In this document: in pieces, positions 1-64,000 of the stretch
Position numbering within the stretch: position 1 is the first letter of the stretch
Layout: the number at the start of each line of letters is the position of its first letter
NCBI RefSeq assembly: GCF_008868125.1
Contig: NZ_WAAQ01000001.1
Coordinates: 496,001 to 560,000 of the forward strand
From: Microbacterium maritypicum
GTDB taxonomy: Bacteria > Actinomycetota > Actinomycetes > Actinomycetales > Microbacteriaceae
Direction: 5' to 3'
Length of the DNA: 64,000 nt
The notes under the pieces: model-generated
Database searches by the model: none
What the model saw: only the letters and a program-made list of their open reading frames with translations
What the model was told of the DNA's origin: nothing
Made by a program: the position numbers and the translations under genes

Positions 1-479
1 CCGCGGTCGAGGTGGATCGCCAGCTGCGGCAGTCGCAGCAGCGGACCGGTGTCCGCAAGCACGACACGGCCGTCCGCCAGGGCCAGTCGCCCGGCGAGGC
101 GCAACTCGCGGTCGAGCCACGAGTTCAGCAGCGGGCCGCCATACACCTCGACGGCGGCCTGCAGCCAGCCGCGCGAACCGGTGGTCGGCTGCGGCTTGAG
201 CTTGAAACCGGGGGAATCGGTGTGCGCACCGAAGATCTGCACGGGTGTGGTCGCCACGGCATCCGCGGGCACGACCCAGGCGATCGCCGCACCGTCGCGC
301 ACGACCACGTACCGACCGCCGGCCGGTGTCGGCCAGGCATCCTCTTCGCGCAGCCGCGTGAACCCTGCAGCTGCCAGCCGTCGAGCGACCTCCTCCGCCG
401 CGTGGTAGCTCGAGGGCGACGCGGCGACGAAGTCGGCGAGATCCTCGGCGTGGGCGAGGGCTGCGGGGGTGACGGGCAT
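1..479 (-). CDS. apeB: M18 family aminopeptidase, N-terminal part (runs off the left edge)
   Basis: Reading the minus strand from the ATG at 479 gives about 159 residues beginning MPVTPAALAHAEDLADFV and still open at base 1, so the C-terminal part lies outside the window. Hallmarks of M18 aspartyl-type aminopeptidases are visible: HTDSPGFKLKP near residue 90, whose His is a zinc ligand in the family, then VYGGPLLNSWLDREL near residue 115. The family makes cytosolic zinc exopeptidases that remove N-terminal, preferably acidic, residues. The short N-terminal segment (DFVAASPSSYHA) is also typical. It is divergent from the surface protein at 630, with 150 bases between them. Identity is well supported; the substrate is inferred from the family. 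Confidence 0.9.
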   Translation of the reverse strand, partial: MPVTPAALAHAEDLADFVAASPSSYHAAEEVARRLAAAGFTRLREEDAWPTPAGGRYVVVRDGAAIAWVVPADAVATTPVQIFGAHTDSPGFKLKPQPTTGSRGWLQAAVEVYGGPLLNSWLDRELRLAGRLALADGRVVLADTGPLLRLPQLAIHLDR

Positions 480-629
480 GTCGTGACCTTCCTGAAGAGC
501 GCGGTCCTTCGAGCGTAGTCGCGGTCTCCGTTCGGCAACGGCGCTATCGTTTTCGCGCCCGCCCGGGTTAGCCTTCCACTGGGGGAGACGCCGGTTCGGG
601 GTCTCCGGTATTCGGGGAGAAGCTTTCAC

Positions 630-3600
630 ATGCGTGCGAACACACGTCTGTCCATCCGTCGTGCCGTCGCGGGGGCCACATCAGCACTGCTGCTGGCAGC
701 AGGCCTCACCATCGTGACCGATGCGATCGCACCGACACCGGCCTCGGCCGCGCAGGACCCAACGAGCTGTCAGGGAACGGTGGCGCTGGTCAACGGCGGT
801 TTCGAGGCGCCGGTGCTCCCGAACGCCTCGGTGTCGCTGACGTCGGCCCCACTGGTTCCCGGGTGGTCGACCACCGACAGCCTGAACCAGATCGAGCTCT
901 GGAGCAGCGGTTTCAACGGCGTCACCGCGGCCGCGGGTCGGCAGTTCGCCGAGCTCAACGCCAACTCTCCGAGCAGGCTCTTCCAGGATGTCGCGACGAC
1001 CCCGGGGCAGACGCTCTCCTGGTCGCTGAAGCACCGAGGCCGCAGCGGCACCGATGTGATGCGCGTCGTGATCGGGTCGCCCACCGGCACTCTCGTGCAG
1101 AACGGCCCCAACCTCTCCGACGGGAGCACGGCCTGGGGCTCCCACACCGGCACCTACACCGTTCCCGCAGGGCAGACGGTGACGCGCTTCGGCTTCCAGG
1201 CGGTCAGCTCGGCGGGGGGCGTCGCCTCCGTCGGCAACTTCCTCGACGACATCACCTTCGGAACCGGGCCGTGCCTGATCACGACCAAGTCGGTGACCAA
1301 CCTCACGCGCGGGGGCACCACCGCCGAAGTGGGAGACACGCTGCGTTACACGGTCACGACGAACAACGGCGGCGGAAACCCGGCCCTGCAGTCGGTGTCG
1401 TCCGACGTGCTCGCCTCCGGGATCGACTTCGTGCCCGGCTCCCTCAAGATCATCAGCGGCGCGGGCACGGGCTCGCTCACCGATGCCACGGGCGACGACC
1501 GGGGCTCGTACACCTCGGGCAACCGCACGGTGCAGGTGCGTCTCGGCACCGGCGGCACCGCCACCGCCGGTGGATCCATCGGCGTGGGCGCGAGCACCAG
1601 CTACACCTTCGACGCCAAGGTCAACCTCTCGGCTGCGGCGAGCACCATCGTCAACGAGGCGCGGGTCGCCTTCCGCGACGACGTCGTGGGCCAGGACCGC
1701 ACCTCTGTCAGCCCGGAGACCCAGACGCCCGTGGGCGCGGCGGCGGATCTCGCCATCACCAAGTCGCTCGACACCGATCCGCTCGTCGCCGGACAGCCGG
1801 TCACGTTCTCGATCGGTGTGACGAACAACGGTCCGCAGACGGCGACCGGGGTGACCGTGACGGACCCGATCCCCTCCGGTGTCACGAGCGTCTCCGCCAC
1901 CTCTCCCGGCGCGACCTGCACGGTCGCGGCGACGGTCAGCTGCGCCGTCCCCGACATGGCCGTCGGGCAGAGCGTGCAGATCCAGGTGACGGGCACGCTC
2001 TCGCCGTCGAGCGATCCCGGAGCCTCGCTGTCGAACACGGCCACCGTCTCCGGCACCCGCACCGACCCGAACCTCGGCAACAACACCGCGAGCGTCATCG
2101 GCACGCTGACGACGGCGACCGACGTGTCGATCATCAAGGCGTTCTCCCCGTCGGACCCGGTTGCCGGCCAGAACGTGACCTACACCCTGTCCGTGTCCAA
2201 CGCCGGGCCGTCCGAGGCGCGCAACGTCGTGATCTCCGACCCGCTCGACCCCGAGTCGACCTTCATCAGCGCCACTCCCGAACAGGGAGCGTGCACGGTG
2301 GACGCCTCGGTCGTCACGTGCCAGATCGGAACGCTCGCGCCGGGTGCGACGGCCGTCGAGACCGTGGTGGTGGTGCAGGTCGCCTCCGGTGCCACAGCCG
2401 TCCTCCAGAACACGGCGACGGTGACGACGAGCACGACCGACACGAACCCCGCGAACAACGTGTCGTCGACCAGCTTCGAGCCCGACATCATCGCGGACAT
2501 GTCCGTCGTCAAGACGGCCTCCGCGGCGCAGGTCTCGGCGGGCGATGCGATCGACTTCACCCTCGCGGTGCGCAACCTCGGTTCCTCGGACGCCGTCAAC
2601 GTCGTGCTCGCCGACACCATGCCGGACGGCTTCTCCGTGACCGGAGTGGATGCTCCTCCCGGCGCGACGTGCACGTCCACCGCGAGCTCGATCACGTGCA
2701 ACTGGGCCTCGTTCCTCGTCGGAGGGCCGTCGAACGTCGTCGTGCACGCCGTCGTCGCCGCGGACGCCCCCATCGGCACCGTGACGAACACCGCGGCGGT
2801 CGCAGCCCCCGCCGACGACCGGGACACCACGAACAACGCCAGCTCCGTCGACGTCGAGGTCGTCCAGAGCGCCGACCTGAGCATCGTCAAGACGGCTCCG
2901 GCGACCGGCGAGCCCGGCAGCGCCTTCACCTACACGCTCACGGTCGCGAACGGCGGTCCATCCGTCGCCCGTGGCGCCTCGCTCACCGATACGCTGCCCG
3001 CCGGTTTCCTGGATGCCACCGTCAACGGCTCCGGGTGCTCGATCGTCGGCGGAACCGTCGGGTGCGAACTCGGCGACATCGCCCCTGGTGGGTCGGTGGT
3101 CGTCCAGGTCACCGGCACCTGGAGCACGACGGCCACCGGGATCGTCTCGAACACGGCGACGACCACATCGGCGACGCCCGACCCGAACACCGGCGACAAC
3201 ACCTCGACCGTCGACGTCACGCTCGCGCCGAACACCGATGTGCGCGTCGTCAAGACGACCTCGACCCCGTCCGTCCCGCTCGGCGGAACGGCCACGTTCG
3301 ATGTGACCGTGACCAACGAGGGCCCGTCTGCCGCCTCCGGCGTCGTGCTGAACGAGCTCATGCCCGCGGGCTTCATGCTCACCGGGGCCACGCCGTCGGT
3401 CGGCGCCTGGTCGATGGAGGATGCGCGCTGGACGGTGGGGACGCTGCTTCCCGGAGAGTCGGCGTCGATCACCGTGACCGCGACCGTCCACGTGGAGGGG
3501 CAGCTGGTCAATACGGCCGTCGCGTCCTCGCAGACGCCGGATCCCGACACGTCGAACAACACCGGCACGGCGACCGTGACCGTCACGCCGTCCGCCGACC

Positions 3601-6170
3601 TCGCGATCGTGAAGACGATCTCGGCGAACCCTGCTCCGCTCAACGGCGCCGTGACCTACACGATCGTCGTGACCAACAACGGACCGAGCGTCGCCTCCGC
3701 CGTCACGGTCGCCGACGCGCTCCCCGCCGGGTTGCTGAACCCGTCGACCGCCACCTCCGGATGCACCGTCACGGGATCGCAGCTCGAGTGCACGCGGCCG
3801 ACGCTCGCCGTCGATGCCACCTTCACGGTGACCGTGACCGGCACGGTCGACCCGTCGACCTCGGGCACGACGCTGTCGAACACCGCGACGGTCACCTCGA
3901 GCACGCCCGATCCCGACCCGAGCGACAACACCTCGACCGTGACCGTCCCCGTCTCCGGTGCGCCGCAGGTCGAGCTCGTGAAGAGCGCGGGCATCCCGAC
4001 CGACACCAACGGGGATGCGCGCATCGGTGCCGGCGACACGGTCGCCTACACCTTCACGATCCGCAACACCGGTGATGTCACGCTCACCAGTGCGGCCATC
4101 ACCGATCCGCTCCTCGGCGGCGCTGTGGCCTGCGCGGCGTTCTCCGCTCCGCTGCTGCCCGGCGGCTCGGTCACGTGTGCGCCGGTGTCGTACACGCTCA
4201 CACAGGCGGACGCGGATGCCGGAACGGTGCGCAACACCGCGTCGGTGACCGCGCAGTCCGCCCAGGGGCCCGCGACCGACGATGCCGAGGCGAATGTCAC
4301 CATCGCGGCGACCAACAGCATCAGCCTCGCCAAGGTCCCCTCGACCGTGGTCGACGTGGACGGCGACACGGCCGTCGGCGCGGGTGACACCGTGGACTAC
4401 ACGTTCACCGTGACGAACAACGGAACCACGACGTTGCGCGATGCCGCGATCACCGACGCGATGCTCGGCGGAACCGTCACGTGCCCCGAGCTGAGCGCAG
4501 TCGCACTCGCACCGGGGCAGTCGGTGTCGTGCACGCCGATCACCTACACGCTCACCCAGGAGGACGTCGACGGCGGCCTGGTGCACAACGAGGCCTCCGT
4601 CACCGCGAACGCCCCGATCGGCACGGTGACCGACACCGCGCAGGCCGACGTCGACATCACCGGCACGGCCACGATCGAGCTGCTCAAGAACGTCGGGCGC
4701 TTGCTCGACGTCAACGGCGACGGCTTCATCGGCGCGGGTGACACCGTCGATTACACCTTCTCGGTGCGCAACCGCGGCACCACGACCCTCAGCGATGTGG
4801 TGATCTCGGACCCGTTGCTGGGCGCCGGCACACTGTGCACGATCGGTACCCTCGCCGTGGGCGCAGCGGCCGACTGCGGTCCGCTCACGTACACGCTGAC
4901 GCAGGCCGACGTGGAGGCCGAGATCGTGCGCAACACGGCGACGACGACGGGGACGAGCCCGCTCGGACCGGTCGCCGATGACGCCTCGGCGGATGTCGTG
5001 ATCACGGGCACGAGCGCCATCGAGCTCACCAAGACGGCCGGAGCGATCGTGCTCGGAGCGGACGGCAGGGCGGGCGCCGGAGACACGGTCGGCTACACGT
5101 TCAGGATCCGCAACGCGGGCACCACGGTGCTCCGTGACATCGTGCTCGACGATGCGCTCCTCGGCGGTGCGGTCGACTGCGCCGCGCTCGACGGCCTCGC
5201 GTTGAACCCGGGCGACGAGGTCACCTGCGGACCGGTCGACTACACGCTCATGCAGCAGAACGTCGACGACGGGACCGTGCACAACGTGGCCACCGTGGAG
5301 GGGCAGTCGCGCAACGGCAGTGCCGATGACGAGGATGAGGTCGACGTGCGCGTCGCCGGCACCGACGACATCTCCCTGCTGAAGTCTGCCGCTGCCGTGG
5401 TCGACGCCAACGGCAACGGACGCACGGATGCCGGTGACACGATCGCCTACACGTTCACCGTGACGAACGCGGGAACCACGACCCTCACGGGCATCGCCGT
5501 CAGCGACCCGCGTCTCGCCGGGGTCATCACCTGCGATGCGACCGAGATCGCCCCGGGGGAATCGACCGTCTGCTCGGCAGGATCGCCCGCGGTGCTCACG
5601 CAGGCGGAGATCGATGCCGGGGAGATCGAGAACACGGCGACGGCGACGGGCACCGGCACCTCGGAGATCCCGCCGGTGGCCACCGACACCGTGGTGACGC
5701 CGCTCGTGGCGCAGCCGGCCATCGCCCTGACCAAGACCGGCGGCGACTACGTCGACGTCGATCGCAACGGGAAGATGAACGCCGGGGACACGATCGCGTT
5801 CCGGTTCTCCGTGACCAACACGGGAGCGGTGACCCTGACCGACGTGAAGATCGACGATCCGAAGCTGGGCGGCGCCCTCGATTGCGTGATCCCGGATCTC
5901 GCGCCCGGTGCGACCGCGAACTGCGGCCCGGTCACCTACCGCCTCACCACGGCCGACGTCGCGGCGAGCACGGTCGTGAACGTCGCCACAGCGAGCGCGA
6001 CCGGCGGGGCGGTGACGGTCACTGCAGCCGCGACCGCCATGGTCGACCTGAACGGGCTGGCGGCCACGGGTGGCGTGATCACCGGGATCGGGTGGGCGCT
6101 CGCACTGCTGGCGGTCGGAGCCCTGGTGCTGCTGATCGCCCGTGTGCGTCGTCGCGAGATCGAGGTCTGA
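630..6170 (+). CDS. Large repeat-built surface protein (DUF11 and DUF7507-type repeats, LAxTG-like C-terminus)
   Basis: 1846 residues. An export signal (basic start, hydrophobic core, likely cut after ASA near residue 40) leads into a region of about 180 residues resembling a jelly-roll or lectin-like domain (NGGFEAP, GWSTTDSLNQIELW). About thirteen Ig-like repeats follow. One divergent and six DUF11-type repeats start near residues 220, 371, 496, 622, 747, 868 and 988 (pattern ADLAIVKT...VTNNGPS). Six DUF7507-type repeats start near 1111, 1228, 1346, 1461, 1578 and 1696 (YTFTVTN.GTTTL...DPLLGG). The C-terminus carries LAATGG near 1809, a hydrophobic helix and a basic RVRRREIEV tail, as expected for sorting by a class E sortase. 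The start is preceded by GGGGAGAAG. A short hairpin (584-589 with 601-606) lies in the leader. An adhesive or wall-spacing role is inferred. Confidence 0.88.
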   Translation: MRANTRLSIRRAVAGATSALLLAAGLTIVTDAIAPTPASAAQDPTSCQGTVALVNGGFEAPVLPNASVSLTSAPLVPGWSTTDSLNQIELWSSGFNGVTAAAGRQFAELNANSPSRLFQDVATTPGQTLSWSLKHRGRSGTDVMRVVIGSPTGTLVQNGPNLSDGSTAWGSHTGTYTVPAGQTVTRFGFQAVSSAGGVASVGNFLDDITFGTGPCLITTKSVTNLTRGGTTAEVGDTLRYTVTTNNGGGNPALQSVSSDVLASGIDFVPGSLKIISGAGTGSLTDATGDDRGSYTSGNRTVQVRLGTGGTATAGGSIGVGASTSYTFDAKVNLSAAASTIVNEARVAFRDDVVGQDRTSVSPETQTPVGAAADLAITKSLDTDPLVAGQPVTFSIGVTNNGPQTATGVTVTDPIPSGVTSVSATSPGATCTVAATVSCAVPDMAVGQSVQIQVTGTLSPSSDPGASLSNTATVSGTRTDPNLGNNTASVIGTLTTATDVSIIKAFSPSDPVAGQNVTYTLSVSNAGPSEARNVVISDPLDPESTFISATPEQGACTVDASVVTCQIGTLAPGATAVETVVVVQVASGATAVLQNTATVTTSTTDTNPANNVSSTSFEPDIIADMSVVKTASAAQVSAGDAIDFTLAVRNLGSSDAVNVVLADTMPDGFSVTGVDAPPGATCTSTASSITCNWASFLVGGPSNVVVHAVVAADAPIGTVTNTAAVAAPADDRDTTNNASSVDVEVVQSADLSIVKTAPATGEPGSAFTYTLTVANGGPSVARGASLTDTLPAGFLDATVNGSGCSIVGGTVGCELGDIAPGGSVVVQVTGTWSTTATGIVSNTATTTSATPDPNTGDNTSTVDVTLAPNTDVRVVKTTSTPSVPLGGTATFDVTVTNEGPSAASGVVLNELMPAGFMLTGATPSVGAWSMEDARWTVGTLLPGESASITVTATVHVEGQLVNTAVASSQTPDPDTSNNTGTATVTVTPSADLAIVKTISANPAPLNGAVTYTIVVTNNGPSVASAVTVADALPAGLLNPSTATSGCTVTGSQLECTRPTLAVDATFTVTVTGTVDPSTSGTTLSNTATVTSSTPDPDPSDNTSTVTVPVSGAPQVELVKSAGIPTDTNGDARIGAGDTVAYTFTIRNTGDVTLTSAAITDPLLGGAVACAAFSAPLLPGGSVTCAPVSYTLTQADADAGTVRNTASVTAQSAQGPATDDAEANVTIAATNSISLAKVPSTVVDVDGDTAVGAGDTVDYTFTVTNNGTTTLRDAAITDAMLGGTVTCPELSAVALAPGQSVSCTPITYTLTQEDVDGGLVHNEASVTANAPIGTVTDTAQADVDITGTATIELLKNVGRLLDVNGDGFIGAGDTVDYTFSVRNRGTTTLSDVVISDPLLGAGTLCTIGTLAVGAAADCGPLTYTLTQADVEAEIVRNTATTTGTSPLGPVADDASADVVITGTSAIELTKTAGAIVLGADGRAGAGDTVGYTFRIRNAGTTVLRDIVLDDALLGGAVDCAALDGLALNPGDEVTCGPVDYTLMQQNVDDGTVHNVATVEGQSRNGSADDEDEVDVRVAGTDDISLLKSAAAVVDANGNGRTDAGDTIAYTFTVTNAGTTTLTGIAVSDPRLAGVITCDATEIAPGESTVCSAGSPAVLTQAEIDAGEIENTATATGTGTSEIPPVATDTVVTPLVAQPAIALTKTGGDYVDVDRNGKMNAGDTIAFRFSVTNTGAVTLTDVKIDDPKLGGALDCVIPDLAPGATANCGPVTYRLTTADVAASTVVNVATASATGGAVTVTAAATAMVDLNGLAATGGVITGIGWALALLAVGALVLLIARVRRREIEV

Positions 6171-6186
6171 TCCCGCACCATCCGCA

Positions 6187-6223
6187 CGAAGCGCCCCGCC
6201 CGATGATCGAGCGGGGCGCTTCG
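6187..6223 (+). terminator. Terminator hairpin after the surface protein
   Basis: A perfect 13-bp inverted repeat, CGAAGCGCCCCGC (6187-6199) and GCGGGGCGCTTCG (6211-6223), has an 11-base loop and is followed by TCGTTTCC. It sits 17 bases after the stop of the surface protein gene and before the riboswitch. Confidence 0.8.
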
Positions 6224-6269
6224 TCGTTTCCCTGGCGTTCATCCTGGCGCGATAGGGTCGTCCCGATAG

Positions 6270-6368
6270 CGCCTAGGGTTCCGGGGGTCGCACCCGTCTG
6301 GTCCGAGCGGCGCCACGGCACTCCTCCGCAGGAGAGCCGTCATCTGACAGGACAAAAGCCCGGAGGAC
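6270..6368 (+). promoter_or_regulatory. Guanidine-I (ykkC-yxkD) riboswitch
   Basis: The segment contains the conserved blocks of the ykkC class in order: CTAGGGTTCCG (6273-6283), GTCTGGTCCGAGCG (6296-6309), the ACGGCAC turn (6314-6320), and GGACAAAAGCCCGGAGGA (6350-6367). It lies directly upstream of a DMT-superfamily exporter. Guanidine-I riboswitches typically turn on guanidine exporters and carboxylases when guanidinium binds. An expression platform is visible: GACCCT (6366-6371), the last bases of the aptamer's 3' part, can pair with AGGGTC (6398-6403), covering the ribosome binding site GGAAGG (6395-6400). This suggests translational control. Other ykkC subtypes sense ppGpp, PRPP or nucleoside diphosphates, so the ligand assignment rests partly on the exporter next door. 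Confidence 0.82.
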
Positions 6369-6408
6369 CCTGTTCGTCGCGCCGTGCGCCGGACGGAAGG
6401 GTCTCGTC

Positions 6409-7272
6409 ATGTCCTCACTCGCATTCGTCCTGGTGTTCGGTGCGGCCATCGCCCACGCGGCATGGAACATCATCGCCCACGGCATCAGCAGGGCCGGCGC
6501 TCCGTTCCTGTGGTGGGGTGCTGTCGCCAGCACGGTCGTCTGGATCGGCGCCGTGCCGTTCACCGGCGGTCTCGGCGCCGACGATCTGTGGTCGTTCGCC
6601 CTCGGTGTCGTCGTCTCATCGGTGCTGCACGTCGGGTACATGGCCGTGCTGCAGCGCGGCTACCGCGAGGGCAACCTCTCCACGGTCTATGCCACCGCGC
6701 GGGGCACCGGACCGTTCCTCTCGGTGATCGTGGCGGTGCTGCTGCTCGGCGAGCGTCCGTCGTTGGTCGCTCTCGTCGGCGTCGCCGCCGTGATCGTGGG
6801 CGTCGTCGCCATCGGCCTCGTCGACAGGGGGAGAGGAGCGGGCGCACGCCGACTCGATCCCGGCATCGTGTTCGGTCTGCTCACCGGGGTCGCGATCGCG
6901 GTCTACACGATCTGGGATGCGCACGCCGTGCGCACCTGGAACCTCTCGCCGGTCGCCTTCATGGTCGGCACCACGCTGCTGCAGATCCCGTTCTACTCGA
7001 TCGCGGTGCGCAGGCGCTGGAGTGCGATCCGCGCGCTCGGGCGCACGCAGTGGCGCCGCATCCTCGCCTTCGGCATCCTGTCGCCGCTGTCGTACATCCT
7101 GGTGCTGACGGCGATCCAGATCGCCCCGGTCGCGCTGGTGGCGCCGCTGCGCGAGGTCAGCGTCGTACTGGTGGGCCTGTTCGGGGTGTTCGTGCTGCGG
7201 GAATCGCGCCCGGCCTGGCGGATCGCGGCATCGCTCGTCGTGGTCGCCGGGATCGTGCTGCTCGCGTGGTGA
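6409..7272 (+). CDS. EamA/DMT-superfamily exporter under riboswitch control
   Basis: 287 residues and largely hydrophobic, with about ten membrane segments arranged as two EamA half repeats (residues about 1-135 and 150-287), the standard size for the 10-TMS drug/metabolite transporter family. The ATG at 6409 has GGAAGG eight bases upstream. The protein should sit in the cytoplasmic membrane and export a small solute. Because a guanidine-I-type aptamer precedes it, guanidinium or a related compound is the likely cargo. This is inferred from regulation, since guanidine exporters proven so far are mostly small SMR proteins. The gene meets the response regulator on the other strand tail to tail with no gap. 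Confidence 0.85.
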   Translation: MSSLAFVLVFGAAIAHAAWNIIAHGISRAGAPFLWWGAVASTVVWIGAVPFTGGLGADDLWSFALGVVVSSVLHVGYMAVLQRGYREGNLSTVYATARGTGPFLSVIVAVLLLGERPSLVALVGVAAVIVGVVAIGLVDRGRGAGARRLDPGIVFGLLTGVAIAVYTIWDAHAVRTWNLSPVAFMVGTTLLQIPFYSIAVRRRWSAIRALGRTQWRRILAFGILSPLSYILVLTAIQIAPVALVAPLREVSVVLVGLFGVFVLRESRPAWRIAASLVVVAGIVLLAW

Positions 7273-7929
7273 TCAGCGGAAGCTGACGAGACCGGCGTGC
7301 GCGGCGGTCACGAGGATCTGCACGCGGTCGCGCAGGTGCCACTTGGACATCATGCGTCCGAGGTGGGCTTTCACCGTGCCCTCGGAGACGATGAGCGCCT
7401 TGGCGATCTCGGCGTTCGACATGCCCTGTGCCAGGCAGTGCAGCACCTCGACCTCGCGCTCGGTGAGCGGCTCGAGTGCGGCGGCATCCGCCGCCACGGG
7501 GGTCGAGTCGCGCACGTGCTTGATGAGCATCGAGGCGATGCGAGGGGAGAGCGAGCTGGCACCGCTGTGTACCTCGCGGACGCCGGTGACGATGTCGTCG
7601 GCGCTGGAGTCCTTGAGCAGGTAGCCGGAGGCGCCGGCGCTCAGCATCGGAAGCACCGTGTCGCTGCCATCGAGCGTCGTGACGGCGAGCACACGAACGT
7701 GAGGCCAGCGTTCGGCGATCACACCGGTGGCTTCGATGCCGTCCATCTCGGGCATCTGCACGTCCATCATCACCACGTCGGGCTGCTCGCGTTCGACGGT
7801 GGCGATCGCCTCCACGCCGTCTTCCGCCTGTGCGACCACAGTGATCTCCGGGTCGCGCGACACGAAGTGCGACAACGCCGAACGGACCAGTGGATCATCG
7901 TCGACGATCACGACACGGATTTCCTGCAT
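7273..7929 (-). CDS. NarL/FixJ-type response regulator
   Basis: 218 residues. An N-terminal receiver domain (about 4-120) has the acidic pocket D10-D12 and phospho-acceptor D56 in MMDVQMPEMDG. A linker and a C-terminal LuxR-type helix-turn-helix follow (about 152-210, LTEREVEVLHCLAQGMSNAEIA...EGTVKAHL). It binds DNA when phosphorylated, usually by a HisKA_3 kinase. The probable partner is the kinase at 8157, which is transcribed away from it. The 227-base gap between the two genes also carries the small ORF at 8080. A 10-bp palindrome TTTGGCCAAA (7977-7986), 47 bases upstream of its ATG, is a possible binding site. No ligand or target is known from sequence. Confidence 0.93.
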   Translation of the reverse strand: MQEIRVVIVDDDPLVRSALSHFVSRDPEITVVAQAEDGVEAIATVEREQPDVVMMDVQMPEMDGIEATGVIAERWPHVRVLAVTTLDGSDTVLPMLSAGASGYLLKDSSADDIVTGVREVHSGASSLSPRIASMLIKHVRDSTPVAADAAALEPLTEREVEVLHCLAQGMSNAEIAKALIVSEGTVKAHLGRMMSKWHLRDRVQILVTAAHAGLVSFR

Positions 7930-7976
7930 AGGGGGAAGCCTAACGGCGAGAGCGCCCGGACGACGTCATGTAGACC

Positions 7977-7986
7977 TTTGGCCAAA
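7977..7986. promoter_or_regulatory. Palindrome TTTGGCCAAA in the divergent promoter region
   Basis: A perfect 10-bp palindrome lies in a locally AT-richer stretch between the divergent regulator (start 7929) and the small ORF (start 8080). NarL-family regulators usually bind short inverted repeats. A role as operator is suggested only by its position. Confidence 0.3.
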
Positions 7987-8079
7987 AACCTCTGGACGTG
8001 AGACAGATGTGCGCCACGCAGATCGCCGAGAAGATGAATACAGACATCGACAAACGACTACATAATGGAGGTGAATGTA

Positions 8080-8127
8080 ATGACTTTCTGGCAGCAGGTT
8101 GGCAAGTTCTTCGGTCTTCACCGCTAG
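8080..8127 (+). CDS. Small ORF encoding a 15-residue amphipathic peptide upstream of the kinase
   Basis: ATG at 8080 to TAG at 8125-8127 encodes MTFWQQVGKFFGLHR. A near-perfect ribosome binding site, GGAGGTG (8067-8073), sits at ideal spacing. An in-frame ATG at 8065 would add five residues but overlaps that site, so 8080 is the better start. The peptide has aromatic and aliphatic residues (F3, W4, V7, F10, F11, L13) spaced to form one hydrophobic helix face, with K9, H14 and R15 giving positive charge and no export signal. It lies 29 bases before the histidine kinase and probably shares its transcript. It could be a signal for the kinase, a leader peptide coupling translation, or a membrane-active microprotein. 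No homologue is recognised; translation is inferred from the strong site alone. Confidence 0.6.
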   Translation: MTFWQQVGKFFGLHR

Positions 8128-8156
8128 AGTACCTGGCGAAAAGGAGATAGTGAACC

Positions 8157-9299
8157 ATGGCCTTCGACCAATCCACTCGAGGATCGGCGGATACGCTCCG
8201 CTTGACCCGCGGTGAGAAGCTCAGCGCGATCGAGCGCATCGTCGTCTTGGTCATCGTCACAATCACCGTCGCCACGGACCTCATAGGCTTCTTCACCACA
8301 CCGGGTGTCAACCCGGTCGCACTGTTGGTGAGCGTTGCATCCACTGCAGCGTTCGTCCTCTACCTCTGGAAGCCGCTCATCGCGACATGTGCCCTCGGGG
8401 TCGTGTTCGCATCGTCTTTCCTCACCGGATCAGAGCTCCAGGTCCTGACAGCCGCCGCAGTCGCGGCCGGCTTCGTCATGAGACTGGGGTGGACATCGCT
8501 GATCCTCTCTTACACCGGCGTTTTCCTGGTCGCGGCGGCCATCGTGGCCAACGGCGACGCCGATTCCGGCGTCAACGTCGCGCTGTATCTCATCTTCGCC
8601 ACCGTGGCAGGAGCCGTCGGGTTCGCCCTTCGGCTCGCCTTCGCCCGGGGGAGTCGTCTCGAGCGCGAGCTCGAGGAGAGAGCCGAGCAGGAACGTCAGG
8701 CCGTACTCGCCGAGCGGCGATGGATCGCCGGTGAGCTGCACGACAGCATCGCGCACCACCTCACGGTGGTGGCGCTGCACGTGCAGATGCTCGAAGACCC
8801 CGAGACCAGCAACGACTCGCAAGAAGCGATCCGCGTCGCCGCGCGCAAGGCGATGACAGATCTCCGCTTCGTGATCGAACTCGCGGACGACGGTCCGCAG
8901 TCCTCCAGTGTGCAGACCGGCGACCTCGCGGCAGCGATCGACGAGGCGCAGGGCGAGTTCGAATCGGCCGGTCACTCCGTGGCCCGCGAGGGAGACCCTC
9001 GCGACGAGCGCATCCCGCGTGCGGTCGAGATCGTCCTCGCGCGCATCGTGCGCGAGTCGGCCACCAACATCCTGAAATACGCAGGCCCCGGCGAGGTGCA
9101 GATCGACCTCGCCGTGGACGACGAGGTCGCGCACCTCACGCTGCGCAGCCCCCTCCCGACGACCCCACGCCGCGAGCTCTCCTCCAGTCGCACCGGCCTC
9201 GGCCGGATGGCGGAGCGGGTGATGGGAGCGAGCGGCGAGTTCAGCGCCGGCGAAGTCGACGGATTCTGGGTCGTGTCGGCCCGACTTCCCGTCGTCTGA
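8157..9299 (+). CDS. Membrane sensor histidine kinase (HisKA_3 type)
   Basis: 380 residues. The N-terminal 165 residues hold about five or six hydrophobic segments with hardly any extracytoplasmic loop, so the sensor looks buried in the membrane. A coiled-coil-like linker follows (ERELEERAEQERQAVLAERR), then the dimerisation and phosphotransfer motif GELHDSIAHHL with phospho-acceptor H195, and a HATPase region with the N-box ESATNILKYAG near 300 and a G-box near 345. The ATG at 8157 follows AAAAGGAGATAG. The cognate regulator is probably the divergent gene at 7273-7929. A 15-codon ORF precedes it by 29 bases. An intramembrane sensor plus a short amphipathic peptide recalls peptide- or envelope-sensing kinases, but the signal is unknown. 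Confidence 0.9.
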   Translation: MAFDQSTRGSADTLRLTRGEKLSAIERIVVLVIVTITVATDLIGFFTTPGVNPVALLVSVASTAAFVLYLWKPLIATCALGVVFASSFLTGSELQVLTAAAVAAGFVMRLGWTSLILSYTGVFLVAAAIVANGDADSGVNVALYLIFATVAGAVGFALRLAFARGSRLERELEERAEQERQAVLAERRWIAGELHDSIAHHLTVVALHVQMLEDPETSNDSQEAIRVAARKAMTDLRFVIELADDGPQSSSVQTGDLAAAIDEAQGEFESAGHSVAREGDPRDERIPRAVEIVLARIVRESATNILKYAGPGEVQIDLAVDDEVAHLTLRSPLPTTPRRELSSSRTGLGRMAERVMGASGEFSAGEVDGFWVVSARLPVV

Positions 9300-9342
9300 T
9301 GCTCTAGAGTGTGTGAGCACCCTTTCCGCGATCCGCGAGAAC

Positions 9343-9358
9343 CTAGACGAAAGTCTAG
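9343..9358. repeat. Small inverted repeat CTAGAC-GAAA-GTCTAG
   Basis: A six-base perfect stem (9343-9348 with 9353-9358) is closed by a GAAA tetraloop, 44 bases after the kinase stop. No T-run follows, so it is at best a weak terminator. TCTAGA or CTCTAGAG variants recur nearby (9302-9309, 9354-9360). The rest of 9300-9553 shows no supported gene. Confidence 0.45.
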
Positions 9359-9553
9359 AGAAGTCTCGACGTTCGACCCTGTGGAACGCGTTGCGATCAG
9401 CCGTAATCTGAAAGCTCCCCAGATAAAGCGTCCCCAGCGCTGCGATCGCGGGCGCGGTCTTTCTGGCTTCTGAAACACTTTGCGCGCTCGCGATCGCCTT
9501 CTGCGTTAAGGGCCGATTCTCCGGCCTCCCGCCACGGGGTTCCGCATGCCCGG

Positions 9554-10297
9554 CTAGCCGCCCACCGCTCGCATGTAGTGGCCGTCCGTGGAGATCCCCG
9601 AGGCTGCGACCGTGAAGCGCACCACCTCGCTGAGGTACCGATCCTCCGAAGCCTCGAAGATCCGTCCCTCCGCGTCGCGCGATGTGCGGGTGAGACGCAG
9701 GATGGGCGTGCCCCGGGGCACCCGCAGCAGCGCGGCATCCTGATCGTCGGCGGCCACGGCATCGATCACGTGCTGCAGGGTGACGATCGGATGCCCGACC
9801 GATGACAGGTACTCCGTGATGGAGACCTCGTCGAGGTTCACCTCGAACAGCCGGCGTCCGGCGACCTCCGTGTAATTGAGGCGCTCCAACATGGTGGGCC
9901 TGCCGTCGAGCAGGCGCAGCCGCACCACGCTCACGATCGTGTCGCTCGCGTCGACGCCCAGCGCCGCTCCCAGCTCGCCGGCACGGCGCAGGCTCAACTC
10001 CTGCGTCTGGGCGCCGGGGGTGACGCCCAGCTCGCGCGCCCACCGCGTGAACGGCACCGACACGTCGACGGCCTGGTTGGCTTTGCGGGCGACGACGCGA
10101 GCGGGTCTGCCGCGGCTCGTCTCGATCAGGCCCTCGCCGCGCAGCGCGGCCAGGGCGTTGCGGATCGGCCCGCGCGAGGTATGCCACCTCTCGGCGAGGT
10201 CGGCCTCGGTCGGGACGTCGTCGCCGGGACGCAGCGCGCCCGCAGCGATCTGCGCGCGAAGGTCATCGGCGATCTGGGTGTACACAGCTTCAGCCAC
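9554..10297 (-). CDS. GntR-family regulator with UTRA ligand domain (phosphonate operon)
   Basis: 247 residues. The N-terminal winged helix-turn-helix (about 1-70, IADDLRAQIAAGALRPGDDVPTEADLAE...) is followed by a UTRA effector-binding domain (about 85-240), as in the HutC/PhnF subfamily. The reading frame begins with GTG at 10297 and no clear ribosome binding site, so the mRNA may be leaderless. It is divergent from the phosphonate genes starting at 10467. The 9-base motif TAGGTACAT occurs right at its own start (10299-10307) and again before phnD (10396-10404), suggesting that it controls both itself and the operon. The ligand is inferred to be a phosphonate or its breakdown product. Confidence 0.9.
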   Translation of the reverse strand: MAEAVYTQIADDLRAQIAAGALRPGDDVPTEADLAERWHTSRGPIRNALAALRGEGLIETSRGRPARVVARKANQAVDVSVPFTRWARELGVTPGAQTQELSLRRAGELGAALGVDASDTIVSVVRLRLLDGRPTMLERLNYTEVAGRRLFEVNLDEVSITEYLSSVGHPIVTLQHVIDAVAADDQDAALLRVPRGTPILRLTRTSRDAEGRIFEASEDRYLSEVVRFTVAASGISTDGHYMRAVGG

Positions 10298-10298
10298 A

Positions 10299-10404
10299 TA
10301 GGTACATTACTTCGTCAGTTCGAGCGGCGCGACCGCGTTCCGGGAGTGTTCATCCAGAAGAATGCTCGGTAAACGAGCCCTGAACTCTTCCGAGTTAGGT
10401 ACAT
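10299..10404. promoter_or_regulatory. Divergent promoter region with two TAGGTACAT operators
   Basis: TAGGTACAT occurs at 10299-10307 (ATAGGTACATTA) and 10396-10404 (TTAGGTACATAT), in the same orientation and 97 bases apart, with a GTAC core like many GntR operators. The first abuts the regulator's GTG start and the second lies 62 bases before phnD. A TACATAT resembling a -10 element overlaps the second copy. Binding by the adjacent GntR protein is inferred. Confidence 0.5.
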
Positions 10405-10466
10405 ATCTCGCCTCGGCACCTGAGAGAGTCTTCCGTGGATCACCCCTCACACCCTGAAAGGTCCTC

Positions 10467-11396
10467 ATGAAGCTTCGCGCTCTCCCCGCCCTCGCCGGCG
10501 TCGCGCTCCTCGCCCTCGGCCTCGCCGCGTGCTCCGGCTCGGCAGATGCCGCCGGCACTCCCGGCGCCGACGAGTCGTCCTCCGCCAGCGGATTCGCCGT
10601 CGATGAGAACACGCTCGTCTTCGGCGTCGTGCCCGACTCGGTCGACACCGAGACCAACTACCAGCCGCTCATGGACTACATCGCCGAGATCACCGGCAAG
10701 ACGGTCGAGTACCACGAGTCCACCGACTACGCCGCCCTGATCGAGGCCGCCGTCGCCGGCAAGGTCGATGTCGCGTCGTTCTCCGGCTTCACCTACGTCA
10801 CCGCCACCAACAACGGCGCCAAGCTCACCCCCATCTCCTCGATCGTGACCGAAGAGGGCCAGGAGCCCGGTTACTACTCGCAGGCGATCGTGCCCGCGGG
10901 CAGCGACATCACGAGCATCGAGGACTTCAAGGGCAAGAAGGTCTGCTTCGTCGACCCGTCCTCGACCTCCGGCTACCTGTTCCCGTCGTACAACCTGCTC
11001 AAGGCCGGCATCGACCCCAAGACCGACATCACCCCGGTCTTCGCCGGCAAGCACGATGTCAGCGTCACCAAGGTCGGCGAGGGCGTCGAGTGCGAGGCGG
11101 GCTTCGCCGAGGACTCCGAGGTCGAGAAGTCGGACAAGGTCAAGGTCATCGACGAGACGATGGTCCCCGGTGCGCCGCTGGTCTACTCGTCCACTCTTCC
11201 CGACGACGTCTCGAAGAAGCTCATCGACGGTCTCTCCGAGATCACGATCGACGACATCATCGCCGCCGGGGTCGACGGCGCGGACACCGATGCCTTCCGC
11301 AGCGTCTTCTACGCCACGAAGCCGGTCGACGACGCGTACTACGACCTGATCCGCGACATCTGCAAGGAGACCGAAGCGGAGCAGTGCCAGGGCTGA
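10467..11396 (+). CDS. phnD: Phosphonate ABC transporter substrate-binding lipoprotein
   Basis: 309 residues. A lipoprotein signal ends in LGLAAC (lipidated C22), so the protein should be anchored outside the membrane. The mature part has the PhnD/phosphate-phosphonate binding fold: LVFGVVPDSVDTETNYQPLM near residue 50, VDVASFSGFTYV near 102, and GKKVCFVDPSSTSGYLFP near 160. The family binds 2-aminoethylphosphonate and related compounds for PhnCE import. It is the first gene of the operon, behind the TAGGTACAT region. A strong hairpin separates it from phnC, which may give the binding protein higher mRNA levels. The exact ligand cannot be read from sequence. Confidence 0.9.
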   Translation: MKLRALPALAGVALLALGLAACSGSADAAGTPGADESSSASGFAVDENTLVFGVVPDSVDTETNYQPLMDYIAEITGKTVEYHESTDYAALIEAAVAGKVDVASFSGFTYVTATNNGAKLTPISSIVTEEGQEPGYYSQAIVPAGSDITSIEDFKGKKVCFVDPSSTSGYLFPSYNLLKAGIDPKTDITPVFAGKHDVSVTKVGEGVECEAGFAEDSEVEKSDKVKVIDETMVPGAPLVYSSTLPDDVSKKLIDGLSEITIDDIIAAGVDGADTDAFRSVFYATKPVDDAYYDLIRDICKETEAEQCQG

Positions 11397-11427
11397 GCCC
11401 GGCCTGACCCCTTCGCCATACCCGGCG

Positions 11428-11468
11428 CCCTCCGTCTCGTCCGCCTCTCGTGCGGGCGAGACGGAGGG
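11428..11468 (+). terminator. Hairpin between phnD and phnC
   Basis: CCCTCCGTCTCG (11428-11439) pairs with CGAGACGGAGGG (11457-11468), and an inner CCGC (11441-11444) pairs with GCGG (11452-11455). No T-run follows. Because the operon continues, this is more likely a partial terminator or mRNA-stabilising hairpin than a full stop. Confidence 0.65.
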
Positions 11469-11506
11469 CACCACCGCACGACTCACGACACCACAGGAGC
11501 TACGAC

Positions 11507-12337
11507 ATGACCGCCTCGGCATCCGACGCCCTCATCCGCCTCGACGGCGTGACGAAGACCTTCGGGACGACCACTGCACTCAAGGGGGCCTCTCTGGAGG
11601 TGTCCCGCGGCGAGATCGTCGTGCTCCTCGGCCTCTCCGGCTCGGGGAAGTCGACCCTGCTGCGCCACCTCGACGGCCTGGAGATCCCCACCTCCGGCTC
11701 GGTGGAGGTGCTGGGCTCCCAGGTCCCGACGCTGAAGGGGCGGGCGCTGCGCGACCTCCGCAGCCGCGTGGGCTTCATCTTCCAGCAGTTCGAGCTCGTG
11801 CCCTCCCTGACCGTGCTCGAGAACGTGCTCACCGGTTCGCTGTCGGGTGTGCGCGGGCCGCGCCTCGGCCTCTGGGGCTACTCGCGAGCAGCGAAGCTCA
11901 CCGCACTCGAGCACCTCGACCGCGTCGGTCTGCTCGACCGCGCCTACCAGCGCAGCGACACCCTCTCGGGCGGGCAGCAGCAGCGCGTGGCCATCGCCCG
12001 CGCTCTCATGCAGAAGCCCGCGATCCTGCTCGCCGACGAGCCGGTCGCCTCGCTCGACCCCGAGTCGAGCGAACAGGTCATGGCCCTGATCCGCGAGGTC
12101 GCCGCCGATGAGGGGCTCACCGTGGTGTGCAGCCTGCACCAGGTCGACCTCGCCATCTCGTGGGCTGACCGCATCGTGGGGCTCCGCCACGGTGAAGTGG
12201 TGCTGGACACCCCGACCGGAGACCTCACCAAGGCCGAGGTCATGGAGATCTACGGTCGCGTGGCCACCACGACGGCCGAGATCCGCGCCGTGCAGGAGGA
12301 ACTGGTCGAGGCAGCGGCGCAGGTGGCCGCATCATGA
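11507..12337 (+). CDS. phnC: Phosphonate ABC transporter ATP-binding protein
   Basis: 276 residues from the ATG at 11507, chosen because CAGGAGC stands just upstream; a longer frame from 11450 has no ribosome binding site. Walker A GLSGSGKST is at 42-50. The Q-loop FIFQQFE, ABC signature LSGGQQQR and Walker B ILLADEP with the D-loop ASLDPES follow in order. It powers import through PhnE on the cytoplasmic face. Its stop overlaps the phnE start (ATGA), indicating translational coupling. Length and motifs match PhnC. Confidence 0.93.
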   Translation: MTASASDALIRLDGVTKTFGTTTALKGASLEVSRGEIVVLLGLSGSGKSTLLRHLDGLEIPTSGSVEVLGSQVPTLKGRALRDLRSRVGFIFQQFELVPSLTVLENVLTGSLSGVRGPRLGLWGYSRAAKLTALEHLDRVGLLDRAYQRSDTLSGGQQQRVAIARALMQKPAILLADEPVASLDPESSEQVMALIREVAADEGLTVVCSLHQVDLAISWADRIVGLRHGEVVLDTPTGDLTKAEVMEIYGRVATTTAEIRAVQEELVEAAAQVAAS

Positions 12338-14091
12338 CGGCGCTCGACGCGTCGACCGACTCCGCGACCCGCGGTGGCGGATCGTCCCACCAGGGGAGCG
12401 GGCCGACGGTCGCCGAACGCGCCCCCCGGCGCCCGATCTCGCCCGAGCGGATCGCCGCCTCCCTCACGCTCACAGCCCTCGTGGTGCTCGGGATCCTCGC
12501 CGTCCGCGACGTCGACATCTCGATCCCGGCGATGGTGCAGAGCTGGGGCAATGCCGAGAACTTCATGGCCCGCGTCGGCGGACTCAGCTTCCCGGCTCCC
12601 GGCGACCTCGCCTGGCTGATCGCGCTCACGGTGGGTCTCGTGCTCGTCGGCACACTGCTCGCGGCCGTGCTGTCGGTGCCGATCGCCTACCTCGCCGCCT
12701 CCAACACGACCCCGGGCAACGGATGGCGAGCCGCCGCGAGGTTCATCGGCGTGCTCACCCGGGCTCTGCCCGACGTGGTCCTCGCGATGGCGTTCGTGCT
12801 GATGTTCTCCCTCGGTACCCTTCCCGGCATCCTGGCCATCGGCATCCACTCCATCGGCATGATCTCGAAGATGTTCGCCGACGCGATCGAGCAGATCGAC
12901 GAAGGACCGCGCCTCGCGATCCGTGCCGCCGGCGGTTCGAAGATGCAGGAGTTCACCTCCGGCATCCTGCCGCAGGTGCTGCCCAGCTGGGTGGCCACCG
13001 TGCTGCACCGCAACGACATCAACCTGCGGGGCAGTGTCGTGCTCGGCTACGTCGGCGTCGCCGGGCTCGGCCTCGAGATGTCGTACGCGTTCAAGTCGCT
13101 GAACTACGGCAAGGGCCTCGGCATCGCCCTGGTGATCTTCATCCTGTGCGTCGCGATGGAGATCGTCTCCAGCATGGTCCGCGGGGCGATGCTCGGGGAG
13201 CAGGCGCACACCCGGTCGTGGATCGACAGGATCCTGCATCCGCGCCTCGGCAGCCGGTCTGCGTCCGCAGCCGTCGGCCGCCCCGCCTGGGCCGCGAGCC
13301 CGCAGACGGCGGTGCGCCGGCCCTGGACCGCACAGCGCGTGCGCCACACCATCGCCGGTGTCGTCGCCGTGCTCGTGGTGATCGGCAGCGTGGTCGTCAG
13401 CCAGATCAACTGGATGGACCTCATCACCTTCTGGGCCAAGCTGCCCGAGGTCGCCGGGAAGTTCTGGCCCCCGTCGTTCGGCAACTATGACGCCAGCGCC
13501 ATGTTCCAGGCGATGCGTGAGACCGTCGCGATCGCTCTCGCCGCCACCGTGCTCACCCTGCTCCCCTCGCTCCTGCTCGGCTCGCTCGCGGCGCGCAACG
13601 TCGCCCCGAGCTCTGGCGCCCGAGGGACGGCGCGACTCCTGCTCGTCGGCATCCGCGGGATCCCGGAGCTGATCCTCGCGATCGTGCTCGTGGTCATCAC
13701 CGGTCTCGGGGCCCAGGCGGGTGTCATCGCCCTCGCGATCGGCGGTATCGGACTGCTGGGCAAGCTCATCGCCGACTCGTTCGAAGAGGTCGATCGCGGA
13801 CCGGAGCGGGCGCTGCGCGCGGTGGGGGCGACACGTCTGCAGACCTACACCTCGGCCACCGTGCCGCAGGGGATGCAGGCGCTCATCGGTCACAGCTTCT
13901 ACATGCTCGACACGAACATCCGCGCGGCGACGATCCTCGGCATCGTCGGCGGCGGCGGGGTCGGCTACTACCTCCTCAACGCCAGCCAGGGCTCCCGCTA
14001 CGAGACCGTGACGGCGATCGTGCTGATGATCCTCGCCACCGTGCTCGTGGTCGAAGGACTCGCGATGTGGATGCGGAAGGTGTTCCGATGA
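12334..14091 (+). CDS. phnE: Phosphonate ABC transporter permease, two PhnE units fused
   Basis: 585 residues, about twice the usual PhnE size of 260-290. Two complete permease domains are present (about 40-290 and 345-585). Each has five or six membrane helices and its own EAA-type cytoplasmic loop: IEQIDEGPRLAIRAAGGSKMQ near 187 and EEVDRGPERALRAVGATRLQ near 486. The two halves of the membrane pore are thus made as one chain. It overlaps phnC by four bases at the start and the FAD oxidoreductase by four at the end (ATGA both times). The N-terminal 45 residues are polar and of unclear role. Confidence 0.92.
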   Translation: MTALDASTDSATRGGGSSHQGSGPTVAERAPRRPISPERIAASLTLTALVVLGILAVRDVDISIPAMVQSWGNAENFMARVGGLSFPAPGDLAWLIALTVGLVLVGTLLAAVLSVPIAYLAASNTTPGNGWRAAARFIGVLTRALPDVVLAMAFVLMFSLGTLPGILAIGIHSIGMISKMFADAIEQIDEGPRLAIRAAGGSKMQEFTSGILPQVLPSWVATVLHRNDINLRGSVVLGYVGVAGLGLEMSYAFKSLNYGKGLGIALVIFILCVAMEIVSSMVRGAMLGEQAHTRSWIDRILHPRLGSRSASAAVGRPAWAASPQTAVRRPWTAQRVRHTIAGVVAVLVVIGSVVVSQINWMDLITFWAKLPEVAGKFWPPSFGNYDASAMFQAMRETVAIALAATVLTLLPSLLLGSLAARNVAPSSGARGTARLLLVGIRGIPELILAIVLVVITGLGAQAGVIALAIGGIGLLGKLIADSFEEVDRGPERALRAVGATRLQTYTSATVPQGMQALIGHSFYMLDTNIRAATILGIVGGGGVGYYLLNASQGSRYETVTAIVLMILATVLVVEGLAMWMRKVFR

Positions 14092-15227
14092 ACCGCCCTC
14101 TCGACACGGCGGATGTGGTCGTCGTCGGCTCCGGCATCGTCGGGCTCGGAGCGGCGTACGCGGCGGTCCGGCGCGGCCTGCGCGTGATCGTCGTCGATCG
14201 CACCGATGCCCCGGTCGGGGCGACGATCCGCAACTTCGGACACCTCTGCATCGGCGCGCAGGGCGGGCAGGCGCGGCACTACGCCGACGTGTCCCGCGAG
14301 CTGTGGCTGCGTCTCTCCCGGGACGCGGGCTTCTGGCTGCGCGAGTCGGGCACGCTGGTCGCCGCCCGGCACGATGACGAGCTCGCCGTGCTCGACGCCG
14401 CATCCCGCGAGGGCGGGATCCGGCTGCTGGAGGCGGACGAGCTGCGGCGCCTCGCTCCGCTGCGCGCCGAGGGCCTCGTCGGTGGAGCGCACATCGAGAG
14501 CGATCTGCAGACCGACCCCCGCACGGCCGCCGACGCGATCGTGCGCCACCTGGCGGGACTCGGCGTCGACTTCCGGTTCCGCACCGCGGTGACCGCAGTA
14601 GGGGAGGGGCACGTGGAGACGACGCGCGGTCAGATCACCTGCGGCAGCGTCGTCGTCGCCGTGAACCACGACATCGATCAGCTGCTCCCCGACGTCGCGG
14701 AGCGGCACGGGGTCGTGCGCTGCGCCCTCGACATGATGCGGGCTGCCGTGTCGTTCCGGCATCCGCTCGCAGCTCCCCTGCTCACCGGCTGGTCCCTCGT
14801 CCGGTACGGCCGTTTCGCCGACGGGCCGGAAGCCGGCGCCCTGCGCGAGCGCCTGCACGCCGAGCGCCCCGACCTCGCCGCGATCGACCTCAATCAGATG
14901 TACACGCAGCTTCCCGACGGGACGCTCATCATCGGCGACTCGCACTCCACCGCCACAGCCCCGGCGCCGTTCCAGCCCGAGGCCGCGTTCACCGCCTTCC
15001 TCGCGGAGGCCGAAGCGCTGTTCGACGCCCCGGCGCCGCGCGTGATCGAGCGCTGGCAGGGCGTGTACGCGAAGGGGCCGCAGGAGTTCCTGATCGATCG
15101 TGGCGACGACGGCGTGCTGGTGCTCGCCGCGACCACCGGCATCGGGATGACCACGGGCCTGGGACTTGCCGAAGAGAACCTCGCCGCCGCCTTCGGGTGG
15201 GCGGCAGCAATGGAAGGAACATCATGA
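14088..15227 (+). CDS. FAD-dependent oxidoreductase of phosphonate catabolism (TIGR03364-like)
   Basis: 379 residues from the ATG at 14088, which overlaps the phnE stop and follows GGAAGG. The N-terminal Rossmann motif VVVVGSGIVGLGAAYAAVRRG binds FAD, and the C-terminal GDDGVLVLAATTGIGMTTG closes the fold. This is the DAO/glycine-oxidase architecture. The family recurs in phosphonate clusters and matches the TIGR03364 type. Related enzymes in such clusters (PbfC/PbfD) oxidise N-methylated 2-aminoethylphosphonate to phosphonoacetaldehyde. No PhnW transaminase is present, so this enzyme probably makes the substrate for the next gene. Substrate is inferred from context. Confidence 0.88.
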   Translation: MNRPLDTADVVVVGSGIVGLGAAYAAVRRGLRVIVVDRTDAPVGATIRNFGHLCIGAQGGQARHYADVSRELWLRLSRDAGFWLRESGTLVAARHDDELAVLDAASREGGIRLLEADELRRLAPLRAEGLVGGAHIESDLQTDPRTAADAIVRHLAGLGVDFRFRTAVTAVGEGHVETTRGQITCGSVVVAVNHDIDQLLPDVAERHGVVRCALDMMRAAVSFRHPLAAPLLTGWSLVRYGRFADGPEAGALRERLHAERPDLAAIDLNQMYTQLPDGTLIIGDSHSTATAPAPFQPEAAFTAFLAEAEALFDAPAPRVIERWQGVYAKGPQEFLIDRGDDGVLVLAATTGIGMTTGLGLAEENLAAAFGWAAAMEGTS

Positions 15228-15931
15228 CCACTCCTCTCGAACTCGTCGTCCTCGACATGGCGGGAACCACAGTGCTCGACGACGGCGTCGTCGAGCAGGC
15301 GTTCCAGCGTGCCGCCGAGCGCACCGGCGTCGCGGACCGGATGCCGTGGGACGAGGCTCTGGACTACGTGCGCGTGACCATGGGGCAGTCGAAGATCGAC
15401 GTCTTCACGCACCTCTCCGGCGGCGATGCCGAGGCGGCAGCACGGGCGACGGCCGCCTTCGAGGGCGCCTATGCCGAGATCGTGTCCGAGCAAGGCGTCT
15501 CCGAGATCCCCGGCGCCGCCGACGCGATCCAGGGGCTGAAGGACTCCGGGCTGAAGGTCGTGCTCACCACGGGTTTCGCTCCGGTGACCCGGGATGCCCT
15601 GCTCGACGGCCTCGGCTGGCGCCAGCTGATCGATCTCGCCCTGTCGCCGATCGATGCCGGTCGCGGGCGTCCCGCACCCGACCTCGTGCTGACGGCGCTG
15701 CTGCGCACGCAGACCTCGTCGGTGCACGCGGTCGCGGTCGCCGGCGACACCGTCAGCGACGTCGAGTCGGGACGTCGGGCCGGCGCCGGCTTCGTCGCGG
15801 GTGTGCTGACCGGCGCGCACGATCGCCCGGCTCTGAGCGCCGCGGGGGCGGATGCCGTGCTGAGCGACGTCACCGCTTTGCGCGGTGTGCTCGCCCAGCG
15901 CGACCTGCTCCCGCTCGTCGCGACCTCCTGA
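15224..15931 (+). CDS. Phosphonatase-like HAD hydrolase (PhnX-like, TIGR03351 type)
   Basis: 235 residues. HAD motif I is DMAGTT with nucleophile D11 and Ala at position +2, as in phosphonoacetaldehyde hydrolase (DWAGTT) and unlike ordinary phosphatases, which have Asp there. MGQSKIDVF places K57 where PhnX has its Schiff-base lysine. Motif III/IV is AGDTVSDVESG near 185. The expected reaction is phosphonoacetaldehyde to acetaldehyde plus phosphate. The start overlaps the FAD oxidoreductase stop (ATGA). The family is slightly shorter than canonical PhnX and its activity is inferred. Confidence 0.88.
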   Translation: MTTPLELVVLDMAGTTVLDDGVVEQAFQRAAERTGVADRMPWDEALDYVRVTMGQSKIDVFTHLSGGDAEAAARATAAFEGAYAEIVSEQGVSEIPGAADAIQGLKDSGLKVVLTTGFAPVTRDALLDGLGWRQLIDLALSPIDAGRGRPAPDLVLTALLRTQTSSVHAVAVAGDTVSDVESGRRAGAGFVAGVLTGAHDRPALSAAGADAVLSDVTALRGVLAQRDLLPLVATS

Positions 15932-15942
15932 GAGGACTCGAC

Positions 15943-17031
15943 ATGGGAACGCTGCTGATCCGTCCTCCCGGCCATCGCCGGGACGTCGCGCTGCGCCCTG
16001 CCGCGACCGCGATGGTGTGGGTCGGCGAAGGCCATCCGCACGAGACGATCGCCGTGCCGGGCGTCGCGCTCGGTGACGGCGACGTGCTCGTGGCCGTCGA
16101 GATGTCGACGATCTGCGGCTCGGATGTGCACACCGTGCAGGGGCGCCGCTCGGCCCCGACTCCTCTGGTGCTCGGACACGAGAGCGTCGGACGGGTCATC
16201 GCGACCGGTGACGGCGGGGCGCACACGGTGGACGGCACTCCGCTGCGCATCGGCGACCGGGTGGTCTGGTCGGTGACGGTGTCGTGCGCGAGCTGCGACC
16301 GGTGCCTGCAGGGGATGCCGCAGAAGTGCCGCGACCTGGGGAAGTACGGGCACGACAGGGTCGGGGCGCACGGCGACCTCACCGGAGCCTTCGCGAGTCA
16401 CGTGCAGCTGCGAGAGGGGACGGCCATCGTGCGGGTTCCCGAGGCGCTCCCCGCCTCCGTTCTCGCGCCCGCGTCCTGCGCCACGGCGACAGCCTGGGCT
16501 GCGGTGGCCAGGGCCGCGAAGGACCGCGATCTCGACGGAGCGCGTGTGCGGATCCACGGCGCGGGACTGGTCGGACTCTCCGCCGCGGCCATCGCCGCCG
16601 AGCAGGGTGCGACCGTGGAGGTGCTCGATCCCAACCCCGAGCGACGTGCCCTTGCCGCACGCTTCGGTGCGACCGGCCTCGACGGCGAGCCCGACGTCGT
16701 GATCGAAGCCTCGGGGCACGCGGTGGGCGAGGCTCTCTCGGGCGTCGCGGTCGGGGGAACCGTCGTGCTCGTCGGCAGTGTGTTCCCGGCCGATCCGGTG
16801 CCGTTCGACGCCGAGAGCATCGTGCGGCGCCTGGTCACCGTCGCCGGCATCCACAACTACACGGGGGCCGAACTCGCCGAAGCCGTGGCCTTCCTCGCCG
16901 GACGAGGGCGGGCGTACCCGTTCGCGGACGCGGTCGGCGCGGTGCGCGGACTCTTCGAGATCGACGCGGCGCTCGTGGAGGCGGCCTCCCCGGGGGCTCC
17001 GCTTCGGATCGGACTCGTTCCGGGGCAGTGA
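15943..17031 (+). CDS. Zinc-binding alcohol dehydrogenase linked to phosphonate catabolism (TIGR03366-like)
   Basis: 362 residues, medium-chain dehydrogenase/reductase. Likely catalytic zinc ligands are C58 (STICGSD) and H79/E80 (LGHES). Structural-zinc cysteines C115, C118, C121 and C129 lie in SCASCDRCLQGMPQKC. The NAD-binding Rossmann part (about 180-290) shows IHGAGLVGLSAAAIA. The type is recurrent in phosphonate operons. Here it could handle the acetaldehyde released by the preceding enzyme or an alcohol precursor. It begins 11 bases after the hydrolase gene and is the last gene of the operon. Confidence 0.87.
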   Translation: MGTLLIRPPGHRRDVALRPAATAMVWVGEGHPHETIAVPGVALGDGDVLVAVEMSTICGSDVHTVQGRRSAPTPLVLGHESVGRVIATGDGGAHTVDGTPLRIGDRVVWSVTVSCASCDRCLQGMPQKCRDLGKYGHDRVGAHGDLTGAFASHVQLREGTAIVRVPEALPASVLAPASCATATAWAAVARAAKDRDLDGARVRIHGAGLVGLSAAAIAAEQGATVEVLDPNPERRALAARFGATGLDGEPDVVIEASGHAVGEALSGVAVGGTVVLVGSVFPADPVPFDAESIVRRLVTVAGIHNYTGAELAEAVAFLAGRGRAYPFADAVGAVRGLFEIDAALVEAASPGAPLRIGLVPGQ

Positions 17032-17050
17032 CGCGCCCGGGACACAGGCC

Positions 17051-17620
17051 CTAGACGCCGTCGTCCTGCCCTCGTCGGGGGCCGAGTGGGCGCAGCCCTT
17101 CGGCGTGGAAGGCGAGCAGGCCGACGGCCGCATCGACGGTCGCGGCCAGGATCTCCTCGGGGTCGCCGACCAGGGCGAGCCTGCGGTGGCCCTGGTCCTC
17201 GGCGGTGGCCCAGCCCAGGAAGACGGTCCCTGCGGGATGCCCGCCCTGCGCGTCGGGGCCGCCGACGCCCGTGGTCGACACGGTGAGGTCGGCGTCGAAC
17301 AGGCGACGTGCCCCCACGGCGAGCTGCTCGGCGCACGCCGCCGAGCACGGATCCGTCCCGGGCGTCAGCCCGAGAACGCGCTCCTTCACGGCGGTCATGT
17401 AGGCGACGATGCCGCCGGCGAACCACTCGGAGGCACCCTCGCCGGCGCCGATCGTGTGCGCGAGCATGCCCGAGGTGAGCGACTCCGCCACGGCGATGCG
17501 CAGCCCCCGGGCGGCGGCGAGTTCGCTCAACCGTGCGATGTGGCCGCGCGTATCGGGGCCGCTCATCGCCTCGGCGCCGGGGTCCTGCGAAGCATCGGGG
17601 GTGTCGTCGTGCAGGTTCAC
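17051..17620 (-). CDS. CinA C-terminal domain protein (nicotinamide-nucleotide amidohydrolase family)
   Basis: 189 residues. The PncC/CinA-C domain covers about 28-170 with RIAVAESLTSGMLA, WFAGGIVAYMTAVK and TTGVGGPDAQGGHPAGTVF, the conserved catalytic Ser/Lys/Tyr-type blocks of enzymes converting NMN to nicotinate mononucleotide and ammonia. It lacks the N-terminal MoaB-like half of full CinA. The ATG at 17620 overlaps the stop of the CBS gene (ATGA), which supports this start; an internal ATG at 17566 is a possible alternative. It is the third gene of an FHA-CBS-CinA operon. A link between nicotinamide nucleotides and the CBS protein is only suggested by the arrangement. Confidence 0.88.
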   Translation of the reverse strand: MNLHDDTPDASQDPGAEAMSGPDTRGHIARLSELAAARGLRIAVAESLTSGMLAHTIGAGEGASEWFAGGIVAYMTAVKERVLGLTPGTDPCSAACAEQLAVGARRLFDADLTVSTTGVGGPDAQGGHPAGTVFLGWATAEDQGHRRLALVGDPEEILAATVDAAVGLLAFHAEGLRPLGPRRGQDDGV

Positions 17621-18030
17621 CGCGAGATGCTCTCCACGGTCTTGCCGGTCGTCGATGCGGACAGCGAGCGTGCGACGTCGGCCTGACTCACGATGCCGAC
17701 CAGACGACGGTCGGTCATCACGGGCAGCCGTCGCACCTGGTTCTCCTGCATCCGGTCGAGGGCCACGCGGATGTCGTCATCCGCATCCACCGTGACCGGC
17801 TTGCCCTTAGCGAGCGCTGACGCCGGGGTGGTCTCCGGGTCCATGCCCAGGCCGATCGCACCCACCACGATGTCGCGGTCGGTGAGCATGCCCTTCAGCT
17901 TGCCGTCCTCGCCGCAGATCGGCAGGGCTCCGACATCCAGATCCGCCATGACCGAGGCGGCGATGCGCAAGGAATCGTTCACCCCGATGCAGCGCGGCCT
18001 CGGAGTCATGAGGTCGCGCGCGGTGGTCAT
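17617..18030 (-). CDS. Two-CBS-domain protein
   Basis: 137 residues made of a tandem CBS (Bateman) pair: MTTARDLMTPRPRCIGVNDSL...GALPI and MLTDRDIVVGAIG... then VTVDADDDIRVALDRMQENQVRRLPVM...LVGIVSQADVA. Such stand-alone pairs bind adenosine nucleotides (AMP, ATP, SAM, NAD) and regulate partners. The ATG at 18030 is favoured because it overlaps the FHA gene stop; longer upstream frames have no homology. It is the middle gene of a three-gene operon with four-base overlaps on both sides. Partner and ligand are unknown. Confidence 0.9.
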   Translation of the reverse strand: MTTARDLMTPRPRCIGVNDSLRIAASVMADLDVGALPICGEDGKLKGMLTDRDIVVGAIGLGMDPETTPASALAKGKPVTVDADDDIRVALDRMQENQVRRLPVMTDRRLVGIVSQADVARSLSASTTGKTVESISR

Positions 18031-18506
18031 CGCTCTTCGCCCTCGTCGTAGTCCGGACGCGGCGGCTGCAACGGCTGGTCGGAGTACTCCCCACCCGCAC
18101 GGCCTCCGTACGGCCGTCCGTGATCGGCGAACTCCTCGCGTGCGAAGACCAGGGTCCACGGGCCCGCCGTGAAGTGCGCTCCGGTGCGCAGCGTCTCGGA
18201 GTTCTCGTCGGCGTGGGTCGCGTCAACGCCCAGGCTCGCGTTCGTCTCACCCTCGCCGTGCAGCGTCAGCACGTACTCGTCGCGGTCGTCGTGTGTGATC
18301 GTGGCATGCACGGGATCGGTGTCGGCCAGGCGCAGCTCGTTGTCCTCGGCGGAGCCGATCCGCACCACGTCGTCGCTCAGCGCGAACTCGGTTCGCTCGT
18401 CGTCCCTGGTGATGCGCAGTCGGGGGTTGCCCGCGCCCCAGGCGGCGTGCGTGGTCGTGGGCGTGTAGCCCTCGTCGGGACGGTCGTCGATGTGTCGGTC
18501 GTTCAT
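18027..18506 (-). CDS. FHA-domain-like protein
   Basis: 159 residues from the ATG at 18506, which follows GAAGGG. The central part (about 35-130) matches a forkhead-associated fold: RLRITRDDERTEFALSDDVV, then RIGSAEDNELRLADTDPVHATI, corresponding to the phosphothreonine-binding G-R...N-x-I/L...S-x-x-H region. The usual Ser and His are partly replaced (DPVHA), so phosphopeptide binding may be weak or altered. The C-terminal tail is acidic, proline-rich and probably disordered. As first gene of the FHA-CBS-CinA operon it may link Ser/Thr kinase signalling to the others; that is inference. Confidence 0.75.
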   Translation of the reverse strand: MNDRHIDDRPDEGYTPTTTHAAWGAGNPRLRITRDDERTEFALSDDVVRIGSAEDNELRLADTDPVHATITHDDRDEYVLTLHGEGETNASLGVDATHADENSETLRTGAHFTAGPWTLVFAREEFADHGRPYGGRAGGEYSDQPLQPPRPDYDEGEER

Positions 18507-18693
18507 GGCAGTGCCCTTCGAGTCGAGTGTCCCGAGGCTAGGCTCCGGGCGACGTCTCGCCGAGGGGGTTGACTTCGGGGCGTCGAGTGGGCATCGGGCG
18601 CGACCGCGGGGACAGGAGGTATCCGGCGGCGGAGTGCGCGAGAATGGAGCGAAGCCGTCGTCCCGGCCAGGCAACGACCAAGGAGCACCACCA

Positions 18694-19041
18694 ATGGGAA
18701 AGTTCGTCTACGAAGGCGGCGTGAAGACCGAGATCGAGGACCGCGCCCTCACCCACCTGCAGCTCGTGATCACCGCGAAGCTGCGGCGCGGGGAGCCCTT
18801 CCCCTTCAGCTGGCGCGAAGACGCGAGCGTGGGTGGCGGGCGCACCACCGTGTGGATCCAGCCCGGCAGCTCTCTCGTGTTCAAGTACTTCGGCAGCCGT
18901 CAGCCCTCCATCAACCGGGCCTGGATCGAGGCGCTCGCGTTCACCGCGAACGCGCCCAGCGGTCTCTACCTCGTTCCCGAGCCCGCCGAGGCGGGCGAGG
19001 AGCCCGGCGCCGGCGAGGTCCCGGTCACCCCTCCTCTCTGA
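18694..19041 (+). CDS. DUF7882-type small protein of Microbacteriaceae
   Basis: 115 residues, ATG at 18694 with AAGGAG nine bases before. It begins MGKFVYEGGVKTEIEDRALTH, and its body (LQLVITAKLRRGEPFPFSW, RTTVWIQPGSSLVFKYFGSR, INRAWIEALAFTANAPSGL) matches a family common in Microbacteriaceae, often mislabelled ATP-dependent DNA ligase although far too short and lacking the ligase lysine motif. The C-terminus ends in an acidic, proline-rich tail. It has no membrane segment or signal, so it is cytosolic. Function unknown. A strong hairpin terminator follows. Confidence 0.8.
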   Translation: MGKFVYEGGVKTEIEDRALTHLQLVITAKLRRGEPFPFSWREDASVGGGRTTVWIQPGSSLVFKYFGSRQPSINRAWIEALAFTANAPSGLYLVPEPAEAGEEPGAGEVPVTPPL

Positions 19042-19075
19042 CCTTCGGGCTCGCCTCGAGACCCACCTGCATCGT

Positions 19076-19115
19076 CGAAACCCACTCGTGGACGCGCGTC
19101 CACCGGTGGGTTTCG
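19076..19115 (+). terminator. Terminator hairpin after the DUF7882 gene
   Basis: CGAAACCCAC (19076-19085) pairs with GTGGGTTTCG (19106-19115), with a second stem GTGGACG (19088-19094) and CGTCCAC (19097-19103) inside. The outer arms supply A-rich and T-rich flanks, so it could act in both directions. Confidence 0.75.
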
Positions 19116-19207
19116 TCGTCGAGCATGGGTGTCGACGAGAGCTGGTCGGTCGGCCGGAGCTGTCAACCCCCTGACGGAGCACGAGACGATCGGAGAGGGT
19201 GGGACCC

Positions 19208-20092
19208 ATGACCGACGACACCACCGACCCCCGCCACGCGCACCGCGAAGAGGGCTTTCCCGCACAGCACCAGAATCAGCCGGGCCTGACCGAACAGACC
19301 CGCCCGGAACCGGACCACGGCGAACGTACCTACGTCGGCCATGGTCGTCTGGAGGGACGCCGCGCACTCATCACGGGCGGAGACTCGGGCATCGGACGAG
19401 CCGTCGCGATCGCCTTCGCACGGGAGGGCGCCGACGTCGCCATCGCGCACATGCCCGAAGAGCAGGACGACGCGGAGGACACGCTCGCTCTGGTGCGCGA
19501 GACGGGGCGTGCAGGAGTGGGCTTCGCGGGTGACCTGCGCGACGAGACGTTCGCAACCGACATCGTCGCCCGGACGCGGCGCGAACTCGGCGGACTGGAC
19601 GTGCTCGTGCTGAACGCCGGCTACCAGCACGACATCGACGGCTTCGAGACCCTGGAGACGGAGCGGATGCGCCGGGTGTTCGACACCAACCTGGCCGGCA
19701 TGCTGTTCTCGGCACGGGCGGCCTATCCCGACCTCCCGCCGGGAGCGAGCATCATCGTGACGGCATCCGTCCAGGCCTACAACCCCTCACCGGGACTCAT
19801 CGACTACGCCATGACGAAGGCCGCGCAGGTGGCGTTCGTGAAGGCCCTCGCGGAAGAGGCGGGCCCGCGGGGCATCCGCGTCAACGCCGTCGCACCCGGC
19901 CCGATCTGGACGCCGCTGATCCCGGCGACCGGATGGGATGCCGAACGGCTGGCGACCTTCGGCGCCGACACCCCGCTGGGGCGGGCGGGCCAACCCGCGG
20001 AGCTCGCCGGTACCTACGTGTACCTGGCGTCGGCGGAATCGTCGTACACCTCCGGATCTGTCATCGCGGTCACCGGCGGCAAGTCCCTCTGA
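19208..20092 (+). CDS. SDR oxidoreductase of the YghA/general-stress-39 type
   Basis: 294 residues from ATG 19208 (GGAGAGG upstream). The N-terminal extension PAQHQNQPGLTEQTRPEPDHG is characteristic of the YghA/GS39 branch. The Rossmann motif GGDSGIG is at 57-63, the NAG motif (LNAGYQ) near 136, and catalytic S187, Y200 and K204 (YAMTK) are intact. The C-terminus is normal in length. It is an NAD(P)-dependent dehydrogenase of unknown substrate, often stress-induced in this branch. It stands alone between two terminator hairpins. Confidence 0.9.
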   Translation: MTDDTTDPRHAHREEGFPAQHQNQPGLTEQTRPEPDHGERTYVGHGRLEGRRALITGGDSGIGRAVAIAFAREGADVAIAHMPEEQDDAEDTLALVRETGRAGVGFAGDLRDETFATDIVARTRRELGGLDVLVLNAGYQHDIDGFETLETERMRRVFDTNLAGMLFSARAAYPDLPPGASIIVTASVQAYNPSPGLIDYAMTKAAQVAFVKALAEEAGPRGIRVNAVAPGPIWTPLIPATGWDAERLATFGADTPLGRAGQPAELAGTYVYLASAESSYTSGSVIAVTGGKSL

Positions 20093-20102
20093 TCCGCGCC
20101 GA

Positions 20103-20130
20103 GGCGGCGGCCCGGATAGGGGCCGCCGCC
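20103..20130 (+). terminator. Terminator hairpin after the SDR gene
   Basis: GGCGGCGGCCC (20103-20113) pairs with GGGCCGCCGCC (20120-20130) over a six-base loop, 10 bases after the SDR stop. No long T-run follows. Confidence 0.7.
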
Positions 20131-20142
20131 TAAGCTTGTCTG

Positions 20143-21060
20143 GTGCAGAAGCCCGCCGCGTCCAGCCCCCTCGTGGGGGTCGCACTCGTCATCGGCTCCT
20201 GCCTCTCTCTTCCCTTCGGGGCCGCGGTCGCCGCTCAGCTGTTCCCGGTTCTGGGGCCCTGGGGTGTGACCTCGCTGCGCGTCGCGATCGCCGCGGTCCT
20301 GCTGGTCGTCATCGTGCGGCCGCGGCCGCGGAAGTGGACCCGCCCGCAGTGGTTGGCCGCCGTGCTCTTCGGCGTCTCCCTCGCCGCGATGAACGGCTTC
20401 TTCTACGCCGCGATCGATCGCATCCCCCTGGGGCCGGCCGTCGCGATCGAGTTCCTCGGGCCACTGGTGCTCGCCGCCGTGCTCACCCGGAAGCTCTCGG
20501 ACTTCACCTGGGTCGGCGTGGCCCTGCTCGGCATGGTCGTGCTGGGCATCGACGGCCTGATCGGCGCCGAACCGCTCGACCCGCTCGGGGTGGTGTTCAT
20601 CCTCATCGCCGCCGGCTTCTGGGCCATGTACATCCGGATGAGCGCCCGCGTCGGCGCGCTCATCCCCGGCAGCAGCGGCCTGGCCATGGGGCTCGTGGTC
20701 GCCGCGGTGCTGCTCATCCCGGTCGGCATCCCGGCCGCATCGACGGTGGCGATGGATCCGCAGCTCCTGCTGCTCGCGGCGATCACCGCGGTGCTGTCGT
20801 CGGTGATCCCCTACAGCTTCGAGCTCGCGGCGCTGCGCCGTCTGCCGCAACGGGTGTTCGGCGTGCTGCTGAGCCTCGAGCCCGCCTTCGCCACCCTCGC
20901 CGGATGGCTCATCCTCGGGCAGGATGCGACCCCGCTGCGACTGCTGGCCATCGCCCTCGTGATCGCCGCGAGCGTGGGGACCACGCTCGGTGTGCGGAGG
21001 GACCGCCGCGACGGAGGTCCCTCCGGCCCCTTCACCGCGCCGATACCGCTGCCCGACTGA
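20143..21060 (+). CDS. EamA/RhtA-type transporter
   Basis: 305 residues, about ten membrane helices in two EamA repeats. AMNGFFYAAIDRIPLGPAVAIEFLGPL is the signature stretch of the RhtA (threonine/homoserine exporter) branch. Start codon GTG at 20143, directly after the terminator hairpin, with little room for a leader. It probably exports amino acids or related metabolites across the cytoplasmic membrane. The last 29 bases overlap the end of the convergent YidC paralogue. Confidence 0.87.
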   Translation: MQKPAASSPLVGVALVIGSCLSLPFGAAVAAQLFPVLGPWGVTSLRVAIAAVLLVVIVRPRPRKWTRPQWLAAVLFGVSLAAMNGFFYAAIDRIPLGPAVAIEFLGPLVLAAVLTRKLSDFTWVGVALLGMVVLGIDGLIGAEPLDPLGVVFILIAAGFWAMYIRMSARVGALIPGSSGLAMGLVVAAVLLIPVGIPAASTVAMDPQLLLLAAITAVLSSVIPYSFELAALRRLPQRVFGVLLSLEPAFATLAGWLILGQDATPLRLLAIALVIAASVGTTLGVRRDRRDGGPSGPFTAPIPLPD

Positions 21061-21811
21061 CCACCGGGGTCGGCAGCGGGAACCGCCGACGCAGGATGAT
21101 GCGCTGCACGAGCGTCCAGACCACCGTGACGGTGAGGTACAGCGCGGCGGCGAGCGGCACGAACACGGCGAAGACCGCGGTCACGTAGTGCATCGCCGAG
21201 ACGACGCGCAGCATGACGGGGGAGTTCAGCGGGGAATCGTCGGCGTCGACCGGTGTCGGGCGGAACATACGGCGGGTGACCTCTGCGGCCGCGATCATCA
21301 CCGCCAGGAGCACCCCGAAGACGAGGAACGTGGCCGCAGTCGCCGTGCCGCCGAAGAGCGCCGCGATCAGACTCGTGCCCAGAGGTGCGCCGAACAGGTC
21401 GTGCGCGAGCAGCTCGTTCGCGTGTCCCGCGATCTCCGGGCGCAGGAACAGCGTGTACAGGATGCCGACGACGGGGGCCTGCGCCAGCACCGGGAGCATC
21501 CCCGCGAACGGCGAGGTGTTCTCGGCGCGGTACAGCGCCATCGTCTCCTTCTGCAGACGCTCGGGGTTCTTCTTGTGGCGGCGCTGGAGCTCGCGCAGCT
21601 TCGGCGCGAGGCGCGCCCTGGTCTGCTCGGCCTTGGCCTGGGAGATGCCGACGGGGATGAGCAGCGCCCGCACCAGCAGGGTGACGAGCATGACGGCGAG
21701 GGCGGCGGCCGAGGCTCCGGCGAGAGGGGTGAGCAGGTCGGAGAGTCCGGTCAGGGCGCCGTAGGCGGCGTCGAGGAGGGCGGCGAGAGGGGGAAAGGCG
21801 AAGATGTCCAT
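21032..21811 (-). CDS. YidC/Oxa1-family insertase paralogue
   Basis: 259 residues with five or six membrane segments. The 60KD_IMP core is visible: VRALLIPVGISQAKAEQTR, where the Arg lies at the hydrophilic groove, LAPKLRELQRRHKKNPERLQKE as the cytoplasmic coiled hairpin, then FAGMLPVLAQAPVVGILYTLF. It is shorter than housekeeping actinobacterial YidC, which is usually above 300 residues and beside rpmH/rnpA; neither is here. So this is an accessory insertase. It lies downstream of a DUF6412 gene on the same strand, an arrangement typical of Microbacteriaceae. Confidence 0.88.
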   Translation of the reverse strand: MDIFAFPPLAALLDAAYGALTGLSDLLTPLAGASAAALAVMLVTLLVRALLIPVGISQAKAEQTRARLAPKLRELQRRHKKNPERLQKETMALYRAENTSPFAGMLPVLAQAPVVGILYTLFLRPEIAGHANELLAHDLFGAPLGTSLIAALFGGTATAATFLVFGVLLAVMIAAAEVTRRMFRPTPVDADDSPLNSPVMLRVVSAMHYVTAVFAVFVPLAAALYLTVTVVWTLVQRIILRRRFPLPTPVVSRAAVSAR

Positions 21812-21877
21812 GCAAGAGTCCGTTCGTGGCGTCGGGAAGGGTCGGCGAAGGCCGCGTGATCCCGTCGTGTGAACGGA

Positions 21878-22150
21878 CTACGCGGCGCTCGCGACTCCCG
21901 GCGCCCGAGGCCGTGGGTGGCCTGCGGCATCAGGATCGCTCTGCGTGAGGAGGGTGCCGATGTCGATCGCCCGCAGCGGATGCGGGGCGTCTGCGGTGGC
22001 TTCGGGGCGCACGCTCAGCACGATCGCGAGCGTGAGGGCCGTGACCGCGAGCACCGCGATCGCGAGGCCGAGAGCTGCCGCATCGGGCATCGAGACGAGC
22101 CCGAGCGCGGTCGCGACGAAGCTCAGCATCTGCCCGAACCACTCGCTCAT
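21878..22150 (-). CDS. DUF6412 small membrane protein
   Basis: 90 residues. Two hydrophobic segments (MLSFVATALGLVSM and LGLAIAVLAVTALTLAIVL) are followed by a polar proline-rich tail with the conserved PHPLRAIDIGTLLTQSDPDAAGHPRPRAPG. That tail pattern is the DUF6412 hallmark. The gene is 66 bases upstream of the YidC paralogue on the same strand, so the two are likely co-transcribed and may act together in membrane insertion. Function unknown. Confidence 0.8.
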   Translation of the reverse strand: MSEWFGQMLSFVATALGLVSMPDAAALGLAIAVLAVTALTLAIVLSVRPEATADAPHPLRAIDIGTLLTQSDPDAAGHPRPRAPGVASAA

Positions 22151-22248
22151 GTGCGCTCTCCCTCCTGCAGCGAGGGTATCACCGGGGTCTGCAGGTCGGA
22201 CCCGTCACGGTCGACCCCGGGGGTGCGGCGCGGGCGTAACGTCGAAGC

Positions 22249-23295
22249 ATGAGTGACCTTCGCGCCCTGCTCGGGATCGAGCATCCGATCATCCTCGGCC
22301 CGTTCGGCGGGCTCTCCTCGACCGCGCTCACCGCGGCGGTGAGCAACGCCGGCGGACTGGGCTCATTCGGCCTGTACGGCTACGAGGGCGACCGCATCCG
22401 CGCGACCGGAGCCGAGCTGCGTGCGGCGACCGATCGGCCGTTCGCGGTGAACATCTGGCTTCCCACGGGCGACGAGGTCGACCCCAACCCGCAGCACACG
22501 GTGTTCGCCCAGGCGCTGCAACCCTTCTACGAGGCCGTGGGTCTCGACGTGCCGAGCAGACCGGAGCGCTACACCCCCGCCCTGGAGGAGCAGCTCGACG
22601 CGATCTGGGAGATCGAGCCCACGGTGCTGAGCGTGGTGTTCGGGGTGCCGTCCGCCGATGTGGTCCGAGAGGCGCACCATCGCGGTATCCGGATCGTCGG
22701 CACGGCGACCACCGTGGCCGAGGCGGTCGCGCTCGCCGCAGCGGGAGTGGATGCCGTGGTCGCGACCGGGGCGGAGGCCGGCGGGCATCGGGTGTCCTTC
22801 CTGCGCCCTGCCGAGGAGTCGCTCGTCGGGACCTTCGCCCTGATCCCGCAGGTCGTCGATGCGGTGGACGTGCCCGTGATCGCGGCCGGAGGCATCGCCG
22901 ATCGACGCGGTGTGGCCGCGGCGTTCGCTCTCGGGGCCGCGGGCGTGCAGGTCGGGACGGCCTTCCTCGCCGCCTCGGAGTCGGCGACCAACCAGGCGCA
23001 CCGCGACGCGATCCGCTCGACCGCTGCCGACGAGACCGTGCTCACGCGGGCGATGAGCGGGCGTCTGGCCCGTGGCGCGCGCAACCGCGTCGTGCGCGCC
23101 ATCGAAGCCAGCGGCACGATCGCGCCGTTCCCGATGCAGAACTGGCTCACGGGTCGGTTCCGCGCTGCGGCGGGGGAGCAGAACCTGGGCGCGCTGCAGT
23201 CGCTGTGGATGGGGCAGGGCGCGCCACTTGTGCGCCATGAGGCCGCCGCGGACGTGTTCGCCGAACTGGTCGCGGGGGCTCCAGTCGCTCCCTGA
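22249..23295 (+). CDS. Nitronate monooxygenase family protein
   Basis: 348 residues, TIM-barrel FMN enzyme of the NMO/2-nitropropane dioxygenase family. HPIILGPFGGLSS at the N-terminus, GAEAGGHRVSF near 178 and AAGGIADRRGVAAAFALGAAGVQVGTAFL near 207-235 are the FMN-phosphate and substrate regions. The family oxidises toxic alkyl nitronates such as propionate-3-nitronate with oxygen, but many members have other roles. Length is normal. It is a single gene divergent from DUF6412. Confidence 0.9.
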   Translation: MSDLRALLGIEHPIILGPFGGLSSTALTAAVSNAGGLGSFGLYGYEGDRIRATGAELRAATDRPFAVNIWLPTGDEVDPNPQHTVFAQALQPFYEAVGLDVPSRPERYTPALEEQLDAIWEIEPTVLSVVFGVPSADVVREAHHRGIRIVGTATTVAEAVALAAAGVDAVVATGAEAGGHRVSFLRPAEESLVGTFALIPQVVDAVDVPVIAAGGIADRRGVAAAFALGAAGVQVGTAFLAASESATNQAHRDAIRSTAADETVLTRAMSGRLARGARNRVVRAIEASGTIAPFPMQNWLTGRFRAAAGEQNLGALQSLWMGQGAPLVRHEAAADVFAELVAGAPVAP

Positions 23296-23358
23296 TGCTC
23301 ATCGACGAACGAGACGGGGAAGAGCCTTCCTGGTGGCGAAGTATCATCGAGTGCTACA

Positions 23359-23376
23359 TAGCCAGGTTTCTGGCTA
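23359..23376. promoter_or_regulatory. Operator palindrome of the toxin-antitoxin pair
   Basis: TAGCCAG (23359-23365), spacer GTTT, CTGGCTA (23370-23376) form a perfect inverted repeat ending 10 bases before the antitoxin ATG and overlapping a TACATA that could be the -10 box. Phd-type antitoxins repress their own promoters through such palindromes. Confidence 0.65.
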
Positions 23377-23386
23377 ACATGGACAT

Positions 23387-23644
23387 ATGAGCAGTCACAA
23401 TGTTCTCGACGCGCGCAACAGTCTCTCGAGGCTGATCGCGGACTCTCAGGCGGGCGAAGACGTCGTCATCACCAAGCGGGGGAAGCCGGTAGCGAAGCTC
23501 GTCCCGATCGGGCCGGTCGATCTCGTCCGCAGCGGGCGGCTCCTCGTCGAGTGGCTCGAGCGCGACCCGTTGCCCGGGCGGCTGGCCCGTTCGGCCGCCG
23601 AGCTCGACGCGCAGATCGCGGAAAGCCGAGACGCCTGGGAATGA
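23387..23644 (+). CDS. Phd/YefM-type antitoxin
   Basis: 85 residues. The N-terminal DNA-binding fold of the Phd family is clear (VLDARNSLSRLIADSQAGEDVVITKRGKPVAKLVPI), and the C-terminal 35 residues (VEWLERDPLPGRLARSAAEL) would wrap the toxin. It overlaps the PIN-toxin start by four bases (ATGA), the standard type II arrangement. A palindrome sits just before it for autoregulation. Confidence 0.9.
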   Translation: MSSHNVLDARNSLSRLIADSQAGEDVVITKRGKPVAKLVPIGPVDLVRSGRLLVEWLERDPLPGRLARSAAELDAQIAESRDAWE

Positions 23645-24036
23645 TCTACCTCGATTCCTGCATCCTGATCTACGCCATCGAAGACGACGGGCCTCGGGGT
23701 GACGCCGTCCGAAACGCACTCCGAGAAGTGGACGTCGCGGTGGCCTCGAGCCCTCTGGCGCTTCAGGAGTGCGTGGTCGGCCCGCTGCGCGGGCGCAATC
23801 CCGAGCTGCGCGACCGCTACCTCGCGATGTTCGAACACCTCGAAGAAGTAACGCTGGACGCGACGGTCTTCATCCGTTCCGCGGAACTCCGGGCGGATTT
23901 CGAGTTGAAGACGCCAGATGCCGTGCATCTCGCTGCGGCTCAGATCGCGGGCTGCACCGAACTGTGGACGAACGACAGACGCCTCGCAGCTGCTTCCCAC
24001 GGGCTCGCGGTCGACGTGATCGGTGCCCGATCCTGA
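23641..24036 (+). CDS. PIN-domain (VapC-type) toxin
   Basis: 131 residues, a single PIN domain. The metal-binding acidic residues are present: D5 (IYLDSCILIYAIE), E43 (LQECVV), D93 (TPDAVHLAAA) and D112 (TNDRRL). Such ribonucleases cleave tRNA or rRNA when freed from the antitoxin. The start is fixed by the overlap with the antitoxin stop. The pair seems intact, with no frameshift. Confidence 0.92.
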   Translation: MIYLDSCILIYAIEDDGPRGDAVRNALREVDVAVASSPLALQECVVGPLRGRNPELRDRYLAMFEHLEEVTLDATVFIRSAELRADFELKTPDAVHLAAAQIAGCTELWTNDRRLAAASHGLAVDVIGARS

Positions 24037-24087
24037 CGCGGCCCCGCTGAGGATTCTCTGTGTTCGCGAGGCGGTACGCTCGCTCCT

Positions 24088-24939
24088 CTAGAGGATGACC
24101 GTGGACTTGCCGTGCACGATCACGCGATCCTCGGCATGCCACTGCACGGCGCGCGCGAGCACCAGACGCTCGACGTCGGCGCCGCGGCTCTGCAGCTCGG
24201 CGGCCGACTCGGAGTGGGTCACGCGCGTGACGTCCTGCTCGATGATCGGCCCCTCGTCGAGGTCGGCCGTCGCGTAGTGCGCGGTCGCACCGATCAGCTT
24301 GACGCCGCGATCCTTGGCCCGCGCATACGGGTTCGCACCGATGAACGCGGGCAGGAACGAGTGGTGGATGTTGATCACCGGGGCCTCGAGCCGGGTGATG
24401 AAGTCGTCGGTGAGGATCTGCATGTAGCGCGCGAGCACGACGAGATCGACGTTGCCGCGCAGCAGCTCCAGCTGGCGCTCCTCCATGGCGGCCTTGTCGC
24501 CGGAGGGGATGTGCACGAACGGCACGCCGAACGACCGGACGGCCTCGGCCAGGTCGGGGTGGTTGGAGACGACCATCGTGATGTCGATGTCGAGCTGCCC
24601 GCGCTGAGTGCGCCACAGCAGCTCCATCAGGCAGTGGTCGTACTTCGAGACGAAGATCGCGACGCGCTTGCGCCGGGCCACGTCGTGCAGCGACCACTCC
24701 ATGCCGAAGCGCTCGGCGACGCCGGCGATGTCGGCTTCGAGCGCGGGGCGCGCGGCCGAGAGCCCGTCGAGGTGGATGACGGTGCGCTGGAAGAAGCGTC
24801 CGCCCTCGGAGTCCGTCGAGTGCTGGTCGAGGGAGATGATGTTCGCCCCGTGCTGAGCGAGCACGCCGGCGACGGCGGCGACGATGCCGGGCTGATCGTC
24901 GCAGGCGATAAGCAGGCGGGCGGTATCGGGCTGAGACAT
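24088..24939 (-). CDS. purU: Formyltetrahydrofolate deformylase
   Basis: 283 residues from ATG 24939. An N-terminal ACT domain (LLIACDDQPGIVAAVAGVLAQHGANI) is followed by the formyl-transferase fold. Catalytic-type residues appear in NIHHSFLPAFIGANPYARAKDRGVKLIGATAHYAT, with Asn, His and a later Asp (DEGPIIEQDVTRV). It hydrolyses 10-formyl-THF to THF and formate, balancing one-carbon pools and supplying formate for purine synthesis. Length fits PurU. It is divergent from the antiporter at 25057. Confidence 0.95.
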   Translation of the reverse strand: MSQPDTARLLIACDDQPGIVAAVAGVLAQHGANIISLDQHSTDSEGGRFFQRTVIHLDGLSAARPALEADIAGVAERFGMEWSLHDVARRKRVAIFVSKYDHCLMELLWRTQRGQLDIDITMVVSNHPDLAEAVRSFGVPFVHIPSGDKAAMEERQLELLRGNVDLVVLARYMQILTDDFITRLEAPVINIHHSFLPAFIGANPYARAKDRGVKLIGATAHYATADLDEGPIIEQDVTRVTHSESAAELQSRGADVERLVLARAVQWHAEDRVIVHGKSTVIL

Positions 24940-25056
24940 GGGGACTCCTCGAGGGTGTGCATCGATTCTGCCGTGGATGCGCCGAGCGGGCGAATCGCGA
25001 GAGCACCGCGCGATGCCCTGCACCCGCGCGACGGCCGCCTCACCTACCCTGAGAGC

Positions 25057-26271
25057 ATGGAAGCGAGCGACCTCGGCCTGGTGCTGGTGCCCCTGCTGGC
25101 TGTCGCCGCACCCCTGCTCGCCCGTGGCGTGCGGCCGGTGGTCCGGGTGCCGATCGTGGTGTTCGAGCTCGTTCTCGGCATCCTCATCGGTCCCGCGGTT
25201 CTCGGCTGGGTCGAGACGGGACCGCTGCTGGAGAAGCTCAGCGACTTCGGCCTGGCGCTGCTGTTCTTCGTCGCGGGCACCGAGATCGACTTCACGAAGG
25301 TCGCGGGCAAGCCGCTCGCCCGGGCATCGCTCGGGTGGCTGCTCAGCGTGATGCTGGGCATCGGCCTGGGTTTCTTCTTCGCGCCGGGTGAGGGGATGGT
25401 GGTGATCGGGATCGCCCTCAGCTCGACGGCGCTGGGAACGCTGATGCCGATCCTGCGCGACGCCCGAGAGCTCGACTCGCCCTTCGGTCGTGCGATCAGC
25501 GCGATCGGTGCGGTCGGCGAGTTCCTGCCGCTCATCGCGATCTCGATCTTCCTGAGCACGCGGACCACTCCGATCGCCACCGCTGTGCTCCTGACCTTCG
25601 TCGTGCTCGCCGGTCTCGCCGTGCTGTTGGCCACGCGCGTGTCGCACGGACGGCTGCACCGTATCGTCCGCGCCACCCTGCACACCTCCGATCAGTTCGG
25701 CGTGCGCTTCGTGATCCTCCTCATCGCCGCCCTCGTGGGGCTCAGCGTCATGCTTGACCTCGACATGCTGCTGGGAGCGTTCGTGGCCGGCGCGATCTGG
25801 CGCATCATCATGGCGCGCGCGCCGAAGAAGGATGCGGAAGAGGTCGAGAGCAAGATCGAGGCGATCGCCTTCGGATTCCTCGTGCCGATCTTCTTCCTCT
25901 ACACGGGTGTCACGTTCGACCTGCAGGCGCTGCTCACATCGCCGTCGGCGCTGGCTCTGGTGCCGATCTTCCTGATCGCCCTGCTCGTGATCCGCGGATC
26001 GGCGGCGCAGCTGTCGGCCCCGCCCGGAGCGAGTGCTCGCGATCGCGTGGCCCTCGGGCTCCTCGCCGCGACCGGTCTGCCGATCATCGTCGCCGTGACG
26101 GCGATCGGTGTCGACCAGGACATGATCGACAGCGGCACGGCCGCGGCGCTGGTCGGCGCCGGCATGCTGTCGGTGCTGCTGTATCCGCTCATCGGCATGA
26201 CTCTCCGCGGCGACCGCGCGGAGGTCGTCGGGCCGGAGCGGGCCGCCGAGTCCACGCAGGGAGAACTGTGA
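25057..26271 (+). CDS. CPA2-type cation:proton antiporter (KefB/NhaS3-like)
   Basis: 404 residues with about 12 membrane segments covering the Na_H_Exchanger domain. The conserved LLFFVAGTEIDF (near 70), ALSSTALGTLMPILRD (near 128) and GAFVAGAIWR (near 245) motifs are present. No C-terminal TrkA-N or other regulatory domain follows, so it is a minimal transporter, ending in a short polar tail. Start ATG 25057 with GAGAG upstream. It exchanges Na+ or K+ for H+. Its stop overlaps the next gene's GTG. Confidence 0.88.
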   Translation: MEASDLGLVLVPLLAVAAPLLARGVRPVVRVPIVVFELVLGILIGPAVLGWVETGPLLEKLSDFGLALLFFVAGTEIDFTKVAGKPLARASLGWLLSVMLGIGLGFFFAPGEGMVVIGIALSSTALGTLMPILRDARELDSPFGRAISAIGAVGEFLPLIAISIFLSTRTTPIATAVLLTFVVLAGLAVLLATRVSHGRLHRIVRATLHTSDQFGVRFVILLIAALVGLSVMLDLDMLLGAFVAGAIWRIIMARAPKKDAEEVESKIEAIAFGFLVPIFFLYTGVTFDLQALLTSPSALALVPIFLIALLVIRGSAAQLSAPPGASARDRVALGLLAATGLPIIVAVTAIGVDQDMIDSGTAAALVGAGMLSVLLYPLIGMTLRGDRAEVVGPERAAESTQGEL

Positions 26272-26738
26272 CCACCGCATCCGCACTCTTGACCCAGGCC
26301 GTGAAGGATCTGCAGGACACCCCGAAGGAGGGACTCGGCGAGCAGCGCGATTCCCGGTGGCGCGGGCGTCGCATCGTGCGGGTCGGAGACGCCTGGCACC
26401 TGGGCGTGCTGCTGCTGACAGAGACGCACGCGCTGGCGACGGCGGAGGTGCTGCGCGCGGCCGACCCCGGGCGCCGCGGCTACACCGCGGAGTCGGCCAG
26501 GGAGCGTGCCGAGCGCCGAGCCGAGGCACTGCGCGGTGGCTTCGGCGAGGGTGAGGTCGTGCACGTGGGGTGGAGCGTCATCGACGTCGACGGGGTGGAT
26601 GCCGGAGGCTCCTCCGGGCCGCTCGCCCTGATCGACGGGGTGCCGTCCGTGCGCTGGAGCACCGCGGGCGGTTTCATGCCGCTGGAGGCATATCTGCGCG
26701 AGCGTGTGGCGCTGCTGCGGGACGCGACCGCGAGCTGA
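26268..26738 (+). CDS. Conserved hypothetical protein (156 aa)
   Basis: The GTG start at 26268 overlaps the antiporter stop (GTGA), indicating translational coupling. The protein is soluble, with a basic N-terminal third (DSRWRGRRIVRVGDAWHLGVLLLTET), an Arg/Glu-rich helical stretch (TAESARERAERRAEALRGG) and a C-terminal FMPLEAYLRERVALL. I do not recognise a characterised family. Codon use is typical of the window. A role with the antiporter is possible because of the coupling, nothing more. Confidence 0.7.
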   Translation: MTTASALLTQAVKDLQDTPKEGLGEQRDSRWRGRRIVRVGDAWHLGVLLLTETHALATAEVLRAADPGRRGYTAESARERAERRAEALRGGFGEGEVVHVGWSVIDVDGVDAGGSSGPLALIDGVPSVRWSTAGGFMPLEAYLRERVALLRDATAS

Positions 26739-26753
26739 CGCGGGTTCCCCGAC

Positions 26754-27470
26754 TCAGGCGAAGGTCTCGGCGAAGCGGCGCAGGAGCGCTGCGCCCTCGG
26801 TCACCGATGCCGCGAGCACCTGCTGCTGCACCGCGTCGAACTCGTCGGGGTCGAAGTAGCCGGTGGTGCGGTAGAACGTCATGCGGTCGGCGAAGTCGCG
26901 CGGAGTGGGCTCGGGGTGGAACTGCGCCGCGTACAGGTGCGTGCCCACGCGGTAGGCCTGCACCGGACAGGTCTCGTTCGTCGCCAGCAGCACGGCACCG
27001 GGAGGGGTGCTCGCTGCGCTTTCCTTGTGCGCCGTGAAGACCGTGAGAGCCGAGCCGCTGGGGCCGAACACGGGGTCGGCTGCACCGGCTGCGGTCGTGT
27101 CGATCACGGTGGCGCTCGCGGGTTCAGGGGTGTCGGTCACGACCTCGCCCCCGAGCATGCGGGTGACCACGCCGATGCTGAAGCAGGTGAAGAACACCGC
27201 GATCTCGGCCGCCATCGCCGCGTCCGCCAGCGTGCGGAGGTCGGCTTCGACCCGCAGCTGCTCCGCGGACTTCACCGTGTCGGAGACGTTGAACGGCGAG
27301 CCCCCGACCACGACGCCGCGGTACCCCCGGAGACGCTCGATGTGCAGCGGCGTCTGCAGCAGATCGAGCCGGTCGACCACGTCGACACCGAGGGCCCGGC
27401 GGAAAGAGGCATGCTCGGCATCCGCCGCCCCGATCTCGGGCCGCACGCAGACGTAGAGAAGCGAGGCCAT
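26754..27470 (-). CDS. Class I glutamine amidotransferase-like protein
   Basis: 238 residues. The nucleophile elbow FFTCFSIGV has C96 and the acid-base pair is H185/E187 in AAQFHPEPT, so the glutaminase triad is intact. It resembles GMP synthase-like stand-alone amidotransferases in which the glycine-rich elbow is modified (TCFS instead of GxCxG). Such proteins remove amide nitrogen from glutamine or gamma-glutamyl compounds; the acceptor is unknown. It is convergent with the preceding gene, with only 15 bases between stops. Confidence 0.85.
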   Translation of the reverse strand: MASLLYVCVRPEIGAADAEHASFRRALGVDVVDRLDLLQTPLHIERLRGYRGVVVGGSPFNVSDTVKSAEQLRVEADLRTLADAAMAAEIAVFFTCFSIGVVTRMLGGEVVTDTPEPASATVIDTTAAGAADPVFGPSGSALTVFTAHKESAASTPPGAVLLATNETCPVQAYRVGTHLYAAQFHPEPTPRDFADRMTFYRTTGYFDPDEFDAVQQQVLAASVTEGAALLRRFAETFA

Positions 27471-27510
27471 CAGGAGATTCTAACGATCGCGCGAGGCCGG
27501 GCCGACGCGG

Positions 27511-28251
27511 TCACCGCGAGGAGTTGGTCGTGCGACCGCGGACGATGCCGACGAAGGTCTCGACGTCGGGCGTGGTGCGCTCGCGCGGCCAGACCAGAGC
27601 GACCGTCGATGTCGGTCCGTCCGTGAGGACGCGGTGGTCGGCGTCTTTGCGGTGGTGCAGGCGGGCGAGGGACATCGGGACGACCACGATGCCGACTCCG
27701 GATGCCGCCGTCGCGACAGCCTCGCCGGTCGGCAGTGCGGCGAAGGTCGCCGGGAGGGTCCCGGGGAGATCGAGCGGGCCGAGCACGTCGTCGGTCAGCC
27801 CGATCAGGACTTCGCCCTCGAGGTCGGAGCCCGTGAGCTCAGCGGCCGCCATCAGGTGCGAATCGACCGCGGCGACGACGACGGGGAGCTCGTCGTACAG
27901 GGGGATGATGTGCAGAGCATCGTCGGTGAGCGGCAGACGCACCAGCGCCGCGTCGACCCCGTCGAGCGCGGCCCGCTGTGTAGCGGCCTCGATCGGAACG
28001 AGCTCGAGCGGCACTCGTGGCATCCGCTGCTTCCACGCATCGATCCACTTGCCGGGTGTCGCCCCTGGCACCGCGCCCAGACGGAAGGTGCGCGGCGCTT
28101 CCGGCTCCGGCTGAGGAGCGTCGAAGACGACCTTGGCGGTCGGCTTCTTCGGCTTCTGTGGGGGGAATCGCTCGGCGGGGGCGGCCTTGTTCCGGCGCAC
28201 AGGCGTGCCCCTGCTTGCGCCCTTCGCGGGCCGTCTTCCCTGATTCGCCAT
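27511..28251 (-). CDS. LysR-type substrate-binding domain without DNA-binding domain
   Basis: 246 residues. The first 45 are basic and proline-rich (RRPAKGASRGTPVRRNK) with no helix-turn-helix. The rest (about 52-240) is a LysR-type periplasmic-binding-like effector domain: FRLGAVPGATPGKWIDAWKQRMPRVPLELV, DAALVRLPL, and AVATAASGVGIVVVPMSLARL. Actinobacteria have such stand-alone domains, often near DUF5997, which is not seen here. It may act as a ligand sensor bound to another regulator or to nucleic acid through its basic tail. Function unknown. Confidence 0.8.
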   Translation of the reverse strand: MANQGRRPAKGASRGTPVRRNKAAPAERFPPQKPKKPTAKVVFDAPQPEPEAPRTFRLGAVPGATPGKWIDAWKQRMPRVPLELVPIEAATQRAALDGVDAALVRLPLTDDALHIIPLYDELPVVVAAVDSHLMAAAELTGSDLEGEVLIGLTDDVLGPLDLPGTLPATFAALPTGEAVATAASGVGIVVVPMSLARLHHRKDADHRVLTDGPTSTVALVWPRERTTPDVETFVGIVRGRTTNSSR

Positions 28252-28261
28252 GGGGTCAAGG

Positions 28262-28573
28262 TTACTCGGCGAGCGGTTCCGGCACCTCGTGCAGCGGCGC
28301 CGGTGCCGTGGCAGCGAGCGTGCGCTGGGCGCGGCGGATCAGCCCGACGGCTCCGCCGACGAGCAGCAGCACACCGATCGTCAACACGACGATCATGTTG
28401 ACGGTGGTCGGGGTCAGGGCCAACAGCCCGTCTGCGAGGGTCTCGCGTCGGTCGTCGTCGGCGAGCATCCAGAGGGCGCTCGCCGCGACGGAGGAGAACA
28501 GGAGGCCCCAGATGATGGCGGCCCAGCGGGTGCGGGGCGGGGTGGCCGGTTCGATGATCGTGGGCGTGCTCAT
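28262..28573 (-). CDS. Small membrane protein coupled to the PspC protein
   Basis: 103 residues from ATG 28573, which overlaps the PspC gene stop by one base (TGATG). Two membrane helices (AAIIWGLLFSSVAASALWML and MIVVLTIGVLLLVGGAVGLI) flank a short acidic loop, with polar ends. No family name can be given with certainty. Genomic coupling suggests a role with the envelope-stress PspC/LiaF-like protein. Confidence 0.75.
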   Translation of the reverse strand: MSTPTIIEPATPPRTRWAAIIWGLLFSSVAASALWMLADDDRRETLADGLLALTPTTVNMIVVLTIGVLLLVGGAVGLIRRAQRTLAATAPAPLHEVPEPLAE

Positions 28574-30147
28574 CACTGGTCTTCCTTCACGGGCTCGTAG
28601 ATGGTGACGTTGATGGCACCACTGGTCTGATCGATGGTGACGGGCTGGACGGTGGTCGCAGACACACGGTCCGAGGAGATGTCCTGGACGATGACGGACT
28701 CGCCGCCGCGGTCCTCGAAGGACCAGACGCCGCTGTCGATGATGGTCGCGGTCTCACCCTCCACCCGCGTCCAGTGCGCCGTCCCGGTGTCGAGCGTCGC
28801 GCGAAGCTCGAGCTCCACTCCCGCATCGACGTAGATCTCGGTGGTGCCGGAACCCTTCTCGATCACGATCGGCCGGGGCGCGCCGTCATGCTGGTTCAGC
28901 GAGAGATAGAGGTCTCCGAACGGCTGACGGATGTGCTCCGCCCGGTTGTTGGAGATCGACGCCCAGCCGAGCGTGAAGCCCTGAAGGGTCGAGAATGCAC
29001 CGGCCACCAGTCCGCCCATCAGCGTGAGCACGGTGACGAAGGCCAGGAAGCCGCTGCGGCGACGGAACGCTCCGGCGACGATCATGCCGAGCGCGAGGAT
29101 GAGTGCGGCGGCGAGTAGTCCCAGCGCTCCGCCGAGGGACTCACCGCCGGTGACGAGACCGACGGCGGCACCCGTGATGATGGCGAGACCGATCATGGTC
29201 GCGGCGAAAGCGAAGCCCGCCCGCGGGTTCGATGCCCGGCGGATGCGACGGCGCTCGGCCGCCTCTGCGGCGAACACCGCGGCCTCGGCCTGGCGCTCGC
29301 GGCGCAGCTGGTCACGGGCAGCCCGTTCGACATCCTGCTGCTGGCGCCGCCATGCCTGGTCCTGCTCCTTCCAGGCGGCGTGCTGAGCGCGCCAGGCCTC
29401 GAGGGCCGCAGGGTCTTGAGAACCGGGCGGCAGCGGAACCGGCGGTGCGGGCGGGGTGAGGGCGAGCGAGGCATCCGGTGCCGCAGGCTCCGCGACGGTG
29501 TCGGCCGCGGCGTCTGCCTCGATCGGGAGAGTGGCATCCGCCCCCTCGGCGGTACCCGAACCGGCGAGGGGGGCGGATGCGGCCGGGGCCGCCTGATCTG
29601 CGGAAGCCACCGGCAGATCCGGCGCGGAAGCACCCGGGGTGCGGCTGGCAGCACGCACGATCAGGAAGAGCAGGCTGGCGACGAGCACGAGCCCGAGGAT
29701 CCAGCTGATGAGGGAGAGAGCCGACCAGCCGTCGTATCCGAGTCCGAACAGGCGGCCCGCGAGCGGAGCCGTGGGGAACAGGCCGATGACGGCCATCGCC
29801 AGGATGCCCCACTGCACGGGCTGGTAGTCGCGGCGCAGCAGGTCGCGCACGTGCACCCGTCCGTCGACGTCGGGCAGCAGCGCCCAGGCGGCGGCGTAGA
29901 GGAAGATCACCGGCAATCCGAACAGTGCGGCGACCACGAGCACCCCCCGCACGATCAGCGGGTCGATGCGCAGGCGCGCGGCGATGCCAGCGGCGACCCC
30001 GCCCAGCCAGCCCTCGGAGCGGGCGACGCCGAGACCGGCGACCCAGAGCAGGAAGCGATCGGCGCCGCGCGGGATATCTGTGCCCTCAGCGCCACCGGCC
30101 GGAGCGGCGGGTTCGGCAGGGGGCGGGGGCGCAGTCGGAATCGTCAT
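28573..30147 (-). CDS. PspC-domain / LiaF-like membrane protein
   Basis: 524 residues. After a proline-rich start comes a PspC domain (about 28-90, GWLGGVAAGIAARLRIDPLIVRGVLVVAALFG). Two membrane segments follow near 105-150, then a disordered Ala/Pro-rich linker with a charged helix (AWRAQHAAWKEQDQAWRRQQQDVERAARDQ). Four more helices lie at about 335-420, and the extracytoplasmic C-terminal domain (about 425-524) resembles LiaF/DUF2154 beta-repeat proteins. LiaF proteins restrain a neighbouring kinase until the envelope is damaged. It is divergent from a kinase that itself starts with a PspC domain. Confidence 0.85.
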   Translation of the reverse strand: MTIPTAPPPPAEPAAPAGGAEGTDIPRGADRFLLWVAGLGVARSEGWLGGVAAGIAARLRIDPLIVRGVLVVAALFGLPVIFLYAAAWALLPDVDGRVHVRDLLRRDYQPVQWGILAMAVIGLFPTAPLAGRLFGLGYDGWSALSLISWILGLVLVASLLFLIVRAASRTPGASAPDLPVASADQAAPAASAPLAGSGTAEGADATLPIEADAAADTVAEPAAPDASLALTPPAPPVPLPPGSQDPAALEAWRAQHAAWKEQDQAWRRQQQDVERAARDQLRRERQAEAAVFAAEAAERRRIRRASNPRAGFAFAATMIGLAIITGAAVGLVTGGESLGGALGLLAAALILALGMIVAGAFRRRSGFLAFVTVLTLMGGLVAGAFSTLQGFTLGWASISNNRAEHIRQPFGDLYLSLNQHDGAPRPIVIEKGSGTTEIYVDAGVELELRATLDTGTAHWTRVEGETATIIDSGVWSFEDRGGESVIVQDISSDRVSATTVQPVTIDQTSGAINVTIYEPVKEDQ

Positions 30148-30261
30148 GCTTCGATCCTGGCGGCCGCAGGGGGATGCCTGCCATGGGGGGAACCCCTGAG
30201 CGGCCCCTGATTCTGGGCAGGGGAGCACCCCGAGCGGGCGCGCGGGTGATTGGATTGCCCC

Positions 30262-31509
30262 ATGTCCTCTTCGGCGCACGCTCCTGCGCGGCCCCCGCGC
30301 GTGGCCGCTCCACCGCGCCCGCCGCTGACCCGGGATCGTGAGTGCCTGGTGGCCGGCGTCAGCACGGGGCTCGCCCGCCATCTCGGTGTGCGGGTGTCGT
30401 TGGTGCGGGCGCTGTTCATCGCCCTCACGCTGTGCGGCGGCGCCGGCATCCTCCTCTATGCATGGTGCTGGATGTTCACGCCCTGGGCGGAGGGCGAGAG
30501 CGCGCCGACCAGACGGATGCCGGTGGCCTGGCTGCTGCTCGCCCCTGCCGCGGTCGGGATGCTCGTCGTCCTCGTCTGGCGAGGAGGCAGCGACTGGCTA
30601 AGCGGATCGATCCCGCCCGGCACCGCGGCCGTCGTCGTCGGCGGCACCGTGGCCTTCGCGACGGGTGCCGGTCTCTGGGCCACGCTCATAGATCGCACCG
30701 ACACCGCGCGCGGGCCCCGGCACACCCTGAGCATCCGGATCCTCTCGATCCTGCTGCTCGCCCTGCTGGTCACGGTTCTGCTGTCCTGGCCGGTGGCGCG
30801 GTCGGGTGTGGCGCTGGTGCTCCTCCCACTGGTCGGGCTCGCCGCCGTGGTGTCGTCGACGCTGATCCCGCGGTGGCGGGAGCTGTCGGGTGAGCGGGTG
30901 CGCCGCATCCGCGAGGAGCAGCGCAGTCAGATGGCCGCCCACCTGCACGACTCGGTGCTGCAGACACTGGCGCTGATCCAGAACAGGGCGGGGGCCTCCA
31001 GCGAAGCCGCGCGGCTTGCCAGGGCGCAGGAGCGCGAGCTGCGTGCCTGGTTGTACGACGGCGATGCCCCCGCCGACAGTGATCTTCCGACCGATCTGCG
31101 CGACTATGCGGGAGCGCTCGAACTCGACTACCCCGTGCGCATCGACGTCGTCTCGGCCGGGCTGTCGACCGAGCGGGCGAGCGGGGAGCTCGCCGCGGCG
31201 GCGCGGGAGGCGATCCTGAACGCGGCCCGGCACGCGGGTGGCGAGATCTCCGTGTACATCGAGGGAAGCGCCTCGGGGGTGGACGTTTTCATCCGCGATC
31301 GGGGGGCGGGATTCCGACTCGACGACGTGCCCAGCGATCGCCTGGGGGTGCGGGAGTCGATCATCGGCCGCATGCGCCGTGCGGGCGGCACCGGAGAGGT
31401 CCGCAGCGATGGGAACGGCACCGAGGTGCGCCTTCGCATCACCACGAGCGTGCTCCAGGATCGACCGGCGCCGCGCCCGACCTCTTCCCGGGAGGAGAAC
31501 CATGGCTGA
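30262..31509 (+). CDS. Histidine kinase with N-terminal PspC domain (LiaS-like)
   Basis: 415 residues from ATG 30262. PspC domain at about 22-78 (RDRECLVAGVSTGLARHLGVRVSLVRALFIALTLCGG), then four further helices to about residue 200. The HisKA_3-like helix RSQMAAHLHDSVLQTLALIQ has H229. A HATPase domain (ILNAARHAGG, then DRGAGFRLDDV) completes the kinase. It is paired with the regulator that starts 8 bases before its stop. Together with the divergent PspC/LiaF-like gene this forms an envelope-stress module; the sensed stress is inferred. Confidence 0.92.
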   Translation: MSSSAHAPARPPRVAAPPRPPLTRDRECLVAGVSTGLARHLGVRVSLVRALFIALTLCGGAGILLYAWCWMFTPWAEGESAPTRRMPVAWLLLAPAAVGMLVVLVWRGGSDWLSGSIPPGTAAVVVGGTVAFATGAGLWATLIDRTDTARGPRHTLSIRILSILLLALLVTVLLSWPVARSGVALVLLPLVGLAAVVSSTLIPRWRELSGERVRRIREEQRSQMAAHLHDSVLQTLALIQNRAGASSEAARLARAQERELRAWLYDGDAPADSDLPTDLRDYAGALELDYPVRIDVVSAGLSTERASGELAAAAREAILNAARHAGGEISVYIEGSASGVDVFIRDRGAGFRLDDVPSDRLGVRESIIGRMRRAGGTGEVRSDGNGTEVRLRITTSVLQDRPAPRPTSSREENHG

Positions 31510-32161
31510 CAGCATCCGGGTCGTGATCGTCGACGACCACTCGATCTTCCGCTCCGGGCTGCGCGCCGACCTCGACGCGAGCGTCGACGTGGTCGGAGAG
31601 GCCGCCGACGTGCCGTCCGCGATCGCGGTGATCGGCGAGACGCAGCCCGATGTCGTGCTCCTCGACGTGCACCTGCCAGGGGGTAGCGGAGACGATGCGG
31701 CCGGAGGCGAGGCCGTGATCCGCGGCTCGTCTCCCACCGCCGCCCGGTTCCTCGCCCTGAGCGTGTCGGACGCGGCGGCCGATGTCGTGCGCGTGATCCG
31801 CGCCGGCGCCAGGGGCTACATCACCAAGGGGTCGTCGGGTGTGGAGGTCAGCAGCGCGGTGCGCGCAGTGGCCGACGGGGATGCGGTGTTCTCTCCGCGG
31901 CTCGCCGGCTTCGTGCTGGACGCGTTCGGTGCGGTGGCCGGTGAGACAGCGACGGCGACCGACGAACTCGACCGGCTCTCGGCGCGCGAGCAGGAGGTCA
32001 TGCGCCTCATCGCCCGCGGCTACGCGTACAAGGAGGTCGCATCCGAGCTGTTCATCTCGATCAAGACGGTCGAGACGCACGTGTCATCCGTGCTGCGGAA
32101 GCTGCAGCTGTCGTCGCGTCACGAGCTCACGGCCTGGGCCTCGGAGCGGCGCCTGCTGTGA
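31502..32161 (+). CDS. NarL-type response regulator (LiaR-like)
   Basis: 219 residues. Receiver domain with D11-D12 and phospho-acceptor D55 (VVLLDVHLPGGSG); the loop after it carries a small insertion (DDAAGGEAVIRGSS). LuxR helix-turn-helix at about 155-212 (LSAREQEVMRLIARGYAYKEVASELFISIKTVETHVSSVL). It overlaps the kinase gene by eight bases, so the two are made together. It probably regulates envelope-stress genes including the divergent PspC operon. Confidence 0.94.
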   Translation: MADSIRVVIVDDHSIFRSGLRADLDASVDVVGEAADVPSAIAVIGETQPDVVLLDVHLPGGSGDDAAGGEAVIRGSSPTAARFLALSVSDAAADVVRVIRAGARGYITKGSSGVEVSSAVRAVADGDAVFSPRLAGFVLDAFGAVAGETATATDELDRLSAREQEVMRLIARGYAYKEVASELFISIKTVETHVSSVLRKLQLSSRHELTAWASERRLL

Positions 32162-32183
32162 CCCGGCTCTGCGCTCGGATTCC

Positions 32184-32591
32184 TCAGGCGGCGAGCCACA
32201 GACCCTTCTGATCCGTCGCGATGGTGAGCCCGGCGGCAACCGTCTCGTCGTCGCCGATCCTCGCGCCGCGCACGATGCGCGCCCCGGCGCCGATGTCGGT
32301 GCGCACGCCCACGTAGGCGTGATCGCCAATCGCCGCGCCGTGGCCGACGTGCGCGTGCGCGTCCACGAACGCGCCCTCGCCGATCACTGCGTCTTCGTCG
32401 ATCCAGGCGCCGCGCGCGATTGTCGCGCCGGCGCCGACGCGCGCTCCCGGTTCGATATAGGCACCCGCCTCGATATGCGCCTTCGGGTGCACCTTCGCGC
32501 CATGCGCGACGAGACCCCGGCCGTTCGCGTGCTTGCGGTACCGCAGCGTCGCGCCCTGGTCGTTCTCGATGTCGACGTAGTTCTTGCCCAC
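32184..32591 (-). CDS. Left-handed beta-helix (hexapeptide repeat) protein
   Basis: 135 residues from GTG 32591, preferred over longer frames because GGGAGG lies just before it and a longer start at 32693 would overlap the neighbouring glycosylase gene. At least ten hexapeptide turns are visible (AHGAKVHPKAHIEAGAYIEP, VGAGATIARGAWIDED...), as in gamma-carbonic anhydrase-like and acyltransferase LbetaH domains. The helix covers about 28-125. Metal-binding His positions of gamma carbonic anhydrases are not certain. Enzyme or scaffold role unknown. Confidence 0.8.
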   Translation of the reverse strand: MGKNYVDIENDQGATLRYRKHANGRGLVAHGAKVHPKAHIEAGAYIEPGARVGAGATIARGAWIDEDAVIGEGAFVDAHAHVGHGAAIGDHAYVGVRTDIGAGARIVRGARIGDDETVAAGLTIATDQKGLWLAA

Positions 32592-32671
32592 GATTCCTCC
32601 CGTGCTCCGGAGTTCTCCGGATATACCAACAACCACGGCGAGGTCGGATTCATTCCCGCGGATGGATGTTG

Positions 32672-33445
32672 TCAGCGTTGACAGGACGGGCACCAGAAGG
32701 TGACGCGCTCTCGGGTCGGATCTGCGCCCTGCTCACCGCGCCTGATGAGGGTGCCGCAGCGTCGGCACGGGCGTCCGGCGCGGCCGTACACCCAGGTGGT
32801 CTGGCCGCCGCGATTGACGCCGGTGAACGTACGGTCGGCGCGATCGCGGTTCGCCCGGATCGTGCGCACGCCGAGGTCGAGGAGGGCGGCGACATCGACC
32901 TCCGGCGTCGGCGTCGTCGGCAGGATTCCCCGCAGGAACAGGAGTTCTGCGGCGTACTCGTTTCCGAATCCCGCGACGTTGCGCTGATCGAGGAGGGCGA
33001 CATGGATGCTGCGGGTGTCGGCCCCGAGGCGCCGGACCGCCTCTGCCGCATCCCAGTCGGCGGCGAGGGGATCCGGACCCAGGTGGCCGACGAGCTGGTC
33101 TTCGTCCCGGGTGGGGACGACCTCGATCTCGGCGATGTCCACGCCGACGGCTTCGCGGTGCGCCGTGCCGACGATCGCGCGCACCTTGAAGGCCGGGTGA
33201 CGCCACTTCTCGCCGGGTCGGTAGACGAACCAGGCCCCGTCCATGCGCAGATGCGAATGCAGTGTGCTGTCGCCCACACGCAGCAGCAGGTGCTTGCCGC
33301 GCGCGAGTGCACCGTGCACCGGCTGCCCGGTCAGATCGAGGGTCGCGAACCGGGGGACCCGGAGGTCGAATCGGGTGACCTCCGCACCCGACAGGGCCTC
33401 GTCGAGGCGCCGTGCGGTGCGGAAGACGGTGTCGCCCTCGGGCAT
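32672..33445 (-). CDS. Fpg/Nei-family DNA glycosylase (endonuclease VIII-like)
   Basis: 257 residues beginning MPEGDTVF, with catalytic P2 and E3 and the PEGDTV start of actinobacterial Nei proteins, unlike PELPEVE of MutM. The H2TH region (LLDQRNVAGFGNEYAAELLFLRG) lies near 155-178. The zinc finger is complete: C227, C230, C252 and C255 (CRRC...CPSC). It removes oxidised pyrimidines and nicks the abasic site. Its ATG overlaps by one base the stop of the CysZ-like gene upstream; co-transcription with Lhr helicase further up suggests a repair-related operon. Confidence 0.93.
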   Translation of the reverse strand: MPEGDTVFRTARRLDEALSGAEVTRFDLRVPRFATLDLTGQPVHGALARGKHLLLRVGDSTLHSHLRMDGAWFVYRPGEKWRHPAFKVRAIVGTAHREAVGVDIAEIEVVPTRDEDQLVGHLGPDPLAADWDAAEAVRRLGADTRSIHVALLDQRNVAGFGNEYAAELLFLRGILPTTPTPEVDVAALLDLGVRTIRANRDRADRTFTGVNRGGQTTWVYGRAGRPCRRCGTLIRRGEQGADPTRERVTFWCPSCQR

Positions 33446-34266
33446 CAGGGCGCTCCGAGGGGCGCGTGGGGCGGGTGCGGTGCCTGCGGTGCTGCGGGTG
33501 GTGGCGGGGTCGCCGGCAGGCTCGGTGCGGTGGCGCCCGTGCGGGCGAGCATGTCCCGCGCGAGCATGGTGCTGCCGGCGACGGCGGCGGGCATGATCGC
33601 GACCGCGCCGCCGGGGATCAGGAAGCAGAGCTGGGTCGCGACGCCGAAACCGAGGACCCGCGCCCGGCTGCCCGAGAACAGGGCGGCGCGATCGGCCGGG
33701 CTGAGCTCGCGCGCGTCGAAGGCGCGCCCCGTGAGCTCGCGGGCGAGCAGCCGACCGGTGAGCACCACACCGGAGATGGCGCCGAGGAACCCGCCGACCG
33801 CCGGGATGAGGCCGATCAGGAGCACGAGGATCGCGATCAGGATGCCGAGCAGGATCAGCCGGAGCCCCTCGCCGAGCGTTGTCCAGAAGCTGCCGCCGTC
33901 CGCCGGAGGCGCCTCGCCCAGGTCGACCTCGACCGCGTGCCAGATGCGCTGGTAGAAGGGGTCGCCGATGGTCAGGGTCAGGGCGCTGAAGACGACGCTG
34001 GCGAGCGCGAGTGCGGCCGCCACGATCACGAGGCCCACGGCGGCGCGCAGCAGACCCCTCCACGGCTCGAACCATCCCTCGGCGAACGGGGTCAGCCAGA
34101 CGGACAGCGATGGCATGCTGAGCACCAGTGGGATGAGGGCGGCCGCGAGCACGACCACGGCGATGATCGCGGGGATCAGCCCGAGCATCATGAGACCGGG
34201 CCTGGTGCGCCACAGCCCGAACCCGCGCAGCAGGGTGCGGATGCCGGTCGCGAACTCTCGGATCAT
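33445..34266 (-). CDS. EI24/CysZ-like membrane protein
   Basis: 273 residues from ATG 34266. An EI24 (CysZ family) domain spans residues 5-235 with four or more long hydrophobic segments (LMMLGLIPAIIAVVVLAAALIPLVL, then LRLILLGILIAILVLLIGLIPAVGGF) and the typical GDPFYQRI stretch near 112. The C-terminal 35 residues are proline-rich. CysZ proteins of enterobacteria import sulfate; actinobacterial relatives are uncharacterised. It sits between lhr and nei on the same strand. Confidence 0.82.
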   Translation of the reverse strand: MIREFATGIRTLLRGFGLWRTRPGLMMLGLIPAIIAVVVLAAALIPLVLSMPSLSVWLTPFAEGWFEPWRGLLRAAVGLVIVAAALALASVVFSALTLTIGDPFYQRIWHAVEVDLGEAPPADGGSFWTTLGEGLRLILLGILIAILVLLIGLIPAVGGFLGAISGVVLTGRLLARELTGRAFDARELSPADRAALFSGSRARVLGFGVATQLCFLIPGGAVAIMPAAVAGSTMLARDMLARTGATAPSLPATPPPPAAPQAPHPPHAPLGAP

Positions 34267-34289
34267 GGCTTCCAGCGTAGGTGCATCGC

Positions 34290-37200
34290 TCAGACGGCCT
34301 TGCGGAGCGTGTACCCGCGCGGAGTCGCCACGAAGCCGGCCTCCTGCAGGGCGAGGGCGAGTTCCGTGCCGTAGACGCCCACGCCGTTGATCTTCTCGAC
34401 GGTCAGGGTGTCGAGGCGGCGACTGCGCGCGGTGGTCGCGAGGTCGGCGGCTGCGGCGCGCAGCACCTCGGGGTCGTCGCTGAACGACAGCACCGTGCGG
34501 CCGCCGCGTTCGAGGGAGAGCACGAGGGTGCCGTCGACGAGCACGACCAGAGCGCCCGCCTTGCGCCCGGGGCGGTGCGACACCCCGTCGAGCTTGGGCC
34601 AGCCGAGCGCGGCACCGTAGGGGTTCGCGGGATCGGTCGCCGCGAGGGTCACGGCCTTGCGGGGAGGCGGGTCGGCGAGTCCGGCGTAGGTGCGCAGACG
34701 ATCGACCGTTCCGGAGGCGGCGAACTGCGCGGCTCCCAGCTTCTCGATCACGTAGCCGCGGCGGCAGTGGCCGGCTTCCTCGAAACCGGCGAGCACCCGG
34801 TAGGCCTGGGCGAAGCCACCGGGAACGCCCTCGGCCTGCACGGCGCCGCGGGTGACGACGCCGTAGCGGTCGAGCAGGAGCCCGGCGGTGACGGTCGCCC
34901 GGCGGGCGGGATCGGTCTCGAGTGCAGGCAGCAGCGACCAGCGCCCGCCGATCGAGGGCGGCCGGGGAGCTGCGGCACCCGTGAAGGACACGCCACGGTA
35001 GGTGCGGGCACGGGGAGCGCGGCGTTTGACCTTGTGCGCCTGCGAGCCGCCCGCGAGAAGGGAGCGGATCGGGGCGAACGTGTCGTTGGTGACGTGGCCC
35101 GACCACGTCAGCGACCACAGCGCCTCGAGCACGGACTGCTCGTTCTCGGCCGCCGCCATCTCTTTCAACTGCCCGGCGAAGTAGGCACCGCCCACGTCGA
35201 GGGCGACGAGGATGCGCGACTCCAGGGAATCGGACGCGATCTCGGCGTCGCGCTCCGGCAGGGTGAAGGGCGCGAGGTCTGCCGGATGCAGCGACACCCA
35301 GCCGTCGCGCCCCGGCAGCGTGCCGTGGCCTGACCAGATGACCTCTCCGGCGGCCGTCAGCTCGTCGAGCATCGCGGGCGAGTAGTCGCGCACCCGGGAG
35401 GGGAGCACGAGCGACTCCCACGCGCTCGCGGGGATCGGCACGCCCGCGAACTGCTCGATCACGGTGAGCACGCCGTCGACGCCTTCGAGCGGTCGTCCGA
35501 TGTGCTGCCAGTCCGGCAGGAATCGGGCATAGGCCTCGGGGGAGACGGGCTCGACCGATCCGCGGATCGCGGCGAGCGAGCGCATCCGAAGGCGGCGCAG
35601 CACCTCGGCGTCGCACCATTCGATGGCGTCTGCGCTGCCGGCCGCCTCGGGCAGGAAGTACCCGCTCGTGATCCGGCCTGCGGTCTCGAGGCGTTGCAGC
35701 GTGTGCCGGGCGACGGCGGCGCCGAGTCCGAACCGCGTGGCGACGGCATCCGTGGTGAACGGGCCGTGCGTGCGGGCATGCCGGGCGACGAGGTCGCCGA
35801 GGGGATCGGCGACGGGTTCGAGGAACGCCACAGGGATGCCGGTGGGCAGCGCCGCTCCCAGCGCATCGCGCAGACGCCCCGCATCCTCGATCGCGGCGAC
35901 GCGGCTCGTGCCGGCGATCGTGACGGGGATCGCCCGGCGCGCGGTGATCAGCTCGTCGAGCAGCGCTCCGGCCGAGGCGTCGGCCATCGACTCGGGGTCG
36001 AGGCGCGCGGCCACCTCGTCGGCGTCGAGCGGCCCGAGCATCCGCAGCAGGTCGGCGACGCCCTCGAGCCCGCGTGCCCGGCGATCGGGGTCGAGACGCT
36101 GGGCCTCGCGCTCGAACTGGGCGATCACATCGGGGTCGAGCAGTTCGCGCAGCTCGACCGTGCCCAGCAGCTCGCCCAGCAGCGCGGGGTCGACCGAGAG
36201 CGCGGCCGCTCGGCGCTCGGCGAGAGGGGAGTCGCCCTCGTACATGAACGCGCCCACGTAGCCGAACAGCAGGTCGCGGGCATAGGGCGACGGCTGCCCG
36301 GGCTCGGTCTCGACCAGGCGGATGCGGCGATCCGCGATCGACGTCGCGAGTGTGCGCAGCGAGGGGAGGTCGTAGACGTCCTGCAGCACCTCGCGCAGCG
36401 TCTCCAGGATCACCGGGAACGTCGGATGACGTCTGGCCACCTCGAGCAGTTGCGCCGACCGCTGCCGCTGCTGCCACAGCGGCGTGCGCTTGTTCGGGTT
36501 CATGCGCGGCATGAGCAGCGCGCGCGCCGCGCACTCGCGGAACCGGGAGGCGAACAGGGCGGAACCGCCCACCTCCTCGGTGACCAGGTGTTCCAGCTCG
36601 TCGGGGTCGAACACGAACAGCTCGGCGCCGGGCGGCTCGGCCTCGGCGTCGGGGATGCGCACGATGATGCCGTCGTCGCTCGCGACCGCCGACCCCTCGA
36701 CGCCGAGACGCTCGCGCACCCGCGCGTTGATCGCCAGCGCCCAGGGGGCATGCACCTTCATCCCGTACGGGGAATGCAGGATGACGCGCCAGTCGCCGAC
36801 CTCGTCGCGTCCCCGCTCGACCGTCAGGGTGCGGTCGGTGGGCAGCGTGCCCGTCGCCTCGCGCTGCTCGGTCAGGTGGGCCATGAGGTTCGCCCGTGCC
36901 TGCTCGTCGAGCCCGGCATCGATGAGTCGCTGCGCCGCCTTCTCGGGGGTGGCCGCCGACACCTCGCGGGAGAACGCGCCCAGCGCCTCGCCGAGTTCGA
37001 ACGGTCGGCCGATGCCGTCGCCGTGCCAGAACGGCACCTTGCCCGGCTGGCCGTAGGCGGGGATCACGTTGACGCGGTCGTGGGTGATCTCAGCGATCCG
37101 CCAGCTCGTCGTGCCGAGCGTGAACACATCTCCCACCCGAGACTCGTAGACCATCTCCTCGTCGAGCTCGCCCACGCGTGCTCCGGTCGTCTCGCCGGCG

Positions 37201-38870
37201 ACGAAGACCCCGAACAGGCCGCGGTCGGGGATCGTGCCGCCACTGGTCACCGCGATGCGCTGCGCACCGGGGCGTCCGGTCAAGGTGCCGGCGTCGCGAT
37301 CCCACACCAGTCGCGGCCGCAGCTCCGCGAACTCGTCGGAGGGGAAGCGCCCGGCGAGCAGATCGAGAGTCGCCTCGTAGGCCGAACGCGGAAGGGCCTG
37401 GAAGGGCGCCGACCGGCGGACCGTCTCGAACCACTCCTCCACGCCGATGGCGCCGAGCGCGCTCGCCGCGACCGTCTGCTGGGCCAGGATGTCGAGCGGG
37501 TTGCGTGGCACCTGGATGGCCTCGATCTTGCCCGCCAGCATCCGCTCGGTCACGATCGCGGTGTGCAGCACGTCGCCGCGATGCTTCGGGAAGAGCGCGG
37601 CGCGACTGATCTCGCCCACCTGGTGCCCGGCGCGGCCGACGCGCTGCAGGCCCGAAGCGGCGGACGGGGGCGCCTCGACCTGGATCACGAGATCGACCGC
37701 ACCCATGTCGATGCCGAGTTCGAGACTGCTCGTCGCCACGACGCAGCGCAGCACCCCCGACTTCAGCTCCTCTTCGACCTGAGCCCTCTGCTCCTTCGAG
37801 ACCGACCCGTGGTGCGCCTTCGCGAGCACGGGATCGGCGCCCGCGGTGGCTCCGGCCTGCGCCATCATGGCGGCGGGTATGGTCGCCGCCGGCAGCTCGA
37901 TGCCGATGCGCTCGGAGTAGATCTCGTTCAGTCGGCCCGTCAGGCGCTCGGCGAGCCGGCGGGAGTTGGCGAACACGATCGTCGAGTTGTTCTGCAGGAT
38001 GCGGTCGACGATCGCCTCCTCGACATGCGGCCAGACGGATCCGGTGACCTCGGAGTATTCGGCATCGGCCGCGTCCCCCGGCACACCGGGAGGGGGCGGC
38101 GGGTTGGTCATGTCGTCCATCGGCACGACCACGCCGAGCTCGAAGGTCTTGGATGCGGGAGGTGCGACGATCTCGACCGGAGCCGACCCGCCGAGGAACC
38201 GCGCGACCTCGTCGATCGGACGCACCGTGGCCGAGAGCCCGATGCGCTGCGCCGGCTTCTCGATGCCGTTCGCGCGGCGCAGGGCGTCGAGACGCTCGAG
38301 ACTCACGGCGAGGTGTGCGCCGCGCTTGGTGGCGGCGACGGCGTGCACCTCGTCGATGATCACGGTGTGCACCCCGCGCAGGGTCTCGCCCGCCCGGCTC
38401 GTGAGCATGAGGTAGAGCGACTCGGGGGTCGTGATGAGGATGTCGGGCGGATCTGACACGAGCTTGCGCCGGTCGCTCGAGGTCGTGTCGCCCGATCGCA
38501 CGCCGACCGTCACCGCAGGCGAGGGCACTCCGAGCCGTCTCGCCGACTGCCCGATGCCGATGAGCGGGGAGCGGAGGTTGCGCTCGACGTCGACGCCGAG
38601 CGCCTTCAGCGGGGAGATGTAGAGGATGCGCGTGCGCGGCTCGCCCTTCGCAGGCGCGGAGGTCTCCGCCATGCGCTCGCGGAACACGCTGTCGATCGCC
38701 CACAGGAAGGCCGAGAGCGTCTTGCCCGAGCCGGTCGGGGCCACCACGAGGGCGTGCTTGCCTGCGGAGATCGCGTCCCACGCGCCCGCCTGAGCGGGAG
38801 TGGGCGCGGGAAAGGCACCCCGGAACCAGTCCTGCGTCGCGGGGGTGAAGCGGTCGAGCACATCGCTCAT
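34290..38870 (-). CDS. lhr: Lhr-family ATP-dependent DNA helicase
   Basis: 1526 residues, the size of full-length Lhr. Helicase core: Walker A APTGSGKT at 44-51, motif Ia ISPLKALGVDVERNL, motif II DEVH at 173-176, and motif VI QRVGRAGHQ near 410. The Lhr-specific winged-helix and beta-barrel modules follow (about 430-870), then the long C-terminal domain typical of actinobacterial Lhr, related to HTH_42/AlkZ-type folds. It translocates 3' to 5' and unwinds RNA-DNA hybrids; mycobacterial Lhr is induced by DNA damage. The ATG at 38870 is preceded by GGAGGG. It is likely transcribed together with the CysZ-like and nei genes. Confidence 0.95.
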   Translation of the reverse strand: MSDVLDRFTPATQDWFRGAFPAPTPAQAGAWDAISAGKHALVVAPTGSGKTLSAFLWAIDSVFRERMAETSAPAKGEPRTRILYISPLKALGVDVERNLRSPLIGIGQSARRLGVPSPAVTVGVRSGDTTSSDRRKLVSDPPDILITTPESLYLMLTSRAGETLRGVHTVIIDEVHAVAATKRGAHLAVSLERLDALRRANGIEKPAQRIGLSATVRPIDEVARFLGGSAPVEIVAPPASKTFELGVVVPMDDMTNPPPPPGVPGDAADAEYSEVTGSVWPHVEEAIVDRILQNNSTIVFANSRRLAERLTGRLNEIYSERIGIELPAATIPAAMMAQAGATAGADPVLAKAHHGSVSKEQRAQVEEELKSGVLRCVVATSSLELGIDMGAVDLVIQVEAPPSAASGLQRVGRAGHQVGEISRAALFPKHRGDVLHTAIVTERMLAGKIEAIQVPRNPLDILAQQTVAASALGAIGVEEWFETVRRSAPFQALPRSAYEATLDLLAGRFPSDEFAELRPRLVWDRDAGTLTGRPGAQRIAVTSGGTIPDRGLFGVFVAGETTGARVGELDEEMVYESRVGDVFTLGTTSWRIAEITHDRVNVIPAYGQPGKVPFWHGDGIGRPFELGEALGAFSREVSAATPEKAAQRLIDAGLDEQARANLMAHLTEQREATGTLPTDRTLTVERGRDEVGDWRVILHSPYGMKVHAPWALAINARVRERLGVEGSAVASDDGIIVRIPDAEAEPPGAELFVFDPDELEHLVTEEVGGSALFASRFRECAARALLMPRMNPNKRTPLWQQRQRSAQLLEVARRHPTFPVILETLREVLQDVYDLPSLRTLATSIADRRIRLVETEPGQPSPYARDLLFGYVGAFMYEGDSPLAERRAAALSVDPALLGELLGTVELRELLDPDVIAQFEREAQRLDPDRRARGLEGVADLLRMLGPLDADEVAARLDPESMADASAGALLDELITARRAIPVTIAGTSRVAAIEDAGRLRDALGAALPTGIPVAFLEPVADPLGDLVARHARTHGPFTTDAVATRFGLGAAVARHTLQRLETAGRITSGYFLPEAAGSADAIEWCDAEVLRRLRMRSLAAIRGSVEPVSPEAYARFLPDWQHIGRPLEGVDGVLTVIEQFAGVPIPASAWESLVLPSRVRDYSPAMLDELTAAGEVIWSGHGTLPGRDGWVSLHPADLAPFTLPERDAEIASDSLESRILVALDVGGAYFAGQLKEMAAAENEQSVLEALWSLTWSGHVTNDTFAPIRSLLAGGSQAHKVKRRAPRARTYRGVSFTGAAAPRPPSIGGRWSLLPALETDPARRATVTAGLLLDRYGVVTRGAVQAEGVPGGFAQAYRVLAGFEEAGHCRRGYVIEKLGAAQFAASGTVDRLRTYAGLADPPPRKAVTLAATDPANPYGAALGWPKLDGVSHRPGRKAGALVVLVDGTLVLSLERGGRTVLSFSDDPEVLRAAAADLATTARSRRLDTLTVEKINGVGVYGTELALALQEAGFVATPRGYTLRKAV

Positions 38871-38978
38871 CCCTCCATCTTCGTGCAGGCCGGGGACATC
38901 GGGGTCGTGACGATGTCGGCGGAGGGCGACCTCGACACCTTCATCGAGGTCGCCGAGGTCTGTCCGGCAGAGCAGGCC
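38871..38978 (+). pseudogene. Possible remnant of a ferredoxin C-terminus
   Basis: In the gap between lhr and the DUF998 gene one frame reads PSIFVQAGDIGVVTMSAEGD followed by LDTFIEVAEVCPAEQA. The spacing of an acidic loop and a CPxxA motif after an F-V-Q stretch recalls the end of small 3Fe-4S ferredoxins of actinobacteria (APxxFxxDDDG...AxxxCPxxAI). The upstream cysteine cluster is missing and the segment abuts the lhr start. It may be a fossil or chance resemblance; no intact gene is claimed. Confidence 0.2.
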
Positions 38979-38981
38979 ACC

Positions 38982-39021
38982 TGCGCCGGGGCGTCGTACC
39001 GCAGTACGACGCCCCGGCGCA
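38982..39021. repeat. Perfect 18-bp hairpin
   Basis: TGCGCCGGGGCGTCGTAC (38982-38999), loop CGCA, GTACGACGCCCCGGCGCA (39004-39021). It lies between divergent lhr and DUF998, where a terminator is not needed unless the upstream remnant was once a gene, in which case it is that gene's leftover terminator. Confidence 0.8.
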
Positions 39022-39074
39022 GTGGGCACTTCGGGCCGACGCGACGGGGCGGCCTGCGCTCATACCGTCTCCCT

Positions 39075-39830
39075 ATGCCCACCGGAAACACCGTCTCCCA
39101 TCCCGCAGGAACCGCGTTGCGCGTCATCGCCTCGATCGTCGGAAGCGTGCTCGTCGCCGTCGCGCTGAGCATCATCGGGATCGCCAGGTTGAGCATCGAT
39201 CGGGTCCTGTACGTGAGTGGTCTCGGCGCAGACGGCGAGCCGACCGCCGGATGGTTCGAACTCGCGCTGCTCCTGCTCGTCGTCGGGGGCTTCGCTGTGG
39301 CCTGGGCCGCGCGCGGGCTGCGCTCCACGGTGCCGTGGCTGAGCGTCTGGTCGCCGTCGTTCTCGGTGGCGATGGCGTCGTCGCTGTTCCTGGTGGCCTC
39401 GCAGGTCACGTGCACGACCGGATGCCCGCTGCCGGTCGGGCCCGCGTTCACGTGGCAGGACCTCGTGCACACGACCGTCGCCGTTCTCGCCTTCGCGCTC
39501 ACCGCCTTCGCGATGCTCCAGGTCTCGTTCGTGGAGGGTCGACGGCGGCTGCGGGTGCTTTCGCTCGGCGCCGGTGTCTCCACCGCAGCGATCGCGGCGG
39601 CCGGCGGCATCCTCTCGCTCCTGCAGTTCCGCACCGACATCGGGAGCATCCTCGAACTCGTCGCGACCACCATCGGGATGGGGTGGCTCGCGATCCTCGG
39701 AATGGACACCGCGGTCGCGCAGCGGCGGGTGCGGCGCAAGACATGGAAGCCGGTGCTGCAGGCCGTCGAAGTCCACAGGAGCACCGCGCGCAGCACGGGA
39801 ACGATCTCTCTCGTCGCCGTCTCCCGCTGA
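39075..39830 (+). CDS. DUF998-type membrane protein
   Basis: 251 residues from ATG 39075. About six or seven hydrophobic segments, with an extracytoplasmic CTTGCPLPVGPAFTWQDLVHT containing a Cys pair, followed by TVAVLAFALTAFAMLQV. This layout fits the DUF998 family of uncharacterised multi-pass proteins. It lies 33 bases before the third histidine kinase on the same strand and could be its partner or just a neighbour. The C-terminus is basic. Confidence 0.75.
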   Translation: MPTGNTVSHPAGTALRVIASIVGSVLVAVALSIIGIARLSIDRVLYVSGLGADGEPTAGWFELALLLLVVGGFAVAWAARGLRSTVPWLSVWSPSFSVAMASSLFLVASQVTCTTGCPLPVGPAFTWQDLVHTTVAVLAFALTAFAMLQVSFVEGRRRLRVLSLGAGVSTAAIAAAGGILSLLQFRTDIGSILELVATTIGMGWLAILGMDTAVAQRRVRRKTWKPVLQAVEVHRSTARSTGTISLVAVSR

Positions 39831-39863
39831 GGGAGCCGCGAGTGCGGTGCGTAGAGTCGTCAC

Positions 39864-41132
39864 ATGCGAGAGTCAGCACCGGCCGGCGATGGAGGGGTCC
39901 GTGCGGTGGACCTGCCACGGCCACCGGGAGTGGTGCGGCGGTTCTGGGGGAGTCACCCCTGGCTCTTCGACGGGCTGCTCGCCTTCTTCTATCTCCTTCT
40001 GAGCGGGTTCTGGGTGCTGGTCACCCCGTTGTCGTCGGGAAAGTGGTCGCCGCTCCCACCGATTCTCATCCCGCTGATCCTCGCGCTCGTCGGCGCCGCG
40101 GGCCTGCTCGTCCGGCGCCATCGTCCCTGGATCACCTTCGCGGTGTTCGTCATCGTCGCGGTGATCACGATCGTGATCGACACCCCCGCCGACCCGATCG
40201 GCATCGCCCTGGCGCTGTACGCCGTGTTCGTCTATCGCTCGAACCGCAGTGGTTGGATCGCCTTCGGGATCACGGTCCTCGGCGGCATCCTCGTGTTCCC
40301 GCTGCTGGACGGCCTGCGGCGGGGCGACCTCGGCGGCTCGTTCTCCGTGGCGGTGAGCCTGCTCTTCCTCGTCGTGATGCTGATCGCCGCGCTCCTCGGA
40401 GTGACCGTGGGTGACCGGCGCCGCTACATCGGGGCGATCCTCGACCGCGCCAATCAGCTCGCGCGCGAACGTGACCAGCAGGCGAGGATCGCGACACTGG
40501 CCGAGCGTGCGAGGATCACCCGCGAGATCCACGATGTCGTGGCGCACAGCGTGTCGGTCATGGTGTCTCTCGCGGACGGTGCGAGCGCGCTGGCCGAAAA
40601 GGACCCGCAGCGGTCGCGGAGTGCCGTTCAGGAGATCGGCGAGGTCGGTCGGCAGTCTCTCATCGAGATGCGGCAGCTGCTGGGAGCCCTCGGAGACGAC
40701 ACCGTCGACGCGGACGAGCAGAGTCCGCTGCGCCCCAATCCCGGACTGAGCGAGCTCACCGTTCTGGTCGAGACCTTCCGCACGGCCGGGCTGCCGGTCA
40801 CGGTGCGCACGCAGGGAGCGGCGCCCTCATCACCGGCTCTGCAGAACACGATCCACCGCATCGTGCAGGAGGCGCTCACGAACGCGCTGCGCTACGCGAA
40901 GGATCCGCGCGAGGTGCTCGTGAACCTCGACTTTCGTGGAGAGGTCCTGATGGTCGAGGTCTCGGATGACGGACGGCAGGGCCCACCGGCGGCATCCGTC
41001 GGGTCGGGACGCGGCCTCCTCGGAATCCGGGAGCGTGCACGACTCGCAGGCGGAACCGTGCAGGCGGGCCCCGCACCCGGCGGCGGATGGCGCGTGCGGG
41101 TGGAGATCCCCGAGCAGGAGGAACAGCGATGA
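39864..41132 (+). CDS. Membrane histidine kinase (HisKA_3)
   Basis: 422 residues. A cytosolic N-terminus of about 30 residues precedes six hydrophobic segments (about 33-190), a linker helix and REIHDVVAHSVSVM with phospho-acceptor H223. The HATPase_c domain has N-box HRIVQEALTNALRYAK near 335 and G2-box GRGLLGIRERARLAGG near 390. This is the DesK/NarX-like family common in actinobacteria, often linked to envelope stress or antibiotic ABC transporters. The stop overlaps the regulator start (ATGA). Confidence 0.94.
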   Translation: MRESAPAGDGGVRAVDLPRPPGVVRRFWGSHPWLFDGLLAFFYLLLSGFWVLVTPLSSGKWSPLPPILIPLILALVGAAGLLVRRHRPWITFAVFVIVAVITIVIDTPADPIGIALALYAVFVYRSNRSGWIAFGITVLGGILVFPLLDGLRRGDLGGSFSVAVSLLFLVVMLIAALLGVTVGDRRRYIGAILDRANQLARERDQQARIATLAERARITREIHDVVAHSVSVMVSLADGASALAEKDPQRSRSAVQEIGEVGRQSLIEMRQLLGALGDDTVDADEQSPLRPNPGLSELTVLVETFRTAGLPVTVRTQGAAPSSPALQNTIHRIVQEALTNALRYAKDPREVLVNLDFRGEVLMVEVSDDGRQGPPAASVGSGRGLLGIRERARLAGGTVQAGPAPGGGWRVRVEIPEQEEQR

Positions 41133-41788
41133 CCGAGGAACGAATCCGACTCCTCATCGTCGACGATCACGAGCTGATCCGGCGCGGTATGCGAATGGTG
41201 CTCGACGCCGAGGACGACATGCAGGTGGTGGGCGAGGCGGTTTCCGGTGCGGAGGCCGTGCACATGGCCGCGGATCTGCGACCCGATGTGATCCTGATGG
41301 ACATCCGGATGCCGGAGATGGACGGCATCGAGGCGACCCGCCGCATCGTCAGAGGCACGCCGTCGAGCCGCGTGCTGGTGCTCACGACCTTCGACCTCGA
41401 CGAGTATGCGTTCGGGAGCCTCCGCGCAGGAGCGAGCGGATTCCTGCTGAAGAATACGCCTCCCGGGCAGCTGACCACCGCTATCCGAGCGATCGCCGCG
41501 GGTGACGCCCTGGTCTCGCCGCGTGTGACCCGATCGATGCTCGACCTGTTCGCCACACGCCTGCCCCGGGAGTCCGAGACGGTGGATCCGCGGTTGGGGG
41601 TGCTGACCGAGCGGGAGCGCGAGGTGTTCCTCGCGATCGCCAAGGGCTACAACAACACCGAGATCAGCAAGAGCCTGTTCGTGTCCGAGTCGACCGTGAA
41701 GACCCACGTCGGCCGCATCCTGTTGAAGCTCGATCTGCGCGACCGCGTGCAGGCCGTCATCCTCGCCTACGAGGCCGGGGTGGTCTGA
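41129..41788 (+). CDS. NarL-type response regulator
   Basis: 219 residues. Receiver with D12-D13 and D58 (VILMDIRMPEMDG), the K-containing GFLLKNTPP loop, and a LuxR-type helix-turn-helix at about 152-210 (LTEREREVFLAIAKGYNNTEISKSLFVSESTVKTHVGRIL). It is translationally coupled to the kinase. A two-way terminator separates it from the convergent ABC-F gene. Targets are unknown. Confidence 0.95.
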   Translation: MTEERIRLLIVDDHELIRRGMRMVLDAEDDMQVVGEAVSGAEAVHMAADLRPDVILMDIRMPEMDGIEATRRIVRGTPSSRVLVLTTFDLDEYAFGSLRAGASGFLLKNTPPGQLTTAIRAIAAGDALVSPRVTRSMLDLFATRLPRESETVDPRLGVLTEREREVFLAIAKGYNNTEISKSLFVSESTVKTHVGRILLKLDLRDRVQAVILAYEAGVV

Positions 41789-41800
41789 CAGCACGGGTCC

Positions 41801-41849
41801 CGGGAAGGCGGGTGGGGGAAATCCCTCTCCTCCACACCCGCCTCTCCCG
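41801..41849. terminator. Bidirectional terminator
   Basis: GGCGGGTG (41807-41814) pairs with CACCCGCC (41835-41842), extended by flanking CGGGA (41801-41805) and TCCCG (41845-41849). It lies between the stops of two convergent genes. Confidence 0.6.
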
Positions 41850-41853
41850 CGCG

Positions 41854-43545
41854 TCACGCTTCCAGCGAGACTTCCTGAAGAGCGCCCTCGGCATCGATCT
41901 CGAGTGTCAGGTCGAGATCCAGCCGCCGCAGGAACGCATCGTCATGACTCACGATGAGCACCGCGCCCCGGTACGCGCGGAGGGCCTCGACGAGCTGGTC
42001 GACCGTGTCGAGGTCGAGGTTGTTGGTCGGCTCGTCGAGCACCACGAGGTGCGGTGCGGGGTCGGCGAGCAGCAGCTTCGCCAGCGCGACGCGGAAGCGC
42101 TCGCCGCCGGAGAGGGCGGCGACCGGACGCTCCGCGGTGGCCCCGCGGATGAGGAACCGGGCGAGCCGGTTGCGCAGCTCCTTCTCCGGCACGTGCGGCG
42201 CCGCGGCGGCGATGTTCTCGAACACCGACCGCCGCTCGTCGAGGCCGTCCACCCGTTGCGGCAGGTAGCCGATCAGATCGGTGTGGGCTTCGGCATGCAA
42301 AGGCGGCCGCGCACGACCCAGGGCTTCCGTCCCGGATCCGACGCGCTCCGCCCCCTCTGGCCCGTCGGGAGCCGTTCCTTCCGAGTCGTGAACACCGGCG
42401 GCGATCAACCGCTCCAACAGCGTGGTCTTCCCGGCACCGTTCCGGCCGATCAGCGCGACACGCTCCGGCCCCTGGATCACCCAGGCCCGTTCGTGATCGC
42501 CGATCGTCGCGATACGGCGGCCGCGCGACACCTGCGGGTCGGGCAGTTCGATCTTCATCGAAGCGTCGGAGCGCACACGTCGCCCGGCCTCGTCGAGCAC
42601 CGATCGCGCGGCATCCTCCTTCGCCCCGACCTCGGTGCGGAGCTTGCCCGCTGAAACCTCGGCGGCCATCTTGCGGCCGTGCGCCACGATCTTCGGGACG
42701 CGCTTCTCGATCTCCGCCTTCTTCGCGGTGCGGGTGCGGTGGGCGAGCTTCACCTCGGCCTCGATCCGCTGGCGCTTCTCCTTGCGGAACGCCTGGGCGG
42801 CGGTGACCTCGGCCTGCCTCGCAGCATCCTGCTCGGCGTCCAGCCAGGCGCGCCACTGCGAATAGGGGCCACCGAACACGCTCAGCGTCTGGGCGTACAG
42901 CTCGGCGGTGTCATCCATCAGCTCGAGCAACGACAGGTCGTGACTGACGACGATGAGCGTGCCCTTCCAGGCCTGCACCATCGCCGCGAGCTTCGTCCTG
43001 GCGTCGCGGTCGAGGTTGTTGGTCGGCTCGTCGAGGAGCGTGATCGGTGCACGGCGCAGGCGGATGCCGGCGATCGCGACGAGCACCGCCTCGCCGCCGG
43101 ACAGCTCGCCGACCCTGCGGTCGAGGAACTCCGGAGCGAGCCCGGCCTCCGCCAGCGACGCCTCGGCGCGCGCCTCGATGTCCCAGTCGTCGCCGACCGC
43201 ATCGAAGTGGACGGGGTCGACGTCGCCCGCGCTGATCGCCCGCACGGCGTCGAGTGCCGCGGACACGCCGAGGAGCTCGGCGACGCGGCGGTCGACGTCG
43301 AGAGTCAACTGCTGCGGAAGGTACGCGACCTCGCCGGATGCCGTGATGGCGCCCGATGTGGCTTCGAGCGAGCCTGCCATCAGCCGCAGCAGCGTGGATT
43401 TGCCCGCGCCGTTGCGACCTACGAGGCCGGTGCGTCCCGAGCCGAATGCGCCCGAGACGCCGTCGAGCGCGATCGAGCCGTCGGGCCAGGTGAAGGTGAG
43501 TCGGTCGAGCACGACCGATGGGTGAAGAGCGGTGGGGGTTGACAT
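41854..43545 (-). CDS. ABC-F family ATPase (ribosome-associated)
   Basis: 563 residues from ATG 43545 (AGGAGA upstream). Two ABC cassettes without membrane domains: first Walker A GRNGAGKST near 39 and signature LSGGEAVLVAIAG near 140, then second Walker A GRNGAGKTT near 378 and signature LSGGERFRVALAKLLL near 485. A charged helical linker lies between (about 235-310, KEKRQRIEAEVKLAHRTRTAKKAEIEKR). ABC-F proteins bind the ribosomal E site; several protect against antibiotics. The 266-base leader contains hairpins and a possible upstream ORF, as often seen for resistance-type members. Subfamily and drug are not determined. Confidence 0.9.
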   Translation of the reverse strand: MSTPTALHPSVVLDRLTFTWPDGSIALDGVSGAFGSGRTGLVGRNGAGKSTLLRLMAGSLEATSGAITASGEVAYLPQQLTLDVDRRVAELLGVSAALDAVRAISAGDVDPVHFDAVGDDWDIEARAEASLAEAGLAPEFLDRRVGELSGGEAVLVAIAGIRLRRAPITLLDEPTNNLDRDARTKLAAMVQAWKGTLIVVSHDLSLLELMDDTAELYAQTLSVFGGPYSQWRAWLDAEQDAARQAEVTAAQAFRKEKRQRIEAEVKLAHRTRTAKKAEIEKRVPKIVAHGRKMAAEVSAGKLRTEVGAKEDAARSVLDEAGRRVRSDASMKIELPDPQVSRGRRIATIGDHERAWVIQGPERVALIGRNGAGKTTLLERLIAAGVHDSEGTAPDGPEGAERVGSGTEALGRARPPLHAEAHTDLIGYLPQRVDGLDERRSVFENIAAAAPHVPEKELRNRLARFLIRGATAERPVAALSGGERFRVALAKLLLADPAPHLVVLDEPTNNLDLDTVDQLVEALRAYRGAVLIVSHDDAFLRRLDLDLTLEIDAEGALQEVSLEA

Positions 43546-43811
43546 GAGTGTCTCCTGTCGAGTGCATGGGTGCACTGACACCGAGCCCTACCGGCTCGTG
43601 ACACGCGTCACAGGATGCGGAGGGGAGGGTCTGCCGTGGAGTCGGCGATCGTCGGGTCAGCGCGCGGGAAGAAGAGCGCGGAGGCGACGGATCAGATCAA
43701 AGGACTTCCAGACACGGCGGACAGGACTCCCCGACGATACCCGGGCGTGTCGCATTCCCGCAACCCCGGGCGTGTCGGTTCGTGGCTCGGTCGTCGACCA
43801 CGACGATGTGG
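43546..43811 (-). promoter_or_regulatory. Leader region of the ABC-F gene with hairpins and a possible upstream ORF
   Basis: Directly before the ABC-F ribosome binding site are two hairpins, AGTGCA/TGCACT (43561-43566, 43571-43576) and CGAGCC/GGCTCG (43582-43587, 43593-43598). Further upstream a minus-strand ORF of 32 codons (43755 to 43657; MRHARVSSGSPVRRVWKSFD at its start) lacks a strong ribosome binding site. A 12-base direct repeat CCGGGCGTGTCG occurs at 43741-43752 and 43766-43777. Attenuation control is possible; evidence is structural only. Confidence 0.4.
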
Positions 43812-44468
43812 CTAGCTCGCGGCGACCCCGTCGAGCCACTTCGTGAGGAACCGGTGCACGTCGGTGAGCTCCTCCTCGGAGATGCTGTGGGTGAGCCCGG
43901 TGTACACCCGGCCCGACAGCTCTGAGTGCGTGGGCAGCCACTGCGCGGTGTGATCGATCAGCGCGGGTGGGATGACGTCGTCGTGCGTTCCTCGGCCCCA
44001 GAACACGGGTGGGCGCAGCTCTTCCAGGGCCTCGTCGTTCGGAAGCTCTCCCGGGGACGCATAGCCGCTCAGCGCCACCACCGCGCCGAACCGCTCGGGT
44101 GCCAGCCGCAGGGCCTGCAGCGACACCGCCGCGCCCTGCGAGAAGCCGAGCAGCGCGATCGAGGGGGCCTCGGTCGCCGCCGTGTCGAGCCAGTGCAGGA
44201 AGGACTCCGCCGCGAGGGTGACGGCCGCGGAGTTGCGCCCGTCGAGTCCCTCGATCGGATACCACGAGCGCCCTGGCATCGGCCACGGGGGTGCGAGGGG
44301 CGCGGCGACGGATGCGACGGCGATGCCCTCGGGGAGGTAGGGGACGAGTCCGAACAGGTCGTGCTCGTCGGCACCGTAGCCGTGGAGCAGGACCAGCAGC
44401 GGCATCCCGCCGCGGTCGGGGGATGACCATCTGGTCGCGGTGTCGTCGATCGTCAGGTTCTCGCTCAC
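43812..44468 (-). CDS. Alpha/beta hydrolase (carboxylesterase/phospholipase type)
   Basis: 218 residues from GTG 44468, which follows CAGGATGA. Oxyanion region LLHGYGADEHDLF near 28-39, nucleophile S110 in GFSQGAA, acid D163 or D164 (GTHDDVIPP) and H194 (THSISEEE). This is the Abhydrolase_2 family of small cytosolic esterases. The fold is complete and single-domain. Substrate unknown. It is divergent from the Nudix-like gene at 44541. Confidence 0.9.
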   Translation of the reverse strand: MSENLTIDDTATRWSSPDRGGMPLLVLLHGYGADEHDLFGLVPYLPEGIAVASVAAPLAPPWPMPGRSWYPIEGLDGRNSAAVTLAAESFLHWLDTAATEAPSIALLGFSQGAAVSLQALRLAPERFGAVVALSGYASPGELPNDEALEELRPPVFWGRGTHDDVIPPALIDHTAQWLPTHSELSGRVYTGLTHSISEEELTDVHRFLTKWLDGVAAS

Positions 44469-44540
44469 ATCGTCATCCTGCCAGGGGCGACCGACGTGCA
44501 CACGGTGTCGGTTCAGGAAGGCGGCTGGTAGAAAGGACAC

Positions 44541-45146
44541 ATGGCGGTCCGCACACCTGATCCCGAGCCGGAGCCCGACGACGAAGGTCTCGGCGCTTTC
44601 CGGGAGTCGAACCCGCCCTCCCCGGATGCGAACCCCGGCTGGCTGAGCGAATTCGAGCTCGCAGAGGCGCGACGCCGTCTGCCGATGCTCTACGTCGAGG
44701 CGATTCCCGTGCGCACCGACGGCTCCGGCCAGGTGACCGAGATAGGCATCCTCCTGCGCTCCACGCCGATGGGGGAGATGACGCGCACGATCGTGTCGGG
44801 GCGCGTCCGCTTCGGGGAGACGGTGCGCGACGCCCTGTTCCGGCATGTCGAGAACGACCTCGGTCCGATGGCCTTCCCGTTGATGCCGCCGCAGCCGCTG
44901 CCCTTCACCGTCGCGGAGTACTTCCCGATGCCCGGCGTGAGCGCCTTCCATGACGACCGGCAGCACGCCGTGTCCCTGGCCTTCGTCGTGCCGGTCACCG
45001 GTACGTGCGAGCCGCGCCAGGATGCCCTCGAGGTCACCTGGTTCTCGCCGGAGGCCGCCGCATCCGATGCAGTCGCCGCCGAAATGGAGAACGGTCGCGG
45101 CACGCTCATCCGCCAGGCTCTCGCGAGCCTCGGCCTCCTGCGCTGA
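44541..45146 (+). CDS. DUF4916 / degenerate Nudix-fold protein
   Basis: 201 residues. A Nudix fold covers about 48-190, but the Nudix box (GRVRFGETVRDALFRHVEND at 87-106) keeps the first Gly, the Glu after five residues and one Arg, while the catalytic RE..EE cluster is changed (Arg-His...Asn-Asp). Catalysis is therefore doubtful. This is a feature of the actinobacterial DUF4916 family. The N-terminal 35 residues are acidic and proline-rich. A ligand-binding or weak hydrolase role is possible. Confidence 0.85.
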   Translation: MAVRTPDPEPEPDDEGLGAFRESNPPSPDANPGWLSEFELAEARRRLPMLYVEAIPVRTDGSGQVTEIGILLRSTPMGEMTRTIVSGRVRFGETVRDALFRHVENDLGPMAFPLMPPQPLPFTVAEYFPMPGVSAFHDDRQHAVSLAFVVPVTGTCEPRQDALEVTWFSPEAAASDAVAAEMENGRGTLIRQALASLGLLR

Positions 45147-45159
45147 CTTCTCCGGAAGC

Positions 45160-46227
45160 TCAGGCCGTGGTGAGGCGGGCGAGTTCGGCGACGAACGCGT
45201 CGACGTCGGCTTCCTCGGTGTCGAAGCCGCACATCCAGCGCACCTCCTTGCGCGCCGCGTCCCAGTCGTAGAAGCGGAACGAGTCGCGGAGCCGGTCGGC
45301 GACGCCGTCGGGGAGCGTGGCGAACACGCCGTTGGACTGGGTCGGCTGGGTGAATTCCACACCCCGGATGGATCCGTCGGCGATCCCGGCCTCGATCTCG
45401 GAGCGCAGGCGCGCCGCCATGGCATTGGCATGCCGGGCGTTGCGCAGCCAGAGGTCGCCCTCCAGCAGCGCGATCAGCTGGGCGGAGACGAAACGCATCT
45501 TCGAGGAGAGCTGCATGTTGAACTTGCGCGAGTAGGTGAGACCGTCGGCGGCTTCGGGGTTCAGTACGACGATCGCCTCGCCGAGCATGGCGCCGTTCTT
45601 GGTTCCGCCGAAGGTGAGCACGTCGACGCCGGCGTCGCGGGTGAATGCACGCAGCGGCAGATCGAGGGCGGCGGCGGCGTTCGACAGACGGGCGCCGTCG
45701 AGGTGCAGCTTCATGCCGCGCTCGTGCACGTGGTCGGCGATCGTGCGGATCTCCTCCGCCGTGTACAGCGTGCCGAGCTCCGTGGTCTGGGTGATCGAGA
45801 CGACCAGCGGCTGCGCGCGGTGCTCGTCGCCCCAGCCCCACGCCTCGCGGTCGATCAGCTCCGGGGTGAGCTTGCCGTCGTCGGTGGGGACCGTGAGCAG
45901 CTTGAAGCCGCCGATCTTCTCGGGGGCCGCGGCCTCGTCGACGTTGATGTGCGCGGTGGAGGCGGCGATCACCGCGCCCCAGCGCGGCAGCATCGACTGC
46001 AGGCCGGTCACGTTGGCGCCGGTGCCGTTGAACACCGGGAACGCCTGCACGCCGTCACCGAAGTGCTCCTGGAACACCTCCTGGAGGCGCGCGGTGTACG
46101 CGTCCTCCCCGTAGGCGCTCTGGTGGCCGCCGTTCGCCGCGGCGATCGCCGCGAGGACCTCGGGGTGGATGCCGGAGTAGTTGTCACTGGCGAAGCCCCG
46201 GATCGCGGGGTCATGCTGGATGCTCAC
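45160..46227 (-). CDS. Threonine aldolase family PLP enzyme
   Basis: 355 residues of the beta-eliminating lyase/threonine aldolase fold. PLP lysine K210 in LTFGGTKNGAM. The N-terminal FASDNYSGIHPEVLAAI and LHLDGARLSNA (with the PLP-ring Asp) are conserved. It cleaves L-threonine or L-allo-threonine to glycine and acetaldehyde. Length is normal. It is convergent with the DUF4916 gene, with 13 bases between stops. Confidence 0.92.
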   Translation of the reverse strand: MSIQHDPAIRGFASDNYSGIHPEVLAAIAAANGGHQSAYGEDAYTARLQEVFQEHFGDGVQAFPVFNGTGANVTGLQSMLPRWGAVIAASTAHINVDEAAAPEKIGGFKLLTVPTDDGKLTPELIDREAWGWGDEHRAQPLVVSITQTTELGTLYTAEEIRTIADHVHERGMKLHLDGARLSNAAAALDLPLRAFTRDAGVDVLTFGGTKNGAMLGEAIVVLNPEAADGLTYSRKFNMQLSSKMRFVSAQLIALLEGDLWLRNARHANAMAARLRSEIEAGIADGSIRGVEFTQPTQSNGVFATLPDGVADRLRDSFRFYDWDAARKEVRWMCGFDTEEADVDAFVAELARLTTA

Positions 46228-46329
46228 CTCCCCAGCCTAATTGTCCCGGCGCTGCTCTCGGTCCGGTGACCGCGCCTCCGACTCGGTGGGGACTTCCCAA
46301 TGTCGGTGGGCGGTTCTACCCTCGAAACC

Positions 46330-47778
46330 ATGGAGCGCACCTCAGCGAAGAGGGCTTTCGCCAACGTCCTCGTCAACACGCTCATCGCGAACGTGACGAC
46401 GAGCTTCCTATGGTTCGCGCTCACGTTCTGGGTCTACATCGAGACGCGGTCGGTGCTGGCCACGGGCATCATCGGCGGCGCCTACATGCTCTTCGTCGCG
46501 TTCTTCGCGATGGCGTTCGGCACGATCGTCGACCGCAACCGCAAACACACCGTCATGGTGATCTCGAGCGTGATCTCCGCCGGCGCGTTCCTCGTGGCCG
46601 GAGCGCTCTACCTGTGGCAGCCCGAGGCCGCACTTCTCGATCTGGGAGGGCCCTGGTTCTGGCTGTTCTCGGGTGTCATCCTGTTCGGCGGTGTGATCGA
46701 GCAGCTGCGCAACATCGCGCTGTCGACGACGGTCACCCTGCTCATTCCTGAAGAGAAGCGCGCGAACGCCAACGGCCTGGTCGGCACGGTGCAGGGCATC
46801 GCCTTCTTGGTGACGAGCGTCTTCTCGGGGCTCTCGATCGGCTTCCTCGGCATGGGGTGGACGCTCGCGATCGCCATCGCGGCCATGGCGATGACGTTCG
46901 TGCATCTGCTGTTCGTGCGCATCCCCGAGGGGACTCCCGAACCCGACCCGAATGCCTCCAGCGCACTCGACTTCCGCGGAAGCGTGCGCGCCATCCGTCT
47001 GGCTCCCGGGCTCTTCGCGCTGATCATCTTCTCCACGTTCAACAACCTCATCGGCGGCGTCTACATGGCGTTGATGGATCCCTACGGACTGACCCTCTTC
47101 GACGCGCAGACGTGGGGCTTCGCGCTGGCGTTCGCCTCGACGGGATTCCTGGTCGGCGGCGGGCTGGTCGCCAAGTTCGGTCTGGGGCCCAGACCCATGC
47201 GCACGATGCTGCTCGTGGTCATCGCGATGGGGCTGCTCGGGTCGGTGTTCATGCTGCGGGAGTGGTGGCCGCTGTACGTGGTCGGCATGTGGGTGTACAT
47301 GGCTCTGGTGCCGCCCGTCGAGGCCGCCGAGCAGACCGTGATCCAGAAGGTCGTGCCCTTCGAGCGGCAGGGCCGCGTCTTCGGCGTGGCTGCCGCGATG
47401 GAGGCCGCCGCCGCGCCGATCACGGCGTTCATGATCGCCCCGATCGCCGAGTTCCTGATCATCCCGTACATGAACACCGCCGAGGGGCAGCAGCAGTGGG
47501 GGTGGCTGCTCGGTGAGGGCGAGGCCCGGGGCATCGCCCTCATCTGCCTGTTCGCCGGACTGATCATGGTCGTCGCCGCCACGCTGGCGTTCTTCACCCG
47601 GTCGTACCGCAGGCTCACCGACCTCTATGCCGAGGCTCCGGAGCAGGTGGTCGAGGCGCCAGGGAACGAGAGCGCGGGCGAGACCACGGCCGCGCTCGAC
47701 CGCGAGAACGGTCATTCCGCGACCAGGTACGCCGACGCTCCGCCCGTCGTCCCGGGGATGCCGCCCGAAACCCGATGA
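46330..47778 (+). CDS. MFS transporter
   Basis: 482 residues from ATG 46330. Twelve predicted helices, with the MFS inter-helix motif FGTIVDRNRKHTVM near 65. It resembles EntS/MFS_3-like exporters (VIEQLRNIALSTTVTLLIPEEKRANANGLVGT). A polar 50-residue C-terminal tail is rich in Glu and Ala. It is an exporter of unknown drug or metabolite. Transcribed divergently from the threonine aldolase. Confidence 0.9.
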   Translation: MERTSAKRAFANVLVNTLIANVTTSFLWFALTFWVYIETRSVLATGIIGGAYMLFVAFFAMAFGTIVDRNRKHTVMVISSVISAGAFLVAGALYLWQPEAALLDLGGPWFWLFSGVILFGGVIEQLRNIALSTTVTLLIPEEKRANANGLVGTVQGIAFLVTSVFSGLSIGFLGMGWTLAIAIAAMAMTFVHLLFVRIPEGTPEPDPNASSALDFRGSVRAIRLAPGLFALIIFSTFNNLIGGVYMALMDPYGLTLFDAQTWGFALAFASTGFLVGGGLVAKFGLGPRPMRTMLLVVIAMGLLGSVFMLREWWPLYVVGMWVYMALVPPVEAAEQTVIQKVVPFERQGRVFGVAAAMEAAAAPITAFMIAPIAEFLIIPYMNTAEGQQQWGWLLGEGEARGIALICLFAGLIMVVAATLAFFTRSYRRLTDLYAEAPEQVVEAPGNESAGETTAALDRENGHSATRYADAPPVVPGMPPETR

Positions 47779-47815
47779 CGGAGCAGGCGCACGAGGCCGT
47801 GATCACACCGGCGGC

Positions 47816-48475
47816 TCAGCCCAGATCGAACACCCGGTCGTTGAGCTCGGCGGCGTCCTCGGCCCACAGGGCGACGATCCGTGCGGCCAGGGCCTCGGGA
47901 TCGAGTGCCTTCGCGCGGAACACGACGGATGCTGCGCGCAGCCGTTCTCCGGACTCGCGTGCGGCCTTGGCGTAGCCCTGAGCGACGGCTCTGGTCCAGG
48001 CCTCACTCGCGGCCTTGACGGCGGCATAGTTCGCCCCACCGGCTAGGGGACGTGCGACAGACGTCGACGACACGATCGCGAAGCGTCCGGCATCGGAGGC
48101 GCGCAGCGCGTCGTCGAAGGCCCGGCTTGTGGCGCGAACGGCGTGCAGGGCCGGCAGCAGGGCGGCGAAGTCCCCATCGGATTGCCCGGCCAGGCCCCCG
48201 CCTCCGCGCCAGCCTCCGACCAGCGGCACCACCGCGTCCACGGGCCCGATCCGGGAAGCCAGGGCGGTCATGTCCTCGAAGGAGGTCGCATCCGCGATTT
48301 CGATCTGAGCACCGGCGTCGGCGAGCTCCTGCAGTCGTTCGACCGAGCGACCGGTGGCGATGACGCGGGCGTTCGCAGCGATCAGCGCACGCGCGGTGGC
48401 GAGACCGGCCGCGCTGGTGGCTCCGGCGAGGACCACGGTGCGCGTGGAAGCCGTCGAGTCGGTGTGTTCAGCCAT
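47816..48475 (-). CDS. Short-chain dehydrogenase/reductase-like protein
   Basis: 219 residues from ATG 48475 (GGAAG before it). Rossmann start TVVLAGATSAAGLATARAL differs from the classical GxxxGxG. Catalytic S (VSSTSVAR) and YAAVK near 160 are present. The C-terminus (WAEDAAELNDRVFDLG) is slightly short for the family. Specificity unknown. It lies downstream of, and on the same strand as, DUF6421 but is separated by two hairpins, so it is probably independent. Confidence 0.8.
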   Translation of the reverse strand: MAEHTDSTASTRTVVLAGATSAAGLATARALIAANARVIATGRSVERLQELADAGAQIEIADATSFEDMTALASRIGPVDAVVPLVGGWRGGGGLAGQSDGDFAALLPALHAVRATSRAFDDALRASDAGRFAIVSSTSVARPLAGGANYAAVKAASEAWTRAVAQGYAKAARESGERLRAASVVFRAKALDPEALAARIVALWAEDAAELNDRVFDLG

Positions 48476-48506
48476 GTCTTCCACTCTTCCGGGTCGGAGG
48501 GGCTTC

Positions 48507-48553
48507 TGCGGCCGGAACCCGCGGAGGTATCCGCAGAACAGGTTCCGGCCGCA
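48507..48553. repeat. Nested hairpin between DUF6421 and the SDR gene
   Basis: TGCGGCCGGAACC (48507-48519) pairs perfectly with GGTTCCGGCCGCA (48541-48553), enclosing a smaller GCGGA/TCCGC hairpin (48521-48525, 48530-48534). It could form a cruciform or a strong RNA structure just before the SDR gene. Confidence 0.6.
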
Positions 48554-48582
48554 GTGCGGTGCGCCCCAGCGTCACACTCGGA

Positions 48583-48601
48583 ACGCGCGCGGTGCGCGCG
48601 T
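48583..48601 (-). terminator. GC-rich hairpin after DUF6421
   Basis: ACGCGCGC (48583-48590), loop GGT, GCGCGCGT (48594-48601), ending six bases past the stop of the minus-strand DUF6421 gene. No T-run; a likely factor-assisted or GC-only terminator. Confidence 0.6.
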
Positions 48602-48606
48602 GATCG

Positions 48607-50046
48607 TCAGTCGTCGGTGCCGCGGATGCCCACGGTCGACTCGATGATCGGCTTCATCTTCTTGTCGAGGGTCTCGAAGAACATCGACAGCGGGAACTCG
48701 TCGTCCATCACGGCATCCGTGTAGCCCTTCGGTGCGCCGGCGAGGATCTCGTCCAACAGGCCGCGGGCCCACTGCGATGCGGGGTGCGGGGTGAGAGTGC
48801 CCCGGACGAGCTCGTACGCGGCGAGCCAGTGCGCGACCTTGGGACGGTCGATCGAGTGCCAGTACAGATCGTCGATCGCATCGCCCAGAGCGACCACGGC
48901 GTCGGGCACGTTGTCCCAGTCGAACGCGAGAGCGGTGTCGGTCCAGTGCAGCACACCGCGCTGGTGCAGCCACGCGAACAGCAGCTGTCCGCCGACCGCG
49001 TCGTAGTTGCGCGTGCGGGTGCCCGTGATCGAGAAGCGGAAGATCCGGTCGAAGATCACCGCGTACTGCACGAGGTGCGCGTAGTCGTGCATCTCCTGCT
49101 CGGTCTCGGTGAGCTCTTCACCGGCGGCGATGCGGGCAGCGAGAGCGCGCTCGATCTTCACCGATTCCCGGAACGCCGTCATGTCGCAGCGCATCTCCTC
49201 CAGCGAGTAGAGGAAGAACGGCATCCGCTGCTTGATCATGAACGGGTCGAAAGGCAGGTCGCCGCGCATGTGGGTGCGGTCGTGGATGATGTCCCACATC
49301 ACGAAGGTCTTCTCGGCCACCTGCTGGTCGTCGAGCATCGCGCTCGCGCGCTCCGGCAGGTCGAGGTTGGTGATCGCGGCAGCGGCGCGCGTGACGCGGC
49401 GGTACCGGGCGGCCTCGCGGTCCTGGAAGATCGCGCCCCACGTGAATGTCGGGATCTCGCGCATCGCGACGGTCTCGGGGAACAGCACAGCCGAGTTCGT
49501 GTCGTAGCCGGGCGTGAAGTCGACCAGGCGCAGCGAGACGAACAGCTTGTTGCCGTAGTCGCCGGCCTCGAGCGCCGCGATGAACTCCGGCCAGATCGTC
49601 TCGACGATCAGCGCCTCGACCAGGCGGTCGCTCGATCCGTTCTGCGTGTACATCGGGAAGACCACGAGGTGGCGGATGCCGTCGACACGGTGCTGCTGCG
49701 GCTGGAAGGCCATCAGCGAGTCGAGGAAGTCGGGCACCCCGAAGTCCGAGGCGGCCCAACGGTCGAAGTCGACCACGGATGCGGCGAGGTACTCGGCGTC
49801 GTGCGGGAAGGCGGGGGCCAGAGCGCGGATCGCGGCAGTGAGCGCACCGACCAGCTCACGGGCCGCGGCGTGGTGCGCGACGTCCGGGATCGAGCCGTCC
49901 TTGATCTGCATCTCGCGGATCGCGATCGCGGCGTCCTTGAGCTGCGCCCAGGCGGCGGACTGCTCGGCGATCGATGCGTCCTCGACGACCTCGGGTTCGC
50001 CGACGATGGCCTGGACAGCGGAACTGTTGGCGGAAAGAAGGGACAT
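48607..50046 (-). CDS. DUF6421 family protein
   Basis: 479 residues from ATG 50046 with GGAGG upstream. Soluble and mostly helical, with conserved blocks RHLVVFPMYTQNGSSDRLVEALIVETIWP, FVMWDIIHDRTHMRGDLPFDPFMIKQRMPFF and YAHLVQYAVIFDRIFRF. Several His and Asp/Glu residues (DIIHDRTHMRGD) might bind metal, but this is a guess. The family is uncharacterised and frequent in actinobacteria. An Lrp/AsnC regulator is divergent 72 bases away, suggesting amino-acid-related control. Confidence 0.85.
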   Translation of the reverse strand: MSLLSANSSAVQAIVGEPEVVEDASIAEQSAAWAQLKDAAIAIREMQIKDGSIPDVAHHAAARELVGALTAAIRALAPAFPHDAEYLAASVVDFDRWAASDFGVPDFLDSLMAFQPQQHRVDGIRHLVVFPMYTQNGSSDRLVEALIVETIWPEFIAALEAGDYGNKLFVSLRLVDFTPGYDTNSAVLFPETVAMREIPTFTWGAIFQDREAARYRRVTRAAAAITNLDLPERASAMLDDQQVAEKTFVMWDIIHDRTHMRGDLPFDPFMIKQRMPFFLYSLEEMRCDMTAFRESVKIERALAARIAAGEELTETEQEMHDYAHLVQYAVIFDRIFRFSITGTRTRNYDAVGGQLLFAWLHQRGVLHWTDTALAFDWDNVPDAVVALGDAIDDLYWHSIDRPKVAHWLAAYELVRGTLTPHPASQWARGLLDEILAGAPKGYTDAVMDDEFPLSMFFETLDKKMKPIIESTVGIRGTDD

Positions 50047-50077
50047 CGGGACCTCCGATCGGAGTTTTTGACGGAAA

Positions 50078-50098
50078 GATTCCTGTGCAAACGGAATC
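50078..50098. promoter_or_regulatory. Inverted repeat between DUF6421 and lrp-type genes
   Basis: GATTCC (50078-50083) and GGAATC (50093-50098) flank a nine-base spacer in the 72-base divergent gap, close to the Lrp-type regulator's start. A GATAAT (50104-50109) ten bases before the ATG at 50119 suggests a -10 box and a leaderless mRNA. Binding by the adjacent regulator is inferred. Confidence 0.4.
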
Positions 50099-50118
50099 CT
50101 GACGATAATCTTACAGCT

Positions 50119-50577
50119 ATGGATGACTCTGTCGACCGCGCGATCCTGACCGCCATCTCCCGCGACGGCCGCGCCACGCTCTCCCAGCTCTCGGACGCCG
50201 TCGGCCTGTCGGTCTCTGCGGTGCAGTCGCGCCTGCGCCGACTGGAGACGAGGGGGGTCATCTCCGGATATCAGGCGATCCTCGACCCCGAGCAGGTGGG
50301 CACCCCGCTCTCGGCGTTCATCGAGATCACGCCGCTCGACCCCGCCCAGCCGGACAACGCCCCCGAGCTGCTCGAGCACCTCGACGCGATCGAGGCCTGC
50401 CACTCCATCGCCGGCGACGCCAGCTACATGCTGTTCGTGCGGGTGCCGTCCCCCCGTGCGCTCGAAGAGCTGGTGCGCGATGTGAGACTCGCGGCGAACG
50501 TCAGCACCCGCACGACCGTGGTGCTGCAGACCTATTACGAGCACCGACCGATCATCCCGGTGGGCTCGACCGAGTAG
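50119..50577 (+). CDS. Lrp/AsnC-family regulator
   Basis: 152 residues. N-terminal helix-turn-helix (about 4-55, AILTAISRDGRATLSQLSDAVGLSVSAVQSRLRRLETRGVI) and a C-terminal RAM/AsnC ligand domain (about 70-150, AFIEITPL, YMLFVRVPS). These proteins sense amino acids and form octamers on DNA. It is divergent from DUF6421, which is the likely target. No ribosome binding site is evident, consistent with a leaderless message. Confidence 0.93.
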   Translation: MDDSVDRAILTAISRDGRATLSQLSDAVGLSVSAVQSRLRRLETRGVISGYQAILDPEQVGTPLSAFIEITPLDPAQPDNAPELLEHLDAIEACHSIAGDASYMLFVRVPSPRALEELVRDVRLAANVSTRTTVVLQTYYEHRPIIPVGSTE

Positions 50578-50587
50578 GCGCCGGGAG

Positions 50588-51613
50588 TCAGAGCACCGCG
50601 CCCACCATCGCCTCACCCAGCGGGGTGCGCAGATGGAGCATCCTGGTGCCGTCGCGTTCGCTGGCGATCAGTCCTGCACCGCGCAGCACGGCCAGGTGAT
50701 GCGAGGCGGTCGATATCGCGAGGCCGGCATCACGGGCGACCTGCGACGTCGTGCGGGCGGTGCCGGCGCGCAGCAGCATGCCCGCTCGTGCCGGACCCAG
50801 CAGGGCGCTGAGAGCGGCGGTGATGTCGGCGGCGTCGCGGGCCCAGCCGGCGGTGACGCCACGGGCCGGATAGAACAGGGTGGGCTGCGCTGGTGGCTCG
50901 GTGAGCACCATGCAGCCCCACGCCGACATGACCGAGGGGACGAGCACCAGGCCACCTCCCCGGCAGTCGACCTGTTCGCTGTGGCGTCGCAGCGAGACGC
51001 GGACCGCACCCGACCCCCAGGTCACCTGTCGGTGCAGATCACCGGCCATGCCCGCGATGCCCGTGCTCGCGATCGTGCGCGTGCGGACGGCGATGTCAGC
51101 ACGCAACAGTCGTTCGAGCTGCGGCCACACCGGAGAGAGCACCGCTTCCCACACGGCGGCCCAGGCATCGGCGATCATCCCGCGAGCCCGCTCGGGGTGA
51201 TCCTGCATCTCGCGCAGAGCCTGTTGCCTGGTTCCGCTCGATCGCACCACCATCTTCCGGAAATCGACGCGCATGGGGTCGAGAGGGGCGGTTCGCAGCT
51301 CGTCGAGCTCTACCTCGGGCGTCAGGTCCCAACGGGGTGCGGTCGTCAGAAAGTCGGGCAGATAGCCGTCGTCGCCGATCACGGTCGTGAGCAGCGCGAA
51401 GTCCTCGCGCGGCAGGCGGTCGCGCACGGCTCGCAGCCAGCCCCACTGCAGCGGATGCGCGGCGGGGCGTCGCAACACCCGAACGGCGTGGGCCAGCTCG
51501 TGCCCGGGCGAGATGCCGAACCGCACCGCCTCGACGTCGCCCGGGCTCAGATGGAACTCGACGCGATGGTCAGGGTGCTCGACGCCCTCGATCGGGCCGG
51601 AGTTTCGATCCAC
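50588..51613 (-). CDS. ArsR-type regulator with DUF5937 domain
   Basis: 341 residues. The N-terminal two thirds (about 15-250, VEFHLSPGDVEAVRFGISPGHELAHAVRVL...) match DUF5937. The C-terminal winged helix (about 265-335, LLRAGTARTTSQVARDAGLAISTASHHLAVLRGAGLIASERDG) is of ArsR/HTH_20 type. A GTG at 51613 is used as start; it lies inside the palindrome TTTCGAT-N4-ATCGAAA, so the protein may shut off its own start region. A cupin gene starts 46 bases away on the other strand. No metal-binding CxC motif is seen. Confidence 0.85.
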   Translation of the reverse strand: MDRNSGPIEGVEHPDHRVEFHLSPGDVEAVRFGISPGHELAHAVRVLRRPAAHPLQWGWLRAVRDRLPREDFALLTTVIGDDGYLPDFLTTAPRWDLTPEVELDELRTAPLDPMRVDFRKMVVRSSGTRQQALREMQDHPERARGMIADAWAAVWEAVLSPVWPQLERLLRADIAVRTRTIASTGIAGMAGDLHRQVTWGSGAVRVSLRRHSEQVDCRGGGLVLVPSVMSAWGCMVLTEPPAQPTLFYPARGVTAGWARDAADITAALSALLGPARAGMLLRAGTARTTSQVARDAGLAISTASHHLAVLRGAGLIASERDGTRMLHLRTPLGEAMVGAVL

Positions 51614-51620
51614 ATCGAAA
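51603..51620. promoter_or_regulatory. Palindrome TTTCGAT-CCAC-ATCGAAA
   Basis: Perfect seven-base arms (51603-51609, 51614-51620) centred on the GTG start of the DUF5937/ArsR gene and about 40 bases upstream of the divergent cupin. Position and symmetry make it the likely operator for that regulator. Confidence 0.65.
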
Positions 51621-51658
51621 CTTTAGGGGCTGCTCGCGAGGCTGTCGAGACTGGAATC

Positions 51659-52021
51659 ATGAACAGCACATCACCTCATTCGGGGATCGTCGCCGGGAGT
51701 GACATCCGCATCGGCTCGGGGCGCAGCCGCAGGTTCGTCGGGGCCGAGCACGGTGCCGAGGTGTCGTACTTCTTCGTCGAGAACCAGCCGGGGGAGGGGC
51801 CGGGGCTGCACTGGCATCCCTATCCTGAGACCTGGGTCGTGATCGAGGGTGTTGCCTCCATCACAGTGGGCGAGGAGACTTTCGTGGCCGGAGCGGGAGA
51901 CACCGCCACCGGCCCCGCTTTCATCCCGCACCGCTTCACCAACGTGGGGGACGGGGTTCTCACGATCATCGGCGTCCACGCCTCCGCCACCATCATCCAG
52001 ACGTTCCTCGACGAGGACTGA
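51659..52021 (+). CDS. Small cupin protein
   Basis: 120 residues, a single cupin barrel. Metal-type residues HWHPYPETW (near 51-59) and PHRF (near 91) fit the HxH...E...H scheme. Such proteins bind small ligands or have isomerase/dioxygenase activity. ATG 51659. Divergent from the DUF5937/ArsR gene and probably controlled by it. It is followed after 15 bases by DUF4287, likely in the same transcript. Confidence 0.88.
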   Translation: MNSTSPHSGIVAGSDIRIGSGRSRRFVGAEHGAEVSYFFVENQPGEGPGLHWHPYPETWVVIEGVASITVGEETFVAGAGDTATGPAFIPHRFTNVGDGVLTIIGVHASATIIQTFLDED

Positions 52022-52036
52022 CCATCAGGAGCACAC

Positions 52037-52327
52037 ATGTCCTTCCAGGCATACCTCGACAACATCGAGACCAAGACCGGTCTCACCCCGCGGCAGTTCA
52101 TCGAACTCGCCACCGAGAAGGGGTTCGACCAGACGACCAAGGCGACGCCGATCGTCGCCTGGCTGAAAGCGGACTACCAGCTGGGTCAGGGGCACGCGAT
52201 GGCACTCGTGCACGTGATCACCAAGGGGCCGCAGATCAGCGACAAGCACGTGGGCAAGGGTGGCGCTCATGGCGATGCGTCCGACACCCTGTGGCTCGAC
52301 GGCAAGGACAGCAACCCGAACGCCTGA
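52037..52327 (+). CDS. DUF4287 protein
   Basis: 96 residues, ATG 52037 with AGGAG nearby. SFQAYLDNIETKTGLTPRQFIELATEKGF and WLKADYQLGQGHAMALVHVI are the conserved DUF4287 blocks. Small, soluble, without cysteines. Function unknown. It lies 15 bases downstream of the cupin gene. Confidence 0.88.
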   Translation: MSFQAYLDNIETKTGLTPRQFIELATEKGFDQTTKATPIVAWLKADYQLGQGHAMALVHVITKGPQISDKHVGKGGAHGDASDTLWLDGKDSNPNA

Positions 52328-52378
52328 TCCGTCGTCCCGCTGAGGTCGGGCATGGGCCCGGCCAGTAGGATTCCCTGC

Positions 52379-53353
52379 GTGGCAGCATCCTCCCAGCGCA
52401 AGAAGAAGACCCCGACCGCGAAGCGCACGCCGGTCCGCACGAGCGGCAACCCGGCGAGGCGTCCGGCCGTCGAAGCAGGCCCGGTGACGGCTGCCGACTG
52501 GATCGGGGCGGCTCGTCTGCGCACCCTCCCTCTCGCGATCGCACCGGTCGTGATCGGCACGGGAGCCGCGCGCAGCACCGGCCCCGAGTTCCACTGGGTC
52601 ATCGCGCTCGCCTGCCTCGCCGTCGCGGTGCTGCTGCAGATCGGCGTGAACTTCACGAACGACTACAGCGACGGCGTCCGCGGCACCGACGCACATCGGG
52701 TCGGTCCCGCGCGTCTCACCGCCTCCGGGCGGGTGAAGCCTCGCACGGTCCTGATCATCGGACTGGTGTTCTTCGCGCTTGCCGGCCTCGTGGGTCTGGC
52801 GATCGTGGTGCGCACCGGTCAGTGGTGGATGCTCGCGGTGGGCGCGGCCTGCATCGTCGCCGCATGGTTCTACACCGGCGGCAAGCGCCCCTACGGCTAC
52901 GCCGGACTCGGCGAGGTCTTCGTTTTCGTCTTCTTCGGGCTCGTCGCCACGCTCGGCACGACCTGGGTGCAGATCTTCTCCCTGCCGCAGCAGGCCTGGC
53001 TCGGTGCGATCGCCGCGGGGCTGTTCGCCTGTGCGGTGCTGCTCGCGAACAACCTGCGCGACATCGACCAGGACCGCGAGGTCGGCAAGCGCACCCTGAC
53101 GGTGCTGATCGGGCGCAGGGCGACCCAGGTGCTGTTCACGCTCTTCGTGCTCGCGCCGTTCGGCATCGCGGCCTTCCTGGCCCTGCTGTTCCCGATCGCG
53201 TGGATCTCGCTGCTGGCTCTGCTGGCGGGGCTCCCGGCGATCGCGATCGTCTGGTCCTACCGTCAGCCGAAGGAACTGGTCACCGCACTCGCACTCACGT
53301 CGCTGACGTCGCTGCTGTACGCAGGCGCCCTGTTCTGGGCGTTCGTGGGCTGA
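52379..53353 (+). CDS. menA: 1,4-dihydroxy-2-naphthoate polyprenyltransferase
   Basis: 324 residues from GTG 52379. The first 35 residues are basic and disordered; the UbiA prenyltransferase core has eight or nine helices. The two Mg-diphosphate motifs are intact: NDYSDGVRGTD at 94-104 and DIDQDREVGKRT near 227. It attaches the polyprenyl chain to 1,4-dihydroxy-2-naphthoate in menaquinone synthesis, in the membrane. Length is normal. No other men genes are in the window. Confidence 0.93.
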   Translation: MAASSQRKKKTPTAKRTPVRTSGNPARRPAVEAGPVTAADWIGAARLRTLPLAIAPVVIGTGAARSTGPEFHWVIALACLAVAVLLQIGVNFTNDYSDGVRGTDAHRVGPARLTASGRVKPRTVLIIGLVFFALAGLVGLAIVVRTGQWWMLAVGAACIVAAWFYTGGKRPYGYAGLGEVFVFVFFGLVATLGTTWVQIFSLPQQAWLGAIAAGLFACAVLLANNLRDIDQDREVGKRTLTVLIGRRATQVLFTLFVLAPFGIAAFLALLFPIAWISLLALLAGLPAIAIVWSYRQPKELVTALALTSLTSLLYAGALFWAFVG

Positions 53354-53360
53354 GCCGACC

Positions 53361-53663
53361 TCAGGCCTTGGCGTCGCCGTCGACGGGGTCGGTCGAGCCT
53401 TCGATCGCCTCGTCCTCGGCGTCCGCGTCGGCCTGGCCGCCGGAGGAACGGCTCTCGCGGCGCTCCTGCAGCCGGGCGGAGGCATCCGTCAGCGGCGTGC
53501 GCAGGAACAGCATCGAGATGCTCATGCCGATCAGTGCGGCGAAGATCGCGGCCAGCCACCAGAACTCTCGGAAGATCGGGAAGATCCAGAGGATGGCGAG
53601 CGGGACGAGGAACGCCAGCAGCCGCAGCACGGTGTAGACGAGGAAAGGCGCGGGCTTCTTCAC
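53361..53663 (-). CDS. DUF4229 small membrane protein
   Basis: 100 residues with two adjacent helices (FLVYTVLRLLAFLVPLAILWI and FWWLAAIFAALIGMSISMLF), then an acidic tail (DADAEDEAIEGSTDPVDGD). This matches DUF4229, commonly next to menA in actinobacteria. It converges on menA with seven bases between stops. Function unknown. Confidence 0.85.
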   Translation of the reverse strand: MKKPAPFLVYTVLRLLAFLVPLAILWIFPIFREFWWLAAIFAALIGMSISMLFLRTPLTDASARLQERRESRSSGGQADADAEDEAIEGSTDPVDGDAKA

Positions 53664-53672
53664 CTCTCCAGT

Positions 53673-54611
53673 CTACGTTCGCCGCGAAGAGGCTCCGTCG
53701 CCGGTGCCGGAGGCGATGCCGAGACGGTTGAGCGGGATACCGCGCACCACGCGCCGCCACGGGTGCTCTCCGAGCGACCACAGCAGCCCGGCCTCGAGGT
53801 CGAGGGCCAGGTCCTCGCATCCCACCGGGAGCCGGACGGGATCCGGGGTCAGCGCGTCGCGCCGACCGCTCCACAGTGTGCCGGGGTGCAGGCGGTCGGA
53901 CTGTGAGACGAAGTGGTGGTCCCCCCGGCGGACCGCGCCCTGCATCCGTTTGATGCCGGGGGTGAAGCGGTCCACCTCGGTGAATGCGTCGTCGACGTGC
54001 TCGGCGATCGAGAACTCACCGATCCGTCCGCTCTCATCCGTGCGGTGCTCGCCGATGAGCACGCGGGGGAGGGGGTTGCCGCCGTCGTCGAACACGCGGC
54101 CGATGTACGAGCAGCGCAGCGGGATCGGATGCACCCGGGTGCGCACCGCGATGAGCGCGGTGCCGCGACCGCCGCGACGACGGGCCCCGGCGAGCCGGTG
54201 GGCCCGTGCTCCCTGCACCTCGCGGATGTCGGAGAGGTCGAACTCCCAGATGCCGCGGCCGGTCGCCGCCGCGAACAGCCGATCCCCGAACCAGGCGAGC
54301 CCGCCGGCGTGGATCCGCGCCGGCTGGAGTTCGCCATCGTCGTCGATGACCGCGAGCAGGACGTCGAGATGACGGGAGCGCGCCAGGTCGATGAGGGTCA
54401 CACGGGAGGCGAGATGCTCCCCCGAGAGCTCCTGTCGGAACCAGCTGACGGCCAGGGTGCGCCGCCCGCGCCATTCGCCGACGTCGATCCCCTGCGGGTA
54501 CCAGCGTCTGGTCCAGGTCCTCGCGCTGAGCCATCGCAGATCGACGGTGTCGCGACGCCGCTGACGCACGGGGCGCCAGGTCGATCCGAAGGGCCAGAGC
54601 ATGCTCCCCAT
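53673..54611 (-). CDS. Conserved hypothetical protein, possible beta-propeller
   Basis: 312 residues. Blade-like stretches recur, such as PARIHAGGLAWFGDRLFAAATGRGIWEFDL near 100 and LDLEAGLLWSLGEHPWRRVVRGIPLNRL near 275, suggesting beta strands in a propeller or sandwich. There is no signal peptide or membrane helix, and Arg content is high. ATG 54611 is used; an internal ATG at 54602 is possible. It is divergent from the glycan locus and may belong to it. I do not recognise a characterised family. Confidence 0.7.
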   Translation of the reverse strand: MGSMLWPFGSTWRPVRQRRRDTVDLRWLSARTWTRRWYPQGIDVGEWRGRRTLAVSWFRQELSGEHLASRVTLIDLARSRHLDVLLAVIDDDGELQPARIHAGGLAWFGDRLFAAATGRGIWEFDLSDIREVQGARAHRLAGARRRGGRGTALIAVRTRVHPIPLRCSYIGRVFDDGGNPLPRVLIGEHRTDESGRIGEFSIAEHVDDAFTEVDRFTPGIKRMQGAVRRGDHHFVSQSDRLHPGTLWSGRRDALTPDPVRLPVGCEDLALDLEAGLLWSLGEHPWRRVVRGIPLNRLGIASGTGDGASSRRT

Positions 54612-54976
54612 CGTCGCCGATGCGGCGAGCGCGTGCGAACCGAACCGCCCACATCATTTCAGCGGGTATTATTTTACCGTGGCGCCGCGTTCGTCTTCTC
54701 GGAGTCGACGCGGCGACCACAACGGTCTCGGGGTCGCCTGATGGGGGTCAGGCGGCCGCGTGGCAGGCGGGATCGCATCTGCGCGATCCCGCATCCCGAA
54801 CGTGTCACGTTCGGCAGTGCTGAGCACTGGAAGGTGTGGTCCCGTTCGGGTACGGGACCACACCGCAGTGCCGGCCCCGCGCATGTCTCGCGGACACTCG
54901 TCGTTCACCTGCGCGTCCCCATCCGGCAACGACCGCCTGGCACCATTCCCGGACACCGTCCGTCTCCGGGAGTCCT
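54612..54976. other. 365-base gap with promoter-like AT patch and four consecutive hairpins
   Basis: An AT-rich patch (TATTATTTTAC, 54667-54677) may hold -10 boxes for either direction. Between 54767 and 54864 are four perfect inverted repeats in a row. A: GCGGGATCGC/GCGATCCCGC (54767-54776, 54783-54792). B: CCGAACGTG/CACGTTCGG (54796-54804, 54806-54814). C: CAGTGCT/AGCACTG (54815-54821, 54823-54829). D: GGTGTGGTCCCGT/ACGGGACCACACC (54833-54845, 54852-54864). No gene is supported here. If transcribed toward the glycan genes this would be a highly structured leader. Confidence 0.75.
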
Positions 54977-55957
54977 GTGCGCACACCCCTCGTCACCGTC
55001 ATCCTGCCCGCGAAAGACGCCGGGGAGTACATCGGGACGACGCTCGAGACGCTCACCCGGCAGTTCGACGATGCCGCAGCCGTCAAGCTCGTCGCGATCG
55101 ACGACGGATCCCGCGACGACACGGGTGCTCTCATGCAGCAGTATGCGCAGCGGTTTCCGCACGCCACGGTGCTGCGGAATCCGACGGCACGCGGGCTGGC
55201 GACGGCCCGCAACCAGGGGCTCGTGCACGTCGAGGGCGATGCCTTCTGCTTCCTCGACGGTGACGACTGGATGCAGCCGCGACGGCTCGAGGTGCTGGTG
55301 TCGCGGTTGCGCGAACTCGAGTGCGACTTCGTGCGCACCGATCACGTCACGGTCACCGGCGGCGAGCGGGCGCTCATCCGCGCACCGCACCCGTGGCGCG
55401 ACCGGGTGACCTCGCCGCGAGACGCGATCCTGCCCGAGAACGAGTCGACCATGGTCGACTATCCCTATGCCTGGGCCGGGCTCTTCCACCGCAGGGTCAT
55501 CGACAGCGGCTTGGCGGCATTCCCCGAGGGACTGTTCACGGCGGAGGACCGGCCCTGGATCTGGCGACTTCACCTGCAGGCCGAATCGTTCGCCGTGGTC
55601 GATGCGCCCGCCCTCCTCTACCGCCGTGGCGTCGCCACATCGCTCACACAGGTGCGTGACCGTCGGCAGCTCGACTTCGCCAGGGCGATGAACGAGGTCA
55701 TCTCGGTGGTCGAGCAGGATGCGGAGGCCGAGCGCTTCCTGCCGAAGGTCGTCTGGACGGCGCTCGCCCTCAGCTCCCACCATCTCGTGCGGGCCCGCCG
55801 GATGAGCCCGCCGCTGCGCCGGGAGATGCGGGCCGCGATCCGCGACATGCTCGGTCGTCTGCCCGCTGACGACGTGTCCGCGGTGCTGGGACGCTTCGAC
55901 GGGCCGCGCCGCCGCGTGCTCGCGCGCATCCTCCGGCAGACGGGCAGGGCGGCATGA
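54977..55957 (+). CDS. Family 2 glycosyltransferase
   Basis: 326 residues from GTG 54977, which begins the GT-A fold VRTPLVTVILPAKDAGEYIG. Nucleotide-binding DDGS at 42-45 and the DxD-type FLDGDDWMQPRR near 93-102 are intact. The C-terminal half is helical and basic. It transfers a sugar from a nucleotide donor to a lipid or polymer acceptor on the cytoplasmic side. First gene of the glycan operon; its stop overlaps the next start by four bases. Confidence 0.9.
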   Translation: MRTPLVTVILPAKDAGEYIGTTLETLTRQFDDAAAVKLVAIDDGSRDDTGALMQQYAQRFPHATVLRNPTARGLATARNQGLVHVEGDAFCFLDGDDWMQPRRLEVLVSRLRELECDFVRTDHVTVTGGERALIRAPHPWRDRVTSPRDAILPENESTMVDYPYAWAGLFHRRVIDSGLAAFPEGLFTAEDRPWIWRLHLQAESFAVVDAPALLYRRGVATSLTQVRDRRQLDFARAMNEVISVVEQDAEAERFLPKVVWTALALSSHHLVRARRMSPPLRREMRAAIRDMLGRLPADDVSAVLGRFDGPRRRVLARILRQTGRAA

Positions 55958-57312
55958 CGCAGATCTTCGCCCTGCACAGCGGCTACGGCCTCGCGACCGC
56001 CGCCGCCGCGATCGATTCCGGACTCCTCGATGCCGCGTCCTCCGTGTCCGCGGGCGAGCGCCTCCTGGTTCCCTTCACCTCCTCCCGTGTGCCCGAGACC
56101 GTCGTGGGGATCGCGGAGGACCCGGGGTTGCGCTCGCTGCGGGCGCGCTTCGACCGCATCGAGCCACTGGCGGACCTGCTCGGGCCGCTGCATCCGAGCT
56201 CCTGGGAACCGGTCGATGCCGACCTCCCCCTGCTGGAGCGGCTGTTCGCTCGCGCCTGGCACATCGACCCCCGTGACCTCGAGCTGTTCGTGCAGAGCCC
56301 GCAGGTCGCGCCGGCCCGCACCCTGATGGCGCTGTTCCCCCACGCGCGGATCACGATCGTCGGCGACGGCCTCATGACCTACTCGCCGATGCGCGTGCGG
56401 TTGCCGTACCCTGTCGCCGCGCGCATCGAGCGGGTCGTGCACGCCGACGTCGTGCCGGGAGTGCGACCCCTCCTCGGGTCTCCCCGTGCAGAGGTCGTGC
56501 CGGTGCCTCCGGCGTCGTTTGCCGCGGCCCTGCGGGAGACGGATGCCACCGCGTGCGATCCTGTCGACGACGGTGCCTCCACGGTGCTCGTGCTCGGCCA
56601 GTATCTGTCGGCCCTCGGGCTGATGACGGCGGCAGAGGAGATCGATCTGCAGAGGCTCCTGATCGACCGTGCCGCGCAGTGGGCACCGCAGCGCATCGTG
56701 TTCAAGCCGCATCCGGCCGCGCCGCCCCTGGTGACCGCAGCCGTCAGAGGGCGCGCGGCCGCGCACGGTATCGAATTCGTCGAGTACAGCGGGCCTCTCG
56801 CCGCCGAACTGCTCGCCGAGCGGCTGGACGCGGTGGCCGTCGTCGCGGGGTTCTCCACGGCGCTGCCGACCGTGCACACCCTCTTCGGACGGGCGATCGG
56901 CTCGGCGGGGAACGACACCGTCCTCGCCGCACTGACGCCGTTCGAGAACAGCAACCGGATTCCCGCGACCCTGGTCGACGCCCTCACGCGCGAGGGCTCT
57001 CCGTATGCCGATCCCGCGCGGCTGCAACTGCTGATCGACGCCGTCGGCTATGCCATGCAGCCGGAGATCGCCGGGCATCTGCGCGGTCGCGCCGAGGAAC
57101 TGCTGCGCGGACTCGACCCGGATGAGCGCGATCGGTACTTCACGCCCCGACGGCTCGCCGAGCTGCGACTGCCCGGCGAGCCGATCGAGAACGCCGTGCG
57201 TCGTGCACTGCGTCCTGCTGGGGGAGTGGGCAGGATCGAGGAGTGGCGGCTCCACGCCCTCGGCGCGCGGCGACGCGCAGGGCGCGCCTGGCGGGCGATA
57301 CGCGGACGATGA
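55954..57312 (+). CDS. Polysialyltransferase-family glycosyltransferase
   Basis: 452 residues with the layout of bacterial polysialyltransferases (GT52/A-2_8-polyST related). IVGDGLMTYSP supplies the D/E-D-G motif (D138-G139), FKPHPAAPP the HP motif (H253-P254), and VAGFSTALPT near 298-306 the Ser/Thr motif that binds CMP. The C-terminal tail is Arg-rich. Such enzymes use CMP-activated sialic acid or Kdn and extend a chain. The overlap with GT2 upstream and with the CMP-sugar synthetase downstream fits that role. Linkage and acceptor are not readable. Confidence 0.85.
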   Translation: MTQIFALHSGYGLATAAAAIDSGLLDAASSVSAGERLLVPFTSSRVPETVVGIAEDPGLRSLRARFDRIEPLADLLGPLHPSSWEPVDADLPLLERLFARAWHIDPRDLELFVQSPQVAPARTLMALFPHARITIVGDGLMTYSPMRVRLPYPVAARIERVVHADVVPGVRPLLGSPRAEVVPVPPASFAAALRETDATACDPVDDGASTVLVLGQYLSALGLMTAAEEIDLQRLLIDRAAQWAPQRIVFKPHPAAPPLVTAAVRGRAAAHGIEFVEYSGPLAAELLAERLDAVAVVAGFSTALPTVHTLFGRAIGSAGNDTVLAALTPFENSNRIPATLVDALTREGSPYADPARLQLLIDAVGYAMQPEIAGHLRGRAEELLRGLDPDERDRYFTPRRLAELRLPGEPIENAVRRALRPAGGVGRIEEWRLHALGARRRAGRAWRAIRGR

Positions 57313-58505
57313 CGACGACGATGACGACGACGAGGATGTGGACGATGGACGAGCAGAAGCCCCGCACGGTGGCGATCATTCCGGCGCGCGGAGGGTCGAA
57401 GCAGGTGCCGCGCAAGAACCTGCAGCGCGTCGGCGGGGTGCCGTTGGTCGAGCGCGCGGTTCGCGCCGCGGCCGCAGCTTCCGGCATCGACCTGGTCGTG
57501 GTCTCCACCGACGATGACGAGATCGCAGAGGTGGCGACGGCTGCGGGCGCCCGTGTCATCCGCCGCCCTGCCGAGCTCGCTGGAGACACGGCGACCTCGG
57601 AGAGCGCGCTCCTGCACGCGCTGGACGAGCTCGAGGCACGCGGAGACAGCGTCGGGATCGTGGCGTTCCTGCAGGCGACATCACCGTTCATCCCGAGCGA
57701 CGCGCTCGCCGCGGCGGTGGAGGAGATCCGCGCAGACCGGGCCGACAGCGTGTTCGCCGCCCACGAGACGTACGGGTTCCTGTGGCGGGAGGATGACCGC
57801 GGTGACGCGGTGGCGATCAATCACGAGGCCGCGCACCGCCCGCGCCGACAGGACCGCGAGCCGCACCACCTCGAGACCGGCGCGTTCTACGTGTTCCGTG
57901 CGGCGGGCTTCCGCGAGAGCAGGCATCGCTTCTTCGGCAGGACCCGCATCGCCGCGGTGCCGGAATGGACAGCGATCGAGATCGATGATGCGGATCAGCT
58001 CCGCGCCGCCCGTGCACTCGCTTCGCTGCATGAGGTTCTCGGCCCCATCCCGGTCCGCGCCGTCGTGACCGACTTCGACGGCGTTCACACCGACGACACC
58101 GCGATCATCGACGCCGACGGTGGCGAGCGGGTGCGGGTGAGCCGTGAAGACGGCATGGGGGTGGCGCTGCTGCGCCGAGCGGGTGTGCCGCTGCTGATCC
58201 TGTCGACCGAGGTCAACCCGGTGGTCCGCGCCCGCGCCGACAAGCTCCGGGTGCCAGTGCTGCACGGCATCGACGACAAGGAGAAGGCGCTGCGCAACTG
58301 GGCGCGGGACAACGAGATGCCACTCGCCGACATCGCCTACCTCGGCAACGACGTCAACGACCTGCCGGCGATGCGGATCGTGGGGTGGCCGGTCGCGGTC
58401 GCGAACGCGCATCCGCTGGTGCTGGAGGAGGCCCGCGTCGTGCTGAGCCGTCGGGGTGGAGAAGGCGCCGTGCGGGAGCTGATCGAACGGGTGTTGTCGA
58501 GCTGA
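57309..58505 (+). CDS. CMP-nonulosonate cytidylyltransferase fused to HAD phosphatase
   Basis: 398 residues if it starts at ATG 57309, overlapping the previous stop; other in-frame ATGs at 57321, 57336 and 57345 give shorter starts. Residues about 20-240 are NeuA/KdsB-like (IIPARGGSKQVPRKNLQRVGG, LQATSPFIPSD), activating a nonulosonic acid with CTP. Residues about 248-398 are a KdsC-like HAD phosphatase with D255 in VTDFDGVHTDD and YLGNDVNDLPAM near 343. The phosphatase suggests a 9-phosphate intermediate, as in Kdn or animal-type sialic acid routes. The first 12 residues come from a 12-base tandem repeat. Confidence 0.88.
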   Translation: MTTTMTTTRMWTMDEQKPRTVAIIPARGGSKQVPRKNLQRVGGVPLVERAVRAAAAASGIDLVVVSTDDDEIAEVATAAGARVIRRPAELAGDTATSESALLHALDELEARGDSVGIVAFLQATSPFIPSDALAAAVEEIRADRADSVFAAHETYGFLWREDDRGDAVAINHEAAHRPRRQDREPHHLETGAFYVFRAAGFRESRHRFFGRTRIAAVPEWTAIEIDDADQLRAARALASLHEVLGPIPVRAVVTDFDGVHTDDTAIIDADGGERVRVSREDGMGVALLRRAGVPLLILSTEVNPVVRARADKLRVPVLHGIDDKEKALRNWARDNEMPLADIAYLGNDVNDLPAMRIVGWPVAVANAHPLVLEEARVVLSRRGGEGAVRELIERVLSS

Positions 58506-58598
58506 CCGATCCCGGTAACCCGGTGGTCGCCCAGTGTTCATCCTCGGCCCGTACTCAGGAGGGAGGGGTTGCACCAACGCTCGAACACCGGAGGAATC

Positions 58599-59471
58599 AT
58601 GACTGTCAGCATCGGCTCACGAGTGATCGGCGGCGGGCGTCCTGCCTACGTCATCGCGGAGATCGGCCTGAACCACAACGGTGACGTGGACATCGCCAAG
58701 AAGCTCATCGACGTCGCGGCTCGCGCCGGTGCCGACGCCGTGAAGTTCCAGAAGCGCACGCCGGAGATCTCCACTCCTGAGCACATGCGCGATGTCCCTC
58801 GCGAGACGCCGTGGGGCGTGATGAGCTACCTCGACTACCGCCGCCGGGTCGAGTTCGGCCGCGACGAGTACGTCGAGATCGGCGACCACGCCACGATGCT
58901 CGGCCTGGACTGGTTCGCCTCGCCGTGGGACGTGCCCAGCGTCGCCTTCCTCGAAGACCTGGGCGTCGTGGCGCACAAGGTCGCCTCGGCCAGCCTCACC
59001 GACACCGAGCTGCTGGTCGCCCTGCGCGAGACCGGAAAACCCGTCATCCTCTCCACGGGCATGTCGACCATCGAGCAGATCGACCGGGCGCTGGACACCC
59101 TCGGCACCGATCGCGTGGTCCTCATGCACGCCACCTCGACCTACCCGCTGGAGCCTGAGGAGGCGAACCTGCGGGTGATCGCCACACTGCGCGACCGTTA
59201 CCCCGGTGTGCCCGTGGGCTACTCGGGGCACGAGCGCGGACTCCAGATCTCGCTCGCCGCCGTGGCCATCGGCGCCGTCGCCGTCGAACGCCACATCACG
59301 CTCGATCGCACCATGTGGGGCTCCGATCACGCGGCCTCGCTCGAGCCGACCGGCCTCGAGCACCTCGTGCGCGACATCCGCGTGATCGAGCGTGCGACCG
59401 GAGACGGGGTCAAGCGCGTGTTCGACAGCGAGCGCGCGCCGATGGCGAAGCTGCGCCGCATCTCGGTATGA
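58599..59471 (+). CDS. neuB: NeuB-type nonulosonic acid synthase
   Basis: 290 residues from ATG 58599 (GGAGGA before it). NeuB TIM-barrel motifs: YVIAEIGLNHNGD, AVKFQKRTPE, MHATSTYPL, GYSGHERG and ERHITLDRTMWGSDHAAS with metal-binding His. It condenses PEP with a hexosamine or hexose (phosphate) to a nine-carbon acid. It is about 50-60 residues shorter than E. coli NeuB because the C-terminal SAF (antifreeze-like) domain is absent. It is separated from the cytidylyltransferase by 93 bases and may have its own promoter. Product identity (Neu5Ac, Kdn or other) cannot be told. Confidence 0.9.
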   Translation: MTVSIGSRVIGGGRPAYVIAEIGLNHNGDVDIAKKLIDVAARAGADAVKFQKRTPEISTPEHMRDVPRETPWGVMSYLDYRRRVEFGRDEYVEIGDHATMLGLDWFASPWDVPSVAFLEDLGVVAHKVASASLTDTELLVALRETGKPVILSTGMSTIEQIDRALDTLGTDRVVLMHATSTYPLEPEEANLRVIATLRDRYPGVPVGYSGHERGLQISLAAVAIGAVAVERHITLDRTMWGSDHAASLEPTGLEHLVRDIRVIERATGDGVKRVFDSERAPMAKLRRISV

Positions 59472-60856
59472 GCGGTGCCACCGGCATCCGTGTCGTCGCG
59501 ATCGCGGACGCCGACTCCTTCGTGAAGTGGGCCGCCGCCCTGCTCGGCTCCGTGCCGGGGCTGCGTCCGCACCTGCTGCTCGTGCGCACCCCGCTCACGG
59601 CCAGCGTCGAGCAGCAGCGCACCGCGCTCGCGGGTACGACGCTCGGGCCGCGGGACGTCACCCGCATCGGGTTCGCGCAGACGGCGGCCTGGCTGGCGGA
59701 ACAGCGGCCCGACGTGGTGCTGCTCGCGGGGCGCGGACCGTTCGTGCGGCTGATGGGACGCGTGATCGACACGTTGGAGCATCGGCCGGTCACGGTCTCC
59801 GGGCTGCCCGGGATGGCGATCCCTGCCCAGCGCGGGGCACTCGACTATCGCCGCCACACCGACCTGCTGGTGGTGCACTCCCACCGTGAGGTGCGGGCCT
59901 TCGAGGACCTCGGCCGCAGGATCGGTGTGCAGACGCCGGTGGCGCTCGCAACCCTCCCGTTCGCCCGGCGGAGGGAGCGGATGCTGCGGCCCGAACGCAT
60001 GAGGATCGACGCCGCGGCCGCGCGGCGCGGTGGTGTGGCGGTCGCCGAACGCCCTCCGCAGACCGCTCCGGTCAAGCCGCCGGCGACCGACATCGTCTTC
60101 GCCGCGCAGGCGCTCGTACCCGTCGCGAGGGAGGAGCGCGCCGAGATCGCGGCCATGCTCGTGCGGGCCGCCGAAGCGGAGCCAGGACGCCGCGTGGTGG
60201 TGAAGCTGCGGTCGCGGCCGGGGGAGTCGGAGACGCATCGGGAACGTGACCCGTACGCCGGGCTGCTGCCGTCGCGTGTTCCGAAGAACCTCGTCTACTC
60301 CTACGACTCGATGAGCACCGCGCTGGAGACGGCGGCGGGTCTGGTCACGGTGAGTTCCACGGCCGCGATCGAGGCCACGGCGCTCGGCGTGCCCGTGATC
60401 GCGCTCGACTCCTTCGGCGTGAGCAAGAGCCTGCTGAACACGGTGTTCGTGGGCAGTGGACTGCTCGGCGGCCGCAGCGAGGTCGTGGCCGGGCGCTTCC
60501 GGCATCCGCATCCCGACTGGCTTCGAGACAACTACTTCCACCCCGAGGGCGAGTCGACGTGGTGGGAGCGGGTCGAACGGCTCGTGGCGCTGCGGCGCTC
60601 CGGGGCTCTGCCGGCCCGTCGTGTGCCCGCGGCCCGCGGCGGCTCACTGCACGAGGCCTGGCATCGGGCGAGTGTGCTCGGTGCGGAAGACCCCACGGTG
60701 CAGGGGGCTCTGGCGCTCGCCGTGGGCTCTCCGGCGACCAGGGCACTCGCCGCGCTGCGTCGGCGCAGGCCGTCGTCGGACGGCGGCACCTGGGCCGACG
60801 CCTCGACCGACTACACGCTCGAGCCGAACCCGTTCGACGACTCCCTCCGGCGCTGA
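59468..60856 (+). CDS. DUF6716 putative glycosyltransferase
   Basis: 462 residues. A GT-B-like layout: an N-terminal Rossmann-like domain (IRVVAIADADSFVKWAAALLG, RPDVVLLAGRGPFVRLMGRV) and a C-terminal half with YDSMSTALETAAGLVTVSSTAAIEATALGVPVIALDSF, similar to CDP/CMP-sugar polymerases and wall transferases. The family is known as DUF6716 and often accompanies sialic-acid-type genes in actinobacteria. The ATG overlaps the neuB stop. A 14-base tandem duplication spans its stop codon. Probably the last enzyme of the glycan operon. Confidence 0.83.
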   Translation: MSGATGIRVVAIADADSFVKWAAALLGSVPGLRPHLLLVRTPLTASVEQQRTALAGTTLGPRDVTRIGFAQTAAWLAEQRPDVVLLAGRGPFVRLMGRVIDTLEHRPVTVSGLPGMAIPAQRGALDYRRHTDLLVVHSHREVRAFEDLGRRIGVQTPVALATLPFARRRERMLRPERMRIDAAAARRGGVAVAERPPQTAPVKPPATDIVFAAQALVPVAREERAEIAAMLVRAAEAEPGRRVVVKLRSRPGESETHRERDPYAGLLPSRVPKNLVYSYDSMSTALETAAGLVTVSSTAAIEATALGVPVIALDSFGVSKSLLNTVFVGSGLLGGRSEVVAGRFRHPHPDWLRDNYFHPEGESTWWERVERLVALRRSGALPARRVPAARGGSLHEAWHRASVLGAEDPTVQGALALAVGSPATRALAALRRRRPSSDGGTWADASTDYTLEPNPFDDSLRR

Positions 60857-60878
60857 ACCTTCGGCGCTGAACCTTCGG
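60851..60878 (+). repeat. 14-base tandem duplication at the end of the DUF6716 gene
   Basis: CGCTGAACCTTCGG is repeated exactly twice (60851-60864, 60865-60878). The first copy holds the stop TGA. It looks like a recent slippage or duplication. Confidence 0.8.
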
Positions 60879-61018
60879 GGCGACGGTGCGCTCAGCCTCC
60901 GAGGTGCGCGCATCCTGCGCTCCGCGGATGTCCGGTGTCCGTCATCCACGGACTCATGGTGTTATCCCAGGCAATGATCCTGGCGGGAAAGATCACGGCC
61001 GGGTAACGTCGATCCCAT

Positions 61019-61094
61019 CGCGGCGATCCGGGCGGTCCCGGGCCTCAGTTCATACCTGAAGGCGTTGCGGGTTCGACTCCCGCCGTCGCGTCCA
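61019..61094 (+). tRNA. tRNA-like sequence with CAU anticodon, possibly degenerate
   Basis: A 76-base cloverleaf can be drawn. Acceptor CGCGGCG (61019-61025) pairs with CGTCGCG (61084-61090), then T and CCA (61092-61094). T-arm GCGGG-TTCGACT-CCCGC (61067-61083) is perfect. Anticodon loop TTCATAC has CAT at 61051-61053, with stem CTCAG/CTGAA containing one C-A mismatch. The D-arm is odd: CCGG/CCGG with a six-base loop and no A14. Base 8 is A instead of T. It could be a working but atypical tRNA(Met/Ile) or a decayed copy; gene-poor DNA follows. Confidence 0.42.
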
Positions 61095-61529
61095 CTTCGA
61101 CAGTCTCGGCCCCTGAGAAGTCAAGGTTTGCCGGGCTTCCTCGTCGCTACGGCGCCATCCGGTGACAACAGATTGGCGGCCTGCATAAGGATCTCCGCGC
61201 GACGTTGCTGGCATCTCGATAACTCGAATGTCCGCGGCCGCACCCCCGCGATCATCTACGACGTGCGCGCTCTCGACGGCGAGGGCGGGCATCTGAAGAC
61301 CGCGAAGATGGCTCGCGGCCATGGAGGTGTGCTCAAGGTGCCTACATGAGTCATCGTCGACGTGCGCCAGGGGACGGAGCTGACCGTGCGTGAAGCCGGA
61401 CCGGAATCGAGGGAACAGACGAACAAGAGGGACAGGCGATCCTCTGATGGCAGTGGGGCCAACCTGGCGGAACAGCAGAGAGTCGAATAGGGTTGGAACA
61501 AATGGATCGGGAATGCTCGATCGGCGTTC

Positions 61530-61563
61530 GGCCTCCGGGAATCTCGGAGGCCTTTCGCTTTTT
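61530..61563 (+). terminator. Strong intrinsic terminator with T-run
   Basis: GGCCTCCG (61530-61537) and CGGAGGCC (61545-61552) form a perfect 8-bp stem with a seven-base loop, followed by TTTCGCTTTTT. It is the clearest intrinsic terminator of the window, yet no intact plus-strand gene stands upstream within 600 bases. Confidence 0.85.
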
Positions 61564-61720
61564 ACGGGTACACCTTGAGCCCGTATCCCTCTATATGCCC
61601 CTTGCTGGAGCGGACCAGCTTGGTGCTGATCAGATCCCATGCGCGATTCGGTTGCTCGGGGCGCATCACGTGAAGCCCGATCGGCCGCGCCGTCATGTCC
61701 GCGATCTGCAGACCGGAACA
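61562..61720 (-). pseudogene. C-terminal fragment of a DUF3800 protein
   Basis: Minus-strand reading from about 61720 to the TAA at 61562-61564 gives LQIADMTARPIGLHVMRPEQ, PNRAWDLISTKLV and RSSKGHIEGYGLKVYP. This is the conserved end of DUF3800 proteins (ADL.ARPIG...P.QPNRA...EGYGLKVFP), which are linked to mobile elements and some defence systems. The rest of the protein (usually over 200 residues) is missing upstream, where the siderophore gene ends at 61768. It is a remnant. Confidence 0.7.
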
Positions 61721-61767
61721 GCGCCAGCGGTATACAACGCTGGCATCCTCCGATGGCGAACGCCGGT

Positions 61768-62658
61768 TCACAACCCCAGTTGGTCCAGCCGCTCCTCGAA
61801 GCGCACCTGCACGTCTTCAGGCTCATCGCCGTCGGCATCGGCCCAGATCGCGTCCAGCTCCTTCTGCACGGAGTCGGGGAGCGCAGCGAACTTCTCGTCC
61901 CAGGCGGCGACCGGCGTCCAGTAGCCGACGACCTTGAAGCGGGTCGCGGGCAGACCGAGCTCCTTGCGCAGGTACTTGCGCACGTCGCGCAGTGCCACGG
62001 TCTCACCGGCTACCCACACATAACCCTCGTCGAGCGGGAGGCGGTCGTCGACGATGCCGCGCACGAGCGGACCGAGCGCGCTGGGGCCATGGCCGTTGCC
62101 GCCGACCACCCAGGTGACCTCGACATCCGCGCCCGTCGTGAGGGCGACGCGATCCGCCTCGCTCGGCACCTCGAGCACGACCCGGGTGCGCACGCCCTCC
62201 GGAGCCTCGGCGATGATGCGCGCCACGGCCGGAAGCCCGGTCAGATCGGCGACGAGCACCTGCCACGTGATGCCCTCCGGCGGTGAGTACAGGCCGGTCG
62301 GGGAGTTCAGCCCGAGCACGTGTCCCGGCTCCGCACGCGCGGCCCAGGGACCCGCGACACCCGCCTCATGGATCACGAAGTCGATGTCGAGCTCGCCGGC
62401 ATCCGGGCGCACACCGCTGATCGTGTAGGTGCGCATCGGCGCCTCGGGGGCTCCCTCCGGCGTCTCCCACCAGTCACCCGCCGGCACGGGCAGCGACACA
62501 TCCTTCGGGTCGTCACCGTGCGGGAAGAACACCCGCACGTACTCGTCGCCGATGCCGGTGCTGAGGAAGTCGGCGACCCCCTCGCCGCCGAGTGTGACGC
62601 GGACGAGGGTCGGGGTGAGGGTGGTCGTGCTGCTGACGATGCCGCGGTGGATGCTCAC
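61768..62658 (-). CDS. Siderophore-interacting FAD-binding protein
   Basis: 296 residues from GTG 62658. An FAD-binding 9 domain (about 5-120, RTYTISGVRPD with the RxYT flavin motif) and a SIP domain (about 125-240, VLVADLTGLPAVARIIAEAPEG, GEAxxL-type VWVAGETVALRDVRKYLRKELG) are clear. These reductases release iron from ferric siderophores in the cytosol with NAD(P)H. The last 50 residues (WDEKFAALPDSVQKELDAIWADADG) are typical. The start overlaps by four bases the stop of the ABC exporter gene. Confidence 0.93.
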   Translation of the reverse strand: MSIHRGIVSSTTTLTPTLVRVTLGGEGVADFLSTGIGDEYVRVFFPHGDDPKDVSLPVPAGDWWETPEGAPEAPMRTYTISGVRPDAGELDIDFVIHEAGVAGPWAARAEPGHVLGLNSPTGLYSPPEGITWQVLVADLTGLPAVARIIAEAPEGVRTRVVLEVPSEADRVALTTGADVEVTWVVGGNGHGPSALGPLVRGIVDDRLPLDEGYVWVAGETVALRDVRKYLRKELGLPATRFKVVGYWTPVAAWDEKFAALPDSVQKELDAIWADADGDEPEDVQVRFEERLDQLGL

Positions 62659-64000
62659 GGTGTCTCCGTCTCTGGGCCGGGGTTCTGACCCGTGGGGATG
62701 GGGGAAGGGGGGATAGGAGTGGTGCGGGTCTGGGCGAGCCAGGAGTCTCGGTACAGCCCGTCGGCGGCGAGCAGCTCCTCGTGCGTACCGCGCTGCGTCG
62801 TCCGACCGTCGGCGAACACGATGATCTGCTCGGCGGAGACGGCCTGTTGCAGCCGATGCGCGATGAGCAGCGCCGTGCGTCCTTCGCGCAGCGCGGCGAT
62901 CGCGTCTTCCACGGCCTCCCGGTGGTGGAGTCCGACATCGGCGGTGGCTTCGTCGAGGATCACCACATCCGGGTCGGCGAGGAAGGCCCGGGCGACCGCG
63001 AGCTGCTGGATGCGCCCTTCGTCCAACGGCACGACGGCCTCCGACGCCGCGCCCTCGTTCTCGGACGTCAGCGCCTCGATCGCCCACTGTGCGCCGACCG
63101 CCCGCAGCGCCGCCACCATGTCGTCGTCGTCCGCCTCGGGAGCGACGAGCCGCAGGTTGTCGGCGATCGTGCCCCGGAAGTGGTGCAGCTCCTGCGACAG
63201 GTAGTAGGGCGCCTCCCTGTCGGATGCGAGGTGCACGCTGCCCGAGCTGGGCGGGTGATGTCCGGCGATCACGCGAGCGAGCGTGCTCTTGCCCGACCCC
63301 GAGGTGCCGACGAGTGCCGCCGTGGTGCCCGGATCGACCCGCAGGCTCACGTCGCTGATGCCGCGGCCGGTGGTCGGGTAGTGGAACGTGACGCCGCGCA
63401 CCTCGATGCCCGCACAGGACTGTGGCGCGGTATCCGCTTGCCGATGCGACGTGACAGCCGGGGGCGCGAGGTCGATGACCCCGACGAGTCGCGCGAGCCC
63501 GATGGCTGCCCGCTGGATGTCGTCGAGCCCGAAGATCAGCTGCCCGACCGGTCCGAACAGTCGGTGGAACAGCAGGGCCGCCGTGGTGACAGCGCCCACC
63601 GTGATCGCTCCTGCGGACTGCAGGAGGAAGCCGGTGCCGAGGATCGCAGCCAGGCCAACGAGTTCGCCGCCGTTGATCCAGCGGAACAGCCGGTTCGTCA
63701 CCCGCACGCCCTCGATCTGCATCCGGATCGACGCCTCTGCCCGCTCCCGCACGCGCTCGAGCGCGTGCTCCTGCTCATTGAAGGCGGTGAGGGTCTCGAT
63801 GCCCTCGACCGCGTCGAGCACGGCCTGGCTGCGCGCGGCCTCGCGCACCCGCACCTCGCGGAACACCACGCGCGACCTGCGCAGGAACGCCCGGGTGCCG
63901 AGCACGTAGAACGGAGCGGAGACGAGTCCTGCGAGCGCGAGCCAGGGGTCGAGTGCGGTCAGCGCGACCACCGAGACCCCGATCGCGAACGCCGCCGAGA
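62655..64000 (-). CDS. ABC exporter half (membrane domain plus ATPase), N-terminus outside the window
   Basis: About 448 residues are visible, open at base 64000. The first part holds the last helices of an exporter membrane domain (ALDPWLALAGLVSAPFYVLG). The ATPase has Walker A GTSGSGKST near 63291-63265, Q-loop YYLSQELHHFRGTI, Walker B VVILDEA and switch His IAHRL. The signature is PLDEGRIQQLAVARA instead of LSGGQ, and the D-loop is ATADVG. A sister half with a normal signature would be expected further left on the same transcript. With the SIP protein it suggests siderophore import or export similar to IrtAB. Confidence 0.88.
   Translation of the reverse strand, partial: SAAFAIGVSVVALTALDPWLALAGLVSAPFYVLGTRAFLRRSRVVFREVRVREAARSQAVLDAVEGIETLTAFNEQEHALERVRERAEASIRMQIEGVRVTNRLFRWINGGELVGLAAILGTGFLLQSAGAITVGAVTTAALLFHRLFGPVGQLIFGLDDIQRAAIGLARLVGVIDLAPPAVTSHRQADTAPQSCAGIEVRGVTFHYPTTGRGISDVSLRVDPGTTAALVGTSGSGKSTLARVIAGHHPPSSGSVHLASDREAPYYLSQELHHFRGTIADNLRLVAPEADDDDMVAALRAVGAQWAIEALTSENEGAASEAVVPLDEGRIQQLAVARAFLADPDVVILDEATADVGLHHREAVEDAIAALREGRTALLIAHRLQQAVSAEQIIVFADGRTTQRGTHEELLAADGLYRDSWLAQTRTTPIPPSPIPTGQNPGPETETP

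What the first reader, a model, noticed from the sequence alone, without database searches (positions are those of the whole stretch)
8080..8127. A 15-residue amphipathic peptide ORF ahead of a histidine kinase, in a divergent two-component locus
MTFWQQVGKFFGLHR is preceded by GGAGGTG at perfect spacing, closer to consensus than most genes in the window, and ends 29 bases before an intramembrane-sensing kinase. The cognate regulator is transcribed the other way. Leaderless amphipathic micropeptides can act as cell-cell signals, kinase cofactors or membrane-active agents. Seen: the ORF, ribosome site and context. Inferred: translation and any signalling role.
Basis: partly seen in the sequence, partly recalled or inferred. 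Interest (0 to 1): 0.82.

Follow-up and report, generated by a model that had tools for sequence, protein, structure and literature searches.

The report
Tiny peptide gene paired with kinase
A 15-amino-acid peptide gene is conserved beside a membrane sensor kinase in Microbacterium, changes in step with that sensor, and sits in a compact unit that also holds a conserved structured RNA, so it looks like a bacterial signalling circuit that I found no report of.

Summary
The ORF is real and under selection for its amino acids. Of 46 distinct Microbacterium loci with a close kinase orthologue, 44 keep an intact 15-codon ORF; pN/pS is 0.47 against 0.94 in shuffles (0/300). Its amphipathicity is not beyond chance. 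It is one form of a wider family: 24 of 28 diverged Microbacterium kinases (about 30-43% identity) and 7 of 7 further strong kinase hits, six of them in four other Microbacteriaceae genera, have a tiny ORF there with a shared C-terminal pattern, often C-x5-C. 47 generic kinase loci have none. Peptide divergence follows the kinase's membrane part, not its catalytic part. Conserved boxes precede the peptide (46/46) and follow the kinase (39/42). After the second lies an RNA-like segment without Rfam match (9411-9507), strongly found in exactly the 21 of 99 genomes with the close kinase; 12 of the 21 were in its model. Nine diverged loci have a different C-rich-loop RNA there; 21 others show none. 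Best reading: peptide ligand, DesK-type kinase, regulator, regulatory RNA. Signalling, export and expression are inferred.

The parts
7273..7929 (-). response regulator, REC + LuxR/GerE HTH, divergent
   Evidence: Pfam; divergent beside the kinase in 54 of 54 close loci, duplicates included, and 24 of 28 diverged ones
7971..7984 (.). palindromic box TAGACCTTTGGCCA, putative regulator binding site between regulator and peptide
   Evidence: degenerate consensus, drawn from the same data, found without mismatch in 46 of 46 distinct close loci; 2.2 expected with up to 1 mismatch from base shuffles; binding not tested
8067..8073 (+). ribosome binding site GGAGGTG of the peptide ORF
   Evidence: sequence; GGTGA-type sites in most orthologues (listing)
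8080..8127 (+). 15-codon peptide ORF MTFWQQVGKFFGLHR
   Evidence: intact in 44 of 46 distinct loci; pN/pS 0.47 against null 0.94
8114..8148 (+). possible hairpin over the peptide stop codon and kinase ribosome site (outer stem 8114-8119/8143-8148, inner stem 8122-8127/8133-8138)
   Evidence: 83.5% of cells pair in the 39 of 46 loci without indels, at most 50.2% when slid, but only 4 cells with a change on both sides: weak
8143..8148 (+). GGAGAT: ribosome site of the kinase; overlaps a -10-like GATAGT
   Evidence: conserved in most close loci (listing); read by eye
8157..9299 (+). DesK-type sensor histidine kinase, six hydrophobic N-terminal helices, no outer domain in the model
   Evidence: HisKA_3; AF2 model, hydropathy; DesK best PDB match of the catalytic part by sequence and fold
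9343..9358 (.). palindrome CTAGACGAAAGTCTAG, putative regulator box
   Evidence: box without mismatch in 39 of 42 testable close loci; 1.95 expected with up to 1 mismatch
9366..9379 (.). second box-like sequence TCGACGTTCGACCC, 22 bases on, centre to centre
   Evidence: located; seen by eye in relatives; not tested
9404..9409 (+). TAATCT, -10-like element before the RNA
   Evidence: TANNNT-like at this place in many relatives, by eye; the sigma-70 scan found nothing
9411..9507 (+). conserved structured RNA with TCCCCAG loop and a 14-bp helix
   Evidence: R1 places it here (this sequence is in the model); 96.9% of cells paired, 5 pairs with changes on both sides; no Rfam match at E<=1; transcription not shown

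Best explanation
The locus is a compact signalling unit. The 15-residue peptide is made as such, without signal sequence or visible maturation gene, and acts at the membrane as the cognate ligand of the DesK-type kinase encoded after it, probably on neighbouring and own cells alike. The kinase passes the signal to the divergent LuxR-type regulator, which binds palindromic boxes before the peptide gene (feedback) and after the kinase, and there drives a small structured RNA with C-rich loops that would pair with ribosome sites of target mRNAs. Shown by computation: the ORF is under selection as protein, it belongs to a family tied to this kinase branch, it co-diverges with the kinase membrane part, the boxes and the RNA segment are conserved. 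Inferred: translation level, export, ligand binding, regulator binding, RNA expression and targets.
For: Intact ORF in 44 of 46 loci and pN/pS 0.47. 24 of 28 diverged Microbacterium kinases (20 distinct peptide sequences) and 7 of 7 other intact kinases with E<=2e-65, own locus aside, carry a tiny ORF with the same C-terminal pattern; for the 22 found automatically among the 28, shuffles expect 0.05; 0 hits in 376,508 nt around 47 generic kinases. In 44 close loci peptide divergence follows the membrane part (partial r 0.70) and not the catalytic part (0.05), while the regulator does the reverse (0.32, 0.71); in 26 diverged loci the same trend is weaker (0.27 against -0.06). No outer domain in the kinase model, so a membrane-borne ligand fits. 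Boxes 46/46 and 39/42. RNA at E<1e-6 in exactly the 21 of 99 genomes with the close kinase; 9 of these 21 were not in the model. A different C-rich-loop RNA at the same place in nine diverged loci, 11 of 41 pairs with compensatory changes. In L202 two lexapeptide-type (LxmA leader) precursors follow the kinase. Two outgroup loci have a small ORF with paired cysteines at or near the end after what reads by eye as a Sec signal.
Against: No expression, peptide or binding data. No dedicated exporter or protease was seen at the window locus; the EamA transporter next door is not constant, and diverged loci were not searched for exporters. One close locus keeps the kinase but has a stop at codon 14 (L078). 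4 of 28 diverged kinases lack a clear peptide: L085 (transposase-like sequence upstream, by eye), L104 (degenerate), L087 and L095 (none). L112 and L113 have no recognisable ribosome site, L116 a GTG start. No C-loop hairpin was found within 400 nt after 21 diverged or other-genus kinases, so the RNA is probably not a constant part. 12 of 21 genomes with the RNA supplied its model. The Mantel-type p values do not fully remove shared ancestry. Box consensus, peptide pattern and the 1e-6 line were chosen after seeing the data.
Confidence: 0.58

Rival explanations
1. The peptide is a private, never released membrane partner of the kinase (accessory subunit or inhibitor), as MgrB is to PhoQ (recalled), not a signal between cells.
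For: Same gene order and co-divergence with the membrane part; no dedicated exporter seen at the locus; the kinase model has no outer domain.
Against: 16 of 24 diverged forms have C-x5-C near the C-terminus, and two outgroup loci have a signal-peptide-like start, which suits exported peptides. None of this excludes the rival.
Confidence: 0.2
2. The ORF is a leader that couples or attenuates translation of the kinase: its last codons and stop lie in a hairpin that covers the kinase ribosome site.
For: Predicted hairpin, mean folding z about -1.6 over 45 loci and 83.5% of cells paired in 39 of 46 loci; in the close loci the 28 bases after the stop are as conserved as the ORF (p-distance 0.10 and 0.12).
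Against: Only 4 compensatory cells. W4 and G12 are invariant in 44 of 44 and replacements are more conservative than in any of 300 shuffles, which coupling does not need. 13 of 28 diverged kinases have ATAAT 4-8 bases before the chosen start codon, as in leaderless transcripts, and L082-L084 have a strong GC hairpin between peptide and kinase (by eye), so the peptide there looks like its own transcript.
Confidence: 0.13
3. The peptide is itself a membrane-active product (modulin- or bacteriocin-like) and the kinase senses its damage or provides immunity.
For: Small, hydrophobic, rich in W and F; one diverged locus sits beside lexapeptide-type precursors.
Against: Helical moment not exceptional; the recurrent pairing and co-divergence with the membrane part fit a ligand better.
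Confidence: 0.09

Closest known systems
agr / RNAIII quorum sensing of staphylococci (recalled)
   Same: Peptide gene, membrane kinase and regulator in one locus, with a regulatory RNA having C-rich loops as likely output.
   Different: No AgrB found in this genome; peptide only 12-36 residues; kinase DesK-type rather than AgrC-type; the RNA lies after the kinase.
DesK-DesR two-component system (PDB 7ssj, 3gie)
   Same: Best sequence and fold match of the kinase catalytic part; membrane helices without outer domain; LuxR-type regulator.
   Different: DesK is known as a membrane-state thermosensor (recalled) without a peptide gene; here a tiny ORF and an RNA flank the kinase and the regulator is divergent.
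SIP-RopB of Streptococcus pyogenes (PMC6565748, abstract and outline seen)
   Same: Secreted leaderless peptide signal.
   Different: The receptor is RopB, not a membrane kinase.
MgrB-PhoQ (recalled) and DbfQ-DbfRS (PMC12714742, seen in the listing)
   Same: Small protein encoded by or near a kinase that it controls.
   Different: Larger proteins, Gram-negative hosts, no regulatory RNA in the unit (recalled).
6C RNA of Actinobacteria (recalled; named in the listings)
   Same: Actinobacterial RNA with C-rich hairpin loops.
   Different: No Rfam match at E<=1; loops mostly TCCCCAG; placed at the two-component locus.

Membership tests
DesK-type HisKA_3 kinase | HisKA_3 phosphoacceptor domain | tested here: met
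   PF07730 E 1.4e-10, 42 bits against cut-off 24
DesK-type HisKA_3 kinase | similarity of the catalytic part to solved DesK | tested here: met
   7ssj E 2.6e-23 by profile; DesK top in Foldseek, over the catalytic part only, TM of the query about 0.3
DesK-type HisKA_3 kinase | membrane helices without outer domain | tested here: met
   six hydrophobic helices with 2-5-residue joints in a predicted model; no experiment
agr / RNAIII | AgrB protease | tested here: not met
   PF04647: 0 matches in the own genome at E<=0.001 (the 14 control genomes gave one match, below cut-off, so the control says little about power)
agr / RNAIII | AgrD-type precursor with charged tail after the signal | tested here: not met
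   the peptide ends within two or three residues of the conserved part
agr / RNAIII | regulator-driven regulatory RNA at the locus | tested here: inconclusive
   conserved boxes and structured segment, no expression data
6C RNA | match to its Rfam covariance model | tested here: not met
   no Rfam family at E<=1; that the model is among the 4227 is recalled
translation-coupling leader peptide | conserved RNA structure with covariation over the downstream ribosome site | tested here: inconclusive
   pairs mostly invariant, 4 compensatory cells
exported peptide pheromone | release from cells and activity on others | not testable with these tools
   needs mass spectrometry and peptide addition

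The most novel reading that the evidence does not exclude
A peptide quorum-sensing family of Microbacteriaceae: unprocessed or barely processed peptides of 12-36 residues, with an exchangeable C-terminal ligand part of about 12 residues (possibly cyclised by C-x5-C in many lineages, linear in the window lineage), act inside the membrane on DesK-type kinases with no outer domain, and in at least two lineages switch on RNAs with C-rich loops, an RNAIII-like output that has arisen in two unrelated sequence forms; in another lineage the same circuit stands before antimicrobial peptide genes.
Probability: 0.4. Interest if true: 0.92.

Novelty: new variant of a known kind. Interest (0 to 1): 0.85.

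Why it matters
A 2016 review states that for Microbacterium there is no evidence of quorum sensing, not even bioinformatic (PMC4748050, passages seen). If the unit works as proposed it would give the genus a peptide signal, would show that a 15-residue primary translation product can serve as a kinase ligand without a dedicated exporter, and would add an actinobacterial counterpart to the agr-RNAIII logic. It is directly testable: one start-codon change, one synthetic peptide and one Northern blot decide most of it.

Tried and rejected
Amphipathic helix as the distinguishing feature: rejected. Hairpin over the stop codon as the reason for conservation: kept only as a rival. Peptide outside the genus by nucleotide motif: one motif hit 1 of 299 family genomes, the window's own; a C-type motif hit 0 of 394 class genomes. 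Both were too tight (they miss known members); the family beyond the genus was found only through the kinase. The class-wide kinase search gave no second group clearly above generic kinases (best outside the genus 6.9e-59), so I do not claim the unit beyond the order. In the order search L148 shows no peptide by eye; L146 was printed from inside its kinase because the contig cuts the locus, so for it I have only the whole-locus pattern scan (none). The same cut spoils the offsets for a few loci; one search scanned whole loci. One search's looser cysteine pattern also hit one generic kinase locus (L139), presumably by chance. EamA and GntR: found in 15 and 19 of 19 named close loci, but in only 1 of the 32 larger loci L189-L220 (L220), three of the other 31 being close loci; so not part of the unit. 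Genome-wide box search: 10 sites with up to 1 mismatch against 19 for the reversed pattern, so it says nothing about a regulon beyond the two sites at the locus. RNA targets were not predicted. Database searches for the two outgroup small proteins found only themselves, in Georgenia faecalis and Devriesea agamarum. In one search the kinase starts of L090, L107 and L110 were approximate positions, not start codons. Literature: nine searches listed no paper on such a unit; the library holds open-licence papers only and no preprints.

The R1 search also gave weak matches (E 1e-6 to 1e-3) in three genomes without the close kinase (G002, G036, G093), at other places in some genomes with it, and on the opposite strand of the same hairpin; I count only E<1e-6. 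R1 was built from 29 of the 44 stretches listed (one of the 44, L030, is unrelated; L058 was out of register; most of the others left out are near-duplicates).

Full report
WHAT IS THERE. Window 8080-8127(+) encodes MTFWQQVGKFFGLHR, with GGAGGTG at 8067-8073 and the kinase start at 8157. The kinase has HisKA_3, the divergent regulator REC and GerE domains. The genome is taken to be a Microbacterium: among the named records the nearest kinase is that of M. maritypicum MF109 (93%). The ribosome site alone is weak evidence: 106 such sites lie near an ATG in the genome, against 17 for the reversed pattern.

IS THE ORF A GENE. I took 54 loci with a close kinase orthologue (58-100% identity; 19 named records, the rest, own genome included, from the 149 genomes and) and reduced them to 46 with distinct DNA. 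44 have an intact 15-codon ORF. W4 and G12 are invariant in all 44. L078 (kinase 65%) has a stop at codon 14. L081 (genome G033) has frameshifts in peptide, kinase and regulator alike, which may be decay or a poor assembly. For the 44 ORFs pN/pS is 0.47; 300 column shuffles gave a mean of 0.94 and a minimum of 0.49; replacements are more conservative than in every shuffle; the other two frames give 0.81 and 1.58, with stops in 31 and 6 sequences. So the product matters. Amphipathicity does not stand out (41% of shuffles reach it). Of the 149 genomes, a pattern for the ORF with up to 3 mismatches hit 15, all of which have the close kinase.

A WIDER PEPTIDE FAMILY. One search also listed 28 kinases at about 30-43% identity in Microbacterium. 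All 28 upstream regions were fetched. 24 have a tiny ORF there: 22 by an automatic pattern with ribosome site within 200 nt (0.05 expected from dinucleotide shuffles) and two by eye (L086, L107). They hold 20 distinct peptides, since some loci are close kin. The ORFs differ in length (12-28 residues with the starts I chose) but share the end: x-x-x-[LIFVW]-[CG]-[RQKE]-x-[LIVF]-[GRQ]-[LIVAFT]-x-x(-x)-stop, with W at the first of these places in 19 of 24; for instance MVMPFGIWDSLCRLLGLCS, MFRILIPAAYADGVWEDICRILQFCS, MLGFILVQVIGTVKLLDPWWCQIIRTCG and MWYWLGQLIGIFK. Of the 24, 16 have C-x5-C and 8 neither cysteine; in the window lineage 41 of 44 have neither and 3 only the first. The four without a clear peptide are L085 (transposase-like sequence upstream), L087, L095 and L104 (degenerate). 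A family-wide profile search (199 genomes) gave a clear gap: besides the window's own locus, seven intact kinases at E<=2e-65 (L112-L118: six from four other genera, including two pairs of close kin, and one Microbacterium), then nothing intact before 2.7e-50. All seven have such an ORF, such as MFSGTKIIAPLQLSFFEWLCQMFGICS and MSPLNPFGIGPLISTMVASNADLGDWLCKMLGICA, though L112 and L113 have no recognisable ribosome site and L116 starts with GTG. 47 generic kinase loci gave 0 pattern hits in 376,508 nt over both strands; in the window itself the pattern gives the ORF and one other, chance-like hit. The pattern was drawn up after seeing the sequences, so these numbers are descriptive. In the order (218 genomes) L142 (Microbacterium) has a form too, L148 none, L146 none by pattern; L147 (Georgenia) and L149 (Devriesea) have a 66- and a 51-residue ORF with a Sec-like start (by eye) and C-x5-C at the end or C-x6-C near it.

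WHAT THE PEPTIDE BELONGS TO. In 44 close loci I compared distance matrices. Peptide amino-acid distance correlates with the kinase membrane part (residues 21-150) after removing the catalytic part (partial r 0.70), and not the other way round (0.05). The regulator shows the opposite (0.32 and 0.71); synonymous sites of the ORF (0.17, 0.18) and the DNA just upstream (0.15, 0.38) show no preference for the membrane part. With catalytic part, regulator and synonymous sites all removed the correlation is 0.67 (permutation p 0.001). In 26 diverged loci it is weaker (0.27). Relatedness is not fully removed by this, but the regulator, on the other side of the peptide, is a fair control. The kinase model has six hydrophobic helices with joints of 2-5 residues and no outer domain; its catalytic part is DesK-like. 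A peptide that sits in the membrane is the ligand one would expect.

THE OTHER PARTS. A palindrome TAGACCTTTGGCCA (7971-7984) lies between regulator and peptide, and CTAGACGAAAGTCTAG (9343-9358) after the kinase. A degenerate consensus covering both is present without mismatch in 46 of 46 upstream and 39 of 42 testable downstream regions (four were cut off; of the three misses L081 is a split kinase); about 2 each would be expected with up to one mismatch. The downstream box is followed by TAATCT and by a conserved segment, 9411-9507. Its alignment (29 of 44 stretches) gives 96.9% of cells paired in a TCCCCAG-loop hairpin and a 14-bp helix, 5 pairs with changes on both sides (3 of 500 shuffles reach this) and slid versions at 13-52%. 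A covariance model from it hit, at E<1e-6, exactly those 21 of 99 Microbacterium genomes that have the close kinase (20 intact, one broken), roughly 80-230 nt after the kinase match each time, and none of the other 78; three of those 78 have a weak hit between 1e-6 and 1e-3. 12 of the 21 had supplied sequences to the model, so their hits are no test; the nine others and the 78 blanks are. There is one match in the window's genome. Nine diverged loci of the lineages without cysteines have, at the same place after a similar box, a different and longer RNA: 41 pairs, 11 with changes on both sides (0 of 500 shuffles; the count of pair types is not exceptional, 121 of 500); its loops are again mostly TCCCCAG and TCCCCCCAG. 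Neither kind matches Rfam at E<=1 (of the second kind three of nine loci were searched). Within 400 nt after 21 other diverged or other-genus kinases a scan for C-loop hairpins found none; it also missed two of three close loci tried, so it is a weak negative. Other ORFs lie there in several; in L202 two match the LxmA leader model above cut-off (26.2 and 26.3 against 25), that is, lexapeptide-type precursors.

HOW IT PROBABLY WORKS. Peptide to membrane kinase to regulator to RNA, with feedback on the peptide promoter. The order of parts resembles agr-RNAIII, but no AgrB was found in the genome and the protein families differ. I put 0.58 on the peptide being the kinase ligand in such a circuit, 0.2 on a private membrane partner, 0.13 on a mere leader, 0.09 on a membrane-active product. 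The leader reading rests on a hairpin over the kinase ribosome site that pairs in 83.5% of cells (39 of 46 loci) but almost without covariation.

WHAT IS KNOWN. A review of 2016 says that no evidence of quorum sensing exists for Microbacterium, not even bioinformatic (PMC4748050; passages). SIP of Streptococcus pyogenes is a secreted leaderless peptide acting on RopB (PMC6565748; abstract and outline). Ribosome profiling in pneumococcus found tiny ORFs next to a quorum-sensing receptor (PMC9426450; abstract and passages). Nine paper searches listed nothing on this unit; the library lacks most subscription papers and all preprints. agr, MgrB and 6C RNA are named from recall.

LIMITS. Everything here is comparative sequence analysis. 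No expression, binding, export or phenotype has been shown. Motif and box consensus come from the data they describe. The structure model is a prediction.

Noticed in passing
L202 (G092), about 140-520 nt after the kinase: Two LxmA-leader (lexapeptide-type, class V lanthipeptide) precursors and a methyltransferase-like ORF (by eye) lie after a kinase of this family, behind a box-like sequence.
   Followed up: partly
L229-L237, downstream of the kinases: A second conserved structured RNA (about 170 nt, C-rich loops), different in sequence from the window's RNA; three loci of this lineage gave no Rfam match.
   Followed up: partly
L147 (Georgenia faecalis) and L149 (Devriesea agamarum): Small proteins with Sec-like starts and paired cysteines at or near the C-terminus beside related kinases; annotated only as hypothetical.
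   Followed up: partly
L095 (G076:C43), upstream of the kinase, opposite strand: An ORF starting MWSFLAKIGGAGVRVV, reminiscent of leaderless bacteriocins (recalled), beside a kinase that lacks the tiny peptide.
   Followed up: no
L081/L220 (G033): Peptide, kinase and regulator all carry frameshifts while the RNA segment still matches its model: decay of the unit or assembly errors.
   Followed up: partly
diverged loci L082-L110, kinase starts: 13 of 28 have ATAAT 4-8 bases before the chosen start codon, as in leaderless transcripts, between peptide and kinase.
   Followed up: partly
L082-L084, just after the peptide stop: A strong GC hairpin separates peptide and kinase and could end the peptide transcript (by eye).
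   Followed up: no
window 630-6170: A 1846-residue surface-protein-like ORF with many repeats (by eye) near the locus.
   Followed up: no
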